This document shows, piece after piece, positions 1 through 64,000 of a stretch of 64,000 bases of DNA; within the stretch, counting starts at the first letter, position 1, and each line of letters opens with the position of its first letter. Position numbers and translations under genes: made by a program. This DNA is from an uncultured Pseudomonadales bacterium (lineage in GTDB: Bacteria > Pseudomonadota > Gammaproteobacteria > Pseudomonadales > Azotimanducaceae). The stretch is from assembly GCA_937775265.1 (NCBI GenBank), contig CALKBV010000007.1, positions 248,001 through 312,000 of the forward strand. The letters run 5' to 3'. The notes under the pieces are model-generated. The model saw only the letters and a list, made by a program, of their open reading frames with translations, made no database searches and was not told the origin of the DNA.

Positions 1-18
1 GACACCACCCTTTAAACC

Positions 19-1725
19 ATGCCACCGCTGTTACAATGCCACCGGAACTCGCATTCGATGGGAACCAAGACCCTGTTCCAGGAGCTGGATCTGACGATCA
101 ACACCAATGATCGTGTTGGTATGGTCGGTCACAGTGGCTCTGGCAAATCCACATTACTCTCAATACTGGAAGGCACCGAGCCCCCCGATGCTGGTGACAT
201 CTCGCGAAACAAGGCGCTTCACCTGGAAACGGTGGAGCAGTTTACAAGCCCTGCACTGCTGGACCTGACACTGATCGAGGCATTGGCGAGCAAACTGCCC
301 GAGGAACAAATAGTCAAGAGCCGGTACCGAGCCGAACTGCTCCTCACCCAACTTGGGTTTTCGGATCACGAGCACGGATTCAGGGTAGCGGATCTGTCAG
401 GTGGCCAGCAAAATAGGCTAATGTTTGCCCGGGCCATCATTACCGAACCAAATGTGATCCTGTTCGATGAGCCCACTAACCATCTGGACCTCAGCACATT
501 GCTTATCTTCGAGAACCACTTGAAATCAATGCGCGCTGCGTTCCTGCTTATCTCGCACCATCGCGAGTTCCTGGATTCTGTCACCAATCGAACTGTCTTT
601 TTGAGGAACGAGCACATCTACAACTTCGACATGCCTTACTCAAAAGCGCGGGACGCGCTTCAAGAACACGATCTAGCCGCTCAGCAGGCACGAGATCAGG
701 AAGAGAAGAACATTAACAGGCTTGAGGCAAGTGCCCACCGCCTGGCTGTCTGGGGAAAGATATACGACAACGCAAAGCTCGCCAAGAAAGCCAAGACGAT
801 GGAAAAGCGAATCGAGCGCCTCAAGGAAGTACAGACTTTTGTGTCCAGGGGATCAGGGTTAAACCTGACTATCGATGTCAGCAGCGCACAGGCCAATCGA
901 ATGCTCCATATCGAACAGCAGGATATCGCCGCACCGAACGGCAAACCACTCTTCCATATTGAGGACCTGATGATCAGGCCCGGGGAGCGAGTGGCGCTGC
1001 TAGGTCACAACGGTGTCGGCAAAACGACACTGATCAACCTGGTAATGAACAAATATCAGCAAAACAAAGACGGCGATGTCGTGAAGTTCAACCCCCAATG
1101 TGACATTGGGTACTACGACCAGGAACTTCAACTATTGAATCCCGCTCTTGGCCTGATGGAAACGCTTCGCGAAAACTGCGATGGCCCAGACTCAGGCCAC
1201 AAGGGATCCTTGATCAAGGCCGGGTTCCCATTCAAGGACCTGGACAAGAAAGTAGGCGTCCTGTCCGGTGGCGAGAAAGCTCGCATCATGTTCCTGATCA
1301 TCAAACTTAACCAGCCCAACTTCCTGATCCTGGATGCACCGACCAATCACATCGACATCCAGGGCAAGGAAGAACTTGAAGAACAGATCCTTGAATCCAA
1401 CGTCACGGTACTGATAACTTCGCACGATCGCCGATTTGTAGACAACATCGCAGAACACTTTGTGCTGATCAGTGACGGTCAGCTAAAAGGAATCAATCAC
1501 GCCGATCAGTTTTACAGGAGCAGCCCAACAGAAGGAAAGAGCCGCAAACAGCAAGACAACACGCCGGACCAGGCACAACTGGATGATGAAGAACAAATCC
1601 TGGCTCGAATTGTCCAGCTGGAGTCCCTGCTGGAGGCTGACCTGGCACGAAAACCCCGCTTCGAAAAGCCGAAGTCACAGGGAGCCTCGCAGAAAAAACT
1701 GGTTCAGTTAAACAGCAAGATCTAA
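19..1725 (+). CDS. ABC-F family ATPase (translation-type, soluble)
   Basis: A 568-residue protein with two ATP-binding cassettes and no membrane segment, the layout of ABC-F proteins that act on the ribosome. Cassette 1 has Walker A GHSGSGKST (37-45), signature LSGGQ (126-130) and Walker B with FDEPTNH (149-155). A charged linker (about 205-275) follows. Cassette 2 has Walker A GHNGVGKTT (329-337) and signature LSGGE (415-419), but its Walker B reads LDAPTNH (438-444), so Ala440 stands where the catalytic Glu is expected. The layout is closest to Uup/YheS-type proteins, but I cannot assign a subfamily. The start at 19 puts the first strand slightly short of what is usual; upstream sequence is cut by the window edge. 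Antibiotic resistance ABC-F is possible but nothing points to it. Confidence 0.9.
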   Translation: MPPLLQCHRNSHSMGTKTLFQELDLTINTNDRVGMVGHSGSGKSTLLSILEGTEPPDAGDISRNKALHLETVEQFTSPALLDLTLIEALASKLPEEQIVKSRYRAELLLTQLGFSDHEHGFRVADLSGGQQNRLMFARAIITEPNVILFDEPTNHLDLSTLLIFENHLKSMRAAFLLISHHREFLDSVTNRTVFLRNEHIYNFDMPYSKARDALQEHDLAAQQARDQEEKNINRLEASAHRLAVWGKIYDNAKLAKKAKTMEKRIERLKEVQTFVSRGSGLNLTIDVSSAQANRMLHIEQQDIAAPNGKPLFHIEDLMIRPGERVALLGHNGVGKTTLINLVMNKYQQNKDGDVVKFNPQCDIGYYDQELQLLNPALGLMETLRENCDGPDSGHKGSLIKAGFPFKDLDKKVGVLSGGEKARIMFLIIKLNQPNFLILDAPTNHIDIQGKEELEEQILESNVTVLITSHDRRFVDNIAEHFVLISDGQLKGINHADQFYRSSPTEGKSRKQQDNTPDQAQLDDEEQILARIVQLESLLEADLARKPRFEKPKSQGASQKKLVQLNSKI

Positions 1726-1817
1726 CCCCACCACATTCAACTCAACCCGTGCGCCCCACCATCTCGAGCAAAGTAGCTAGCCAGGAAGTGAAGATGGCAG
1801 TGGTAAAAGAGCACCCA

Positions 1818-1850
1818 TAAAAAAACCCCGCAACTTGCGGGGTTCTTCGT
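1818..1850 (-). terminator. Rho-independent terminator of groES-groEL
   Basis: Stem CCCCGC (1826-1831) pairs with GCGGGG (1837-1842), extended by A/T pairs. Read on the minus strand the hairpin is followed by a run of seven T, fitting termination after groEL. On the plus strand the T-rich tail (TTCTTCG) is weaker, but the same hairpin may also stop transcription from the ABC-F gene. Confidence 0.8.
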
Positions 1851-1950
1851 ACTAGTGGCAAAGAGCCTTCAGCGTTACTGGACTGAACCTCCTGGGACCT
1901 AAAAGCGGTACCCTGGAAAAGCCGCCAAGCAAACGATCATAAAGCCCTAT

Positions 1951-3597
<1,647 letters not shown>

Positions 3598-3638
3598 TTA
3601 ATCCTCTATCTATCAATTCTTTTGGCAAAATTCTCTAG

Positions 3639-3926
3639 TTACTCGATAACGCCGAATATTTCGCTTTCGCTCATGATGAGAAGTTCCTCACCATCAACCT
3701 TCACGGTGCTTCCGGAATACTGACCAAAAAGAACCTTGTCGCCAACGTTAAGATCGACGTTCTGTACGGAACCATTGTCCAGTTTCTTTCCGGGGCCTAC
3801 CGCCAGCACTTCACCCTGTGAGGGCTTCTCCGCAGCGGAGCCAGGGATAACAATCCCACCGGCTGATTTGGTTTCTTCTTCCGTGCGGCGTACAACCACA
3901 CGGTCTTGTAATGGACGGATACTCAT
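3639..3926 (-). CDS. groES: 10 kDa co-chaperonin GroES
   Basis: 95 residues, starting [14 protein letters not shown], the family's usual N-terminus. It forms the heptameric lid of the GroEL chamber; the mobile loop is the Glu/Thr/Lys/Ser-rich segment around residues 16-32 and ends in GGIVIPG. The reading frame is open further upstream to 3989, but the ATG at 3926 is preferred because it has a good AGGAG about 7 bases upstream and matches family length. First gene of the groES-groEL operon. Confidence 0.97.
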
Positions 3927-4043
3927 TCGTTTCTCCTGATTTAATACTGGGACATTGGGCCCAAAACTGCCCGCTGGCCTGTCTAACAAAACACAGCTAA
4001 CCTTGACTAAAGGCCCTTTTTAGCAGGCCTTTGAAGCGGGCGA

Positions 4044-4070
4044 TTAGCACTCTCCTTTAGGGAGTGCTAA
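4044..4070 (-). promoter_or_regulatory. CIRCE operator (HrcA-binding inverted repeat)
   Basis: A perfect copy of the CIRCE consensus: TTAGCACTC (4044-4052), nine-base spacer, GAGTGCTAA (4062-4070). CIRCE is bound by the heat-shock repressor HrcA. It sits immediately downstream of the groES promoter's -10 box, sharing one base with it, so a bound repressor would block transcription. hrcA itself is not in this window. Confidence 0.95.
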
Positions 4071-4097
4071 TCATATGGTCAGATTTAGCAGTGTCAA
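4070..4097 (-). promoter_or_regulatory. Sigma-70-type promoter of groES-groEL
   Basis: On the minus strand a perfect TTGACA (plus strand 4092-4097) is followed after 16 bases by TATGAT (4070-4075), five of six matches to the -10 consensus. The CIRCE element begins at the -10. No sigma-32-like promoter was needed to explain the locus. Positions are read directly; use in vivo is inferred. Confidence 0.8.
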
Positions 4098-4135
4098 GCC
4101 GAGACTGCTAAAAAACCCTGAAATTACTGGAATAA

Positions 4136-4474
4136 ATGGCGATTCACGACCGAGGCGCAGATTCTATGGCCGAATCACGGCAAAACACTCAGGAGCGGGT
4201 ATGGCAGATCGTGTACCAAATCCCAAAAGGTCAAGTCGCCACCTATGGCCAGATCGCCAGACTGGCTGGTATTCCCAGACATTCAAGGCTGATCGGCCGA
4301 ATAATGTCAGGGCTTCCCCCCAACACCCGATTGCCATGGCATCGCGTCATCAATTCACAGGGAAGAATCACCAATCCGGCGAAGGATCGGCAGCAATCAA
4401 GACTCGAGAAAGAAGGCGTAACCCTGATTAACGGTCGAGTCAGCCTGAAGGTTTACGGTTGGGACACCAACTGA
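4136..4474 (+). CDS. Alkyltransferase-like protein (ATL, O6-alkylguanine sensor)
   Basis: 112 residues, the size of the DNA-binding half of O6-methylguanine-DNA methyltransferase. The active-site motif PCHRV is replaced by PWHRV (67-71), the hallmark of ATL proteins. These bind alkylated guanine, flip it out without repairing it and hand it to nucleotide excision repair. The helix-turn-helix with the finger arginine (GQIARLAGI and the following RLIGRIM) is present. An alternative start is Met11 at 4166; neither start has a strong ribosome site. It diverges from groES and its 3' end overlaps the 3' end of ampG by 22 bp. Tentatively E. coli YbaZ/Atl-like. Confidence 0.88.
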   Translation: MAIHDRGADSMAESRQNTQERVWQIVYQIPKGQVATYGQIARLAGIPRHSRLIGRIMSGLPPNTRLPWHRVINSQGRITNPAKDRQQSRLEKEGVTLINGRVSLKVYGWDTN

Positions 4475-5748
4475 GCCCGCTCATATCGAGACAGCCAGAC
4501 GACCAGCAAGATCGCGGGGATACCTAACATCGCTGCGACGACGAAAAACTCAAAGTAACCAAAGTTATCCACCACCAACCCGGAAAAACCGGATATGAAC
4601 TTACCCGGCAGCGTCATCAGTGAACTGAATAGAGCGTATTGAGTCGCCGTGTACGCCCTGTTTGTGAGACTCGACAGATAGGCGATGAAAGCCGTCGCTG
4701 CAAACCCACCGGAAATATTATCCGCAGAAATTACAATCGCCAAGTAAGAAACCTTGGGCTCCAGAACACTCAGGGAAGCGAACAGCAGATTGGTTACCGC
4801 AACAGCAACAGCACCAATAAGGAGCGGCCTCATCAGTCCCCATTTAACAACCAGAACACCGCATATTAATGACCCCGCGATACTCATGAAGAAGCCGAAT
4901 ACCTTGGCGACATTGGCTATTTCAGTTTTGGTGTAACCCATATCCAGGTAGAAGGGGGTCGCCATAATGCCCATGGCAATATCACTTAACCGAAAAACAG
5001 CGATGAACAGCAGTATGATGAAGGCGACTTTGCCATTTCGCGAGAAAAAATCAATGAAAGGCCCCGCCACTGCTCTGGTAAACCATCGCCTTAGACCAAT
5101 CGCTGACAACTCAAGCGCAAAGGCTTCAGACTGGCGGTCAGGCTCTGCCACCAAGACAACCGTTATTACGCCAACCAGCATTAGCGTTGCCATGATGATG
5201 TAAGAGATAGTCCACGAAAAATACTCGGCAAGATACAGCGCGCCGGCACCAGCAACCAGCAGCGCTAATCGGTAACCAAAGACATAAGCAGCAGACATCG
5301 CTCCCTGATACTCGGGCTCTGCAGACTCGATTCGAAACGCATCAATGGCGACATCCTGCGTCGCAGACGAAAATGCAACGAGAAAAGCACAACAACTTAA
5401 AATAAGTAAATCTGAAGGACCGATGAGAGACATGAGCACCAGACCGCACGCTATCCCTATCTGCCCGATCAGCATCCAGCTTCGACGCTGACCCAGGATT
5501 TTCGTCAGAAAAGGAATCGGAATCGAATCAACCACAGGCGCCCAAAGCACCTTGGTGGAATAGGTAATACCAATCCAGGCAAAAAATCCAATGGTACTAC
5601 GACTGACATTCCCTTCCGTTAACCAAGCGGTCAATGTAGAGAACACAAGCAGGAACGGCAAGCCACCAGAAAAACCCAGAAAGGTCATCGTAATAACCCG
5701 GGGATTGGTATAAATCAGCAGAGTTTCCCGCCAGGTTAGATCCTGCAA
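4453..5748 (-). CDS. ampG: AmpG-like muropeptide MFS permease
   Basis: 431-residue inner-membrane transporter with about 12 hydrophobic segments. It imports GlcNAc-anhydroMurNAc peptides released during wall turnover so that cytosolic AmpD (encoded at 13.1 kb) and others can recycle them. AmpG features: GFSGGLPFLL near residue 25, the WLTEG.VSRSTIGFF segment, KVLWAPVVDS near 68, and SATQDVAIDAFR near 130. It lies 7 bp after yajQ on the same strand, suggesting co-transcription. The shared presence of ampD supports recycling as the job. Confidence 0.9.
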   Translation of the reverse strand: MQDLTWRETLLIYTNPRVITMTFLGFSGGLPFLLVFSTLTAWLTEGNVSRSTIGFFAWIGITYSTKVLWAPVVDSIPIPFLTKILGQRRSWMLIGQIGIACGLVLMSLIGPSDLLILSCCAFLVAFSSATQDVAIDAFRIESAEPEYQGAMSAAYVFGYRLALLVAGAGALYLAEYFSWTISYIIMATLMLVGVITVVLVAEPDRQSEAFALELSAIGLRRWFTRAVAGPFIDFFSRNGKVAFIILLFIAVFRLSDIAMGIMATPFYLDMGYTKTEIANVAKVFGFFMSIAGSLICGVLVVKWGLMRPLLIGAVAVAVTNLLFASLSVLEPKVSYLAIVISADNISGGFAATAFIAYLSSLTNRAYTATQYALFSSLMTLPGKFISGFSGLVVDNFGYFEFFVVAAMLGIPAILLVVWLSRYERAQLVSQP

Positions 5749-5755
5749 GTGCCAC

Positions 5756-6238
5756 CTAGTCCCGAAAATTGTTATATTGCAGAGGAGTGTCGATTTCTTC
5801 TTCCTTGAGCATACTCATCACTTGCTGCAGGTCATCCCGTTTCTTTCCGGTTACCCGGACTTTCTCACCCTGAATCGCCGCCTGAACTTTCATCTTCTTG
5901 TCTTTGATCATTTTCACGACTTTTTTCGCAAGAAGGCTTTCGATTCCCTCCTGGATTTTGATGTTCTTGTGCAGCAGCTTTCCGACGTGTTCCTGGTCTC
6001 CGATATCCATCACCCTGGGATCAATCGACCGTTTGACCAGTTTCGCCCTGAGTATGTCAATCATCTGGTCCAGCTGAATATCCGCTTCAGCGGTGATGCG
6101 TACTACATCTTCTTTGCGTTCAAATTTCGCATCAACGCCGCGAAAGTCAAAACGGGTCTCAATTTCCCTGTTCGCCTGATCCACCGCATTAGTGACCTCG
6201 TGAAAATCTACCTCTGAAACCACATCGAATGAAGGCAT
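5756..6238 (-). CDS. yajQ: YajQ family nucleotide-binding protein
   Basis: 160 residues covering the whole YajQ/UPF0234 family: [11 protein letters not shown] start, [12 protein letters not shown] near residue 24, and a C-terminal [20 protein letters not shown] ending. Cytosolic; members bind nucleotides, and in Xanthomonas and Pseudomonas a homologue is reported to bind cyclic di-GMP and affect transcription. It is divergent from a degenerate GGDEF protein 76 bp away, which may be more than coincidence. Followed by ampG after 7 bp. Confidence 0.95.
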
Positions 6239-6314
6239 GTTTATTTACCCCTATATTCTTTAAACTATTTATCGATTTAATGTACAAGCATACCAACTGC
6301 ATCAGTGAACCACT

Positions 6315-7265
6315 ATGTTTGACCAGCCGGTTGTTGTCGTCGTCAAAGGAGGAAATTCGATTCTCGACTTCCTTGATGATGGTCTAATGAGGTTTTCGAA
6401 CAACCGAATTTGTTTTGGGGCAGTTAATGCCCTGCAGGTACTTGAAGACGCCCCCGCGAACGTCGTCATCATGGAAATGGACGCTGGCGAGATGACTGGC
6501 TTCGAACTCGCTGAAGCGATTCGCGATATCGACGAAGAACGAAACCACTTCACTTATATTATCCTTGTCGGCGCGATTGACCATGAGCGAGTCCAACTGG
6601 ACGATTTTCACCAGGCGATCGATACGGTCACAGGCTCCAAGCGAGTGGACGTCATGGAACACTTGGCGCTAGCAGGAGCCCGAATCTCCCTGCAAATGAA
6701 CACTTTGCGCGCCTCAAACGATTCTCTGCAGCTCCTGTGCAACAACCTCAGGAAAGGCCAGTTGCTGGATCCACTAACAGGACTCGGCAACCGGGAATAC
6801 GCGGAGCAGGCGCTCAACGACACAATTCAGCAAGTGGAATCCCGCGGCGGGGCGGCATGCATTGTGATGATTTCTGTCCACAACTACGAAGAAGTGAAAG
6901 AGACATACGACAGCTCTATTGCCGGCGAACTGATCGTTAATATATCTGAGCGAATCCAAAGACTGGTACGGCCATTGGATGTTGTAACTTATTTTTCACC
7001 GGGTCTGTTTGCCCTGGTCCTGATACAGCCCAATATCGAACAGTGCACAGCCGAATGCTATAAACGTATTTTTGATGGTGTGCGTCTCAAGAGTTACACA
7101 ACGACGGCGGGCTTTCAGCCGGTCTCAATTGGGATGAGCATCTGTGCCGCTAGCGCTGACACCGGCGCCCCAACCATGGGCAACATGATCAAGTTCGCCA
7201 CAAAAGGACTAGACGAGTCAGTGCGAACTGAATCTATTATGGTTCACCACATCATACCAGAGTAA
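6315..7265 (+). CDS. Degenerate receiver / degenerate GGDEF protein
   Basis: 316 residues with two recognisable but apparently inactive signalling domains. Residues 1-128 look like a response-regulator receiver: IILVGA strand near 82-87 and MTGFELAEAIR at 60-70. The phospho-acceptor Asp position is Glu54 (in VVIMEMDAGEM) and the acidic pair at the N-terminus is absent. Residues about 150-310 look like a GGDEF domain: DPLTGLGNR at 152-160 is typical, but the GGDEF signature is replaced by SPGLF at 228-232, so no cyclase activity is expected. It may act as a nucleotide-independent adaptor or a sensor. btuR follows 11 bp later. yajQ is divergent. No RxxD-type inhibitory site was recognised. Confidence 0.75.
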   Translation: MFDQPVVVVVKGGNSILDFLDDGLMRFSNNRICFGAVNALQVLEDAPANVVIMEMDAGEMTGFELAEAIRDIDEERNHFTYIILVGAIDHERVQLDDFHQAIDTVTGSKRVDVMEHLALAGARISLQMNTLRASNDSLQLLCNNLRKGQLLDPLTGLGNREYAEQALNDTIQQVESRGGAACIVMISVHNYEEVKETYDSSIAGELIVNISERIQRLVRPLDVVTYFSPGLFALVLIQPNIEQCTAECYKRIFDGVRLKSYTTTAGFQPVSIGMSICAASADTGAPTMGNMIKFATKGLDESVRTESIMVHHIIPE

Positions 7266-7276
7266 ACAGAAAACCT

Positions 7277-7837
7277 ATGGGCAAGCGACTTTCAAAAATC
7301 TACACACGCACCGGAGATGACGGAGAAACAGGGCTGGGCGATGGTAGCCGAGTTAAGAAGACCCACCCCCGCGTAGAAGCCATGGGCAGTGTGGATGAAT
7401 TGAATAGCATTATGGGCGTAGTTGTTGAGGGGTTAATCCTGGAAGGCTTTGATGATCTCATCGAGATCGCAAACTTTATGCGATCGCTCCAGCATCGGAT
7501 ATTTGACCTGGGCGGAGAGTTGTCCATTCCGGGTTTCGAAATCGTTACCCAAGATCATGTGATCGCTATCGAAGAACACCTGGATGCTCTTAACAAACAT
7601 CTTGACCCGCTTGAAAATTTTATCCTGCCCGGCGGGTCCGCACTCATCGCAAACTGTCACATGGCAAGAGCGATTTGCAGGCGAGCCGAACGCAATGTCG
7701 TTCTACTTGCAGAAAGTGAGGTTGTGAATACGGCGTCAAAGGAATTTTTAAACAGACTGTCAGACTATCTGTTTGTCGTCGCCAGAAGCTGCGCGCGCAT
7801 TACAGCAATCGATGAAGTCCTCTGGCAAAAAGGTTAG
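7277..7837 (+). CDS. Cob(I)alamin adenosyltransferase, PduO type
   Basis: 186 residues. It transfers the adenosyl group of ATP to cob(I)alamin, giving coenzyme B12. The ATP-binding N-terminus KIYTRTGDDGETGLGDG (6-22) and the motif CRRAERNVV (about 133-141) identify the PduO/EutT-like family, distinct from CobA/BtuR. It follows the degenerate GGDEF gene by 11 bp and converges on aceF with 8 bp between stops. The B12-binding protein gene btuF lies 5 kb away, consistent with salvage of external cobalamin. Confidence 0.95.
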   Translation: MGKRLSKIYTRTGDDGETGLGDGSRVKKTHPRVEAMGSVDELNSIMGVVVEGLILEGFDDLIEIANFMRSLQHRIFDLGGELSIPGFEIVTQDHVIAIEEHLDALNKHLDPLENFILPGGSALIANCHMARAICRRAERNVVLLAESEVVNTASKEFLNRLSDYLFVVARSCARITAIDEVLWQKG

Positions 7838-7845
7838 TCAGGTCA

Positions 7846-9516
7846 TCACATAATGATCCGGCGAATATCTGATAATACCGCACCAAGGTGAGACGTGAAT
7901 CTTGCGGCTTCTGCACCATCAATCGCACGGTGATCGTAGGAAAGAGATAGCGGCAGCATAAGCCGGGGATTAAATGTCTCCCCGTCATATACCGGTGCCA
8001 TTTTTGATTGAGACATGCCCAGAATCGCTACTTCCGGCGCATTTAAAATGGGCGTGAATGCCGTACCGCCAATTCCTCCCAGACTGGAGATGCTGAACGT
8101 CGCTCCCTGCATGGCATTCATCGGTAATTTTTTATCGCGTGCCAGGTTCGCCAGCTCCGCACTTTCTTGCGCAAGCTGCGTCACACCTTTCCTGTCCGCA
8201 TCTTTGAGTACAGGAACCACTAGACCATCGTCGGTCTCTACCGCTATACCAATGTGGTAGTACTTTTTAACAATAAGGTGGCTGTAATCACTAGTGATCG
8301 ATGAATTAAATTGAGGGTATTTCTTCAACGCATCGACGACAGCCTTAATCAAAAAAGCCAATAGCGTCACTTTGGCTCCGCGGGATTGCAGTTCCAGATT
8401 CTGTGCCTTGCGAAAAACTTCCAGGTCCGTGATATCCGCCTCGTCAAACTGGGTAACATGCGGCACATTCAACCAGCTTCTATGAAGGTTTTTTGCACTC
8501 GCCTTTCGGATGCGGCTGAGCGGTCTGTTCTCGACTTCACCCCACTTCGTGAAGTCCATCTGCGGTATTTCGGGTATCCCCGAACCGCCAGAAGAACCTT
8601 TGCCAGCGATCCGTGCTTTGACAAATTCGTGTATGTCTTCCTTGAGAACCCTGTCCTTACGCCCCGTGCCTGCCACTTCTATGATGTTAACCCCATATTC
8701 CCGGGCCTGTTTCCTTACGGCTGGCCCAGCGTGAACACCCCCGGTTTTCGTTTCCTGATCCTGATATTTGCTGGACTGACTGTTTGACCGCGGCTTTACT
8801 GCGACTGTTTTTCCTACAGAGGTGACGGCATCTGACCTGGCGGTTTTCTCAGAAGTTGACTCGACGCGCTCCTCTGGAATGTCGGTGGTATTCTGCGCCA
8901 CGACCTCTATCGGCACCCAACCAACAATTGTTACCAGCGAATCGCCCTCACGAACCTCATCCCCTTCATTAATGAAAATTTCCTGGACAACCCCCGCGAG
9001 ATCCGTCGGGATCTCCATACTTGCCTTGTCTGATTCCAGGACAACGATAGAGTCACCATTTTCCAGCGCGTCTCCCTGGTGGACCAGAACCTCAGCCACA
9101 ATAATTTCCTGTGCGTCACCTACATCCGGCACAAGAATAACTTTCGAGGCTTCCATTTTTCGCGGTGCCAAGTTTGCAGCAGCATATGTGTCAGGCTCAG
9201 ATGCACCGGTCTGTTCCTCAGCAGCATTCACCAGTTCAGGGTCAGACGTTTGGGTCACTTCACCCGGCTGAGATTTTTCACCGGTCTCGATCTCAGCAAG
9301 AAGTGAACCTTCCGTCACCTTATCGCCCTCGGAAACCGCAAATGACTTGATCGTCCCGGCACAGGGCGAGGGTATTTCCATACTGGCCTTGTCTGATTCA
9401 AGTACAACCAGGGAAGTGTCGGTATCAATGACATCACCGACCGCCACCAGAAGCTCGATAACTTCAACGTCTTCTGCTTCACCGACGTCAGGTACAAGTA
9501 CTTGCTCTAACATCAA
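7846..9516 (-). CDS. aceF: Pyruvate dehydrogenase E2 (dihydrolipoamide acetyltransferase)
   Basis: 556 residues. E2 core of the pyruvate dehydrogenase complex; passes acetyl groups from E1 to CoA. Two lipoyl domains are present (about 1-80 and 130-205), each with the lipoylation segment VLESDKASMEIP. A Ser/Thr/Asp-rich linker leads to the E3/E1-binding domain (about 255-295, GPAVRKQAREYG) and the catalytic domain with H529-R-A-I-D-G near the C-terminus. It follows aceE after 7 bp. The E3 gene (lpd), often next in line, is not in the window; btuR lies convergent instead. Confidence 0.97.
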   Translation of the reverse strand: MMLEQVLVPDVGEAEDVEVIELLVAVGDVIDTDTSLVVLESDKASMEIPSPCAGTIKSFAVSEGDKVTEGSLLAEIETGEKSQPGEVTQTSDPELVNAAEEQTGASEPDTYAAANLAPRKMEASKVILVPDVGDAQEIIVAEVLVHQGDALENGDSIVVLESDKASMEIPTDLAGVVQEIFINEGDEVREGDSLVTIVGWVPIEVVAQNTTDIPEERVESTSEKTARSDAVTSVGKTVAVKPRSNSQSSKYQDQETKTGGVHAGPAVRKQAREYGVNIIEVAGTGRKDRVLKEDIHEFVKARIAGKGSSGGSGIPEIPQMDFTKWGEVENRPLSRIRKASAKNLHRSWLNVPHVTQFDEADITDLEVFRKAQNLELQSRGAKVTLLAFLIKAVVDALKKYPQFNSSITSDYSHLIVKKYYHIGIAVETDDGLVVPVLKDADRKGVTQLAQESAELANLARDKKLPMNAMQGATFSISSLGGIGGTAFTPILNAPEVAILGMSQSKMAPVYDGETFNPRLMLPLSLSYDHRAIDGAEAARFTSHLGAVLSDIRRIIM

Positions 9517-9523
9517 TAACTCC

Positions 9524-12190
9524 TCACAACGTCACCGGGTCTGGCTTGCCTGGATCAATACCGTAAAGCTCAATTGCCTTCGTCACCTGCGTAGCATCGA
9601 CAACATTTTCCTGAGCTAATGCCGATAACGCCGCCACTGTTATGTAATATCGATCCACCTCGAAAAACTTCCTCAGCCGTTCGCGGGTATCGCTCCGGCC
9701 AAACCCATCGGTACCCAGCACAGAATACAGTCCCGGTACAAACTTCCGAATCTGGTCCGCGTAAGCTTTCATATAATCCGTTGCAGCGATCACTGGGCCA
9801 CTTACTCCAGTCAGGCACTCTTCGACATAGCTAAGTCTGGGCTTTTCCTGAGGATGCAACATATTCCATCGATGTACGCTAAGCCCCTCGCGCCGAAGCT
9901 CGTTAAAGCTGGTGACACTCCAGATGTCTGCAGTCACACCAAAATCTTTTTGCAGTAATTCTGCGGCTGCAATCGATTCCCTCAAGATTGTCCCCGACCC
10001 GAGTAGCTGGACGACCTTCTTGGGACTTTTTACAGAGTTTTTCTGCAAGCAGTACATACCACGCAGAATTCCCTGTTCCACACCATCAGGGATTGCAGGT
10101 TGTTCATAGTTCTCATTCATAATCGTGATGTAGTAGTACCGAGGCAATTTCTCTACATACATTTCCTGCAGCCCCTGCCTGATAATCACTGCAAGTTCAT
10201 AAGCATAAGCAGGATCATAGGACACACAGTTTGGCACTGTCGATGCCAGGATATGGCTATGACCATCCTGGTGCTGCAAACCTTCGCCGTTCAATGTTGT
10301 TCGACCGGATGTACCACCCAGAAGGAAACCACGCGCCTGCAAGTCACCCGCGGCCCAGCAAAGGTCGCCGATTCGCTGAAAGCCGAACATGGAATAGAAA
10401 ACATAGAAAGGAATCAGCGGTGTTTCATTATTACTGTATGACGTCGCGGCAGCTAACCACGCTGCAAACGCACCACCCTCATTAATACCTTCCTCAAGCA
10501 CCTGGCCTTTTTTATCCTCACGGTAGTACATGATCTGATCCGTATCCGTAGGTTCATACAACTGGCCACCTGAGGAATAGATACCGAGCTGTCGGAACAT
10601 GCCCTCCATACCGAAGGTTCTAGCTTCATCAGGGACGATGGGCACGATCCGTTCGCCAATTTGCTTGTCCTTGATCAACGCGCTGAGGATCCGAACGAAC
10701 GCCATTGTCGTAGAAATTTGTCGATCGCCTGTACCCTTTAGCACTGACTCCAGCACCGACAACGGTGGGATCTGTAAAGCCTCAAAATCAGATTTCCTGC
10801 GTGGCAGTGAACCCCCAAGAGAAGATCTACGCTGCTTAAGGTAGCGCATCTCTGTACTGTCTTGCGGCGGGCGGTAATAGGGCACCTTCTCCAGCTCGGC
10901 ATCTGATATAGGAATATCGAACCGGTCCCTGAAATCCTTCAGCCCTTCAAGGTCCAGCTTCTTGACTGAGTGCGTATAGTTCTGCGCCTCACCCGCGGGC
11001 CCTAACCCATAGCCCTTAACCGTTTTTGCAAGAATGACGGTGGGTTGCCCGGTGTGAGTTGCAGCAGCTTCATAAGCAGCATAGACCTTGTAGGGGTCAT
11101 GACCTCCCCTGTTTAGACGGAAGATATCCTCATCCGTAAGATCCTCCACGATCTTCAAAAGCTCAGGATATTTTCCAAAAAAATGCTCGCGGGTGTAGGC
11201 TCCCGATCTGCTTTTATAGTTCTGGTACTCGCCATCAACCGCTTCATCCATTCGCTGTTGCAGCAATCCAAACTTATCCTTCTCGAAAAGTGGATCCCAC
11301 TGCCTGCCCCAAACCACCTTGATGACATTCCATCCTGCACCACGGAAAACACCTTCCAGCTCCTGGATAATCTTGCCATTGCCTCTGACAGGACCATCTA
11401 GTCGCTGCAGATTACAATTGACGACAAAAATCAGGTTATCCAGGTTCTCTCGCCCTGCCAGAGCAATCGCACCCTGAGACTCCGGCTCATCCATTTCACC
11501 ATCGCCAGCAAAGCACCAGACTTTTCGCGAACCACGACCAGCAAGGCCTCGATTGTCCAGATACTTCATGATGTGTGCTTGGTAGATTGCCTGCAGTGGA
11601 CCCAGCCCCATCGAAACAGTTGGGAACTGCCAGTAGTCCGGCATCAGCCAGGGGTGCGGATAGGAAGACAAGCCATCTCCGTCCACTTCCTGACGAAATT
11701 TGTCGAGCTGTTCTTCAGATAAATTCCCTTCAAGGAATGACCTGGCGTAGATGCCGGGCGCGGAGTGACCTTGAATATAGATCAGATCACCGATCTGCTC
11801 TTCAGTTGTCCCGCGGAAAAAATAGTTAAAACCAATGTCGTAAAGTGTCGCGCTCGACTGGAAGCTGGAAATATGGCCGCCAAGCGTTCCGTCCTTCAAG
11901 TTTGCACGCATCACCATCGCCATGGCGTTCCAGCGAATCAGGGAGCGAATGGAGCGCTCCATGAAAATATCACCGGGCATCCGGGCTTCTTTACTGATGG
12001 GGATGGTGTTCCGATATGGGGTATTAATCGCGTAAGGTAGCTGGGCTCCAGTTTCAGTGACCTTGGTCGACAGCCGCTGCAGAAGATACTGGGCGCGTTC
12101 GACGCCTTCAGTCTCAATGACCGAGTTAATCGCTTCGATCCACTCCTCACTCTCAACCGGATCAATGTCCGTCAGAGGATCTCGCACCAT
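9524..12190 (-). CDS. aceE: Pyruvate dehydrogenase E1, homodimeric type
   Basis: 888 residues, the standard length of the homodimeric AceE of Gammaproteobacteria. It decarboxylates pyruvate with thiamine diphosphate and loads acetyl onto the E2 lipoyl arm. The cofactor motif runs from GDGEMDEPES to about 40 residues later, ending VVNCNLQRLDGP. MVRDPLTDIDPVESEEW is a typical N-terminus. First gene of aceE-aceF; the 86 bp upstream of its start separate it from btuF and must hold its promoter, though I see no convincing PdhR site. Confidence 0.97.
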   Translation of the reverse strand: MVRDPLTDIDPVESEEWIEAINSVIETEGVERAQYLLQRLSTKVTETGAQLPYAINTPYRNTIPISKEARMPGDIFMERSIRSLIRWNAMAMVMRANLKDGTLGGHISSFQSSATLYDIGFNYFFRGTTEEQIGDLIYIQGHSAPGIYARSFLEGNLSEEQLDKFRQEVDGDGLSSYPHPWLMPDYWQFPTVSMGLGPLQAIYQAHIMKYLDNRGLAGRGSRKVWCFAGDGEMDEPESQGAIALAGRENLDNLIFVVNCNLQRLDGPVRGNGKIIQELEGVFRGAGWNVIKVVWGRQWDPLFEKDKFGLLQQRMDEAVDGEYQNYKSRSGAYTREHFFGKYPELLKIVEDLTDEDIFRLNRGGHDPYKVYAAYEAAATHTGQPTVILAKTVKGYGLGPAGEAQNYTHSVKKLDLEGLKDFRDRFDIPISDAELEKVPYYRPPQDSTEMRYLKQRRSSLGGSLPRRKSDFEALQIPPLSVLESVLKGTGDRQISTTMAFVRILSALIKDKQIGERIVPIVPDEARTFGMEGMFRQLGIYSSGGQLYEPTDTDQIMYYREDKKGQVLEEGINEGGAFAAWLAAATSYSNNETPLIPFYVFYSMFGFQRIGDLCWAAGDLQARGFLLGGTSGRTTLNGEGLQHQDGHSHILASTVPNCVSYDPAYAYELAVIIRQGLQEMYVEKLPRYYYITIMNENYEQPAIPDGVEQGILRGMYCLQKNSVKSPKKVVQLLGSGTILRESIAAAELLQKDFGVTADIWSVTSFNELRREGLSVHRWNMLHPQEKPRLSYVEECLTGVSGPVIAATDYMKAYADQIRKFVPGLYSVLGTDGFGRSDTRERLRKFFEVDRYYITVAALSALAQENVVDATQVTKAIELYGIDPGKPDPVTL

Positions 12191-12276
12191 CTCAATCTCC
12201 AGTTGGTAACTGTTAACAGCTCAGGTCAATCTTAACGAAAATGGCAGTGAGGAGTTAACGAATAACCTTGGATTCT

Positions 12277-13119
12277 TTATTGACCAAGGGTCTCGCAGAG
12301 CATTTCTATACCTTCAAGCATCCTTAGACTGGGACGCGTAATGAGTGACGCATCTATTGTCCTGACTCGGCCACTCCAGCCAAGATCATTCCAGCGGTCA
12401 TCCCAGGCGCTTTTGTATCCAGAATAGGGACTGGATACAACCAGGACATCCGGGTTACGTTCCACTACGCTCTCATAGGAAACCATTGGAACGAAAAACT
12501 CGACATCGGAAAAGATGTTCTCAGCACCACAGACCTCAATCGCCTGACCAATGAGGTGTTGACTGTTGACTGTGTAGAGCTGAGCATCCGATATCTGAAA
12601 AAACACTTTCGGTGAGCCCGCTCCACTGCTCGATTGTCTGAGCCTTTCAAGGTCAACCCGAAAGCTTTCCGCCAGTTCAAGTCCGCGATCGGGTTTCCCG
12701 ACCAAAATACCTAGCTGTTGAACTGCCACCGCGATGCCTACAAGGCTGCTGGCTTCATTCACGAAAACCGGATAGCCGAGCGCTCTTAATTGCTCAAATG
12801 TCCTGTGGTTACCACCGGTCATCCACGCCACAATGAGGTCCGGGGATTGCTCTATCACGGCCTCTACACTGACCGAAAACGCATTACCCAATCTCGGAAT
12901 ATTTAAGGCAGCCTCTGGATAATCAGAGAAATCTACTGTCGCCTCGATTCGATCGCCTACGCCCAGGCTAAAAAGAAGTTCAGTGAGATGCGGGGACAAG
13001 CTAACAATTTTCCTGGCTGGTTCAGCTAACACTAGGGTTGTCCCGGAATCATCGACTACCGTGATATCTGCAAAAACTGTCACAGACCAGCAGAGAAATA
13101 ACAGCAAAGTGTGTTTCAC
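12277..13119 (-). CDS. btuF: Periplasmic cobalamin-binding protein, BtuF-like
   Basis: 280 residues with a signal peptide (1-17, cleaved before DITVVDD). The body is a class III solute-binding protein: KIVSLSPHLTELLFSLGVGDRIEATVDFSDYP is close to BtuF of the B12 ABC importer BtuCD-F. btuC, btuD and btuB are not nearby. Its start overlaps the end of ampD by 4 bp (ATGA-type), so translation is probably coupled. A haem or siderophore role is possible for this fold, but the sequence reads as BtuF. Confidence 0.85.
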   Translation of the reverse strand: MKHTLLLFLCWSVTVFADITVVDDSGTTLVLAEPARKIVSLSPHLTELLFSLGVGDRIEATVDFSDYPEAALNIPRLGNAFSVSVEAVIEQSPDLIVAWMTGGNHRTFEQLRALGYPVFVNEASSLVGIAVAVQQLGILVGKPDRGLELAESFRVDLERLRQSSSGAGSPKVFFQISDAQLYTVNSQHLIGQAIEVCGAENIFSDVEFFVPMVSYESVVERNPDVLVVSSPYSGYKSAWDDRWNDLGWSGRVRTIDASLITRPSLRMLEGIEMLCETLGQ

Positions 13120-13664
13120 AATTTTTGGGCCAGCTTACGTCTCAATGTTGCCCAACTAAACGCCGGGCCAGGGTCAGTCTTTCGACCCGGCGCAATAATA
13201 CTGTGGCTCGTGATATCCATGATTCCGTAACTCACCATCAGGCTGGCACAGACATCAGACAAGACTTCGTATTGAGCTTCCTCGTAAGCGATTGTGTCAG
13301 TTCCTTCCAGCTCGATGCCGATGGAATAGTCATTACAGTGTTCACGACCACCAAAGCTGGACGCACCTGCGTGCCAGGCGCGTCGATTAAACGGCACAAA
13401 CTGGATGAGTTCGCCCGTTCGACGAATAAAAAGGTGACTACTGACTTTTACACTCTCAAGCTCCGCCAGTTCAGGGCCGGATGCATCCAGACAATTGGTG
13501 AACAGTTCGCATACCTCCTGCCCACCGAATTCTCCTGCTGGCAGGCTGATACCATGCACGACGATCAGGCTTATCTCACCATAGGGGCGTTCATCCTGGT
13601 TGGGGCTATGTACCTGCATCGCCACATCTATGAGATGCTCCACCACTGACATCTTAAATCTCAC
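13116..13664 (-). CDS. ampD: 1,6-anhydro-N-acetylmuramyl-L-alanine amidase AmpD
   Basis: 182 residues, no signal peptide, so cytosolic AmpD. It cleaves the stem peptide from anhydroMurNAc-peptides brought in by AmpG. Zinc ligands are visible as His37 (VVHGIS), His154 (TSHSIIAPGRKTDPGP) and Asp164, with Glu120 and Lys162 completing the site. The start could be Met5. Upstream and divergent is a retropepsin-like protease gene followed by nadC, the usual ampD-nadC neighbourhood of Pseudomonas relatives. Confidence 0.95.
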   Translation of the reverse strand: MRFKMSVVEHLIDVAMQVHSPNQDERPYGEISLIVVHGISLPAGEFGGQEVCELFTNCLDASGPELAELESVKVSSHLFIRRTGELIQFVPFNRRAWHAGASSFGGREHCNDYSIGIELEGTDTIAYEEAQYEVLSDVCASLMVSYGIMDITSHSIIAPGRKTDPGPAFSWATLRRKLAQKL

Positions 13665-13731
13665 TCACCTATTCGACGGGATCATATCATCCCGATAGAA
13701 TACGACCTCTTTTAACCGGCAACTGTCGCTC

Positions 13732-14253
13732 ATGAACGTGACAAAGACAGGACAAGGCATGATGACTGTCGGAGTTGTACTCGGCATGGTGTTCCTGACC
13801 TTTTTTTTTGGCGGAGTTGAAGAAAACAGAAGAAATCCCAATTCCGACCCTACCTCACTCATCCGTCCAGAAAGCATTGAGGTTCCCCTAAAGCGGAATC
13901 GGCAGGGGCATTATCTGCTTGTAGGCCAAATTAATGGTGAAGATGTCGAATTTCTATTAGATACCGGCGCAACAGATGTTGTTGTTCCGGCAAGTACCGC
14001 ACGCAGGCTAGGTCTGCCCTATGGGATGCCAGGAAGAGCGATGACGGCGAACGGACCAGTGACGATTTACCACACCCGTATCGACGAACTTCAACTGGGA
14101 AAGATCAGACTGACCAACATCGATGCCAGTATTAATCCCAACATGGAAGGCGCAATTCTCCTGGGGATGACCGCCCTTGGCCAAATCGAATTCAGCCAGC
14201 GGGCTGATACACTTACTTTGAAACAAACGGCGCTGAAACAAAAACCCGGCTGA
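13732..14253 (+). CDS. Membrane-anchored retropepsin-like aspartic protease (TIGR02281 type)
   Basis: 173 residues. An N-terminal membrane anchor (about 11-27) is followed by a short linker and one aspartic protease domain with the motif LLDTGATDVVVP, catalytic Asp77. Single-domain clan AA proteases act as dimers; substrates of this bacterial family are poorly known. A glycine-rich flap region is around residue 100. It ends 4 bp before nadC and is likely co-transcribed with it. Confidence 0.88.
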   Translation: MNVTKTGQGMMTVGVVLGMVFLTFFFGGVEENRRNPNSDPTSLIRPESIEVPLKRNRQGHYLLVGQINGEDVEFLLDTGATDVVVPASTARRLGLPYGMPGRAMTANGPVTIYHTRIDELQLGKIRLTNIDASINPNMEGAILLGMTALGQIEFSQRADTLTLKQTALKQKPG

Positions 14254-14257
14254 ACTT

Positions 14258-15091
14258 ATGGACTACTTTCACGAACTGACACAAACGGTAAACAGAGCTC
14301 TCGACGAAGACATCCGAACGGGCGACGTTACGGCTTCCCTTATTGATCCAGAAAAAAAGGCTCATGCAAAAATCATCACCCGACAGCCCGCAGTGGTCTG
14401 CGGCCGCCCGTGGGTGGATGAAGTCCTGAGACAGGTGGACGCTAGAATCAGCCCGCAATGGCATATCAAAGACGGCGACCAGGTCCAAACAGGCGCTCTA
14501 CTGCTGGAGCTAACCGGCAAGGCGAGAAGTTTGCTTACAGCAGAGCGCACTGCGTTGAACTTTCTTCAGCTGCTCTCTGGTACTGCCACCCGAACAAACA
14601 CCTATGTTCAAATGATTGAGGGGACCGGGGCTACCCTGCTAGACACGCGCAAGACGATTCCTGGACTTAGGCTAGCCCAGAAGTATGCCGTTAAAACCGG
14701 CGGCGCTGAGAATCACCGAATTGGTTTATTTGATGCCTTTCTGATTAAGGAAAATCACATAGAAGCAGCTGGCTCGATCACTGCTGCGATTAAAACAGCA
14801 AGACAACTTCAGGGCGACCTTCGTGTTGAAGTGGAAGTTGAGAGTCTGGAACAACTGAGTGAGGCGATCATGGCGACCCCGGACTGGATCATGCTTGATA
14901 ACTTTACGCTGGGGGATATGCGCAAGGCAGTTGATATAGCATCAAATACTGGCATCAAACTGGAGGCCTCCGGGGGTATTGAAACCTCTGCCGAACTGAA
15001 GAAAATAGCGTCCACCGGCGTCAACTACATTTCAATCGGCGCGCTCACAAAACACAATGAGGCGATCGATCTATCAATGCGATTACAGTGA
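14258..15091 (+). CDS. nadC: Nicotinate-nucleotide pyrophosphorylase (quinolinate phosphoribosyltransferase)
   Basis: 277 residues. Converts quinolinate and PRPP into nicotinate mononucleotide in de novo NAD synthesis. Family motifs: EDIRTGDVTA near residue 17, LLTAERTALNFLQLLSGTAT near 89, LDTRKTIPGLR near 125, and the C-terminal EASGGI near 232. Starts 4 bp after the protease gene. Confidence 0.97.
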   Translation: MDYFHELTQTVNRALDEDIRTGDVTASLIDPEKKAHAKIITRQPAVVCGRPWVDEVLRQVDARISPQWHIKDGDQVQTGALLLELTGKARSLLTAERTALNFLQLLSGTATRTNTYVQMIEGTGATLLDTRKTIPGLRLAQKYAVKTGGAENHRIGLFDAFLIKENHIEAAGSITAAIKTARQLQGDLRVEVEVESLEQLSEAIMATPDWIMLDNFTLGDMRKAVDIASNTGIKLEASGGIETSAELKKIASTGVNYISIGALTKHNEAIDLSMRLQ

Positions 15092-15412
15092 AGTGATAGG
15101 ACCAGATACCAGGATTTTTTCTACCACCTTTTAGTTTTCCTGGCTATTAGCGCCCCCTTGGCTTATCTGGCCCTAGTTGAATGGTATCCCTGGGCAGGAT
15201 CTGCCGATTTCCTGAAAGAACGTACCTACTTGGACAACCAGCATGGATCTATGAGCCTACCCATTGCCATACATAGAGCCAAAAAAAAATCATCGACGTC
15301 ATTATTATGGAGCACCAATCTGGCAAACCGGCTAAACATTGACGGACTGGTCCCTAACAGCGACTACCGGCATGTCACACTGTTTCATACATTCAATATC
15401 CACCTACATTAA
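15092..15412 (+). pseudogene. Remnant of an unrecognised membrane-associated protein
   Basis: The frame is open from 15092 with no ATG start. It holds one hydrophobic segment (HLLVFLAISAPLAYLALV) followed by about 65 polar residues; a TTG at 15158 is the first usable start. No family was recognised. Its place just before a broken gtrA and a broken epimerase suggests the 3' part of a gene from a lost surface-polysaccharide cluster. It may be non-coding altogether. Confidence 0.35.
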
Positions 15413-15414
15413 TC

Positions 15415-15851
15415 ATGCCTGAGCCAGATAAAGTCCTTTTTTCGTGGTTTAACGTGCCTCAACCCATAAAATTTTTAGTAGTCGGGGCAGTCAACACAGT
15501 ATTTGGCTATTCCTGCTATGCAGGCCTTCTTTTCATCGGCTTACATTATTCGCTGGCAGCGTTGTTTGGAACACTGCTGGGAATTGTCTTCAATTACCTA
15601 AGCACAAGCAGTACGTTTACAACGCCAGCTCCGCCAGCATCACAAGGGCAATAAGATTTGTGCTGGTTTATTGCTTACATTACTTTGTAAACATATCGTG
15701 TCTCTGGCTGCTGGAGCAAAGCGGGTTTAACCCATACCTATCAGGGCTCATACTCATCATCCCAATGGCGATAGTTTCATATCTCATGTTGAATCACCTG
15801 GTTTACACAGAACAACTAACTGGCCAGAGCATCAATGAACGAGAAACATGA
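15415..15851 (+). pseudogene. GtrA-like membrane protein, frameshifted
   Basis: Two overlapping reading frames together make one GtrA family protein (four membrane segments, thought to move lipid-linked sugars across the inner membrane). The first part (15415-15654) has FLVVGAVNTVFGY and two segments. The second (about 15612-15851) carries YVYNASSASITRAIRF and then two more segments. The join requires a one-base shift near 15612. With neighbouring broken genes this looks like decay, though a sequencing error cannot be ruled out. Confidence 0.75.
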
Positions 15852-15900
15852 TCACGGCACCTCGACTCTAAGGTACGAAACCTCAGGTTAACACCCAACT

Positions 15901-16319
15901 AATGCCAAACAATTTTCCCTATAAGCTGCCTCGTACCGATCTCGAACTGGTGGTGACTAAATGCCGCGCCGGACTTTGCCATAGGGAATTTTATTGATGA
16001 TGGTTTACACCACGACAAGATTACCGTTAAGGGTAATGGCACCGCAATTCGCAGCTACATGTATTCCGCCGACCTTGTTATCTGGCTAATCAAGATCCTT
16101 TCCCATGGTACGCCCTCATCCTGCTATAACGTGGGTTCCCCAGAACCCGTATCAATCGCCGAACTAGCGGGATTAGTGGGTAGGATCTGCGAGAAAGGGG
16201 TCGAACTCATGCAGCCACCCAAGCCAAACCTGGTGCCCGAAAGATATCTACCCTTGGTTTCAGAAGCAGCCAAAGAGCTGGACCTCAATATATTTCACTC
16301 ACTTGAAGACTCGGTATGA
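15901..16319 (+). pseudogene. NAD-dependent sugar epimerase/dehydratase, internally deleted
   Basis: An ATG at 15901 begins a segment (KLPRTDLELVVTK) resembling the extreme N-terminus of NDP-sugar epimerases. From about 15957, in another frame, the C-terminal part follows: FAIGNFIDDGLHHDKITVKG, then RSYMYSADLVIWL and YNVGSPEPVSIAELA. The Rossmann fold and catalytic YxxxK are missing, so roughly 200 residues have been lost. The downstream stop overlaps an ATG (16316) that opens a 23-codon frame, probably the stub of the next gene. Confidence 0.7.
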
Positions 16320-16545
16320 AAGACAGTGCTTTGGCACCGACAATTTACCTAGGCATCAAGGTCTGGGTCCCCAGCCCAGTAAGGTAGTAATCTAATCGGT
16401 CACTCGACTTCGATAACATTAACCGCCTTTAGCTTACGGCCAATGTTTCGAGGTATGTGGGTTAATAGACATATTACTGCGCCCCTACTTGCTCGAACTT
16501 CAGCACTAAATTCACCGAACCAAATGACATTCAGGAGAGCTGCGC
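16320..16545. other. Intergenic, no gene seen
   Basis: 226 bases between the epimerase remnant and the tetR stop. Apart from the short frame opening at 16316 (23 codons, unrecognised) I see no coding, repeat or terminator structure. Confidence 0.5.
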
Positions 16546-17139
16546 TTAAGGGCTGCTCTTTACTGACTGCCAGGCGGCCTCCGCTAAAATAGAAGCCACA
16601 GCGCCCGGCGAACGATTATTCCTACCGGATATCCAAAGGCGGGAGTATTCCAAAGTAGAACCGCAAATCAACGGTACATACATACTAGTGGGCAATTCGA
16701 GCAGTGCACCTGATCTCACGTGAGGCACAAACCAGTCATAAATTGACTGGCCAAATTCACGATCCATCTTCCGAAGCTCCAATTTGGCATTGTCCGAAAG
16801 CGTAACTTCCCGTGACAGCAGGAACCCTGCGAGCTCCGGTTGATCAGTCACCCATTCACAACAAAAGGTAACAATTGCTTTGATGCCGTTACTGGCGGTC
16901 CTTCTGGGTAAAAGAGCCTCGAGCAGACGAGAATTAAATTGATTAACGCCGTCTATGAAAAGCGCTTCGGCGATTCCTTCCTTGTTGCCAAAGTGGTGGT
17001 AAAGGCTGCCAACGGAACACCCAGAATCGTTGAGGATATTGCTGACATTAGTTCGCTCAATACCCACTTCCGAAAAATGGCCCAGAGCCACCTCCATCAC
17101 GCGAGATTTCAGTTCACTGGTCTGGTTTTTTCGTGACAT
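16546..17139 (-). CDS. TetR family transcriptional regulator
   Basis: 197 residues. The N-terminal helix-turn-helix (about 10-55) contains NVSNILNDSGCSVGSLYHHFGNKE, a standard TetR recognition region; the rest is the ligand-binding domain. It is divergent from an acyl-CoA dehydrogenase pair, so it probably represses them and responds to an acyl-CoA or its precursor. A candidate operator is at 17147-17161. Confidence 0.93.
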   Translation of the reverse strand: MSRKNQTSELKSRVMEVALGHFSEVGIERTNVSNILNDSGCSVGSLYHHFGNKEGIAEALFIDGVNQFNSRLLEALLPRRTASNGIKAIVTFCCEWVTDQPELAGFLLSREVTLSDNAKLELRKMDREFGQSIYDWFVPHVRSGALLELPTSMYVPLICGSTLEYSRLWISGRNNRSPGAVASILAEAAWQSVKSSP

Positions 17140-17146
17140 TGCTTAT

Positions 17147-17176
17147 TAGAACATTATTCTAGTATTTATTTCTAGT
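17147..17176. promoter_or_regulatory. Candidate operator between tetR and acyl-CoA dehydrogenase genes
   Basis: TAGAA (17147-17151) and TTCTA (17157-17161) form an inverted repeat around CATTA. TTCTAGT occurs at 17157-17163 and again at 17170-17176, a direct repeat 13 bp apart. This is the only symmetric sequence in the 79-bp divergent gap; assignment to the adjacent TetR is inferred. Confidence 0.4.
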
Positions 17177-17218
17177 TTTGATATATTGCACACTCCAGAT
17201 ACCTATTGGAACCAATTG

Positions 17219-18388
17219 ATGGATATTGAGCTGAGTAACGATGACCTCTCTTTCGAAGCAGAGGTAAGAGAATTCCTTGCCGGGAATGCCTATAAAGACG
17301 GTGAGGATCCAAATAAATGGCGAATGGACTGGTTTGAAAAAGCCAGGGAAAAAGGCGGTTGGGACGTACCCAAGTGGCCTGCCAAATTTGGTGGTCCTGG
17401 CTGGACGCCGAACCAGCATTATATATGGCAGAAAGAAACAGCCAGGTCGAGCACCCCTTGGGACATGCCCTTCGGGCTCAGCATGCTAGGCCCTGTACTG
17501 ATGGCCCATGGATCCGAAGAACAGCAAGATCGATTTTTGCCTGACATCCGCGCACGGAAGGTTAACTGGTGCCAGGGATACTCCGAGCCAGGTGCCGGCT
17601 CAGATCTGGCAAGTCTCAAGACAAAAGCAGTGCTGTCTGAAGACGGCAGCCACTATGTTGTTAATGGCACCAAGATCTGGACCACCATGGCACATATTGC
17701 AGACTGGATCTTCTGTCTGACCCGCACCAGCGACGCCGGTATCAAACAGGAAGGGATCACTTTCCTGCTGTTTCCGATGAAGCAGGAGGGTATTGAGGTT
17801 AAGCCCATCATTACACTGGGTGGTTCACATAGCGTTAATACTGTGTTCTTTACTGACATCAAGGTACCGGTAGCAAATCGTGTCGGTGCAGAAGGTAAAG
17901 GCTGGACCTACGCCAAGGGTTTACTTGAGCATGAGCGAACAGGTATCGCAGGTATTTCAAACTCCATCGTTGCCCTGGAAGGTTTGAAAGACAAAGCCAG
18001 CAGTGTGAAGCGTGGCAACGGCAGCCTAATGGATGTATCCAGCTTCAAAGCTAAGGTCGCCGCTCTCGAAATTGATTTAATGGCGGTTGAGTACACAGAG
18101 CTCAGGAGCCTAGCAACAGCAAGCGCTGGCACGGCGCCGGGACCGGAGTCTTCAATCCTGAAGCTCAAGGGAACAGACATTCAGCAGCGGATACAAAAGC
18201 TGACCATGGAAGCTGGTGGACAATTCTCAGCGGCTTGGGGTGGCACTAATGCCGGTCCGGATTTCGCCAGAGCTGGTATGGGCGGTTATATGGGCAGCCG
18301 TGTTTACACTATTTACGGTGGTGCCAGCGAAGTCCAAAAAGACATTGTTACCAAGAAAGTGCTTGGCATTAAGTCGTCGAAGAAATAG
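17219..18388 (+). CDS. Acyl-CoA dehydrogenase family protein (first of pair)
   Basis: 389 residues from the ATG at 17219; the frame is open to a TTG at 17186, but ATG gives the better family fit (MDIELSNDDLSFEAEVREFL). FAD enzymes of this family make the alpha,beta double bond in acyl-CoAs. Seen: QGYSEPGAGSDLASLKT near 120, the FAD-binding WTTMAHIADW, and a C-terminal GGASEVQKDIVTKKVLG. Followed 11 bp later by a second, shorter dehydrogenase, the arrangement of two-subunit dehydrogenases used on bulky substrates such as sterol side chains. The actual substrate is unknown. Confidence 0.9.
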   Translation: MDIELSNDDLSFEAEVREFLAGNAYKDGEDPNKWRMDWFEKAREKGGWDVPKWPAKFGGPGWTPNQHYIWQKETARSSTPWDMPFGLSMLGPVLMAHGSEEQQDRFLPDIRARKVNWCQGYSEPGAGSDLASLKTKAVLSEDGSHYVVNGTKIWTTMAHIADWIFCLTRTSDAGIKQEGITFLLFPMKQEGIEVKPIITLGGSHSVNTVFFTDIKVPVANRVGAEGKGWTYAKGLLEHERTGIAGISNSIVALEGLKDKASSVKRGNGSLMDVSSFKAKVAALEIDLMAVEYTELRSLATASAGTAPGPESSILKLKGTDIQQRIQKLTMEAGGQFSAAWGGTNAGPDFARAGMGGYMGSRVYTIYGGASEVQKDIVTKKVLGIKSSKK

Positions 18389-18399
18389 GAAACTTTGAA

Positions 18400-19524
18400 A
18401 TGAATTTTGATTTAAGCGAAGAGCAACAACTGGTTTCGGATTCGATTGAGCGGTTTGTTCTGAACAACTACGGCCTGGAAAGTAGAGTCGCCATGGTGCA
18501 ACAGTCGCCGGGTTTCAGCCTGGACCACTGGAAGACCATGTCGGAACTTGGCTGGCTCGGACTGCCTTTTAGTGAAGACGATGGCGGATTCGGCGGTGAT
18601 CAGCTTGATACGATGGTATTGATGGAGCAGTTCGGAAAAGGACTGGTTCTTGAACCGTTTCTTGCCAGCATCGTGCTTGGTGGAGGTGTATTGAAACGGG
18701 TCGCAAGTGAATCACAACGTAAGGCATGGTTGGAAGTCGTGATCGATGGATCAAAGCAACTTGCTTTGGCTTATGCGGAGCCAGAATCAGGCTATGAGCC
18801 GCACAATGTTGCCGTCGCCGGCAACAAAACCAATGATGGTTACACGCTGACGGGCACAAAGTGCATGGTCCTGCATGGCAAAACCGCTGATGCCTTTGTT
18901 GTCTCATTCCGAACCAGTGGTGGCGTCGTTGATCAGTCCGGTATTTCCCTGGCGTTAATTCCGGCAGACCGAGACGGCCTGACAGTACAAGGCTTCCCAA
19001 CAGTTGATGGCCTGCAGTCTTCAGAACTGACATTCAACCAGGTTAGTATCACAGCCGACGACCTGCTCGGCGAAATAGACAATGGTTTTGGCGCGCTGAA
19101 TGAGGTCATCAATGATGGCATTTTGGCAGTTGCTGCAGAAGCTCTCGGTGCTATGGAAATTCTTTACAAAGATACGGTGGCCTATACCCAGGCGCGGGAA
19201 CAATTTGATCATCCTTTGTCTGATTTTCAGGTACTGCAACATCGTATGGTCGAGATGTTCATGGAATATGAACAGTGCAAATCACTGCTCTTTCGCGCGA
19301 CAATGGAAGTGGCTGCTGGCGGTGATGATGCCCAGCGTTGTGTACATGCGCTGAAACACCTTATTGGCAAAGCTGCGTTTTTTGTAGGTGAAAATGCAGT
19401 GCAGACACATGGAGGCATGGGGGTAACGGAAGAATTGCGAGTTGGGCATTACTTCAAGCGGCTGCTTGTGATTGAAGCCCAGTTTGGTAACACCGACTAC
19501 CATCTGGACCAGTTTTCTACCTGA
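18400..19524 (+). CDS. Acyl-CoA dehydrogenase family protein (second of pair)
   Basis: 374 residues; a GGAAA ribosome site precedes the ATG. Family features: MNFDLSEEQQLVSDSI start, LAYAEPESGYEP near 125, REQFDHPLSDFQVLQHRM near 268, and THGGMGVTEELRVGHYFKRL near 338. Shorter and more divergent than its partner upstream, as is common for one subunit of a heteromeric dehydrogenase. Both are probably under the divergent TetR regulator. Confidence 0.9.
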   Translation: MNFDLSEEQQLVSDSIERFVLNNYGLESRVAMVQQSPGFSLDHWKTMSELGWLGLPFSEDDGGFGGDQLDTMVLMEQFGKGLVLEPFLASIVLGGGVLKRVASESQRKAWLEVVIDGSKQLALAYAEPESGYEPHNVAVAGNKTNDGYTLTGTKCMVLHGKTADAFVVSFRTSGGVVDQSGISLALIPADRDGLTVQGFPTVDGLQSSELTFNQVSITADDLLGEIDNGFGALNEVINDGILAVAAEALGAMEILYKDTVAYTQAREQFDHPLSDFQVLQHRMVEMFMEYEQCKSLLFRATMEVAAGGDDAQRCVHALKHLIGKAAFFVGENAVQTHGGMGVTEELRVGHYFKRLLVIEAQFGNTDYHLDQFST

Positions 19525-19589
19525 TATCACATCGAATACCAGCGCTGATTTAATACCGTATCGGAATCGGGTTTCCCAAAGTAAGGGCC

Positions 19590-19613
19590 GGAAAGTGATC
19601 CCGGTCACTTTCC
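19590..19613. repeat. Perfect inverted repeat downstream of acyl-CoA dehydrogenase
   Basis: GGAAAGTGA (19590-19598) and TCACTTTCC (19605-19613) form a 9-bp stem around a six-base loop. There is no T tract, so it may be an imperfect terminator or a protein site. The string GGTCACTTTCC recurs in the pilA-pilB gap near 34727. Confidence 0.55.
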
Positions 19614-19790
19614 ATCAACTTGGTTTCACCGCTTTCAATTATTTCTAATCCAGCTGATTGTGCCTACAGTAGGGCTTGCTGCTGGTATGGCTCAAGCGCT
19701 TCCTGGGTTCTAACTTCAGTAATTATCTGTTCAACGCATCAATGGATAAAATTGAACTCGCCAAAACGAAAACTGCGCACACCGAAATAA

Positions 19791-19991
19791 ATGGGCGTGT
19801 ATCGTATTCGCAATACGCTCAACAACCGACGCTATATTGCAGAAAGTATAGAAATCAAAGCCCGTTTCCACCGACACCGTATGAGTTTGAAAACGAACAA
19901 TGAAAGCGTCAAAGCCTTGATGCGATATCAATCAGTGCCGGTGACTATTGTCGAACTACTGATAGCCATGCCATCTCGTCTTTCGAATTGA
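19791..19991 (+). pseudogene. GIY-YIG nuclease fragment
   Basis: A 66-codon frame. Its first 45 residues read like the start of a GIY-YIG endonuclease domain: GVYRIRN, then RRYIAES (in place of YIGxS) and IKARFHRHRMSLK with the conserved Arg and His. The catalytic Glu half of the domain is missing; the last part runs into the end of the minus-strand beta-propeller gene. Probably a decayed mobile or homing-type nuclease. Confidence 0.55.
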
Positions 19992-20809
19992 ATCACTCGA
20001 TTACGACCTTGCTCTGCAAGTAACAGGCGACCCTCGGAATTAATCGCGACAGCTTGGGGTGAACTCAATCCTGTTGCCATCACTTTAATCTGGTGCGGGG
20101 CACTGGAGTGCAGCAGGCGACCATAGTTGCGGCGATCTTCAGTGATCCAAATACTTTGCGACTCATCATCACACAGTAGAAATCCGGGTGAATTTAGAGC
20201 CGTAAGATATTCAGAAATTTCCCCATCCTGAATCTTGTAGACGATACCTTTGTCCCTTTCACTGAAATAAACAACACCGGACTCCATCGCACAGATACCT
20301 TCACCGGATTCCAGATCAGTCGCGAGCTCAGATATTTTACCTGTGGATCTTTCATATTTGAGAACGCGCCCCCCTAGCCTATCCTCGACAACGTACAGAT
20401 CACCATTTAACGTGCTGTCGATGCCTTCTGCACAATCCGTGATAAATAGCCCGTGGGGAACGCCATTAATAACTTCATAGACCGGGCTCTCGCCAAACTC
20501 CTGCGTATACACTAGCGAACCGAGAGAAGTGGTGAGGCCATCCGGTTTTTGCAGCCCGGAGACGACCGTCGATCTGTTTCCATCCACAATTGAAACGAGC
20601 TTCCCATCGTAGTTCCTCGTTTCAAGAGTCACGTAGATTGAATTGTCATGTGACTGAAGGCCAGACACTTCAGGTAAATCCGTGTAACGGACCGAATACT
20701 GCCAATCCTCATGGCTGCTAATAGACAGCGTCCAAAGCACAATAGCCACCAATAAAAGAACCCCGAGAATTAAGCTTGCGATAATCTCAGAAGAGCGTAA
20801 CCAACGCAT
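19928..20809 (-). CDS. Membrane-anchored SMP-30/NHL-like beta-propeller protein
   Basis: 293 residues. One N-terminal membrane segment (about 9-29) is followed by repeats of the kind EGIDSTLNGDLYVVEDR, GEGICAMESGVVYFSERD and SSPQAVAINSEGRLLLAEQG, spaced about 45-50 residues apart, typical of SMP-30/NHL propellers. It would face the periplasm. Such folds include lactonases and binding scaffolds; no catalytic set was identified, so function is open. Confidence 0.75.
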   Translation of the reverse strand: MRWLRSSEIIASLILGVLLLVAIVLWTLSISSHEDWQYSVRYTDLPEVSGLQSHDNSIYVTLETRNYDGKLVSIVDGNRSTVVSGLQKPDGLTTSLGSLVYTQEFGESPVYEVINGVPHGLFITDCAEGIDSTLNGDLYVVEDRLGGRVLKYERSTGKISELATDLESGEGICAMESGVVYFSERDKGIVYKIQDGEISEYLTALNSPGFLLCDDESQSIWITEDRRNYGRLLHSSAPHQIKVMATGLSSPQAVAINSEGRLLLAEQGRNRVIQFERRDGMAISSSTIVTGTD

Positions 20810-20950
20810 GTTTTTCCGCCTTACTCAATATATTTTCCCTGGCTATTATGAAGTGCATCCCATTTCTGGCCATTTGTTGTCGGCACACCTAAAGGTGTTT
20901 CACCAGCAGAAGACGTGGATCAATCCTTATTAAACCTTTTAAAAAATGGA

Positions 20951-22048
20951 CTACGCTGTTTGCTCTAAAGCCGCTTCTAAGGGCGTCAATTTTTTGAGTT
21001 CGGGCATAACGTCCTTTGCAAACTGCTGCATGTTGCGATTGGCTTCGTCATGGGGCATGCCTCCGTAGGAGCAAACTGCCATAAAGCCGTCGGCAAGGGT
21101 ATTTTCTCGCATCGTCTGCACTTTGTCGAACACTTGATCTGGGGTGCCCCATATCTGCAGGTCAACATAGAAGTCCGTCATTTTTTGCATACCACCCGGC
21201 GCGTTCAGCCGATCATACATCTCGCCGTGAAACTCGTAGCCGGCGGTGTTTTTCAGGTGATCCTTATTGAACTCATAATGATCGATGACGGAATCCCAGT
21301 AAGCACCAATGTAGCGCCGAGCCATTTCTTCCGCACGATCCGCCGAGTCGTCGATGAACATCCAGCCTGCACAGTAAGGTGCCGGCGCCTGCTCGCCAGT
21401 TGCGGCAAAGAAGGTTGAGCGGTACTTCGTCAGTTCTTTTTGTACAACTGGCCACGGCTTCTGAGGCACGATAAGAATACCGACGCCCATTTTTGCCATG
21501 ATCTCTGCTGATTCCGTAGATATGGCAGCTGCATAGGTGCGGCCCTTAAACGATTTATAGGGCCGGGGCCGAAGATCGACACGCGGTTGCTTAACATATT
21601 CTCCGTCGTATTCGCAGAAGCCTTGTTCCAGACCGTTCAACAGCATCTCTGCAGTTTCAGCGAATCGTCCACGTGCTTCGGGCATGGCGACGCGAAACCC
21701 TTCGAACTCAATGCGGCCGGTGCCACGACCCATGCCCAAGACAGTACGCCCGTTTGACAGCACATCTAGCATTGCCACTTGCTCTGCGACTCTCAAAGGA
21801 TCATGCCATGGTAGTACAGCGACCATTGAGCCGAGTTGGATTTTTTCGGTACACCCGGCCATATAGGTAAGGAACTGGAAGACGTTGGGGCACATCGTGT
21901 AGTCGGTGAAGTGGTGCTCGACGCTCCATATTGAATCAAAACCCAGCGGCTCAGCTTGTTTCGCTAGAACCAGTTCTTCGGCGTAAATATCGCGGTCGGG
22001 TTTGGTCTCTCCCGGGTTTTGAAAAATAACTGATAGGCCTACATGCAT
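20951..22048 (-). CDS. Luciferase-like flavin-dependent monooxygenase (LLM)
   Basis: 365 residues with the bacterial-luciferase-like TIM barrel: MHVGLSVIFQNPG start, AEPLGFDSIWSVEHHFTDY near 30-50, GSMVAVLPWHDPLRVAEQVAMLD near 72-95 and GRTVLGMGRGTGRIEFEGF. These enzymes use reduced flavin to oxidise organic compounds; the substrate cannot be told from the sequence. GGGGAAATC gives a good ribosome site. Alone in its orientation, next to a DUF3604 gene. Confidence 0.9.
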   Translation of the reverse strand: MHVGLSVIFQNPGETKPDRDIYAEELVLAKQAEPLGFDSIWSVEHHFTDYTMCPNVFQFLTYMAGCTEKIQLGSMVAVLPWHDPLRVAEQVAMLDVLSNGRTVLGMGRGTGRIEFEGFRVAMPEARGRFAETAEMLLNGLEQGFCEYDGEYVKQPRVDLRPRPYKSFKGRTYAAAISTESAEIMAKMGVGILIVPQKPWPVVQKELTKYRSTFFAATGEQAPAPYCAGWMFIDDSADRAEEMARRYIGAYWDSVIDHYEFNKDHLKNTAGYEFHGEMYDRLNAPGGMQKMTDFYVDLQIWGTPDQVFDKVQTMRENTLADGFMAVCSYGGMPHDEANRNMQQFAKDVMPELKKLTPLEAALEQTA

Positions 22049-22693
22049 TTGATTTCCCCAAGTATAAAAACAGTTATCGATACTGAATTTGAGTGGCTTG
22101 CCTGCAGTGAGTATGACATTTAGCTCTGTGGATAAATACCTAAGGCTACTTGGCCAACGTAGCCTCGCGAGAGTGGATTACTACCCAAGAATCCGCCTCC
22201 GCCACGGTACCAACCATCAGTTAGGCGCATAGAGACCGTTTTGAGCCGCTTGAAACGGCATTTTCCGGCGCACAGCGGCAAGCGGTGCACGTAGCTTCAG
22301 AGGGAACTAATTACATACACTTTACTCACCCTCATTTTGCTAGTCGCTATATGCGAATGGATAGAAACCAGTGGAGACAAGCATTGACACTCGTAGCAAC
22401 GGGTATGGCAATGACCCAAGCACCAATAGTGGAATCGATTCATGTAAATTTATGTGGATCGACATGCCACTCTAGTCAAAGTAGCGTGAACCCTTTGAAC
22501 AACAACTTTGTCAGGGCGCTCTACACGTTTGTTGTACATGCAGTCATCCTAGATGGGTGCTTTCTAGACACAACAGATATCAGTGACAATATGAGCTGAC
22601 AATGTCACCATGATAAATCGCAATACGGCGGCTAGATTAATGACAATACTGGACGAGACCAAGACGCTAGCGCCACGACCGACAATTTTTTTT
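22049..22693. other. Long intergenic stretch with one hairpin
   Basis: About 640 bases without a convincing gene. AGGCTAC (22143-22149) pairs with GTAGCCT (22159-22165) around an internal TTGGCCAA. A 104-codon open frame at 22285-22599 has no recognisable family, ribosome site or coding bias and was not called. Confidence 0.45.
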
Positions 22694-24850
22694 ATGGCAC
22701 GCCAATTATTTACTCGCGACGGATTCGGAAATAGCGATAGAGACCAAAGATCTTCGTTTTGGTTATCCAAGCTTTTTATTAGGAACGCTTTGGTCTGTGT
22801 GGTCCTAAGTCACTGTGTGGCATGTTCCAAGTTGGACGATCCATCACTGACGCCAAAGGTCGCAGACCGGACTGTTCAGAAGACTCAGCAGAGCGCCTCA
22901 CCACGGGTGGCGGAACGACAGGCATTGTTCGGTGATCTACATATTCATACCGAGCTATCAACTGATGCCTACATCATGGGAGTACGGGCGCGACCGGAAG
23001 ATGTCTATCGATTTGCGAAAGGCCAGAAGATCTCTCATGGCGCCGGCTATTCAATAGAGATTTCTCAGCCGTTGGATTTCGTTGCGGTTACAGACCACGC
23101 TGAGTATTTGGGCCAGGCCCGCCTAGCCGGCTTAGATCTGCCTACGACTCGCGATCCGCTGTCTGAATTGTTAAAAAACGGCCGAGTATGGGAAATCACT
23201 CTGGCATGGTTGGAAACGAGCCTGACCATTCAAGAACACGGTTTCAGCCCAAACGGTGAGGCGGTTAATCGAGTGACTAATCGGTCTGCCTGGCAAGAAA
23301 CAATTGATGCCGCCGAGCGTCACAACCAACCTGGCGTCTTTACCTCATTTATTGGCTACGAGTGGTCTGGAGATCTCGGAGACGTCACTGTGCATATGCA
23401 CAGGAATGTGATCTACCGGGATAACAACGTTTCCGATCGACCTTTCAGCAAGCTTGACAGCAATCGTCCGGAAGATTTGTGGCAGTTTTTACAAGAGCAG
23501 AACCGATTGGGGAATGTCGCGATGGCGATACCGCATAACGGCAATTTTAGCCGGGGAAATATGTACGCACCTCGCAACTCGGAAGGTGAACCAATTAATT
23601 CAGCTTACGCTGAGATGCGCAGTAGGTATGAACCACTAACCGAAATACTACAAATAAAGGGGAGCTCCGAGACCCACCCTCTATTGTCTAGCCTTGATGA
23701 GCACGCAAATTTTGAAATCCTGAAAGATTCCCTGTTTGTCGGCGAAGCAACCTTAGAAACGATTAAAGGGGGGTACCTGCGAGACGCGCTGAGAGTTGGT
23801 TTAGAACTGCAGCAAGCAGAAGGATTTAATCCCTTTAAGTATGGTGTGATTGGCTCCAGCGACAGCCATAACGCCAGTTCGCCCTCAGACGAAGCCAACT
23901 ACACAGGTAAGTTGCCAATGTTAGACGGCAGTGCTGGGCTGCGCACAGATGAAGCATTGTTCTTACCAGAAGGAATGAACCCAGTCACTAGCTGGGGCTC
24001 TGGAGGCCTGGCCGGTGTCTGGGCCGAGGAGAATACGCGTGAATCGATATTCGACGCCCTACAGCGCAAAGAAACCTATGCGACGTCCGGCCCTAGAATC
24101 AAGGTACGTTTTTTTGCTGGTCACAGCTTTTCAGAACAACAACTTGAAGGCAAGGACGCCATTGTTCATGCCTACGCCGATGGCGTAACTATGGGCAGTG
24201 AATTGAAGCCCTCTTCTGGCACCAAATCACCTGGTTTTTACCTAATGGCGTGGAAGGACCCAAGCGGGGCTAACCTCGATAGAGCACAGATTGTTAAGGG
24301 CTGGGTCGATGACGCGGGCGTTAGTCAAGAAAAGGTATTTGATGTTGCTGTCGCTGACCAGCGCATCGCAAACACCGTAACAGCTAAGTTTCCAGATGTA
24401 GGAAATACTGTAGACGTTAGTAAACCTAGCTACACAAACACAATTGGCGGCACATCCATTTTAGCCTTTTGGAAGGACCCTGAATTTCAATCAGATCAGT
24501 CGGCTTTCTATTACGTTCGCGTATTGGAAATACCAACACCAAGATGGTCAACTTTTGATGCTGTCAAGATTAGGCACTGTGCCCATGGAGCCTGCCACGA
24601 TTCAAGAACGTGCAATCACGTCATCTATTTGGTACCGCGCATACTGAAAACTCGGAATGCGACTCAATTGACGGCAATAATCGGTGTTATTGCTCCATTT
24701 TCTTTCCCCCCTGATTCCTATGAAGGGTCGACTCGGTATTTTTCAGACCCCTTATTTATCTTGTTATCTAGCGTCTCGACTTTAGGCGGTTGCAACCAAC
24801 CTCTAATTGGCAGGAGGCCTTGCGCTCGCGACAACAACATCGGTGACTGA
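22694..24850 (+). pseudogene. DUF3604 family (PHP-like) exported protein, frameshifted near the C-terminus
   Basis: The domain begins FGDLHIHTELSTDAYIMG and continues with DFVAVTDHAEYLGQ, typical of DUF3604, a family related to PHP metal hydrolases. An N-terminal hydrophobic stretch ending CVACSKL suggests a lipoprotein. After YYVRVLEIPTPRWSTFDAV the frame should continue to the family ending PATIQERA...SSIWYRAY with a stop at 24645-24647. That sequence is present, but one base out of frame from about 24569, so the frame as it stands runs on with unrelated residues to 24850. Start is uncertain (22610, 22640 or 22694). Whether the product still folds is unknown. Confidence 0.8.
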
Positions 24851-25163
24851 GTGGTGGATATATCACACTCGTAGAAATCGCACTATAGAACTCAAAGGAC
24901 CTCTTTACTCCGTGAATAGGATCTTTCCCAAAACTCACTCCAAAGTAAATGCACAGTAATAACTCCTGCCAAGAAATTGGAACACTTTCTGGTTACTAAA
25001 GTATCAATATTGATAACACGCTTGAACCACTCCGCGCACGCTTCAAAATCAACTGTCACAATGTTCGAAAGCCTTCGCATTTCACAACTTGCTATATTTT
25101 TTTGCGAAGTTAAAACCCTGTTAGACTAGCCCTTTCGACTCTTATTGTAGGATATGTTCTGCC
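24851..25163. other. Intergenic, no gene seen
   Basis: 313 bases upstream of the dioxygenase. A 62-codon minus-strand frame (24892-25080) matches nothing I recognise. No clear promoter or terminator was found; a TAGGAT ribosome site precedes the next gene. Confidence 0.4.
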
Positions 25164-26033
25164 ATGAAGGTTCAACCACTGACGCCAATCATCGGGGCCG
25201 AAGTATCGGGCTTAGACCTCTGTCACCTCACGGATCGTCAGTTCGACGGTTTAAGCGATGCCTTTACTGAGCACAGCGTTCTGTTCTTTCGCGACCAAGA
25301 CGCAATGGCCCCTGCGGATCAAGTGGCATTCGCTAAGCGCTTTGGTCCTCTTCATACTCACCCCGCTGCACCGACACTCGCTGAGCAAGACGAAATTTTT
25401 GTTATCCACGCTCACAAAGACTCGAAAATCGCCAACGGTAACGGCTGGCATACCGATGTTTCCTGTGATGAAGAACCTCCGTTAGCGACCATATTACAAC
25501 TGCACCTCTTGCCTAGAACTGGCGGGGACACGCTGTTCGCGTCGATGTACGCAGCATATGAAACCCTGTCGGAAACTATGAAAGCCTTTCTACTGACGCT
25601 TAAAGCCCATCACGAATCTGAACACATTTACCGTGGCCGGTATGCCGATAGAGGGGCAGCGGATGAAGACAAAGTCTATCCACGCGCACTGCACCCCATG
25701 ATACGAACCCATCCGGAATCTAAACGTCGCGCACTTTATGTGAATCCGAGTTTTACGACCCGCATCGAAGGCCTCTCAAAACAAGAAAGCGACGCGTTGC
25801 TGGCAATGCTTTACCAACATCAACAACGGCCCGAGTTTCAAGTCAGGTTTAATTGGAGTCGAAACGCAATTGCTCTCTGGGACAATCGCTGTACTCACCA
25901 TTTTGCGATGTGGGATTACTGGCCCGAGGAAAGAAAAGGTCACCGGGTTACAATTAAAGGCGAACGGCCTTATCTAGAAGCGACTAAAGAGGGTTCGGCG
26001 CCTGAGAACCTGCGGCTTTCCAGACAACTCTAG
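25164..26033 (+). CDS. TauD/TfdA family Fe(II)/2-oxoglutarate dioxygenase
   Basis: 289 residues. Iron ligands are His96 and Asp98 (WHTDVSCDEEPP) and the distal His246 in WDNRCTHHFAMWDY; Arg261 would hold 2-oxoglutarate. PLTPIIGAEVSGLDL is the family start. Members oxidise taurine, alkylsulfates, 2,4-D and related compounds; the residues seen do not fix the substrate. No taurine transport genes are next to it. Confidence 0.92.
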   Translation: MKVQPLTPIIGAEVSGLDLCHLTDRQFDGLSDAFTEHSVLFFRDQDAMAPADQVAFAKRFGPLHTHPAAPTLAEQDEIFVIHAHKDSKIANGNGWHTDVSCDEEPPLATILQLHLLPRTGGDTLFASMYAAYETLSETMKAFLLTLKAHHESEHIYRGRYADRGAADEDKVYPRALHPMIRTHPESKRRALYVNPSFTTRIEGLSKQESDALLAMLYQHQQRPEFQVRFNWSRNAIALWDNRCTHHFAMWDYWPEERKGHRVTIKGERPYLEATKEGSAPENLRLSRQL

Positions 26034-26140
26034 GATACTGCTTATTCACCCACCGCATTCAACCAGCTTCTTGAGTCAGAGTTTCCCTGCAAGCCTTCTC
26101 CTACGAACCTCAATTTCAACTTTCCCCGCTAATACCGTAA

Positions 26141-26527
26141 CTAAAAAAGTTGCAGCACGACCATTGCTAAGCCTACAAATGACACGAACCAGCAGAGTGG
26201 CCTGATCCAAGGCCATCCGAATGCGTATACCACAGCATGAGCAACCCGAGCATAAAAAAACAGACTCGCACCAAGAGCGGTTTGATCATTGGACACGCCA
26301 GCTGCATGAGCAATAAGCACAACAATCCCAAACATCACCAGGTTTTCCTGCAAATTCGCAGTTAGTCGTTGTAAGCGCTTGCGCAGGACTGTGGGCTCAG
26401 TCAGATTATCGCGGCTGCCTGCTTGTGCGGACAATCCGTTTTGGCCAATTGCGACCAACGCTTGCGCGATTATGATGACAAAAAACAAGATCGTGCTGTT
26501 TAGAAGCATTAACAATTCGGTAGACAT
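26141..26527 (-). CDS. MAPEG family membrane protein
   Basis: 128 residues with four hydrophobic segments. RLTANLQENLVMFGIVVL near residue 49 and the following AHAAGVSNDQTALGASLFFYARVAHAVVYAFG are the core of MAPEG proteins (membrane-associated eicosanoid and glutathione metabolism). Bacterial members are little studied; a glutathione-dependent role is possible. Confidence 0.88.
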   Translation of the reverse strand: MSTELLMLLNSTILFFVIIIAQALVAIGQNGLSAQAGSRDNLTEPTVLRKRLQRLTANLQENLVMFGIVVLIAHAAGVSNDQTALGASLFFYARVAHAVVYAFGWPWIRPLCWFVSFVGLAMVVLQLF

Positions 26528-26810
26528 ATTTTGTTTTCTCTAATTATTAGTTTTGGCGTAAATTCACTGCCGAGTGGGACCTATCAATCAAGTTTGATTC
26601 CGAGTGTAACCGTTACTACAAGGAGAATATTCATTTTAGCAGTGATCTTAGGCCAGTAGGCAGAGTATCGAAACAGATCGGATGGCTTTTTTTCAGGAAA
26701 GAGCGCGTAATAAACAGTCAATGTTGATTGTTTAATCAGCTTTTTTTCACAGTGCTATTGCAGGTGCCGTCACCGGGCAAATGTCGTGACAGAAGTCGTA
26801 AGGGGCAAAC

Positions 26811-26954
26811 ATGTTAGAAGAATTATTTGGGCTAAAAGGAGAAACTGCCGTGGTCACCTGCGCGGTTCGTGGCACGCCCTCTAAATCTCCTAAAAGATCC
26901 CAAATACGCGGAATATGGTGGCGGCTTAGCTCAAGTCGGCAAATACCAATTTGA
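26811..26954 (+). pseudogene. SDR N-terminal stub
   Basis: A 47-codon frame beginning MLEELFGLKGETAVVTC resembles the first beta strand and start of the glycine motif of a short-chain dehydrogenase. It then departs from the family and stops inside the 3' end of the tetR gene. Probably the leftover of an SDR gene cut by a deletion. Confidence 0.4.
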
Positions 26955-27498
26955 GCCTCTTCTCCAATTGCTTGGTATCAATTTCGGACCGGGACAAACC
27001 ATCCAGTTCGAACCCTCGAATCATGTTCAGCAGGATCGCGGCAACGTCACGAGGTTTTTTTACACCCAGCTTTTTCAGAATGTCCGCCAGTCCAGACGCC
27101 ATTGATTCATCCCACCGGTGCAACGACGTTGCAACCTGGGGGTCGCGTGCGGCGTAAAGCACCATCTCATATTCTGCCAACAGTAATTCCTGATTCTCAA
27201 ATTCTCGATTGGTCCAGGACACCAAGTTGCTGACAAGTTGGCGCAAAGACGTTAGCGAGTTCGGCCAGAGACTTGCCATCGACTGCTTAACCTCCAGGAT
27301 GTAAAGATCAAATGCTTCCCTGATCATGTGCTCACGGGATTCAAAGTAGTAGGTTGTCGAGCCCAACGCTATTCCAGCCTTTTCCGCGACACGTCGATGT
27401 GTAATCGAGTCAACCCCACCACTGGCTATCATCCTGAGGACCGTGTGCAGTATCAGCAACCTGCGTTCCGCTCCTTTACTACTGATCTTTGATTTCAT
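26926..27498 (-). CDS. TetR family transcriptional regulator
   Basis: 190 residues with the helix-turn-helix at about 15-60 (VDSITHRRVAEKAGIALGST, then YYFESREHMIREAF). It is divergent from an aminotransferase gene. Two 14-bp palindromes of the form TGTAC-N4-GTACA lie at 27500-27513, directly in front of its own start, and 27538-27551. It therefore likely represses both itself and the aminotransferase operon. The inducer is unknown. Confidence 0.94.
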   Translation of the reverse strand: MKSKISSKGAERRLLILHTVLRMIASGGVDSITHRRVAEKAGIALGSTTYYFESREHMIREAFDLYILEVKQSMASLWPNSLTSLRQLVSNLVSWTNREFENQELLLAEYEMVLYAARDPQVATSLHRWDESMASGLADILKKLGVKKPRDVAAILLNMIRGFELDGLSRSEIDTKQLEKRLKLVFADLS

Positions 27499-27499
27499 T

Positions 27500-27513
27500 T
27501 GTACTATCGTACA
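27500..27513. promoter_or_regulatory. Operator O1 of the TetR regulator
   Basis: TGTACTATCGTACA: arms TGTAC and GTACA around TATC. It begins two bases upstream of the tetR start codon. Its exact reverse complement recurs at 27538-27551, which strongly suggests a real protein site. Confidence 0.75.
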
Positions 27514-27537
27514 GTTTTACGTACCATTATTCGTTAT

Positions 27538-27551
27538 TGTACGATAGTACA
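27538..27551. promoter_or_regulatory. Operator O2 of the TetR regulator
   Basis: TGTACGATAGTACA, the reverse complement of O1, centred 38 bp from it. It ends 28 bp before the aminotransferase start codon, so a bound dimer would sit on that gene's promoter or leader. Confidence 0.75.
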
Positions 27552-27579
27552 CATATACAACTACTTCAAGGAGCGCCAA

Positions 27580-28830
27580 ATGAAAACATTTGAAGTATCC
27601 AAGTCAAACGACATGTTGGAACGCGCAAAATCTGTTATCCCAGGTGGCATCTACGGGCACTACGGCTTTTCGGTGCGCGATACTGGGCCAAAGTTTTTCT
27701 CAAGGGCCGACGCAGCCCACTTCTGGGATCTCGATGATAACCGCTACATTGACTACATGTGTGCATACGGCCCGATGATCTTGGGGTATGGGCACCCAAA
27801 GGTTGAAGAAGCTGCTAACAAACAGCTGCGGCAAGGTAACACCGTTAGCCTAGCTTCCCCTGCAATGGTTGAGCTTGCGGAAGTATTGGTAGACATGGTC
27901 AGCGCCGCCGACTGGGCACTGTTCGGCAAGAACGGCGGCGACAGCACCGCCCTCGCCGTCATGATTGCTCGCGCAGCTACCGGTCGCCGCAAAGTGATAA
28001 AGGTTACTGACGGCTACCATGGCGTTGCACCTTGGATGCTCGGCAACAGGCTAGGCACAACAGAAACAGATACGCAGGACGTCCTGGAGGTCGCGTGGAA
28101 TAATACTACGGAATTGCAAGGTCTAATTGACCAGCACCCCGGTGACATTGCCGCATTTATCTCATCGCCCTACGATCACCCAGTATATCGGGACAACACA
28201 TTACCTGCTCCGGGATACTGGCAACAGGTGGAAGCGCTTTGCAAAAAGAACGATATCGTGTTGATCGTTGATGATGTCAGGGCAGGGTTCCGAATCAATC
28301 TTGCTGGTTCCAATCGTGAGTATGGTTTCACACCAGATCTAATCTGCTTCGGCAAAGCCATTGCCAACGGCCATCCGTTGTCAGCATTAACCGGCTGCGA
28401 CGCCCTCCGGCAAACCGCACAGGAGGTGTACTTCACCGGTACACAGTTTTTTAATGCAGCACCCATGGCAGCTGCCAAAGCAACACTTCAAGAGTTACAG
28501 AAAATTGATGCCGCTAACCTCATGACCCAAATCGGCAGCACGCTAAACCAAGGACTGGTCAACATTGCCAGCACCCACGGCTACAAGCTTATCGCGTCCG
28601 GAATTCCCGCCATGCCTTACTATCGACTGGATGGAGTGTCCTACGAGACCCACGTGGCATGGATAGACGAGTGTGTAAAAAGGGGGGTTTACCTGCTGGG
28701 ATATCACAATCACTTTATTTCGACAGCACATACAGAGACTGATATCCAACTGACCCTTGAAATTGTTGACGAAGCATTCTCGGCGTTGGGGCCCCTTTCA
28801 GCTCACGCGCCGCACGAGGCAAAATTGTGA
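27580..28830 (+). CDS. Class III aminotransferase (glutamate-1-semialdehyde aminomutase-like)
   Basis: 416 residues from the ATG at 27580, chosen because AAGGAG lies 8 bases upstream and the family begins here; the frame is open to 27499. PLP chemistry: Lys259 in CFGKAIANGHPLSAL is the Schiff-base lysine and Asp231 (VDDVRAGFR) binds the ring nitrogen. Overall it is close to glutamate-1-semialdehyde aminomutase, but the operon setting (TetR upstream, dimethylformamidase-like gene downstream) argues for a catabolic amine or amino acid substrate. Its stop overlaps the next start (GTGA). Confidence 0.9.
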   Translation: MKTFEVSKSNDMLERAKSVIPGGIYGHYGFSVRDTGPKFFSRADAAHFWDLDDNRYIDYMCAYGPMILGYGHPKVEEAANKQLRQGNTVSLASPAMVELAEVLVDMVSAADWALFGKNGGDSTALAVMIARAATGRRKVIKVTDGYHGVAPWMLGNRLGTTETDTQDVLEVAWNNTTELQGLIDQHPGDIAAFISSPYDHPVYRDNTLPAPGYWQQVEALCKKNDIVLIVDDVRAGFRINLAGSNREYGFTPDLICFGKAIANGHPLSALTGCDALRQTAQEVYFTGTQFFNAAPMAAAKATLQELQKIDAANLMTQIGSTLNQGLVNIASTHGYKLIASGIPAMPYYRLDGVSYETHVAWIDECVKRGVYLLGYHNHFISTAHTETDIQLTLEIVDEAFSALGPLSAHAPHEAKL

Positions 28831-30287
28831 TCGCGGGATATTGCTGGCCGCAAAGCGGCGAGCATTCGGAATCAATCGACTTGTTCTGCCACACCACCGC
28901 AAACACGTTTAATATCGAGGTCGTAAGGCAGGGCGCGCAAGACAAAACCGTACTAACACAGGCGAATATCACGGGTATTGCCCAGGATGTCAGTGGGGAC
29001 ATCGCCGTCGAAGGTAGCCGCTGGCGAGGCGGGTTCAAACTTACCATTGCACCCGAGTGGCGATCAGGGTTTTACCTCGTTCGGCTCGAAGATGCTGACG
29101 GGAATAAAGCTCAAGCTTTTTTTGTCGTGCGCTCATCAGAATCCGCTGATGCAACGCTAGTTCTTGCGACCTCTACTTGGAACGCATACAACACCTGGGG
29201 TGGTGCCAGCTACTACACGGGAGGTCACGTCACTTCTCCTATGCGCCCCCTTCAGCCCGGGTTCCTTGAGAAGGCAGATCCACATCTACACCGCATCGCT
29301 AAATACAAAGACTGGACGCCTGAAGAAATGCAGGCATTCCGGGCGACCGGCTACGACAGCTGGAGTATGGCCGCGGGATGGGCCAATTGGGAGATGCTGT
29401 TCGTACGCTGGGCAGAACAACAGGGGTACCGCCTAAATTACGCAACTAGTCTTGATCTTGACCGGGACCCCAGTCTGCTCGACAAGAGCCGCGCGTACAT
29501 CTCGATCGGACATGACGAATACTGGTCAACAGCCATGCGCAATACCGTAGAAAACTTTATCGACGCTGGCGGTAACGCTGCATTCTTCTCAGGTAACACT
29601 GCTTTCTGGCAAGTGCGGTTCGAAGCGGACTATCGGCAAATGGTAGGCTACAAGTGCGATATCGAATTAGATCCGATGTACGACCCAACCGGTGCCCCCG
29701 AGTTATCAACCATGTGGTCAGACCCCCTTGTCGGTCGACCCGAAAATGAAATGACTGGCGTTTCTTTCACCCGTGGTGGCTATGCGCACATGCCCAACTC
29801 TCCGGAGGGCACAGGTGGTTATAGCGTCTGGCAGCCTGATCACTGGGCGTTTGCAAAAACCCAACAGAAGCTAGGCAGTACTCTCGGCGCCGACGGAATG
29901 GTTGTTGGCTACGAGTGTGACGGATGTGAACTAACCGAATCGAACGGACGCCCCATAGCCTCCGGATTAGACTCGCCGCTCGATTTTGAGGTCCTCGGTA
30001 CTGCCACCGCCAGACTTTGGGAAACCGAGCAGGCACCCTCAACACTCGCTGACAACTACATCGGTGAACTGAACTGGGTTGCTGAGCGACTTGGTGGAGA
30101 AGATACGCTGGAAAATCGTGAGCGTTTTTCAAACGGTCACGCCGTCATGGGTATTTTCAGGCGAGGCAAAGGAGAAGTATTCACCACCGGCTGCACAGAC
30201 TGGGCTTATGGGCTGAAGGACAAGGACGTAGCTCAGGTAACGAGTAATGTCATCGATCGTTTTAGCCAACCACCCAAAAAACGTTAG
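28827..30287 (+). CDS. N,N-dimethylformamidase beta-subunit-like protein
   Basis: 486 residues, GTG start overlapping the aminotransferase stop by 4 bp, so tightly coupled. No signal peptide. It resembles the C-terminal region of the large subunit of N,N-dimethylformamidase: an N-terminal beta domain (about 1-105), then LATSTWNAYNTWGGASYY near 111 and ISIGHDEYWSTAMRNTV near 229, ending with a GKGEVFTTGCTDWAYGL segment. Dimethylformamidase hydrolyses an N-alkyl amide with an Fe site; here the small subunit gene is absent. Substrate probably an amide or amine derivative handled with the aminotransferase. Confidence 0.8.
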   Translation: MIAGYCWPQSGEHSESIDLFCHTTANTFNIEVVRQGAQDKTVLTQANITGIAQDVSGDIAVEGSRWRGGFKLTIAPEWRSGFYLVRLEDADGNKAQAFFVVRSSESADATLVLATSTWNAYNTWGGASYYTGGHVTSPMRPLQPGFLEKADPHLHRIAKYKDWTPEEMQAFRATGYDSWSMAAGWANWEMLFVRWAEQQGYRLNYATSLDLDRDPSLLDKSRAYISIGHDEYWSTAMRNTVENFIDAGGNAAFFSGNTAFWQVRFEADYRQMVGYKCDIELDPMYDPTGAPELSTMWSDPLVGRPENEMTGVSFTRGGYAHMPNSPEGTGGYSVWQPDHWAFAKTQQKLGSTLGADGMVVGYECDGCELTESNGRPIASGLDSPLDFEVLGTATARLWETEQAPSTLADNYIGELNWVAERLGGEDTLENRERFSNGHAVMGIFRRGKGEVFTTGCTDWAYGLKDKDVAQVTSNVIDRFSQPPKKR

Positions 30288-30897
30288 CAGCTTCGAACGC
30301 AAAGCCAGCACCCTCGGCAACCCTTTACCTGTGGCCTAGCATTCGGTCCCCACGCCGGACGTAAGGCGCTGACGTTACATACAGTTTGAGTACGAACCGA
30401 GCAGCGTACACGCACCGGTGACCGCCGCGTTCAGACAGCGTCTGAATTCAATGGCCAAATCGAACGTTTTCCTCTGCACAATGCTCATCGGCCGCTTTCG
30501 CCTCTGGATGACGCAGCCAATTATTGAAGAAGACCTACTGAATGTAGGTTTCTGCGTGTAATTAAGGTCATATCCGTGTCCTTTGACAAACAAAGTATGG
30601 GTGCCCGGCTCGACCTAGCAAGTAGATAATCGCAGGAGGGGTTGTTTAGGGATGTAGGAGAAGGATTAAGGTTGCGTAGGCATCACCATACATGACTCTT
30701 GTTCGGAAAATGTGGTTTATGCTTCCTATCTTCCGATAGCGGTTCAACAGGGTGGCGAAGGTTAGGCTGTAGATGCTATGTCTGAAGCTTGAGATCAACA
30801 TGTGGGCTTTGGTAGAGCTAGGTTGACGGTAGATAGGCCCTAGATATCAAATCTAAACTGCGGCTTCCAGTGCAAGTATTTACGCACCTAATCGCTA
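30288..30897. other. 610-base intergenic stretch
   Basis: No gene could be supported. Short frames exist on both strands near 30375-30593 but match no family I recognise and lack ribosome sites. No terminator was evident after the dimethylformamidase-like gene. Confidence 0.45.
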
Positions 30898-31422
30898 TCA
30901 GCCCCAGACATCTGTGCCATTTTTTTCCACTTCGAGCAGCTGATTAAGGTCGTGACTAAGCACCTTCTCCACATGTAGTTGCATCATATGCCTGTCAGGC
31001 GCATTAAACTTTTCAATTTCGGCCGCAAGACGTTTAGCTGAGGGTGGAGTGCCGCGCCCGAACCTTGTTAAGAAACCTTCGGTAAATCGATGCAATAGTT
31101 CGGCATCCTGCTTTATCTCGATTTGACCTCGCAGTGTTACCTGACGACCAATATCTTGCGGATCCCATATGCAGAAGGACGCTGCCGGGTTTCGTCGCCA
31201 GGCATGGTATTTGGCGTGGTTCCTAGTCGATGTAACTGTAATAACGTTATCAACTAGCACATAGAGCATGACAGCTGACACTGGTTGGTTATCCTTGGTT
31301 ACCCAGGAGACTACTGAATGGCTAGCTTTTCCTATAAGTTCAATAACAGCTGAGTCATCAAGAACAAATGGACTGATATTACGCCTTGCGAACCAGGCTG
31401 GTCTATTAGGTTTATCTTTCAT
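30898..31422 (-). CDS. Pyridoxamine 5'-phosphate oxidase family (PPOX) protein
   Basis: 174 residues from the ATG at 31422 (frame open to a TTG at 31446). Split-barrel flavin-binding fold: ASHSVVSWVTKDNQPVSAVMLYVLVDNVITVTS and HAKYHAWRRNPAASFCIWDP are typical of PPOX/F420-type proteins. Members reduce or bind FMN, F420 or haem; no specific role can be assigned. Stands alone. Confidence 0.8.
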   Translation of the reverse strand: MKDKPNRPAWFARRNISPFVLDDSAVIELIGKASHSVVSWVTKDNQPVSAVMLYVLVDNVITVTSTRNHAKYHAWRRNPAASFCIWDPQDIGRQVTLRGQIEIKQDAELLHRFTEGFLTRFGRGTPPSAKRLAAEIEKFNAPDRHMMQLHVEKVLSHDLNQLLEVEKNGTDVWG

Positions 31423-31649
31423 AGTCCCTTGTTCCATATAAGACAAGAAGAGTAAGCAACTTTAAGCGAGCAGCTAGTGACATTGGTTGCGCGAGTTGGA
31501 TCCAGAGAATCCAGCTCTGTCCCCAGAGTGAGTCGGACTATTTTTAGCTGTTCCTGCGGTTGATCTGATGTCTTTGAACACCCAGCCACAACCAGAAAGG
31601 AGAAAACAACAAAGTATCACCAGATCGCATCCCGGTCACTTCATAAGAT

Positions 31650-32447
31650 TTAGACTTCAGCTCGAGAGTGCATGGAGGTCAATCCGCCATCCACCACAAG
31701 TTGCTGACCCGTCACCAGGGTTGAGTCGTCACTCGCTAAAAACAATGCCATATTACCAATATCTTCGGGTTCACCGGATCGCCCAATTGGATGGGTGGCT
31801 GCCAATCGTGGACGCATCACGTCTCGAATATCTTCGTTGCTCCCAACCGCTTCCTCTTCGATCATCGGAGCAAAGATTGGTGTGGCGATACCTCCGGGAC
31901 AAATACAGTTCACTCGAATGTCAAACGCACTCAACTCCAGGCCCACCGACCGCGTTAATCCAATAACACCGGCTTTGATACCAGAGTACACATGCGGCCC
32001 CAGCCCTCCCTGAATGCCAGCCACACTTGCCGTACTGATAATAGAACCTGATCCCTGGGGTTTCATCACGCGGGCAGCGTGTTTCATGCCAAGTACAACG
32101 CCGGTGAACATGGCACCGACTGTCGCATCATAGGCATCCCCCATATCTGTCTGATCAATCTCGCCACTAACACCACCGAAACCTGCATTGTTAAAGAAAC
32201 AATCAAGTCGACCAAATCGATCCACTGCGAGTTTCACCAACGCTTCAACATCAGACTCACTGGAGACATCTGTATGCTGGTAGATCACAGCATCGCCCAA
32301 TTCATTAGCGATGGCATTGCCCTGATCATCCTGAAGATCAGCAATGACAACTTTTGCACCTTCACGAGCAAACAGTCGAACGGTCCCTTCACCGATGCCA
32401 CTTGAACCGCCCGTTATGACAGCAACTTTCCCAGCTAAACGTCCCAT
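31650..32447 (-). CDS. Short-chain dehydrogenase/reductase (SDR)
   Basis: 265 residues from the ATG at 32447, preceded by a G-rich ribosome site; a GTG at 32453 is possible. Classical SDR: TGGSSGIG (12-19), NNAG (86-89), catalytic Ser141, Tyr154 and Lys158. An NAD(H)-preferring Asp (VVIADL) ends the second strand. Substrate unknown. It is not obviously in an operon. Confidence 0.93.
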   Translation of the reverse strand: MGRLAGKVAVITGGSSGIGEGTVRLFAREGAKVVIADLQDDQGNAIANELGDAVIYQHTDVSSESDVEALVKLAVDRFGRLDCFFNNAGFGGVSGEIDQTDMGDAYDATVGAMFTGVVLGMKHAARVMKPQGSGSIISTASVAGIQGGLGPHVYSGIKAGVIGLTRSVGLELSAFDIRVNCICPGGIATPIFAPMIEEEAVGSNEDIRDVMRPRLAATHPIGRSGEPEDIGNMALFLASDDSTLVTGQQLVVDGGLTSMHSRAEV

Positions 32448-32645
32448 CTTCACTTACCCCCCTTACTAACAAATCCATAGTCATCACCAAACCAACAAAC
32501 ATATTGCAGCACAACTACCACCAATTAAAGGTGCAACAGCTACCCAACCCTAAAACATTCGTGGATAGACAGCCAAATCAACTTTGCGCGGAATAAAAAT
32601 CTTTTCAGTGATCAACCCGGGCGCCTGTAAGGCACCGGTCCCAGC

Positions 32646-32825
32646 TTATCGATCAACACAAGAATTAGTAGCACTTTGCTGTTCTCGAAACGCGCGAGTA
32701 AGGTCGCGTATTAACTTCCACCTTCCGCCTTTGTAGCCATTCTGAGCAACCTTAGCTTTTCCTTCTTTTGTGATTGGTTCGGTCGATTTCTTCCATTGCT
32801 GCCATTGCTGCCATTGCTGGATCAT
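32646..32825 (-). CDS. Small protein with QQW repeats and GKA...NGYKGGR motif
   Basis: 59 residues. The N-terminus holds three QQW units encoded by a 9-bp tandem repeat. Then EGKAKVAQNGYKGGRWKLIR recalls the small GKARxxxNxxKHG-type proteins often found near mobile elements. A good AGGAG lies 8 bases before the ATG. A 43-codon frame (32752-32883) overlaps it in another register. I favour this one because of the ribosome site and motif, but expression is not shown. Confidence 0.5.
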   Translation of the reverse strand: MIQQWQQWQQWKKSTEPITKEGKAKVAQNGYKGGRWKLIRDLTRAFREQQSATNSCVDR

Positions 32826-33175
32826 TACTGACTCCTGCGCTCGACGCTACGGTGTCCACCCGTTCGCCATCTTTTTTCTCCATTACTTTGGTTTTTGTAC
32901 CTTTGTTTTCCTCGGAACCAGGTAGGGCCTAAGCAGTACTCATAATTTCTTAACCGCAGGGGATTTGGTGCCGGAAAGACGACCCAACCGCTGTTTTACC
33001 CTATTGTTTTTATTGGCCTGTAGGCTGTTTTAAGTATCAAAATATACCAGGGAAACCTTTCGTTCTATTTGCTGGCGAATGTTGGGGCGGGGGCCGTGAC
33101 GCTACTATTACTATCATTATGTTCCCACGGACACACACCAGAAGCCCATTTTAAAAATAGCAGGTTAGGTAGAGG
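32826..33175. other. Intergenic, no gene seen
   Basis: 350 bases between the 59-codon gene and the next frame. Nothing recognisable apart from T-rich stretches around 32860-32910. Confidence 0.35.
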
Positions 33176-33420
33176 TTAACGCCCGTCTTCAGCCAGCACA
33201 ATCGCACATAGACCAAAGACCTCAACACGAAGTTCGGAGTTATCGGGAATCAGGATCGGGGTACCCGCCCCGTCAATTCGTTCAGCCAGCGCCAGCTGCT
33301 CTATCCAGACATTTCGCGGTCGCTCGTCGTCGTGAAGCATGGTCGGTAAGCTGGTCTGGGCGGTGAGTTCAAAGAGCTTTGCCTGTCGGTCTTCTCCCGT
33401 TTCTTCATCTATACCCATGC
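33176..33420 (-). CDS. Hypothetical protein of about 80 residues
   Basis: Frame MGIDEETGEDRQAKLFEL, 80 residues, acidic, no membrane segment, no family recognised. The ATG has no ribosome site, and the sequence immediately upstream is half a tRNA, so this may be the truncated end of an element-borne gene fused at the tRNA scar. Composition looks coding. Confidence 0.35.
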
Positions 33421-33457
33421 TACGACGCAACTGCTCTACCAACTGAGCTATTCCGGC
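33418..33457 (-). tRNA. Partial tRNA, 5' half only (tRNA-Thr(CGT)-like)
   Basis: On the minus strand the 40 bases give acceptor 5' strand GCCGGAA, TA, D-stem GCTC, loop AGTTGGTA, D-stem GAGC, A, anticodon strand GTTGC, then a loop with T33 and anticodon CGT. The 3' half (closing anticodon stem, T arm, acceptor 3' strand) is absent; sequence departs right after the anticodon loop. A scar of integration, excision or deletion, and not a working tRNA. Confidence 0.6.
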
Positions 33458-33520
33458 TAGTTACGGGATTATATCCAGATTGCCTGTCACCGGAAATCCA
33501 GCGGCGCTTCGACTTCTTTA

Positions 33521-33970
33521 CTATCCCGGGTTGAAGTTTGGCTTGCCCTGGGGCTCTATGGGGCAAACGTCCTCTCGGACGGATTCTTCGCCGGAGGGCG
33601 CATTTACGTGTGTAGCCACCACTGTATATGCACTTGACCTCGTACATTCGCCCGCGGTCACTCCATCAGTCGCACATGTTACGACATAGCTGATCTGATC
33701 AGCGCCAGTGCCCGGATCCCACCCCAACCTAGAGCTTAATGTAACGTCCCCGCCCGGAACATAGGTACCTTCAACGTATTCGCCAAACTCTCTTCTACGA
33801 TCCCGTTGCAACAAGTGGATCGACTGAATGTTCGATTGAGAAACCCCGGCTCTCGCGTCGACCTGATAGTCCCAGTAAAACGGTATCGCTATTGCTGACA
33901 TGATGCCGACGATCGCGAGTGCAATCATTAGCTCAATCAACGAAAAACCCCTCTGAATTAATGCTTTCAT
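33521..33970 (-). CDS. Type IV minor pilin, PilE-like
   Basis: 149 residues from the ATG at 33970 (frame open to 34021). Class III signal: MKALIQRG|FSLIELMIALAIVG, cleaved by PilD before Phe with Glu5 conserved. The hydrophobic helix is followed by a domain with Cys residues in VTCATDG and AGECTR and a third near the C-terminus. It lies 83 bp beyond the pilA terminator on the same strand. Likely a minor pilin of the PilE type. Confidence 0.88.
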   Translation of the reverse strand: MKALIQRGFSLIELMIALAIVGIMSAIAIPFYWDYQVDARAGVSQSNIQSIHLLQRDRRREFGEYVEGTYVPGGDVTLSSRLGWDPGTGADQISYVVTCATDGVTAGECTRSSAYTVVATHVNAPSGEESVREDVCPIEPQGKPNFNPG

Positions 33971-34034
33971 TTGTGTCACACCTGCAAAACCCACTAATAC
34001 TGTAAACAACATGAATCGCAAAAAACAGAAATAA

Positions 34035-34068
34035 AAAAACCGGAAGGTGTCGACCTTCCGGTTTTTGT
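34035..34068 (-). terminator. Rho-independent terminator after pilA
   Basis: ACCGGAAGGT (34039-34048) pairs with ACCTTCCGGT (34053-34062) over a GTCG loop, flanked by A/T runs on both sides. On the minus strand it is followed by seven T, so it ends pilA transcription before the minor pilin gene. Confidence 0.9.
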
Positions 34069-34103
34069 TTAGCTGGTTAAAATAAACCAGTTACTGTTAC
34101 TAC

Positions 34104-34547
34104 TTACTGTACATCCGCTGCATTAATAATTTCTGTGTCTGCCTCCAAGTCCTGGTACGCCGGTCGCACAAGCGTTACGCTCTGAGTAGCGCCAGACCCT
34201 GACAGAGCAACACCGATAGCGCCGGTTGTAGCATCCCCTGTTGCGGTGGTTATGAATGCATCACCACCACCTGGTGCATTATTCTCACCTGGATTGTAGA
34301 GAGTGATCCAATCGGCCACAGTAGCTGGCGTGGTATCAGTCAAGCCAAGTGCGAGCTGAGTAGAACCCCTTACCATAGTATTTGTAGTGGCGCGAATAGC
34401 ACCTTGATACTGAGAATTAACCTTGGTCATGTTCGCCGTTTTAATGTAGTCCTGATAAGCAGGGAGAGCTACAGCGGCAAGAATACCGATAATAGCGACC
34501 ACGATCATCAATTCGATGAGGGTAAAACCCTTTTGGAATGTGTTCAT
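34104..34547 (-). CDS. pilA: Major type IV pilin
   Basis: 147 residues. Leader MNTFQKG is cut before [27 protein letters not shown], the classical N-methylated pilin helix with Glu5. The C-terminal domain is Thr/Gly/Ala-rich and has no cysteine pair, unlike Pseudomonas PilA. GGAG precedes the ATG. Divergent from pilB, with a sigma-54 promoter upstream and a strong terminator downstream, consistent with separate high expression. Confidence 0.95.
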
Positions 34548-34620
34548 TGAATTATCTCCATTAGATAAGATTTAATTGTTAGCCTATTGCAAGGTGGCAT
34601 TAGCTATCGATATTCTATAA

Positions 34621-34636
34621 TGCAATTATTGCACCA
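34621..34636 (-). promoter_or_regulatory. Sigma-54 promoter of pilA
   Basis: Minus strand TGGTGCAATAATTGCA: the essential GG and GC are 12 bases apart as in the -24/-12 consensus TGGCAC-N5-TTGCA. The expected start point is about 63 bases before the pilA ATG. pilA of Pseudomonas is sigma-54 dependent through PilR; pilS/pilR are not in the window. Confidence 0.75.
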
Positions 34637-34665
34637 CAATATTACAACTACCTACAGTTAGAAAG

Positions 34666-34722
34666 TGACCAAAATTGTCAGATTTATCTGTACAGACAGT
34701 CAGGGAATGACCCAAATTGTCA
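34666..34722. promoter_or_regulatory. Tandem dyads upstream of pilA (candidate activator sites)
   Basis: TGACCAAAATTGTCA (34666-34680) and TGACCCAAATTGTCA (34708-34722) are two near-identical dyads TGAC...GTCA exactly 42 bp apart, about four helical turns. Their distance above the -24/-12 promoter fits enhancer sites for a sigma-54 activator such as PilR. A CTGTACAG palindrome lies between them. Confidence 0.55.
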
Positions 34723-34908
34723 CCTCGGTCACTTTCCCGGCACGGTAGGTGCCACTATACTCTCCCCAATGTGAATTCTGTACAATTTCAACAGGCCCAT
34801 TATTAACAAGGCTTCTATCGACACCCCTCCGGCTGAAATGTAAACTTTACAGTGGAATTCTGCCCTTGGCTTTTTGGGGCGTGCCAGCATTTAAGAGGAA
34901 CAATCGGT

Positions 34909-36624
34909 ATGGCGGCCATTCCAATTCAATTAAGCGGTCTTGCCCGTCGACTGGTGGAGGATAATCTCCTAGAAGAGGACGTTGCAAGGGAAGCCACCGA
35001 AGAAGCAAGAAAGACCCGGGTACCTTTTGTTACTCATCTTGTGCAGAACAATATTGTTGATTCAAAGGCAATCGCCACATCGGCATCCGAAGAGTTCGGC
35101 ACCCCACTTCTGGACATCACAGCCCTCGACCCGGATGCCATCCCGAAAGACCTTGTTGATGAAAAGCTGATCCGGTCAAACCATGCTATTCCCGTATTCC
35201 ATCGCGGCAACCGATTATTCGTGGCTGTATCTGACCCAACCAACAGAACTGGTCTGGATGAAATTAAATTTCAAACAGGCATCTCGACTGAAGAAGTACT
35301 GGTCGAAGAAAACAAACTAGCTGCCTTTATTGAAAACTTCCTGGAAAGCCAGGAAGACGATGGCATGGAAGATCTTCGCGAAGATGACTATGTAGACCTT
35401 GACATGGAGGCTGTTGACGAACCTGGCGGTGGTGATGCCGACGAAGGTACAGCCATCGACGACACACCCGTTGTTCGATTTATCAACAAAATGCTGATGG
35501 ACGCTATAAGGAGCGGCGCGTCAGATCTGCACTTCGAACCCTTCGAGAAGGCTTATCGGGTCAGGTTCAGAACTGATGGCGTACTGCAGGAAATCGCAAG
35601 GCCCCCGGTTAACCTTGCCCCCAGAATTTCTGCTCGATTAAAAGTAATGTCCAAAATGGATATCTCGGAAAGACGGGTCCCACAGGACGGTCGTATCAAG
35701 CTAAAGATATCCAAAACCAAGTCCATCGACTTCCGGGTTAACACCCTTCCCGTTCTGTTTGGCGAAAAGCTTGTACTACGAATACTAGACCCAAGCTCAG
35801 CCAAGATGGGTATTGATGCACTCGGCTACGAGGACGACCAGAAAAAACTATACATGGAAGCATTGTACAAGCCGCAAGGTATGTTCCTGGTAACTGGTCC
35901 CACAGGCTCTGGCAAGACGGTATCGCTCTACACTGGCCTAAATATCTTGAACACCGCTGAGCTAAACATCTCTACCGCCGAAGACCCCGTCGAAATTAAC
36001 CTGGAAGGCATCAACCAATGTCCAGTAAATGCCAAGGTTGGTCTCGATTTTGCCGAGGCTCTGCGGTCTTTCCTTCGACAAGACCCCGATATCATTATGG
36101 TCGGCGAGATTCGAGACCTGGAGACTGCGTCTATTTCAGTCAAGGCGGCGCAAACTGGCCACATGGTGATGTCGACTCTGCACACAAACAGCGCCCCTGA
36201 AACACTAACCCGTTTGCGTAATATGGGCGTTGCAGCGTTCAATCTTGCAACTTCGATCAATCTGATTGTGGCCCAGCGTCTCGGTCGCCGCCTATGTAGC
36301 TGCAAAGAGAAACTCGAGGTACCTGACAGTGCCCTGCTAGAGGCAGGGTTCACGGCGGCTCAACTAACGGAAACGTTCGAAGTCTTTGGCCCGAAGGGAT
36401 GTGAAAAGTGCTCAGCGGGCTACAAGGGACGAGTAGGCATTTACGAAACGATGAAGGTCACCGCTGAAATTCGAAAAATAATCATGGAAGATGGCAACGC
36501 GCTGCAGATTGGCGAAGTGAGCGCGCGTGAAGGCTTCGGCACCATATACGAATCGGGTCTGCGAAAGGTTATTTCTGGCGCAACAAGTCTGGCAGAGATT
36601 AACCGAGTGACAAGTGGTCACTAG
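34909..36624 (+). CDS. pilB: Type IV pilus extension ATPase PilB
   Basis: 571 residues from the ATG at 34909 (MAAIPIQLSGLARRLVED); the frame is open to 34852 but this start fits the family. Hexameric motor that drives pilin assembly. N-terminal MshEN-type domain, acidic linker (about 160-185), then Walker A GPTGSGKT, Walker B region DIIMVGEIRD, HTNSAPET, and paired zinc cysteines CSCKEKL and CEKCSAGYKG. First gene of pilB-pilC-pilD-coaE-yacG. Confidence 0.97.
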   Translation: MAAIPIQLSGLARRLVEDNLLEEDVAREATEEARKTRVPFVTHLVQNNIVDSKAIATSASEEFGTPLLDITALDPDAIPKDLVDEKLIRSNHAIPVFHRGNRLFVAVSDPTNRTGLDEIKFQTGISTEEVLVEENKLAAFIENFLESQEDDGMEDLREDDYVDLDMEAVDEPGGGDADEGTAIDDTPVVRFINKMLMDAIRSGASDLHFEPFEKAYRVRFRTDGVLQEIARPPVNLAPRISARLKVMSKMDISERRVPQDGRIKLKISKTKSIDFRVNTLPVLFGEKLVLRILDPSSAKMGIDALGYEDDQKKLYMEALYKPQGMFLVTGPTGSGKTVSLYTGLNILNTAELNISTAEDPVEINLEGINQCPVNAKVGLDFAEALRSFLRQDPDIIMVGEIRDLETASISVKAAQTGHMVMSTLHTNSAPETLTRLRNMGVAAFNLATSINLIVAQRLGRRLCSCKEKLEVPDSALLEAGFTAAQLTETFEVFGPKGCEKCSAGYKGRVGIYETMKVTAEIRKIIMEDGNALQIGEVSAREGFGTIYESGLRKVISGATSLAEINRVTSGH

Positions 36625-36658
36625 AACGGGGTATCCCAAAAAAGATTAAGAGGTCGAT

Positions 36659-37882
36659 ATGGCAGCAGCTAATCAACTATTTGCATGGGAAGGCACCGAC
36701 AAGTCTGGCAAAAAGACTAAAGGTGAAATCAAAAGCTCCAACGCCAATATCGCCAAGGCAGAGCTCAGGAAAAAGGGGATTAACCCGACCAAAGTGAAGA
36801 AGAAAAGTGGCGGCTTCGCCCTTGCCAGCTTTGGGGCAAAAGTCACCCCTGCGGATATCGCGCTCTTCACTCGCCAACTTGCAACAATGATGAAAGCCGG
36901 TGTACCACTTGTTCAGTCCTTCGAGATTGTGGCTGACGGTATGGACAACCCCGCGATGAAAGAACTAATCCTCAAGATTCGGGACGAAGTTTCTTCTGGT
37001 CAATCATTCGCCCATGCCATTAAAACCCAACCAGAACATTTCGATGATCTGTTCTGCAACCTTGTGGAAGCAGGTGAGCAGTCCGGTGCGCTGGAAACCA
37101 TGCTTGATCGACTGGCAGAATATAAAGAAAAGTCCGAACAGCTGAAAGCCAAAATCAAAAGCGCAATGAACTATCCAATAGCAGTACTGGTCGTTGCCGG
37201 GGTCGTATCCGGTATTCTATTAGTCAAGGTAGTTCCCCAGTTCGAGGAAATCTTTGCTGGTTTCGGTGCAGAGCTCCCTGAGTTTACCCAGATGGTTGTA
37301 AATATGTCCCGGTTTATGACCGAATGGTGGTTTGCTGGATTAGCGGGGTTGGCCGTCGTGTTTTTTACCTTCAAGCAAATGCATAAACGATCCAAGACAC
37401 TCAGGGATGGGCAGGAGCGATTGATGCTTAAGATCCCAATCCTTGGCGATATTCTTGATAAGTCCTGTATCGCTCGCTTTTCACGAACACTTTCAACAAC
37501 CTTCTCTGCTGGTGTTCCGCTTGTTGACGCGCTGGAGTCTGTCGCCGGCGCCGCTGGGAACGTCGTTTACCTGGAAGCGATTAACAAGATCAGAGAAGAG
37601 GTCTCGGGCGGTATTCAGCTGAACACTTCAATGAAAGCTTCCGGTGTATTCCCTAACATGGTGATTCAGATGGTCGCAATCGGTGAAGAAGCCGGTGCGC
37701 TCGATAGCATGCTGGACAAGGCAGCGAGCTACTACGAAGAAATGGTCGACAACTCTGTTGATGGTTTAACCAGTCTGATGGAACCTATTATCATGTCGTT
37801 TCTCGGGGTCGTGATCGGTGGATTGATTATCGCGATGTACCTTCCTATCTTTAGTATGGGTGACGCAATCAGTGGCAAGTGA
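36659..37882 (+). CDS. pilC: Type IV pilus inner-membrane platform protein PilC
   Basis: 407 residues. Two copies of the GspF/PilC domain (about 75-200 and 280-400), each with FTRQLATMMKAGVPLVQS or FSRTLSTTFSAGVPLVDA, and three membrane segments. Couples PilB to the growing pilus. Lies 34 bp after pilB and 34 bp before pilD. Confidence 0.96.
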   Translation: MAAANQLFAWEGTDKSGKKTKGEIKSSNANIAKAELRKKGINPTKVKKKSGGFALASFGAKVTPADIALFTRQLATMMKAGVPLVQSFEIVADGMDNPAMKELILKIRDEVSSGQSFAHAIKTQPEHFDDLFCNLVEAGEQSGALETMLDRLAEYKEKSEQLKAKIKSAMNYPIAVLVVAGVVSGILLVKVVPQFEEIFAGFGAELPEFTQMVVNMSRFMTEWWFAGLAGLAVVFFTFKQMHKRSKTLRDGQERLMLKIPILGDILDKSCIARFSRTLSTTFSAGVPLVDALESVAGAAGNVVYLEAINKIREEVSGGIQLNTSMKASGVFPNMVIQMVAIGEEAGALDSMLDKAASYYEEMVDNSVDGLTSLMEPIIMSFLGVVIGGLIIAMYLPIFSMGDAISGK

Positions 37883-37916
37883 GCCACCGAACTAAGCCAG
37901 GACATTAGCTGAATTC

Positions 37917-38831
37917 ATGCTGCAAGAAGCTGCCACTTTACAGGCACACTATCCCTTATTCGCGCCAATGGTCGCTTTCCTGTTCGGATCTGCGATCGGC
38001 AGTTTCATTAACGTTGCAGTCTATCGTCTGCCGATCATGTTGACGCGTGACTGGCGACAGCAATCCCTGGAAATTCTCGCGGATGCGACGGGTAAAGACC
38101 CGCTTGTTGCTGACCTCGCCAAGCGACTGCCCACCCACGAGACTCCCTTTAACCTGGTGGTCCCAAACTCAACCTGCCCACACTGCGATGTCCGAATAAA
38201 ACCCTGGCATAACATACCCATTGTCGGATACTTCCTCGTCAAAGGGCGGTGCGCGAATTGCCGGCAAGCCATCAGTGGCAGATACCCCCTGGTAGAAGTC
38301 ACCACTGCAATCCTGACGGCCCTGGTCATCGCAGTACTTGGGCCAAACCTACACGGTCTAGCCGGATGTTTTCTCCTCTGGTCTCTGGTCGCGCTTGCAC
38401 TCATAGATTTCGACACGCAATTACTTCCTGATGACATCACCATGCCCTTCCTCTGGATTGGCCTGGTCATCAATTATTTCGGTGTCATAACCTCGTTCGA
38501 TAACGCCTTTTGGGGCGCCTGCGTGGGGTACATGATCCTCTGGACAATTTTTCACCTCTTCAAACTGGTGACAGGCAAGGAGGGCATGGGGTACGGCGAC
38601 TTTAAGATGCTTGCAATGTTGGGCGCCTGGCTTGGTGTTCAGAGCGTCCCCCTGATCATTGTTTTGTCATCCTTCGCTGGTGCTGCTATTGGCGGAACGA
38701 TGATTATTTTCGGTCGCGACAAAGCCAAACCGATCAAGTTTGGGCCTTTCCTCGCCGTTGCCGGATTCATCGCATTGCTCTGGGGCAACAAACTCATCGA
38801 TATGTATCTTATATTTAGTTTCGGCGTCTGA
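37917..38831 (+). CDS. pilD: Prepilin peptidase / N-methyltransferase PilD
   Basis: 304 residues, polytopic. Cleaves and N-methylates type IV prepilins such as the two encoded at 33.5-34.5 kb. The cytoplasmic zinc loop has Cys87, Cys90, Cys112 and Cys115. Catalytic aspartates lie in ALIDFDTQLLPD (about 164-166) and in GMGYGD (Asp228). The TGA stop overlaps the coaE ATG by one base (TGATG). Confidence 0.96.
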   Translation: MLQEAATLQAHYPLFAPMVAFLFGSAIGSFINVAVYRLPIMLTRDWRQQSLEILADATGKDPLVADLAKRLPTHETPFNLVVPNSTCPHCDVRIKPWHNIPIVGYFLVKGRCANCRQAISGRYPLVEVTTAILTALVIAVLGPNLHGLAGCFLLWSLVALALIDFDTQLLPDDITMPFLWIGLVINYFGVITSFDNAFWGACVGYMILWTIFHLFKLVTGKEGMGYGDFKMLAMLGAWLGVQSVPLIIVLSSFAGAAIGGTMIIFGRDKAKPIKFGPFLAVAGFIALLWGNKLIDMYLIFSFGV

Positions 38832-39433
38832 TGTCTAAATTTGTAGTAGGTTTACGCGGTGGTATAGGTACGGGGAAATCCACCGTCTCGGAATTGTTCG
38901 CCGACGCTGGCATTGTCGTCGCCGACGCGGACATATCTGCCCGAACAGTAGTTGAACCGGGTAAACCCGCGTACGAAGCCATCGTCGAGCGATTTGGCGA
39001 GTCGGTAGTCCAAAAAGATGGAACGCTTGATCGTCCGGTGCTACGGGAACTCGTGTTTTCCGATAACGACCATCGATTGTTCGTGGAAAAGCAGACTCAT
39101 AGCTCCATTGTCGAGGATCTTCTAAACATTACATCCAGCGCAGATTCTGATTACGCAATACTGGTTCTTTCAACTGGCATCGGGAGAAACCCCATGATGG
39201 ATCGACTGCTGGTTGTAGACGCTCCCTTGGAAGACCAAATCAGTCGTGTCATGCAGAGAGACAACAATACGCAGAAACAAGTGGCAGCGATCTTGCGCGC
39301 ACAACCTGATCGCAAGGCCAGAATGACTGATGCGGACGATGTGATCATCAATGACGGCGAACAGCACCAACTTACGCTGGAAGTGCAAAAGCTCCATCAG
39401 CTATATTTAGCTTTATCAACAGGCGGGAACTAA
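38831..39433 (+). CDS. coaE: Dephospho-CoA kinase, divergent
   Basis: 200 residues. Would phosphorylate dephospho-CoA to CoA. P-loop GGIGTGKST (10-18), DADISAR (32-38) and the lid segment MQRDNNT...ARM...DDVIINDG fit CoaE, as does the position after pilD and before yacG. However, the conserved PLLxE segment is replaced by STGIG (about 114-118), and the LHP motif reads THSS (89-92), so the substrate pocket is unusual. It may be a low-activity enzyme, with another CoaE elsewhere. Confidence 0.82.
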
Positions 39434-39435
39434 AC

Positions 39436-39636
39436 ATGGCTAACCTCATCGTAAAATGCCCTACCTGCGACAAAGCGGTTGCCTGGGTAGCTTCCAGTAA
39501 GTTCCGGCCGTTTTGTTCGGACAGGTGTCGACTAATTGATCTTGGGGAATGGGCTGAGGGTAACCGGTATATTCCATCCGATGCTGACCATGATGACGTC
39601 ACTGAATCCGATATCCACGGGCAGGACCTAACTTAG
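39436..39636 (+). CDS. yacG: Zinc-binding DNA gyrase inhibitor YacG
   Basis: 66 residues. Four zinc cysteines: Cys8, Cys11, Cys27 and Cys31 (CPTCDK... FCSDRC), followed by the family ending [15 protein letters not shown] and an acidic tail. E. coli YacG binds GyrB and inhibits gyrase. Two bases after coaE; converges on argJ with 20 bp between stops. Confidence 0.95.
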
Positions 39637-39656
39637 AGGCGGTTTAAGCTCTGCAC

Positions 39657-40862
39657 TCATGTCCGGTATTCTGCATTAATCGTCACATACTCATGTGACA
39701 AATCACTGGTCCACACCGTTTCTGTTTCATTTCCTATATTCAGCTCAACGCGTATGGTGATCTCTGCATGCTCCATTACTTCCGCGCCCATCTCTTCACG
39801 ATAATTTTTGTCCTTACCGCCTGACTTCATGAGGCAGACATCACCAAGGTAAACGTCAATCTTTGAATGGTCGACAGTCGCGTCAGCCTTGCCTATCGCC
39901 ATAACTATTCTGCCCCAGTTGGCATCACTGGCAAACAGTGCCGTTTTCATGAGCGGTGAATTGGCAATCGCGTAGGCGATACTAAGACAGTCTTGCCTGG
40001 TCATACCGCCCGACACATTAACCGTCACGAATTTAGTTGCACCTTCGCCGTCACGAATAATACCGTGGGCGAGTTCCTGCATCACTGAAAAAAGCGCCTC
40101 TTGAAAACTCGCTCTTGCAGCTCCTGCATCACAACCGACACCAGAAACCCCGGTGGCCGTCAACATGCAGGAGTCGTTGGTCGATGTATCGCTATCCACG
40201 GTAATACGGTTGAATGACTGCTCGGCTCCTGTTTTTAACAATTCCTGCAAAACCGGTTTGGAGACCACCGCATCAGTGGCTATATAGGTGAGCATTGTTG
40301 CCATATCGGGCTGTATCATCCCAGAGCCCTTGGCGATACCAGTAATTGTCACAGCCTTGCCTTCTATCTCCAAAAGGCGAGTTGCAATCTTGGGCCGGGT
40401 ATCGGTCGTCATAATGCCTTGAGCAGCGAGCAACCAGTTCGTTTCATCGAGCGTTGGGATCAACTCTGGCAATGCGTCGGTAATGTTCGCAACCTGCAGC
40501 TTTTCGCCAATAACACCTGTAGAAAATGGAATTACCTCATTAGGCCTAACACCGGTTTGCTGTGACAGAGCTTTGCAGCAAGTCACCGCATCAGACTTAC
40601 CCTCATCTCCGGTGGCTGCATTCGCGTTACCGCTGTTAATCAGGAAGTACCGACTATCGCGCTGATCAAGATGCTCCCGGCCAACCAGCACGGGCGCCGC
40701 TGCAAAATGGCTTTGCGTGAACATTCCGGCAGTGACACTGCCAGACACGAATTCAAACAAAACGAGATCAAGCTGATCTACACCCTTGATGCCGCAAGGA
40801 ACTCCCCCCAGACGAACGCCCGGAACAATGTGGAAATCCGTTGAATAATCGCCAACAGCCAT
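39657..40862 (-). CDS. argJ: Bifunctional glutamate N-acetyltransferase / amino-acid acetyltransferase
   Basis: 401 residues. Recycles the acetyl group from N-acetylornithine to glutamate and can also make N-acetylglutamate in arginine synthesis. The precursor is self-cleaved at the conserved ATM: here MATMLTYIATDA near residue 187, giving Thr as the new N-terminus. ITVDSDTSTNDS and the C-terminal SHEYVTINAEYRT are typical. Lies downstream of secA on the same strand, as in Pseudomonas. Confidence 0.96.
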   Translation of the reverse strand: MAVGDYSTDFHIVPGVRLGGVPCGIKGVDQLDLVLFEFVSGSVTAGMFTQSHFAAAPVLVGREHLDQRDSRYFLINSGNANAATGDEGKSDAVTCCKALSQQTGVRPNEVIPFSTGVIGEKLQVANITDALPELIPTLDETNWLLAAQGIMTTDTRPKIATRLLEIEGKAVTITGIAKGSGMIQPDMATMLTYIATDAVVSKPVLQELLKTGAEQSFNRITVDSDTSTNDSCMLTATGVSGVGCDAGAARASFQEALFSVMQELAHGIIRDGEGATKFVTVNVSGGMTRQDCLSIAYAIANSPLMKTALFASDANWGRIVMAIGKADATVDHSKIDVYLGDVCLMKSGGKDKNYREEMGAEVMEHAEITIRVELNIGNETETVWTSDLSHEYVTINAEYRT

Positions 40863-40988
40863 TAGCTAGTTCCCGTCCAGAAATTTTGATTCCAGGCAAA
40901 ACCTGGCGCGACATACAGGTAATATTAGCTTAATAATCAACTTGTTATCGGTAAATAGCCACCGCGGTGTAGTATTCTCGGACACGAA

Positions 40989-43721
40989 TTAGCCAAGCTT
41001 TCCGTGACAGGCTTTATATTTTTTACCGGAGCCGCAGGGGCAAGATTCATTTCTGCCCACTTTCTTATCAGGTCTCACAAAGGGTTCGTTTAGTTCATCA
41101 GCGGGTGTCTTCACTGCTGCACCATCCATCCCAGGGCTACCATCCTTCTGGTAATTTTTTTGCACCCTTGATTCCTCTTCGCGGCGCCTGAGTTCAAGCG
41201 CTTCCGCGTCCTCTTCGGACTGAAACTGAACTCTGGACAAAAAGCGAATCACGTCAAACCTGACACTTCTAAGCAGATTATCAAAAAGGTCGAAAGCTTC
41301 TCGCTTGTACTCATCTTTGGGCTTTTTCTGTGCATAGGCTCGCAGATGAATTCCCTGCCGCAGATAATCCATCGCCGCAAGATGTTCTTTCCAAAGGCCA
41401 TCCAGGATATCGAGCATGATGCGTTTCTCAAACATTCGGAGCTGCGGTCCTACCAGTGCTTCCTTCTTGACGTATTCCGCACGGATCTCACCAACGATTC
41501 TTTGTCGCAAAGTATCCTCAAAAAGCGAAGAATCTTCATCCAGCCAGTTTTGAACCGGCAGCTTCACGTTAAACTCGGTGTGGCAGGCAGACTCCAGGCC
41601 CGGCACGTCCCACTGCTCCTCTAGGCTCTGAGGAGGGATGTAACCATCAATGACTTCATCAATGACATCATCCCAGAGAGCATCGACAATATGAGAGATT
41701 TCTTCTGACTCGATCAGCTCGTTACGCTGTCCGTAAATCATCTGGCGCTGGTCATTCGCAACATCATCATATTCAAGCAGTTGTTTACGAATATCGAAGT
41801 TACGACCCTCAACTTTTCGCTGCGCCTTCTCAATCGCGTTAGTAACCATCTTGTGTTCGATGGCTTCCCCATTTTCCATGCCCATGTTCTGCATGAACCC
41901 GCGAACCCGATCAGACGCAAAGATCCTCATCAGGTCATCTTCCAAGGACAGATAGAATCTGGAGTAGCCCGGATCACCCTGACGCCCGGCACGACCCCGT
42001 AGCTGGTTATCTATTCGACGGCTCTCATGTCGTTCCGTACCAATGACGTGCAACCCCCCGGCCTCCAGGACCTGGTCATGGCTTTCCTGCCAGGCCACTT
42101 TGATTTTCTCAACTTGGTCGGGTGTAGGGGCTTCAAGACGCGCTACTTCTGCTTCCCAGCTCCCACCGAGAATAATGTCAGTACCTCGACCTGCCATGTT
42201 TGTAGCGATAGTGACTGTCCCCGGCCTACCAGCCTGGGCAATAATTTCTGCTTCTTTCTCATGGAACTTAGCATTTAGAACGCTGTGTTTGACCTTCTTT
42301 TTATTAAGCAACTCGGAAAGCAGTTCTGATGTTTCGATGGAAGCGGTACCCACCAAAACTGGCGCGTTATTCGCCAGACAGTCGGCGATCTCATCAGCAA
42401 TCGCCTCAAACTTCTCAGCATGGCTCATAAATATAAGGTCGTTCAGGTCACGGCGAACCATTGGTAGGTTCGTTGGAATAACAACCACGTCAAGCCCATA
42501 GATCTGCCTGAATTCAAATGCCTCGGTATCGGCCGTTCCAGTCATGCCAGCCAATTTATTGTACAACCGGAAATAGTTCTGAAAGGTAGTAGAAGCCAGC
42601 GTCTGGCTTTCGTTGGTAATGTTGACATTTTCCTTGGCTTCAATCGCCTGGTGAATACCGCCAGACCAGCGGCGCCCGGGCATGGTTCGACCTGTGTGCT
42701 CATCGACAATAACAATCTCACCTTCAGCGACGATGTAATCCACATCGCTTTTATAAAGCTTGTGAGCTTTCAGGGACGCACTGACGTGGTGAAACAACGT
42801 AAGGTTAGCAGTGCCATAAAGGCTCTCACCCTCTGCGAGTAAACCCTTGCGAACAAGAAGATTTTCAATTTTCTGGTGACCTTCCTCAGTAAGTTCAACA
42901 TCTCGTTGTTTTTCATCCACGAAATAGTCGCCGGGCGGTTCTCTCTCTTCTTCTATGTCTTCAGGTGTTTTAACCTGCTCGACCAAACCAGGAACTATCC
43001 CGTTGATGGCTTTGTAAACATCTGCAGTATTCTCAAGCCCGCCTGAAATAATTAGAGGTGTTCTCGCCTCATCGATAAGGATCGAATCGACCTCATCGAC
43101 AATGGCAAAATTCATTCTGCGCTGGACTCTTTCTTCAGCAGAGAAAGCCATATTGTCGCGCAGGTAATCAAAACCAAATTCGTTATTTGTACCGTAGGTT
43201 ACATCTGCCTGGTAGGCACGCTGCTTCTCGTCCGCTGACTGTCCGGCATAGACCACACCGACAGTCATACCCAGGGTCACAAAGATTGACCCCATCCATT
43301 CGGCGCCCCACTTGGCCAGGTAGTCATTTACCGTCACCAAATGCACACCGTCACCACTAATTGCATTCAGGTACAGTGGCAGCGTCGCGACGAGAGTCTT
43401 ACCTTCGCCAGTTCGCATTTCTGCAATTCGACCCTCGTGAAGTGTAATCCCGCCAATCATCTGGACATCAAACAACCTTAAGCCGAGCGCGCGTTTACCT
43501 GCTTCACGGACTGTAGCGAACGCCTCTGGCAGGATATCTTCAAGGGACTCACCTGCCTCAAGCCGGGATTTCAGTTTCGCTCTCTGTCCGATTAACGCTT
43601 CCGCAGAAAGTGTCTCGATATCATCTTCCAGCACATTCACTCGTAGAACCGTTTTTCGCATTCGTTTCAGTTCGCGTTCGTTCTTGCTGCCAAAGACTTT
43701 GCTTAGCACCTGCAATACCAT
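40989..43721 (-). CDS. secA: Preprotein translocase motor ATPase SecA
   Basis: 910 residues, usual length. Peripheral ATPase that pushes secreted proteins through SecYEG. Walker A in [12 protein letters not shown] near 104, [19 protein letters not shown] near 210, helicase motif [10 protein letters not shown] near 578, and the C-terminal zinc SEC-C motif [14 protein letters not shown]. The acidic/basic linker before it is variable. M23 peptidase and DUF721 genes precede it; no secM was seen. Confidence 0.98.
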
Positions 43722-43791
43722 CTTACTTTTTCTCTATATAATCAATAAGTTAGGCGAGGGTGCTCGCCACGAAAAATCTAAGATATTGGCA

Positions 43792-44715
43792 TCAGCGACT
43801 GGCGCGATGGATATAACTCGAGGGGTCGACAACGCGACCGTTTTTGAATACTTCAAAGTGAACATGAGGGCCGGTCGAACGACCACTACTGCCCATCAGG
43901 CCAATGACTTCGCCTTTGCGGACGATATCACCAGATTTTACTTTTAGATCTTTATGATGGCCGTAACGAGTCGAGTAGCCACCGCCATGGTTGATTTCCA
44001 CCATCTTGCCGTAGCCATTTCGGGTATCAGCATAGACAACAACGCCTGCGGCAACTGAAATGACATCAGCGCCGTTCTTACCCGCAAAATCAACGCCATT
44101 GTGCCATGCCCGGTTTCCAGAAATCGGGTCGCTTCTATGACCAAAGCGCGATGACATCCATCCTTTCTTTACAGGTCGCCCCGCAATGAATACATCACGA
44201 TCCATTTTCCTCTTGGCTAACAAAGTTTCCAAAACACCAAGTTGCTGCTCACGGTCTTCAATGTCATGCGCCAGCCGATCCAGTAAATCAATGTAAGCAG
44301 GTGGTTGGTAGCCCGCCTGCCCCACAGGATTCTCTGGTCCACCCATCGCCGGGGGCTGGGAGAAATCAAATTCACCTTCTTCTAGTCGACCAACTTCCGT
44401 CAGTCGTTCACCCAGAGCGTCAAGACGAACAATTCGTGCCTGAAGCTGAGCGATTCGAAGTGCCGATGCCGCAAGCGTATGCTCTGCATCGCCTCTTGTG
44501 GTTTCTATCGCGTATCGTTGCTCATCAAGAACCTCACGCCACTTGGCAACCATTTCACCTGTCAGTGCGGCCTCACCAACCCCAAATCGGTAAGCGAAGT
44601 AACCCGCTGCAGCAGGAATTGAAATCAGTCCTGCTAGTGCGACGCCAAAGATAAATGCATTAGCATTAAAGGATCGATGTCTGCCGGTTTTGTTGTCAAC
44701 GATGATGAACTTCAT
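43792..44715 (-). CDS. M23 family metallopeptidase (LytM-like), membrane anchored
   Basis: 307 residues from the ATG at 44715; a GTG at 44733 is also in frame. One membrane segment (about 20-43) is followed by a coiled-coil-like stretch (50-170) and an M23 domain. The zinc motif HNGVDFAG and the HVHFEVFKNG motif are complete, so an active peptidoglycan endopeptidase is likely. Its place between secA and lpxC is conserved in Pseudomonas relatives and fits wall growth or division. Confidence 0.92.
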   Translation of the reverse strand: MKFIIVDNKTGRHRSFNANAFIFGVALAGLISIPAAAGYFAYRFGVGEAALTGEMVAKWREVLDEQRYAIETTRGDAEHTLAASALRIAQLQARIVRLDALGERLTEVGRLEEGEFDFSQPPAMGGPENPVGQAGYQPPAYIDLLDRLAHDIEDREQQLGVLETLLAKRKMDRDVFIAGRPVKKGWMSSRFGHRSDPISGNRAWHNGVDFAGKNGADVISVAAGVVVYADTRNGYGKMVEINHGGGYSTRYGHHKDLKVKSGDIVRKGEVIGLMGSSGRSTGPHVHFEVFKNGRVVDPSSYIHRASR

Positions 44716-44753
44716 AGATACTGTTTTCTTCACTCTTCCAGACGCGCCATTAC

Positions 44754-45191
44754 ATGTCCCGTGTGCCCAAATCTATTAGGTCAACACAGCAGATTCTCAA
44801 AGGGTCTAATCATATACTGCATTCACTCTATGCCCAATCCCAAGACTTGCGAACTATACAGCAAATTGTGGATGGCGTGCTGGATGTTGAAACAAGCGTG
44901 GCTTCCTTAAAAAACAATGAGTTAACGCTGCTAACCTCTAAAAGTACCCAGGCGACCCAGATCCGGTATCGTCAACGTAATATCATTTCTACACTTCGTC
45001 GGCGTGGTCTTGAGGTTTCTTCCCTCAAAATTAAGGTTCAACCCATCTTTTCTGCTAAAAAGCCTGAAGACAGCGAGCGCTATCTGACACCCCGGAATGC
45101 CTCCCAACTGCAGCTGACCGCGGCGTACATTGAGGATGAAGCCCTTAGAAATGCCCTGATTAAGCTCTCGAAGAGAACCCGGGGTGACTAG
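44754..45191 (+). CDS. DUF721 (DciA-like) domain protein
   Basis: 145 residues. [48 protein letters not shown] is the DUF721 core; the domain is shared with DciA, the ancestral loader of the DnaB helicase. The C-terminal part is family-variable. Convergent with lpxC (4-bp overlap of ends) and divergent from the M23 gene, the Pseudomonas arrangement. Confidence 0.85.
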
Positions 45192-46114
45192 AATTCGCTA
45201 TTGACCAGACCGCCATAAGAAATGGGCGCATCTTCCGCCTTGTCAAAGGTGATAATTTCCCAGGCATCCGTTTGCCTTAATAATTTCTTACGCAGCGCGT
45301 GATTTTCCGTGTGTCCAGACTTGTAGCCAACGAACTCACCAATCAGGCTATAACCCAGAAGGTACATATCACCAATCGCATCCAGGATCTTGTGCCTGAC
45401 AAACTCATCTTCGTGACGCAGACCATCGTCGTTCAGGATGCGGTACTCATCCACCACAACGGCATTATCCAGACTGCCGCCCTGGGCCAGGTTACGTTCA
45501 CGCAGGTGCTCAAATTCCTGCATCAGGCCAAATGTTCGAGCCCGGCTAACTTCCTTGACAAATGATGTCATTGAAAAGTCGACTGTGGCTTGCTGTTCCT
45601 TGATCACTGCATTGTCATAGACAATTGTGTGGCTGACCCTGAACCCATCGTAGGGACGAATTGTCGCTGACTGGTTATAGGAACGCGCGCTTTCTTCATC
45701 GTTAACCCGAACTTCCTTTTTGATCCGGATGAATTTCTTGAGAGCGTTCTGATCTTCGATTCCTGCAGATTGGATCAGAAAAACAAAGGTGGCGGCGCTA
45801 CCGTCCATAATTGGCATTTCTGGCCCACTAACCTCAACATAAGCGTTATCAATACCAAGGCCACTAAAAGCCGACATCAAATGCTCGATGGTGGAGATAT
45901 TCTGGCCATCTCGAGAAATTGTAGTAGCGAGGGTAGTATTTCCAACGAACTCCGTTAGCGCAGGGATCTCAACCGCTGGGTCAGCGTCTACCCTTACGAA
46001 TATGATGCCGGAATCAGCGGCAGCGGGCCTGAGCGTCAGGTATATCTTCTCGCCAGTGTGCAGACCAACGCCTGTCGCACGAATGACGTTTTTCAACGTT
46101 TTTTGCCTGATCAT
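45188..46114 (-). CDS. lpxC: UDP-3-O-acyl-N-acetylglucosamine deacetylase LpxC
   Basis: 308 residues. Catalyses the committed step of lipid A synthesis, so the cell makes LPS. Zinc ligands His78 (STIEHLMSA), His241 and Asp245 ([10 protein letters not shown]), with Glu77 and His268 as catalytic residues. Lies 214 bp downstream of ftsZ on the same strand. Confidence 0.98.
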
Positions 46115-46170
46115 TGTCTGTTTTCGTCCCCGAGTGCGGCGCGAATACTACCAAATGCCCTTGCCAACCT

Positions 46171-46197
46171 CTATGCCAAATCGCGAATTTGGCATAG
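46171..46197. repeat. Perfect 11-bp inverted repeat between ftsZ and lpxC
   Basis: CTATGCCAAAT (46171-46181) and ATTTGGCATAG (46187-46197) around CGCGA. No T tract follows on either strand, so a regulatory site or leader hairpin for lpxC is at least as likely as a terminator. Confidence 0.6.
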
Positions 46198-46328
46198 ATT
46201 CCGCTAACTGGAGTCTATGACTACAAAAATCACATTAAGTTTCAAGAACCGGTAAAAAAACCCAAGAACAATACCGGCATCGAAGTTAGTAACCATTCAC
46301 TCACATAGTGACCGATGATCAGAGTCGG

Positions 46329-47489
46329 CTAGTCTGCCTGACGCCTAAGGAAAGCAGGAATATCAAGATACTCCAGGTCCTTGTCTGCGTGCAGATCAAC
46401 CTCGTCAGTGCCATTAACTGCAGCATTTCGAATCACTGTGGGTCGCTCGAAATCCGAATAATCAGGCACGCCATCACCAGCCACCTTTTTCTTTATCTCG
46501 TCTTTCATTTTTGGCGATCTTTCCATCTGCCCCTGGACACCCAATCCTGTTGCGACAACGGTCACGCGCAGCTCATCACCCATCGACTCATCAATAACAG
46601 TACCGATGACAACCGTAGCGTTTTCAGAAGCAAAATCTTCAACGGTCGCTCCAACTTCAGAGAATTCACCCAGAGAGATGTCTGTACCTGCGGCAATGTT
46701 CACCAACACACCCCGAGCTCCCGTGAAATCTACATCTTCGAGCAATGGTGAACGAATCGCAGATTCTGCTGCTTCTCTGGCACGACCCTCACCACTGGCA
46801 TTGCCACTACCCATCATGGCCATACCCATTTCAGACATCACAGTGCGAACATCCGCAAAGTCGACATTGATCATACCGGGCCTAATAATCAGATCCGCTA
46901 TACCCTGCACAGCACCGGATAAAACGTCGTCCACTGACCCAAATGCCTCAAGCAATGGCGTCTTTTCCCCGAGGATAGTCAGTAACTTTTCATTAGGAAT
47001 AGTAATCAGCGAGTCGACATGCTGGGAAAGCTCAACGATCCCTTCTTCAGCAATTCTCATTCTTTTCTTGCCTTCGAACACAAAGGGCTTAGTCACTACC
47101 GCAACCGTGAGAATTCCCATTTCCTTGGCAATCTCGGCAACGATAGGTGCAGCCCCTGTGCCGGTACCACCACCCATACCAGCGGTGATGAACACCATAT
47201 CGGAACCATTTAGACTTTCAGCAATACGTTCTCGGTCCTCTAGCGCCGCATCCCTGCCCATTAAAGGGTTCGCACCTGCACCGAGTCCTCGGGTAATTCC
47301 GGAACCCAATTGAAGAAGCGTTCTGGCACCCAGGTTTTTGAGTGCCTGTGCGTCAGTATTGGCGCAAATAAACTCAACTCCCTGGACATCCTGCTTGACC
47401 ATATGTTCAACGGCATTACCACCACCGCCCCCTACACCGATCACTTTAATGACCGCGTTTTCTGGTGCGCTATCGACGATTTCAAACAT
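46329..47489 (-). CDS. ftsZ: Cell division GTPase FtsZ
   Basis: 386 residues. Tubulin-like protein that forms the Z ring. GTP-binding GGGTGTG at 106-112, T7 synergy loop NVDFAD at 208-213, and a conserved C-terminal peptide LEYLDIPAFLRRQAD that would bind FtsA/ZipA. GAGGAGG lies 6 bases before the ATG. Last gene of the division cluster, 85 bp after ftsA. Confidence 0.98.
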   Translation of the reverse strand: MFEIVDSAPENAVIKVIGVGGGGGNAVEHMVKQDVQGVEFICANTDAQALKNLGARTLLQLGSGITRGLGAGANPLMGRDAALEDRERIAESLNGSDMVFITAGMGGGTGTGAAPIVAEIAKEMGILTVAVVTKPFVFEGKKRMRIAEEGIVELSQHVDSLITIPNEKLLTILGEKTPLLEAFGSVDDVLSGAVQGIADLIIRPGMINVDFADVRTVMSEMGMAMMGSGNASGEGRAREAAESAIRSPLLEDVDFTGARGVLVNIAAGTDISLGEFSEVGATVEDFASENATVVIGTVIDESMGDELRVTVVATGLGVQGQMERSPKMKDEIKKKVAGDGVPDYSDFERPTVIRNAAVNGTDEVDLHADKDLEYLDIPAFLRRQAD

Positions 47490-47574
47490 AGTTAACCTCC
47501 TCAGGCTAAGACAATTCTTGTAAACGAGTGTTTAGTATTAGTGAAAATTTCATTAGTAATCGTTGTTGCAAACA

Positions 47575-48807
47575 TTAGTAGTTCCCCATAAACCAGCTCT
47601 TCACCCGGCCCATCATTCCATCCATGCCTGCGGCACCAGGCATCACAATGTTCTCGGGTTGTTGTTTCGCGCCGTACTGCAACAAGCCAACGGCAGTCGA
47701 ATATATTGGGTTGCGGACAATGTCTGATAAGCCCGACACGTTTTTAGGCTTACCAAGACTGACCGGCATATGAAAGATTTCTTCAGCAAGTTCCACAGCG
47801 CCTTCGATCTTCGAAGTGCCTCCCGTCAATACAACCCCAGCCGGAATCAGGTCTTCGAAACCGCTCCGGCGCAGTTCCGCTTGCACCAGAGTAAATAGCT
47901 CGTCGTACCTTGGCTCAACAACTTCCGCCAAAGCCTGTCTGGAAAGATCTCGATCCTGCCGGTCACCCGCGCTGGGCACTTTTATGGTTTCATTCTCGCC
48001 AGCAAGACTTGCCAGCGCGCACGCATATTTTATTTTAATCTCTTCTGCATTCGGCGTCGGTGTTCTGAGCGCCATTGCAATATCGTTGGTTACCTGATCT
48101 CCAGCAATCGGAATTACTGCGGTATGCTTGATAGCACCTTCAGTAAAGACAGCGATATCAGTCGTACCTCCGCCTATATCCACAAGGCAAACACCCAACT
48201 CTTTTTCGTCTTCGGTAAGCACCGCATAACCAGACGCAAGCTGTTCAAGGATGACGTCCTCAACTTGTAATCCACACCGACGAATGCACTTTTCGATGTT
48301 CTGCGCTGCATTCACTGCGCAAGTCACCAGGTGAACTTTGGCTTCCAACCTGACACCAGACATTCCGAGCGGTTCCTTGACCCCCTCCTGATTATCGATG
48401 ATGAATTCCTGGGGCAAGATGTGAAGTATCTTCTGATCAGCAGGAATCGCCACTGCCTGCGCCGCGTCAATCACCCGGTCAATATCTGGCTGGAATACTT
48501 CCTTGTCCCTGATGGCAACTATGCCGTGGGAATTCAGACTGCGGATATGGTTACCGGCGATACCGGCATACACCGAATGTATCTGACAGCCAGCCATTAG
48601 TTCCGCTTCTTCAACCGCTCGTTGGATTGATTGAACGGTGGATTCAATATTCACCACAACGCCTTTTTTCAATCCACGTGACGAATGACTGCCGATCCCA
48701 ACAATATCGACTTCACCATCAATCCCTATTTCCGCAACAATGGCGACCACTTTGGACGTCCCAATGTCCAGACCGACGATCATGCGCCCACCTATTGGAC
48801 TAGTCAT
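47575..48807 (-). CDS. ftsA: Cell division protein FtsA
   Basis: 410 residues. Actin-like ATPase tethering FtsZ to the membrane. MIVGLDIGTSKVVAIV phosphate-1 motif, VDIGGGTTDIAVFTEG near 205, and the C-terminal membrane-binding helix MGRVKSWFMGNY. Start overlaps the end of ftsQ by 4 bp. Confidence 0.97.
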   Translation of the reverse strand: MTSPIGGRMIVGLDIGTSKVVAIVAEIGIDGEVDIVGIGSHSSRGLKKGVVVNIESTVQSIQRAVEEAELMAGCQIHSVYAGIAGNHIRSLNSHGIVAIRDKEVFQPDIDRVIDAAQAVAIPADQKILHILPQEFIIDNQEGVKEPLGMSGVRLEAKVHLVTCAVNAAQNIEKCIRRCGLQVEDVILEQLASGYAVLTEDEKELGVCLVDIGGGTTDIAVFTEGAIKHTAVIPIAGDQVTNDIAMALRTPTPNAEEIKIKYACALASLAGENETIKVPSAGDRQDRDLSRQALAEVVEPRYDELFTLVQAELRRSGFEDLIPAGVVLTGGTSKIEGAVELAEEIFHMPVSLGKPKNVSGLSDIVRNPIYSTAVGLLQYGAKQQPENIVMPGAAGMDGMMGRVKSWFMGNY

Positions 48808-49529
48808 AAGCTTCGTTCCCCTACACTTTTATTAAATTCAGCGAGTTTTATGTGATTGTTTTTCTCAAAATGCACAGCCACACCATTGATGTATCGTGCA
48901 TCCATTCTTTCAACGAACCTGGCATCCCCTCGTTCTGCCAGCCTGACACTGACAGTGAGAAATCTTCGCATGCGTGCTTTCAGATCTTCCTGGCCTAGCA
49001 GCACCTGCACACCGCTTTCAGTTTCTAGCGACCAGGACCCCCTTTCGGTTACTGTTAGTACTTTTATCTCATGTCCGTGGTTATTCAGCATCTGGCTCAA
49101 CTGCTGAAACTGTTTCATTACATCCAGCTCAGAACCCCCAGGGCCATACAAATGAGGAAGATCTCCACCTACCAACATTTCGGTGTATAACACTCTACCT
49201 TCCCTATTAATGAACCCGTTGTCGTTCCAGTACGCAATGACGCTCTCAGGGAAAAATTCAACCTCAATCCCTTGTGGCCAGTTTTTTCTGACATTGACGT
49301 GGTGGACCCAGTCCAGCGCACTCAGGGTCTCCTTGAGCTGTTCAACTTCGTTGGATGCAATGTCAACTTCGGTGAGCAGCGCTTTAATACTTTCCAGTTG
49401 GCGCTCATCAAAGTTACCCACAATAGACATTCGCTCAACATCCGATCGGTCAATGGAGACAGTTGCAAAAGCAAGCACCCCTACTACAAGTAACATCGCG
49501 GAAACAGATCCAGTAGAGGGTCGAATCAT
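48804..49529 (-). CDS. ftsQ: Cell division protein FtsQ
   Basis: 241 residues. One N-terminal membrane segment (about 10-27) then the POTRA domain (about 33-100, ending [20 protein letters not shown]) and beta domain. Bridges early and late divisome proteins. Overlaps murC and ftsA by 4 bp on each side. The ddl and murB genes that usually precede it are missing. Confidence 0.94.
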
Positions 49530-50962
49530 CGCAGCACCCTCCAGTCTTCCCAGCGCTCTGTTAGCATTCGCGCGAGCTTTGCCGTTTCACCAGCGCCCTG
49601 GGTCATTAGAAGGTCGCCAGGCTCAAGAATCTGATCCAGCGCTTCTGGCACCTCATCAATGGCACCCACAAACACGACCTCGGCATCAGTTTTAAGCCCG
49701 AGCTGTTTATATAAATCTGCGCCGGTCGCTCCCTCTATTCTCTCTTCACCAGCGGCGTAGGTTTCGAGCAACACCAATTGATCGACCTGTGACAATACGT
49801 CGACGAATTGGTCAAACAGCTCCAGGGTTCTGCTATACCGATGTGGCTGGTACACCATGACCAAGCGGGTGTCTGGCCAGCCCTTTCTGACCGCCTCAAT
49901 AACAGCTTTAACCTCGGTTGGATGATGACCATAGTCATCGACCAGCATGAAATCCCCATCTGCCAGGGAAAACCTGCCATGAACCTGAAACCTTCGGGAT
50001 ACTCCTTCGAAATCTTCAAGACCCGCGACAATATCTGGATCCGCAATACCTTCATCCGATGCAATGGCAACAGCTGCCAGAGCATTCAGTACGTTGTATC
50101 TGCCGGGCATCGCGAGCCGAATCTTCAAATCTTCTCCCTGCCGCCGACGGACCGTAAAACTCGATGTCAAACCTTCCTGGTGCTCGTCAAACGCCAGGAA
50201 ATCGGCATCCGAATCAAACCCGTAGGTCAAGATTGGTCTGTTTATCCTTGGGAGGATGGATTTCACCACCGGATCATCAATACAGGCAACCAGCAAACCG
50301 TAGAACGGCAAGTTGTGTACGAATTCAACAAATGCGGTTTTCAGCTTTTCAAAACTGCCGTCGTAGTTCGCAAGGTGATCCTTGTCTACATTCGTTAGCA
50401 CTGTAACCATGGGCTGCAAATGCAGAAATGAGGCATCACTCTCGTCTGCTTCCGCAATCAGGTAGCGCGAGGCCCCCAAACGGGCGTTACTTTCTGCGCT
50501 ATTTAATAAACCTCCAATAATGAAGGTTGGATCCAGCGATGCCTGCCGAAAGATAGAGGCAATCAGGCTCGTTGTTGTCGTTTTCCCATGGGTGCCAGCA
50601 ACGGCGATGCCATGACGATAGCGCATGAGCTCACTCAGCATTTCCGCTCGCCGAACCACCGGTATACGAATCTCATGAGCCGCTACGAGCTCTGGGTTAC
50701 TCTGGGGAATAGCACTGGAAACAACGAGGACATCGACGTTCTCTATGTGAGATGCGTCATGCCCGATCGACACTTTTGCCCCTAGTGTTTCCAACCTTCT
50801 GGTCACCGTTGACGCATTCATATCGGAGCCAGAAATCTGGTAACCCTGATTTAGCAGGACTTCTGCGAGACCACACATACCCGCGCCGCCAATACCCACG
50901 AAATGTATGCACTTGATGCGCCTCATTTCAGGCACCGTCATTACCAAAGCCGGGCTAACCAT
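49526..50962 (-). CDS. murC: UDP-N-acetylmuramate--L-alanine ligase MurC
   Basis: 478 residues from the ATG at 50962, which overlaps the ftsW stop by 8 bp; the frame is open to 51016. Adds the first amino acid to UDP-MurNAc. GIGGAGM (23-29), GTHGKTT (122-128) and [16 protein letters not shown] are typical. murG, which normally lies between ftsW and murC, is absent. Confidence 0.97.
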
Positions 50963-52136
50963 TTCGCTTACCCCGCTTGATGTTGGAAGTCTGGAATTGA
51001 CGCGTTTCATAGTCAATTCGAAGAATCAGCGCGACCATCATGCAACTAACAATGAGGCTATTTCCGCCATAACTCATAAAAGGCAATGTCAGCCCCTTGG
51101 TAGGCAGAATGCCGAGATTGACGCCAAGATTTATACTCGCCTGAATGCCAATGATAAGAGACAGCCCGTAGGCAAGGTAAGCATGAAACGGAAGTTCCTG
51201 ACGACGCGCTGCATTCCCAATAGCAAGCCCTCGTATAACCAGACCGGCAAAAAGAAGTATCACCAGCCCGGCACCAATGATGCCCATTTCTTCTGCAACG
51301 ATTGAGAACAGAAAATCCGTATGAGCCTCCGGAAGGAAGAACAACTTTTGAATACTATTACCCAAGCCTAGCCCAATCCATTCACCCCGACCGAACGCAA
51401 TAAGCGCCTGTGTCAATTGATAGCCGGAATCAAACTGGTGTTCCCAGGGGTCCGCAAATGCCAGAAGCCTGGCAAGGCGGTATGGCGTTAGTGTCGCAAT
51501 GAGTGCTATCGAAGAAACACAAAGCGCAACCAGCGGCAGAAAGAAGCGGTAGGGGACACCCGCAAGGAAGATCATGCCAATAGCCGCGCTGATGATGACA
51601 ATCGCAGCGCCAAAGTCCGGCTGCCCAAGCAGCAGAAAAACAATCAGGGTTAGCACGACAAGAGGCTTCGCAAAACCACTAAGAGAGGTTTCAATTTCCT
51701 CCTTCCGTCTCACCAGGTAACCCGCCATGTAAATCGTGACAAATAGTTTCACGAACTCCGACCCCTGGAGGCTGAACGGCCCAAGCGCTACCCACCGAGT
51801 TGCGCCATTGACCTCTTTGCCTATACCAGGAACCAGAACCAGCATCAGCAGAAGAAACGAGACGGCAAGCAAAGCGGCATCATATTTTTGCCACCGCTGG
51901 ATCGGGACACTGATTGCAACCAACGCAGCTGCACCACTGACGAGAAGATAGATGCTATGTCTGGTTAACAGAAAAAATGGATTACCGTAGGTTTTGACGC
52001 CAATCTCTAGTGACGCCGACCCGATCATCACAAGGCCATAAAGCATGAGGAATACTGCTATTCCAAAAACCAGAGGATCTACCGGGAACCCAGCCAGCTG
52101 AGGCGTAGAAACGGAAAGTTTCTTAACCATACTCAT
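50955..52136 (-). CDS. ftsW: Septal peptidoglycan polymerase FtsW
   Basis: 393 residues, about 10 membrane segments, SEDS family. Polymerises lipid II at the septum with Fts[22 protein letters not shown] near 110-130 and the conserved Asp in [17 protein letters not shown]-terminal [13 protein letters not shown]. Starts 4 bp inside murD and ends 8 bp inside murC. Confidence 0.96.
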
Positions 52137-53449
52137 GACTTAAGTCTCTCGACGAGATCCTTAAAGGAATCACCTCGTTCAACATAGTTCTGATACTGGT
52201 CATGGCTGGCACATCCAGGCGACAGCAATACAATGTCCCCATCGGTTGCTCTAGCTGCAGCAGCAGAGACCGCTTGAGCCAATACATCACAGGCTATCGT
52301 GCCCTGCCCTGAAAACTCACTCCGCAATGCTGCATAGTTTGCACCAATCAGATATACACCTTTCAGATAAGACCCCAGCTCAGCGGAGAGCCCATCAAAA
52401 CCAAGTCCTTTTGAATCCCCCCCCGCAATCAGGTGAACGTTCCTGCCCAGGGCCTGCCCCTTGACGGATGCAACCAAAGCACCAGGATTGGTCGCTTTCG
52501 AATCGTTGACATAGGTAACCCCGTCAACTTCGCCAACAATCTCCGATCGATGCGGCAATCCTTTGAACCGCCTCGCGGTATCCAGCATCGCCCTCATATC
52601 CAAACCAATGAGCCATCCGATAGCTAAACCCGCTAATATATTTTGAAAATTATGTGTGCCTGCTACCTGCAGTTCATCCCCTGAGAGTAAACTCGTATTG
52701 CCCTGCACCAACCACGTCTGCTCACCCTGAACAGAAACCCCAAAGTTGTTTTCTCCTGGCAGCATATCCGAACCAAAGGTTGCAGCAGAATTGGCCGAAC
52801 CCAGATCATCTGACATTGAACGGTTTATGACCGCTCTCTTCGCGTTGTCATATAAGCCAAGTTTAGTCCGGTAGTAATCCTCTTCGTTCTCGTATCGATC
52901 CATGTGGTCCGGCACGAGGTTCAAGACAACCGCAATTTCAGTTTTCATTGCCGTCGCCAGTTCGAGCTGATAGCTGGAGATTTCCAGAACGTGAAAATCC
53001 ACGTCGACCGCAAGCACATCAAGACAGGGCGTACCGATATTCCCTGCGAGCGATACTTTCTTCCCTTGGTCGCGGATCAGTTCGAACACGAAACTGCTCA
53101 CGGTTGATTTTCCGTTCGTACCGGTTATTCCAATAATGGGCGCGGCGGCCAGTTCTCCAAAGAGCTGAACATCGCCGTGCAGGATTTTCCCGTTGGCGCG
53201 AGCCATTGACACTGCTTCATGACCCAGAGGAACACCCGGACTGATAAATATTTCATCCGCTTGCAACAAACGGTCAACGGAAATATTACCGATGATTGCG
53301 CCTGGGCTGATCCTATCAACGGCCACGACATTAGCCTCAAAAGGATTGTCGTCTGCCACCACAAAATCTTCACCACGCGCGGCAAGGAATCGCGCATAAC
53401 TTAAACCAGTTTCTCCAAGGCCTACGATCACGTTATTTTTCCTCGTCAT
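52133..53449 (-). CDS. murD: UDP-N-acetylmuramoyl-L-alanine--D-glutamate ligase MurD
   Basis: 438 residues. Adds D-Glu to UDP-MurNAc-Ala. ATP loop ITGTNGKST (108-116), DHMDRY near 193 and VNDSKATNPGA near 320. Its ATG lies 17 bp inside the end of murE, directly joining two genes that are normally separated by murF and mraY. Confidence 0.96.
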   Translation of the reverse strand: MTRKNNVIVGLGETGLSYARFLAARGEDFVVADDNPFEANVVAVDRISPGAIIGNISVDRLLQADEIFISPGVPLGHEAVSMARANGKILHGDVQLFGELAAAPIIGITGTNGKSTVSSFVFELIRDQGKKVSLAGNIGTPCLDVLAVDVDFHVLEISSYQLELATAMKTEIAVVLNLVPDHMDRYENEEDYYRTKLGLYDNAKRAVINRSMSDDLGSANSAATFGSDMLPGENNFGVSVQGEQTWLVQGNTSLLSGDELQVAGTHNFQNILAGLAIGWLIGLDMRAMLDTARRFKGLPHRSEIVGEVDGVTYVNDSKATNPGALVASVKGQALGRNVHLIAGGDSKGLGFDGLSAELGSYLKGVYLIGANYAALRSEFSGQGTIACDVLAQAVSAAAARATDGDIVLLSPGCASHDQYQNYVERGDSFKDLVERLKS

Positions 53450-54899
53450 CTGTCACCGCACCTGCGCTCAGGACTTCGTCAATGACCGCATAGTCATTGA
53501 AAGGCACCCTACCTGAAGCTAGCTCCTGATAGTCTTCATGACCCTTCCCTGCGATCACTACTATTCCATTTCCCGTCACCAGATGAATAGCTTCACGAAT
53601 TGCCTCCGCCCGGTCTGCATTGACATGTAGGTCAACGGCATCCACCCCGGCCTGAATCTCACTAATGATAAATTCAGGTTTTTCACTACGAGGGTTATCA
53701 CTTGTAAGCACAACCCGATCAGCAAAGCGGGACGCGACCTTGCCCATAACCGGTCGCTTTGAACCATCGCGATCACCACCACACCCAAAAACACAGCTAA
53801 TGTGGTGATCCGGAAAGTGTTCGCGCACGGCAGATAGCGCTTTCTCCAATGCGTCTGGCGTATGCGCATAATCGACAATAATAGTGGGCTGTCCTGCCCT
53901 GCGTAACACATCCATTCTCCCGGCAACGGGAGACAATTTCTTAAGAGAAGCTTCAATTTGTGATGTGCGCCATCCCATCGAAACCAGCGTGGCGATCACA
54001 GCGAGAACGTTCTGAACGTTAAATAAACCAAACAAGGGAAGCTGTGCCTTAACAATATCGCTATTCACGGAGATAGAAACTTCAACCCCACAAGCCGTTG
54101 CCGACGCTTCTATCAGCGAAACATCCGTTTCTTTTTCAAGGCTATAACCGATCACCCGAACACTGCCGCCCAGTCCCGCCGCGAGGTCGGACGCGAACTC
54201 ATCGTCCAGGTTAATGACTGCATTGCTCACAGAATCAAGATGGAACAGCAGTTCCTTTGCTTTACGGTACGACTCAAAAGTTAGGTGATAATCAAGATGA
54301 TCGTGAGTGATGTTGGTAAGCACCGCAGTCCCTACCCTGACATTTTCGAGCCTGCCTTGTACCAGGCCATGTGACGACGCTTCAAGCACAACGGCTTCGC
54401 AGTCGGAATCGACTAACTCCCGGAGCTTTCGCTGAATATCAATCGCGGCTGGCGTTGTAAGGCCAGCGTCAACCAAAGCCCCAGGCACACCAGAACCCAT
54501 TGTGCCAATCACGCCGCATTTAACACCGGCACTGGATAATGCCTGCGCCAACAACTGACTGTACGAGGTTTTCCCGTTGGTTCCCGTAACAGCAAAAACT
54601 GACAACGCTTCACTTGGTTGGCCGTAGAAACGGCCCGCAATCTCGCTCATTCGGCTGCGCAGACCCTCGACAGCAACCATTGGTACCAGAGGGTTAGACA
54701 ATTCAGGTAAAGGTGCTTCGCCCAACACTGCAGCCGCACCATTGCCGATAGCAGCTGCTATGTAGTCTCGGCCATCGGTCCGCTCACCTGCGACCGCGCA
54801 AAAAAGGTCACCGCTTTTAACCCGCCGGCTATCCTCGCAAATTCCTTGAATCGCGATCGCAGGGACCGACATGTCTGGAAGTAGTTCGCGCAGCATCAC
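53433..54899 (-). CDS. murE: UDP-MurNAc-tripeptide synthetase MurE (meso-DAP type)
   Basis: 488 residues. ATP loop TGTNGKTS (105-112), carbamylated Lys215 region SYRKAKELLF, and DNPRSE at 401-406, which marks selection of meso-diaminopimelate. The start is GTG 54899 or ATG 54896, with AAGGAGG upstream. Immediately follows ftsI and overlaps murD. Confidence 0.97.
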   Translation of the reverse strand: MMLRELLPDMSVPAIAIQGICEDSRRVKSGDLFCAVAGERTDGRDYIAAAIGNGAAAVLGEAPLPELSNPLVPMVAVEGLRSRMSEIAGRFYGQPSEALSVFAVTGTNGKTSYSQLLAQALSSAGVKCGVIGTMGSGVPGALVDAGLTTPAAIDIQRKLRELVDSDCEAVVLEASSHGLVQGRLENVRVGTAVLTNITHDHLDYHLTFESYRKAKELLFHLDSVSNAVINLDDEFASDLAAGLGGSVRVIGYSLEKETDVSLIEASATACGVEVSISVNSDIVKAQLPLFGLFNVQNVLAVIATLVSMGWRTSQIEASLKKLSPVAGRMDVLRRAGQPTIIVDYAHTPDALEKALSAVREHFPDHHISCVFGCGGDRDGSKRPVMGKVASRFADRVVLTSDNPRSEKPEFIISEIQAGVDAVDLHVNADRAEAIREAIHLVTGNGIVVIAGKGHEDYQELASGRVPFNDYAVIDEVLSAGAVTDDEEK

Positions 54900-56558
54900 C
54901 TAGGCAGCCCCTCCTTCAACCTGGACTGCAGGCGGCACGTTCAGGATCCTAAGGGCATTCTGCATTACTCTGGAAAAGACCGGCGCAGCTATCGCTCCGC
55001 CACCGAACTCCTCGCCCTTTGGCTCGTTGATGAGTACCACACCAACCAACCGGGGATGATCAACCGGCGCCATCCCTGCGAAAAACGCAAGGTGTCGGGT
55101 ATCTTCGTAACCAGATTCCCCCATCTTCCTGACCGTTCCGGTTTTACCCGCCACTGAATAACCTTCTATCGCAGCTTTTTTTGCTGTCCCCTCAGTCACC
55201 ACAGACGCCAGCATCTGTTTTAGTTGGTCTGCGACTTCTCTGGAATAAATTCGCTGGTCATTACTTCCCATGCCTTCGATAAGACTGACATCCCTCTTGA
55301 GCCCACCACTTGCGATAGTCAAGTAGGAGGCCGCCAGCTGTAACGGCGTGACCGTAAGTCCATAGCCGTAGGCAAAGGTTGCCCTGTCAATGTCTTTCCA
55401 TCTTCGGTGGTTGGGCAGATACCCCACGCTCTCTCCAGGGAACCCCGTACCGACATCGCGACCAAAACCCAATTTTTCAAACATCCCCCAGACCTCATAC
55501 TCATTAAGGTCCAAAGCCAGCTTGGAGATGCCAACCTGGCTTGAATGTATAATGATCTCACCCAGGGTTATCTCACCCCGGTTTCGTGGATCACGAACGG
55601 TAAAATTATCGACTCGAACGAAACCGGGCGCAGTATCAATAGTAGACTGGGGGCTGTAGTTTCCAGTTTGGAGCGCGACGCCAACCGTAAACGGTTTAAC
55701 GGTAGACCCAGGCTCAAACACATCAGTTAAAGCCCGATTTCTCACCACACTCAAATCCAGACCGACTCGATTGTTGGGGTTGTAGGAAGGCTGATTCACC
55801 ATCGCGAGAACCTGGCCGGTCTCAACATCCAGAACAACTATCGATCCAGATTCTGCCTGAGAAGACTTCACCGCAGACTTCAGCTCTCGATAGGCCAGAT
55901 ATTGAAGCCTCAGGTCAATCCCAAGTGTCAGCGTCTTTCCTGGCTGCGCTTCTGCAACGGGCTTTATATCCCGAATAATTTCACCGTACAGATTCTTTAG
56001 AACCTTCTTTTTGCCTGCCGTTCCGGCCAGCCAAGTATCAAAAGCGAGCTCAAGCCCTTCTTGCCCCTTATCATCTATGTTAGTGAGCCCAACAAGGTGT
56101 GCAGCAACTTCGCCAGCGGGGTAGAAACGGTGATATTCACGCTCCGCATAGATTCCAGGTATTTCCAGCTCGAGAATCCTGCGAGCCTCAGCCGGCGGGA
56201 GGTGGCGCCTCAGATAAACAAAGGTTTTTGATTTGGCACTTTTCAGCCGTTTATCGAACTCTCCAGCCTTAACGCCCAGGTAAGTTGTGAGTGGCTCAAG
56301 GCTGGCATTTGACTGTAGAACCTCACTGGGATTGGCCCACAAGGACAAAGCCGGGGTACTAACCGCCAGGGGCTTGCCCGTTCTATCCTGGATGATGCCC
56401 CGGTGTGCGTTAATACGCTCCATTCGAATAGTCCGTGCATCGCCCTGATTCTGAAGAAAATCTTTTTCAAAAATCTGCAGGTACAAAAGCCGCATCATCA
56501 TCGCCGCTGACAGGGAAATAACAATGATCCCCACAAGATGGACACGCCCTAGCATCAT
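54900..56558 (-). CDS. ftsI: Division transpeptidase FtsI (PBP3)
   Basis: 552 residues. Membrane anchor (about 5-28), pedestal domain and transpeptidase domain with Ser285-T-V-Lys288 and KTG at 472-474. The SxN motif reads SSQ (339-341) in HSSQVGISKLAL, where PBP3 proteins nearly always have SSN. GYGLTVTPLQLA near 398 is classical. Cross-links septal peptidoglycan made by FtsW. Overlaps ftsL by 4 bp. Confidence 0.97.
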   Translation of the reverse strand: MMLGRVHLVGIIVISLSAAMMMRLLYLQIFEKDFLQNQGDARTIRMERINAHRGIIQDRTGKPLAVSTPALSLWANPSEVLQSNASLEPLTTYLGVKAGEFDKRLKSAKSKTFVYLRRHLPPAEARRILELEIPGIYAEREYHRFYPAGEVAAHLVGLTNIDDKGQEGLELAFDTWLAGTAGKKKVLKNLYGEIIRDIKPVAEAQPGKTLTLGIDLRLQYLAYRELKSAVKSSQAESGSIVVLDVETGQVLAMVNQPSYNPNNRVGLDLSVVRNRALTDVFEPGSTVKPFTVGVALQTGNYSPQSTIDTAPGFVRVDNFTVRDPRNRGEITLGEIIIHSSQVGISKLALDLNEYEVWGMFEKLGFGRDVGTGFPGESVGYLPNHRRWKDIDRATFAYGYGLTVTPLQLAASYLTIASGGLKRDVSLIEGMGSNDQRIYSREVADQLKQMLASVVTEGTAKKAAIEGYSVAGKTGTVRKMGESGYEDTRHLAFFAGMAPVDHPRLVGVVLINEPKGEEFGGGAIAAPVFSRVMQNALRILNVPPAVQVEGGAA

Positions 56559-56860
56559 CGCAGCACCACCATTTCACTGGTTTCGGGCGCGATCATTTGC
56601 AGCTTGTCCTGCGCCAGCTCGTTGAGCCTGGTGTAATCTGCCCAGGCACTATGCTCGAGCAGAAGCTTTTCATATTCGTGCTCGAGATCATCATGATCTT
56701 TCTCGAGCTGTTGTAGATCTCGATACATATTGCGGGTCTGGTGTGACGAATATGCAACACCGAGCGAAGACACCACCAACAGGCCACATAAAAAGGAACC
56801 TGCCACCGGCCTTGGCGAGAAAAACCAGCGCATAAGTTGTTGCACAATCACTGGCATCAC
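56555..56860 (-). CDS. ftsL: Cell division protein FtsL
   Basis: 101 residues with one membrane segment (about 18-36) followed by a leucine-zipper-like coiled coil (RDLQQLEKDHDDLEHEYEKLLLEH). Forms the FtsQLB complex. Overlaps rsmH and ftsI by 4 bp each. Short and divergent, as is normal for FtsL; position supports the call. Confidence 0.9.
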   Translation of the reverse strand: MMPVIVQQLMRWFFSPRPVAGSFLCGLLVVSSLGVAYSSHQTRNMYRDLQQLEKDHDDLEHEYEKLLLEHSAWADYTRLNELAQDKLQMIAPETSEMVVLR

Positions 56861-57780
56861 AGCTTCTCCGCGATGCGCATTATCGAGCTTCGTGCTCGAC
56901 GATTTCGCTCAATTTCGGCTTCGGATGCGCGAACCGGCTTGCCTATAACCTTTAACCTCCTGTTCAACTCCGCATCCCGTATTGGCAAGCGAGAGGGGAG
57001 GTCATCACCTTTTTCCATGCGCCTGAAGAAACGTTTTACGATTCGGTCTTCAAGAGAATGAAAACTGATGACCGCGAACCGGCCACCCGAATTAAGTAAC
57101 TCAATCACATCGCGCAGACAGACCTCTAACTCATCCAGCTCGTGATTGACCTGTATTCGAATCGCCTGGAAAGTTCTGGTGGCAGGATGTTTGTGTTTTT
57201 CTTTCCGAGGGATCGATGTTTGGCAAATCTCAACGAGTTTGCCTGTGGTATTGATCGGAGATACAGCTCGCGTTTCAACAATCTTTCGTGCAATGCGCTT
57301 GGCAAACCTTTCCTCACCGTATTGCTTTAGGACATCCGTGATCTGCTTTTCACTGGCCACACTAAGCCATTCTTCTGCGGTTTCTCCTTCGGTCTGGTTC
57401 ATCCGCATATCCAGCGGACCTGAACGCTGAAAAGAGAACCCACGTTCTCCATCATCCAGCTGAGGCGATGAGACACCAAGATCCATCAGCACGCCATCCA
57501 GGCCCTCGAGCTGATGTTTTTGCGTAAATTCTCCAAGTTGTGAAAATGCGCCGTGCTCCACCATTACCCGAGGATCATCTTTGAACTTCTCCTGCGCATG
57601 ATCGATTGCTGTTTTGTCACGGTCCACAACCAGCAGCCTGCCATCAGGCTCAAGTGTGTTCACAATCGCCTGACTGTGCCCGCCTCGACCGTAGGTACAA
57701 TCGACATAAGTGCCACTGCGATCGATAATGAGGGCTGAAACAGCCTCTTCGAGCAGAACTGTTTGGTGGGGGTCGGTCAC
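56857..57780 (-). CDS. rsmH: 16S rRNA (cytosine-1402 N4)-methyltransferase RsmH
   Basis: 307 residues from the GTG at 57780 (AGGTG upstream); the frame is open to 57873 but that start would run into mraZ. Methylates C1402 of 16S rRNA. Motifs: HQTVLLEEAV at the start, DCTYGRGGHSQAI, LMDLGVSSPQLDDGERGFSF and SFHSLEDRIVKRFF. Second gene of the division cluster. Confidence 0.96.
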   Translation of the reverse strand: MTDPHQTVLLEEAVSALIIDRSGTYVDCTYGRGGHSQAIVNTLEPDGRLLVVDRDKTAIDHAQEKFKDDPRVMVEHGAFSQLGEFTQKHQLEGLDGVLMDLGVSSPQLDDGERGFSFQRSGPLDMRMNQTEGETAEEWLSVASEKQITDVLKQYGEERFAKRIARKIVETRAVSPINTTGKLVEICQTSIPRKEKHKHPATRTFQAIRIQVNHELDELEVCLRDVIELLNSGGRFAVISFHSLEDRIVKRFFRRMEKGDDLPSRLPIRDAELNRRLKVIGKPVRASEAEIERNRRARSSIMRIAEKL

Positions 57781-57791
57781 GATGCAGGCAC

Positions 57792-58244
57792 CTAGAGGGA
57801 CAGAGACTGTAATTCGTCGGGTAACTCCAGGCTGGATTGATCTTCCAGCCATGAATCTCGACGTTCTATCCACGACGGCTCGCTCCAGAGTTCAAGCTTC
57901 TTACCCTGTCCGAGCAATACGCCTTTCTTATCCAATTGCGCATATTCCCGCAATGGTGGTGTCAGCAGTATTCGGCCGCTGCTATCCATTTGAATGTCAG
58001 TCGCGTGACCAATCAATAAACGTTGCACTCGACGAGCAGCAACATTAAAGCTAGGCAGGGCTTCTACCTTGCGCTGAATGTCATCCCAGTCGTGCTGGGG
58101 ATAGATAAGGAGGCACCGCTCTTCGGTATCTATGGTGACAACCATCTCACCATTACAGTGATTCAGGAGTTGATCCCGGAACCGGGTAGGAATAGCGATG
58201 CGACCTTTCGCATCAATATTCACGTTATTTACGCCCCTGAACAT
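57792..58244 (-). CDS. mraZ: Transcriptional regulator MraZ
   Basis: 150 residues. Two AbrB-like SpoVT halves: MFRGVNNVNIDAKGRIAIPTR and the second ATDIQMDSSGRILLTPPLREYA. Binds repeats in front of its own operon and represses the division cluster. First gene of the dcw operon; candidate binding repeats lie about 107-131 bp upstream. Confidence 0.96.
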   Translation of the reverse strand: MFRGVNNVNIDAKGRIAIPTRFRDQLLNHCNGEMVVTIDTEERCLLIYPQHDWDDIQRKVEALPSFNVAARRVQRLLIGHATDIQMDSSGRILLTPPLREYAQLDKKGVLLGQGKKLELWSEPSWIERRDSWLEDQSSLELPDELQSLSL

Positions 58245-58350
58245 GCCTTTAAACCCACTCCATAAACTGGAAAATAGGGGCGATGAGCCATCAGCAGAGA
58301 GTCAAAATACAATACCCTCTCAGCGCTGGAGCAACCTTGAATAAGGCTTC

Positions 58351-58375
58351 TCCACTAAACGACACATTTACCCAC
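58351..58375 (-). promoter_or_regulatory. Candidate MraZ operator
   Basis: On the minus strand GTGGG, GTGTC and GTGGA occur in phase every 10 bp (plus-strand 58371-58375, 58361-58365, 58351-58355). MraZ of E. coli recognises three TGGG-like repeats with 10-bp periodicity upstream of mraZ. Two of the three here are imperfect. Confidence 0.5.
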
Positions 58376-58585
58376 TTTTCTTCACAGTGAACCTTAGAAA
58401 GGAGACAGGTTCCTGTCAAGCTCAATTGAGCCAATTTGTCTTTAAAACACAATAACTTAGGGGCATTTCTATAGAGTATTACGTAGCCTAAACCATAACC
58501 TAATAGATTACAGCCATATATCTTCATAAGTTAAAGTAACTTATGAGGATTCTCAGCTAAGACCAATCTGTACTATGTAGGCTGT

Positions 58586-58610
58586 TTTATATGCCCAATG
58601 TGCATATAAA
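58586..58610. repeat. 9-bp inverted repeat, A/T rich
   Basis: TTTATATGC (58586-58594) and GCATATAAA (58602-58610) around CCAATGT, in the gap between mraZ and rnpB. No gene within the surrounding 450 bases; role unknown. Confidence 0.5.
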
Positions 58611-58673
58611 CCCGGGCCGCCTGAATATAGGGCCTGAGACGGTGCTGAAGCGTCGGAAAACACCTTGGGACGG

Positions 58674-58698
58674 GCTCATATGATCGTAAAATATGAGC
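58674..58698. repeat. 8-bp inverted repeat just beyond rnpB
   Basis: GCTCATAT (58674-58681) and ATATGAGC (58691-58698), nine-base loop. On the minus strand it follows the six-T run after rnpB, so it may be a back-up 3' structure. Confidence 0.45.
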
Positions 58699-58711
58699 AG
58701 TCTAAAAAATA

Positions 58712-59064
58712 AGGAGCCGGCCGGTAAGCCGGGTTCTGTCGAGGACAATCATTCATCTGTGATGCCCGTCGCCGGACACCTATAGCGACCTACCCGAATC
58801 CCATCGCGGGTCACGATTAGCGGATTCCTATTTGGTCTTGCTCCGAGTGGGGTTTACACTGCCACGCCCGTTACCGGCCGCGCGGTGCGCTCTTACCGCA
58901 CCATTTCACCCTTACCTGCCTCTCACGAATGAAAAACAGGCGGTTTATTTTCTGCTGCACTTTCCGTAGGCTCGCGCCTCCCAGGCGTTACCTGGCACTC
59001 TACCCTTTGGAGCCCGGACTTTCCTCCCTAGCTTGCGCTTGGGCGATTGCCTGGCCGACTCCTG
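58712..59064 (-). ncRNA. rnpB: RNase P RNA
   Basis: Type A RNase P RNA, about 353 nt. On the minus strand it begins AGGAGTCGGCCAGGCAATCG, contains the universal GAGGAAAGTCCGGGCTCC early on and GAGAGGCAGGTAAGGGTGAAA in the middle, and ends AACCCGGCTTACCGGCCGG followed by CTCCTTATTTTTT. The catalytic RNA that trims tRNA 5' ends. Lies 31 bp after rsmI, so its promoter must sit within the rsmI 3' end. End points are approximate to a few bases. Confidence 0.95.
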
Positions 59065-59095
59065 GCGCGAAGACTACTATCTGGCGCCTCTGCGC

Positions 59096-59947
59096 TCAAG
59101 CTGGATCTGCTCCCTTTTTCAGACCCAGGGCGCGATCGTAAAGATCTGACCTGGATAAATCTGTTACTTTCGCTGCGACCGATGCAGCCCTGGAGGGAGA
59201 AAGCTCTGCCAACAGTGTTTGAAGCAAATGGTCAGCGTTGACCGCCAGTACTTCGTCACTTCCGCGCAAAACAAGGACGAACTCTCCCCTCGAAGGAATA
59301 TCTCCTGAATCAATCTGTTCCGAAATCTTACCGACGGTACCCAAAACCACCTGCTCAAATGTCTTGGTCAACTCCCGGCAGAGACTCAACTGGCGTTCCG
59401 GCCCCATGATATCTTCCATTGCTCGAAGGGTTTCGTTGATACGATGAGGCGACTCAAAGAAAACCTGGGTTCTTGTTTCGAACTTTAGATTCGACAGGAA
59501 CTCCCTTCGCGCTAAATTTTTGGCAGGGACAAACCCCTCAAACGAAAACCTGTTAGTTGGCATTCCCGCAATACTGAGCGCAGCAGTGACCGAACTCGGG
59601 CCAGGTACTGCGACGACATCAAATCCCCTGGACAAACATTGATTGACCAGATGATATCCTGGGTCAGAGATGAGAGGAGTTCCGGCATCAGAAACAATAG
59701 CAATGCTCTGTCCGACCTCCAGCATCTGGATGATTCTGGCGGTCGACCGATCTTCGTTGTGGTCATGCAATGCGACCAACTTCGAAGATATAGAAAACTC
59801 CGAAAGCAGCTTGCCGGTATGCCGGGTATCCTCAGCGGCAATAACATCAACAGAACTAAGGACCTCTATAGCTCGTTGTGAGATATCGCCCAGATTGCCA
59901 ATGGGCGTGGCTACTACATATAAAGTCGACAATTTATCACCGATCAT
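59096..59947 (-). CDS. rsmI: 16S rRNA (cytidine-1402 2'-O)-methyltransferase RsmI
   Basis: 283 residues from the ATG at 59947; the frame is open to 60022, but MIGDKLSTLYVVATPIGNLGD fits the family start. SAM-dependent tetrapyrrole-methylase fold: ATPIGNLGDIS, AAEDTRHTGKLL, DAGTPLISDPGY. Methylates the same C1402 that RsmH modifies on N4. Divergent from lpoA, the conserved arrangement. Confidence 0.96.
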   Translation of the reverse strand: MIGDKLSTLYVVATPIGNLGDISQRAIEVLSSVDVIAAEDTRHTGKLLSEFSISSKLVALHDHNEDRSTARIIQMLEVGQSIAIVSDAGTPLISDPGYHLVNQCLSRGFDVVAVPGPSSVTAALSIAGMPTNRFSFEGFVPAKNLARREFLSNLKFETRTQVFFESPHRINETLRAMEDIMGPERQLSLCRELTKTFEQVVLGTVGKISEQIDSGDIPSRGEFVLVLRGSDEVLAVNADHLLQTLLAELSPSRAASVAAKVTDLSRSDLYDRALGLKKGADPA

Positions 59948-60040
59948 CAGGAAAATTCGTTTGCCTTTACAGGCAGAAGTTCGCACAACAACAGCACAAC
60001 TTGTGGGATAATTCCGTGTCACTAGTGTAGCTGAAGTGAC

Positions 60041-61864
60041 ATGAACAAATTAGCGGTTCTTTCTCTCTCTCTCGCCTTCCTTCTTACGGTTACCGCATGT
60101 ACTGCGCCGACGGTTAAGAATACCTCTTCACAGGGTGGACAACCCCTGCTCAGTGAACAAAGAGGTATTGATCGACTATTACTGGAAGCAGACAGAACCC
60201 AACCCCCTAGATCTGCTGAACTAAAACTGGATGCAGTTGGCATCGCGATAGAGGGAGGCGACATCCCTCTCGCCGGTCGAATAATAGATTCCATCCAGTC
60301 TCCATACGTCTCAAGAAAATCTACACGGGATTATTCTTACTTTGCCGCCGAGGTAGCTCTGGCCAATGACAACCCTCTGCGGGCTATTCGTATTCTGGAG
60401 GACCAAAGATTCCAAAATATCCGCCTGGAGACAGGAATGCAGGTCAGAGTTGGAAAACTGAGGGCAAGGGGCTATCTACTTGGTCGAAGTTACCTTGCCA
60501 GTGCCCGGGAGCTCATCTATATCAATCGCCTCCTGCCTCCGGAGGAGCGACCTGGAAATCACGAAACTATTTTTTCAACCCTGCTCCAACTATCAGAGAA
60601 GACACTGCAACTGCAGGCGGAGCAAAGCATTACCAGCGAAATAAGAGGATGGTTGTCTCTCGCTGCAATGACCAAAAGATTCCAGGATGACCCCCTGCGA
60701 CAACTGACTGCGCTTAAAAAATGGCGACAGGCCTGGCCGAACCATTCCGCCGCGGTCATCGTTCCTGCTTCCCTGCAAATGCTTTCACGAATTGTCGAGG
60801 AACGACCAGAGAACATTGCCCTGGTTTTGCCACTTAATGGCAAACTTGGCGCGATTGGACGCGCAATCCGTGATGGATATATCACTGCACATTATCAGTT
60901 AACACCAGATTCCAGTCTGAAAATCTACGACTCAACCAGCGGTGATATTCTCGACATTATTTCCAGAGCCGTTTCAGGCGGAGCGGAACTGATCATCGGC
61001 CCACTGGATAGAGCAAAAGTCACAAAGGTCGCTAGACTGCCCCTAAAAGTTCCTGTCATTGCGCTTAACCGGACGTTAAATAGCGAGATCAATCCGAACC
61101 TATATCAGTTCGGGCTAGCCCCGGAAGACGAATCCAGACAGGTGGCGGAACAGGTATCCCGAGAGGGTCTGCTAAGAGGTCTTATCGTTGCACCTGACAG
61201 CGAATGGGGCGACCGTAACCTCGAAGCCTTCACAGACAGTTTCACCGGCCGCGGCGGTTTAATTGTAGATAGCGCCAGGTTTACAGACCAGCGCGACTAT
61301 TCCGATTTGATTAAGTCATTGCTAAATGTAGATTCAAGTGAGCAGCGAGCCGCAAGCCTGCGCCGAATTACGGGTGAACGGTTTGAGTTCACTGCGCGCC
61401 GCCGCCAGGACATCGACTTTGTATTCCTGCTTTCCAACGCAACGCAGGCGCGGGGTATTAACCCAACCCTGGCATTCTTTTATGCTGAGGATATCCCTGT
61501 GTACGCGACGTCTCATGTTCATGTTGGCACCGACTCCCGAATAAACGCTATTGACATGAACGGCATCCGTTTTTGCGATATCCCCTGGAAATTAACCAAC
61601 GACGGCAGTACAAAACAACTAATTGTTGACACCTGGAGTGGTGCCAGCAGCCAGCTTGCTCCGTTCTACGCGCTTGGCGTCGACGTCCACAGGCTCTACC
61701 CCCGCCTTCAACAGTTGAAGAAATTCCCTGAAGAGAAAATTTTTGGCGCTACCGGCATTCTTACACTCAACAAGGACAACATCGTAAACCGTTCCCTGAT
61801 GTGGGCACAATTCCGGGATGGCAAGGTGAGCACAATTCCCATGATATTCGATGCTGCTCTGTAG
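60041..61864 (+). CDS. lpoA: Penicillin-binding protein activator LpoA (lipoprotein)
   Basis: 607 residues. Signal peptide with lipobox ending TACT; Cys20 would be acylated. N-terminal helical repeats (about 30-250) and a C-terminal periplasmic-binding-like domain (about 255-600, NIALVLPLNGKLGAIGRAIRDG). Outer-membrane protein that activates PBP1A. Heads lpoA-yraN-dolP, divergent from rsmI as in E. coli. Confidence 0.94.
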   Translation: MNKLAVLSLSLAFLLTVTACTAPTVKNTSSQGGQPLLSEQRGIDRLLLEADRTQPPRSAELKLDAVGIAIEGGDIPLAGRIIDSIQSPYVSRKSTRDYSYFAAEVALANDNPLRAIRILEDQRFQNIRLETGMQVRVGKLRARGYLLGRSYLASARELIYINRLLPPEERPGNHETIFSTLLQLSEKTLQLQAEQSITSEIRGWLSLAAMTKRFQDDPLRQLTALKKWRQAWPNHSAAVIVPASLQMLSRIVEERPENIALVLPLNGKLGAIGRAIRDGYITAHYQLTPDSSLKIYDSTSGDILDIISRAVSGGAELIIGPLDRAKVTKVARLPLKVPVIALNRTLNSEINPNLYQFGLAPEDESRQVAEQVSREGLLRGLIVAPDSEWGDRNLEAFTDSFTGRGGLIVDSARFTDQRDYSDLIKSLLNVDSSEQRAASLRRITGERFEFTARRRQDIDFVFLLSNATQARGINPTLAFFYAEDIPVYATSHVHVGTDSRINAIDMNGIRFCDIPWKLTNDGSTKQLIVDTWSGASSQLAPFYALGVDVHRLYPRLQQLKKFPEEKIFGATGILTLNKDNIVNRSLMWAQFRDGKVSTIPMIFDAAL

Positions 61865-61907
61865 CTGACACCATTGACTACACGAGAACCGTGACTTCGC
61901 GAAAACC

Positions 61908-62273
61908 ATGACTACACAAGTACCCGCCATAACGACACAAGAAGCAGGGAGACAGGCCGAAGCCCGCGCTGAAAACCATCTTCTAAAAAAGGGCTTTTCC
62001 ACGGTCAATCGCAACTATTCATGGAAGACAGGAGAGATTGACCTGATCATGGAAAAAAAGGACCTGCTGGTATTTGTCGAAGTCAGACTCCGACAAAATT
62101 CCGATTATGGTTCTGGCGCAGACTCAGTCACCTACCCCAAACAAACAAAAATCATTAATACAGCTAAACGCTATCTGCAGACTTCCGGTCATAAGTGGAA
62201 GAGCTATCGATTCGATGTTGTATCAATAGGAAAACAGATTGATTGGATACCCGGTGCATTTACATTAGACTGA
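61908..62273 (+). CDS. yraN: YraN/UPF0102 nuclease-like protein
   Basis: 121 residues. Restriction-endonuclease fold of UPF0102: GRQAEARAENHLLKKGF, NRNYSWKTGEIDLIMEKKDLLVFVEVRLRQN, which contains the E...D...ExR/K catalytic pattern. Function not settled. 43 bp after lpoA. Confidence 0.93.
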   Translation: MTTQVPAITTQEAGRQAEARAENHLLKKGFSTVNRNYSWKTGEIDLIMEKKDLLVFVEVRLRQNSDYGSGADSVTYPKQTKIINTAKRYLQTSGHKWKSYRFDVVSIGKQIDWIPGAFTLD

Positions 62274-62299
62274 ATTAGCGTTTTATAAAGTTAAACATT

Positions 62300-62815
62300 A
62301 TGCATTTTCCTGTTCTTATCCTGGCACTATTCCTGGCAACAAGCTGCACGGTTAATTCGGTCGGTGAAGCCTTTGATGATTCAAGAAATGAATCACTCGC
62401 TAAAAAACGCGTCGGGAATGCTAATCCTGGATTCGCAGATGCCAATATTAATGTCACCAGTTTCGATGGTATTGTTCTGCTAACTGGACAGGTTTCATCT
62501 GCAGACCTGATTCCCATGGCCACTGCGCAGGTTGAGCCATTGCGGAACGTACGCAAGGTTCATAATGAACTCACTGTAGCAGGGAAAACAACTATCCTGT
62601 CCCGAACCAACGACAGCTGGCTGACAACGAAAGTGAAATCTGCATTGTCAGCGGCAGAATCCACCGACGCGACCCGAATAAAAGTTGTCACCGAGAACGG
62701 TGTGGTTTACCTGATGGGTTTACTCACCCGCGCAGAAGCCGATGCAGCTGTGGATATAGCCAGAGACATTCAAGGTATACAAAAAATCGTAAAGGTTTTT
62801 GAATATATAAACTGA
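62300..62815 (+). CDS. dolP: BON-domain outer-membrane lipoprotein DolP (YraP)
   Basis: 171 residues. Signal peptide with lipobox ATSC (Cys16). Two BON domains (about 28-95 and 105-170; NINVTSFDGIVLLTGQV and IKVVTENGVVYLMGLLTRAEAD). Keeps the outer membrane intact. In E. coli diaA lies between yraN and yraP; it is absent here. Confidence 0.92.
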   Translation: MHFPVLILALFLATSCTVNSVGEAFDDSRNESLAKKRVGNANPGFADANINVTSFDGIVLLTGQVSSADLIPMATAQVEPLRNVRKVHNELTVAGKTTILSRTNDSWLTTKVKSALSAAESTDATRIKVVTENGVVYLMGLLTRAEADAAVDIARDIQGIQKIVKVFEYIN

Positions 62816-62849
62816 TTCACGCTACAACGTTGAAGAGCCGAAGATTACG

Positions 62850-63293
62850 TTACTTAACGACCTTTAAAGAAGGAGGGCCTTTCTTCGGCTTCTTGCCTGG
62901 AGCTCCTGCAGATGATCCCTCGGATGATGAGCCTTCTAAGGGTAAATCTCCTGGCGTGGGGCCGTCCGGAGTTGGTTCAGGCTCCTCATCTCGCGGGAAC
63001 CACATACCTTCACCGTTCTCTTTGGTAATGATACCCATCACAGCACCAATGGGCGCATAGACTTCATGCGCGATGCCGGCGAAGCGCCCACTGAACATTA
63101 TGTATTCACCTGAGATACTCAGGTTCCTAATGGCCTGTGGACCGATATTCAAAACGATCTGGCCATCCTTGACGTGAGCGAGCGGCACCGACACATCATC
63201 CATCGTCGCGTCAACGACCATGTATGGTGTGCAGTTATTGTCGAGGATCCATTCATTGATCGCTCGAATCAGGTATGGGACAGATGAATTCAT
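62850..63293 (-). CDS. sspB: ClpXP adaptor SspB
   Basis: 147 residues. N-terminal substrate-binding domain (RAINEWILDNNCTPYMVVDA; IVLNIGPQAIRNLSISGEYIMFSGRFAG), then a flexible acidic/Pro-Gly region and the C-terminal ClpX-binding tail (KKGPPSLKVVK). Delivers ssrA-tagged proteins to ClpXP. Pair with sspA, 30 bp upstream. Confidence 0.96.
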   Translation of the reverse strand: MNSSVPYLIRAINEWILDNNCTPYMVVDATMDDVSVPLAHVKDGQIVLNIGPQAIRNLSISGEYIMFSGRFAGIAHEVYAPIGAVMGIITKENGEGMWFPRDEEPEPTPDGPTPGDLPLEGSSSEGSSAGAPGKKPKKGPPSLKVVK

Positions 63294-63323
63294 AGGTAAT
63301 CAATCAAGCAGGATGATCTGCAA

Positions 63324-63956
63324 CTAATCCCGCATATCGAGCTCAGCTTCACTGAGTGAAGCCTGGAATGCATCCCGCTCAAATATTTGATCCATATAAT
63401 CCTGAATAGCTTTGCCATGTTTGGGAGGCAAATCAATTCCAAGGGCAGGCAATCGCCACAAAATTGGAGCGACACAACAGTCCACCAGGGTGAATTCTTC
63501 GCTCATAAAGAATGGCTTGTCAGCAAACACAGGCGCAATCGCAACCAGGCTTTCACGAAGCTCTTTCCGCGCCCGGTCAATCACCGTATCTTTTGATCTG
63601 CCTGCGATTATCGTGTCGACATAGCCACACCAGTCTCTCTGGATTCTGTAAATAAACAACCGGCTCTGCGCTCGTGCTACCGGGTAGACAGGCAGCAGGG
63701 GCGGGTGTGGGAATCGTTCGTCCAGATATTCCATGATGACCTGTGATTCGTAGAGCACAAGATCCCGATCTACCAGTGTTGGCAGGGAGTTGTATGGATT
63801 CAGACCGGCCAGGTCCTCAGGCATGCTGCCTGGCTCAACGTCGATGATCTCAACTGCGACGCCTTTTTCGGCCAAAACAAGACGAACTCTCTGGCTGTAG
63901 TGATCATTGCCGTCAGAATAAAAAATCATTGATGAATGCTTGGCTACTACGCCCAT
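63324..63956 (-). CDS. sspA: Stringent starvation protein A
   Basis: 210 residues with a glutathione-S-transferase-like fold. [25 protein letters not shown] at the N-terminus replaces the GST active residues, as in SspA. Binds RNA polymerase and modulates stress genes. AAGGGG lies just before the ATG. The window ends 44 bases further upstream. Confidence 0.94.
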
Positions 63957-64000
63957 TCTTCACCCCTTACTAGGTTAGATGTTAGATGGGTGCCATACCA

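Follow-up and report, generated by a model that had tools for sequence, protein, structure and literature searches.

Degenerate GGDEF domains with an intact I-site are known as receptors of cyclic di-GMP (c-di-GMP), and SgmT, PopA and ActA are the precedents (PMC3509222). The GGDEF domain of Myxococcus SgmT is degenerate, carries RxxD and is described as binding c-di-GMP, with the binding abolished by R763A (PMC3509222). Residues R763, D766 and R794 of SgmT, the secondary Arg lying 31 residues on, correspond to R219, D222 and R251 of the protein described here; unlike the latter, SgmT is a histidine kinase of the hybrid type. Caulobacter PopA and Myxococcus ActA have, like our protein, one or more receivers and a GGDEF domain with degenerate A-site and intact I-site. 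They differ from it in that its clade has no phosphorylatable receiver, and homology by descent is shown for the domains only. A pseudo-receiver is also present in Caulobacter ShkA, where it is reported to bind c-di-GMP (PMC7010744). Like the pseudo-receiver of ShkA, which took on another role, the receiver-like half of our protein has lost phosphorylation; the ligand site of ShkA is on the pseudo-receiver, whereas the putative site of our protein is on the GGDEF domain. PleD shares the fold of the GGDEF half (Z 17.8 to 2wb4), but is an active cyclase regulated by phosphorylation and has two receivers.

PA4396 of P. aeruginosa is called a degenerated DGC in one source (PMC11889090). In another it is a GGDEF protein of unassigned activity, up 2.08-fold in maturing biofilm, and a cyclase according to the abstract (PMC13128677). 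Deletion of PA4396 slightly raised attachment (PMC9355167). PA4395 is described as a YajQ protein that binds c-di-GMP, and YajQ of E. coli as preferring ATP or GTP (PMC4199771). Our protein is probably orthologous to PA4396, and in its relatives yajQ and ampG stand beside the gene, as they do at the present locus. We take PA4396 to be an orphan REC-GGDEF protein adjoining yajQ PA4395. Genomes of family f21, presumably Pseudomonas-like, have the gene divergent from yajQ and coding for D-x-QHF motifs; these members keep an intact receiver, unlike our protein. In the open-access literature, neither c-di-GMP binding by PA4396, nor its motif, nor a report of a clade with pseudo-receivers was found. 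Receptors with degenerate A-site and intact I-site are thus an already known kind; a class-wide family with stepwise loss and unbroken I-site appears, as far as seen, to be new.

Pseudo-receiver and degenerate GGDEF domain

The window, i.e., the whole analysed stretch of 64,000 nucleotides, has at positions 6315–7265 of the forward strand an ORF that starts with ATG and codes for 316 aa. According to Pfam and alignment, the product, a signalling protein of a marine bacterium, consists of a pseudo-receiver and a degenerate GGDEF domain. The receiver-like half is formed by residues 1–125 (6315–6689, + strand), with a Response_reg match at residues 37–87 that is below the Pfam cut-off (16.3 bits, cut-off 30.2). 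The GGDEF domain was matched at residues 151–299 (6765–7211, + strand) with 53.2 bits at a cut-off of 23.8. Among the 27 members of alignment A1, Response_reg was recognised at E 0.01 or better in 25 and GGDEF in all. PleD entries were the best PDB sequence matches (5.7e-08). The earlier note on this DNA, which described a receiver with Glu at the phosphorylation site fused to a dead GGDEF domain, is confirmed, and the losses are deeper than it stated.

Genus-mates at 72–95% identity have the same features, and both halves are held by purifying selection, so the features are not a sequencing artefact; the persistence of both folds, assumed in the note, agrees with the selection. In close pairs, dN/dS was mostly 0.1–0.3 for either half. 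One value for the receiver half was 1.2, resting on very few changes, and several dS values were saturated and unusable.

By alignment, the receiver half is clearly homologous to intact receivers. In homologues whose receiver is normal, the phospho-Asp column is exactly that of Glu54 (6474–6476, + strand), as claimed. K11-G12 (6345–6350, + strand) stand at the columns of the acidic pair, Gly86 (6570–6572, + strand) at that of the switch Thr/Ser, and V105 at that of the aromatic switch; the conserved-Lys column is occupied by S108, with K109 adjoining. Judged from these residues, phosphorylation of the protein is not plausible. It had also been proposed that Glu54 mimics constant phosphorylation and locks the receiver in the active state. 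Within the clade Glu predominates here, with 20 of 29 pseudo-receiver rows from the window's taxonomic family, but conservation in relatives was not borne out, since the remaining nine carry Q (3), D (2), A (2), G (1) or H (1). The site thus varies, and the acidic pair, the Thr/Ser switch and the aromatic switch are lost together with it; for these two reasons the mimic was rejected and is considered very improbable.

Two AF2 models built on eight close relatives gave a pLDDT of about 50 or less for the receiver half, the second one, with the receiver alone, reaching 50. The confidence stays low, and a receiver fold is therefore assigned by homology instead of by the model. The GGDEF half was modelled moderately, with block means about 59–82 from residue 170 on, and it aligned to known GGDEF structures at Z 17–18 over about residues 146–314.

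SPGLF (residues 228–232; 6996–7010, + strand) replaces the GGDEF motif, and the alignment puts it in the GGDEF column; neither this site nor the Asp column had been misplaced in the first reading. S187, K195 and G204 are at the columns of PleD D327, N335 and D344, which are a metal-binding Asp and guanine contacts. Catalysis is not plausible for such a protein. With the A-site, phospho-Asp, acidic-pair and switch residues all replaced, both enzymatic activities are very probably gone, as had been suspected. A further rival is an allosteric sensor whose degenerate A-site binds GTP or some other nucleotide. In its favour, the GGDEF fold persists and binding of this kind is reported elsewhere among degenerate GGDEF domains (PMC10333796), but metal and guanine contacts are unconserved at every column tested, and we give this possibility hardly any weight.

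Retention of the I-site

The I-site motif RxxD is represented by RPLD at residues 219–222 (6969–6980, + strand). Arg251 (7065–7067, + strand) is in the column of PleD R390, the second I-site arginine. Arg177 (6843–6845, + strand) may be a secondary I-site contact.

The order-level sample contained 96 distinct ORFs, of which 5 were ordinary cyclases and 91 were members of the protein family. GG[DE]EF was present in 0 of these 91, and RPxD with the second Arg in all of them. Other gammaproteobacterial orders were then added, giving 159 rows, 16 with the canonical motif and 143 without it. In the dead-motif rows, RPxD and Arg177 were both kept in 143/143 and the second I-site Arg in 142/143, the exception being L284. 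Near-identical and contained rows were removed before counting, and the counts cover loci returned by the searches and 80 chosen regions, which is a part of all the genome matches.

Controls were GGDEF matches of the own genome, top matches of one further GGDEF search, and 40 other chosen GGDEF places. Canonical GGDEF controls of the same order carried RxxD in 65/67 rows, the second Arg in 23/67, and both in 22/67; degenerate GGDEF controls from outside the family carried RxxD in 2/5 and both in 0/5. Two gapped rows of one ORF (L110) were left out of the control set. This ORF (G000:C15 84239-84763), from the window's own genome, has a GGDEF domain without RxxD (GGGKAFRYGGEEF, with a gap at the Arg) and was matched in two pieces.

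Ten canonical family members of other orders already carry RPTD and the second Arg, and therefore RPxD with the second Arg was inherited and retained, not gained anew. RxxD by itself was not accepted as proof of receptor function, because 65 of the 67 canonical controls have it. Since the I-site comes from active ancestors and RxxD is near-universal in active GGDEF domains, its retention could also be structural.

With moderate confidence, we regard the protein as a c-di-GMP receptor that derives from a diguanylate cyclase now dead, independent of phosphorylation and of the PopA, SgmT and ActA kind. Binding, output and partner are what we infer from the losses, the I-site retention, selection, synteny and co-occurrence with EAL proteins. 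C-di-GMP would bind the I-site residues R219, D222 and R251 of the GGDEF domain and, as with PopA and SgmT, the bound ligand would change dimerisation or partner binding of the protein. Members of the wider family would have the response to c-di-GMP gated by a phosphorylatable receiver. In the clade of the window, the receiver is a pseudo-receiver, for which reason a response to c-di-GMP without phosphorylation is expected. If the receptor reading is true, a largely unstudied annotated regulator, including the likely orthologue PA4396, is a c-di-GMP receptor. Active, inactive and doubly inactive members in one family make the transition from enzyme to receptor testable across orthologues.

A scaffold or sensor role had been suggested before, and of the two the sensor is the best reading, while a ligand-free scaffold stands as its rival. 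In that case the dead protein would pair with an active receiver-cyclase or another protein and control it, and RPxD would be kept for folding or for a dimer face. Tandem pairs of a dead copy and an active REC-GGDEF protein recur in the family (L106, L246, L276, L280), and active members also keep RPxD. At the window copy, however, no active cyclase adjoins the gene, whose neighbours are yajQ, ampG and an adenosyltransferase, and the joint retention of three I-site residues over 143 rows is not explained better by a scaffold than by binding. We consider the scaffold rather unlikely.

Distribution and history of the family

According to genome searches, 96 of 390 genomes have the family at the order level, and 46 of 369 at the class level. 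In a FastTree analysis rooted on two ordinary cyclases, the canonical members of other orders are placed outside those members from the window's order that are degenerate. All 29 pseudo-receiver rows from the window's taxonomic family group in a single clade (support 1.0), with the full protein as well as with the GGDEF half alone. In IQ-TREE, computed with 96 rows and with long branches flagged, a branch with support 100/100 separates the 15 pseudo-receiver rows of that set from the others. Some deeper nodes are weakly supported in FastTree, such as that above the degenerate rows as a whole (0.226 and 0.844), and outside the order the A-site may therefore have been lost once or several times.

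Members with intact GGEEF occur in other gammaproteobacterial orders, and for this reason a history of stepwise loss is likely, in which an active cyclase lost catalysis and then, in the taxonomic family of the window, phosphorylation, with the I-site kept. At two loci of other orders (L276 1417-3700, L280 1395-3312), the gene for a dead REC-GGDEF protein immediately precedes that for an active family member. The arrangement suggests an old pair of dead and active members.

A second branch of the family is located in a complete chemosensory operon of two genomes, G013 from the window's genus (L288 1089-15174) and G489 from the same taxonomic family (L289 2139-14586). The genes are arranged in the order TonB_C, MCP, PilZ (G013 only), dead protein, active REC-GGEEF cyclase, CheY-like, CheA, CheW, CheR, CheD, CheB, and GGDEF-EAL. 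With its cyclase, its GGDEF-EAL protein and, in G013, PilZ, the operon places a dead family member inside a c-di-GMP circuit, which speaks for the receptor reading. A broader scheme is possible rather than probable. The family would be a conserved gammaproteobacterial regulator with two stepwise losses, from a phospho-regulated cyclase to a phospho-gated receptor and to a phosphorylation-free receptor, with the I-site untouched; the pseudo-receiver would have been co-opted for a new partner or ligand, and a part of the family recruited into the chemosensory operon.

Co-occurrence with the c-di-GMP system and gene neighbourhood

Of 120 genomes from the window's taxonomic family, 55 carry the family gene. 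EAL domains, for which a separate count was made, were found in 55/55 genomes with the gene and in 37/65 without it (Fisher 1.3e-9), with a median of 8 and 1 EAL domains, respectively. Against the receptor reading, the gene is missing from seven genomes that have at least five EAL domains. The excess of EAL holds within nine mixed genera (p 1e-4, 45 genomes) and among the 36 genomes of at least 85% completeness (p 0.002), in a test that leaves out gene-less genomes whose genus was not stated. The co-occurrence is partly due to genome size and shared ancestry, both only partly controlled. A small c-di-GMP system is also present in the genome of the window itself, with further GGDEF matches, one PilZ match and a strong match to EAL.

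The divergent neighbour of the gene, recognised by Pfam and by comparison of neighbours, is yajQ (DUF520) at 5756–6238 (− strand), which the gene faces as the note had said. AmpG-family muropeptide transporter is coded at 4453–5748 (− strand) as the conserved outer neighbour. Upstream, yajQ was divergent in 49/96 rows and ampG, oriented likewise, in 44/96; the adenosyltransferase followed downstream in 27/96, where some contigs end early. The yajQ neighbourhood, whose conservation in relatives had been left for checking, is real and old.

The adjacency could mean that YajQ is the partner and that both neighbours form one c-di-GMP-responsive unit. It is found in about half of the rows, as given above, and yajQ is present in 31/31 relatives with the gene and in 19/27 without it; over the 120 genomes, the figures are 49/55 and 43/65 (p 0.004). 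Against such a unit, yajQ is missing from 6 of the 55 genomes with the gene, persists at sites from which the gene is absent, and has no association with EAL (70/92 genomes with EAL, 22/28 without, p = 1). The partnership is therefore quite improbable. The link of yajQ to c-di-GMP drawn in the note holds as far as adjacency is concerned, but yajQ does not track the c-di-GMP system; as a c-di-GMP link it was weakened by this and by its persistence where the gene was lost.

Five genomes (L192, L197, L198, L199, L201) represent such empty sites. In these, ampG and yajQ face the adenosyltransferase across 236–340 bp, without any match to the gene at E 1e-4. Four of these genomes belong to the window's genus; three of the four are devoid of GGDEF matches, and the fourth has one. 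Such clean loss in genomes poor in GGDEF domains favours the receptor reading.

Scans of the locus for promoters and terminators gave nothing above shuffled expectation. A stretch of about 31 bp by the yajQ start (window 6236–6317), with TATTCTTTAAACT in it, is conserved over most of its length in seven relatives.

The B12 enzyme that the gene had been said to precede is a PduO-type cob(I)alamin (corrinoid) adenosyltransferase at 7277–7837 (+ strand), beginning 11 bp after the stop codon. The two genes are possibly co-transcribed, and no functional tie between them was seen. At two other loci (L006 954-1488, L035 2169-2703), the adenosyltransferase was matched in two pieces 13 bases apart, which may be a frameshift or an assembly error.
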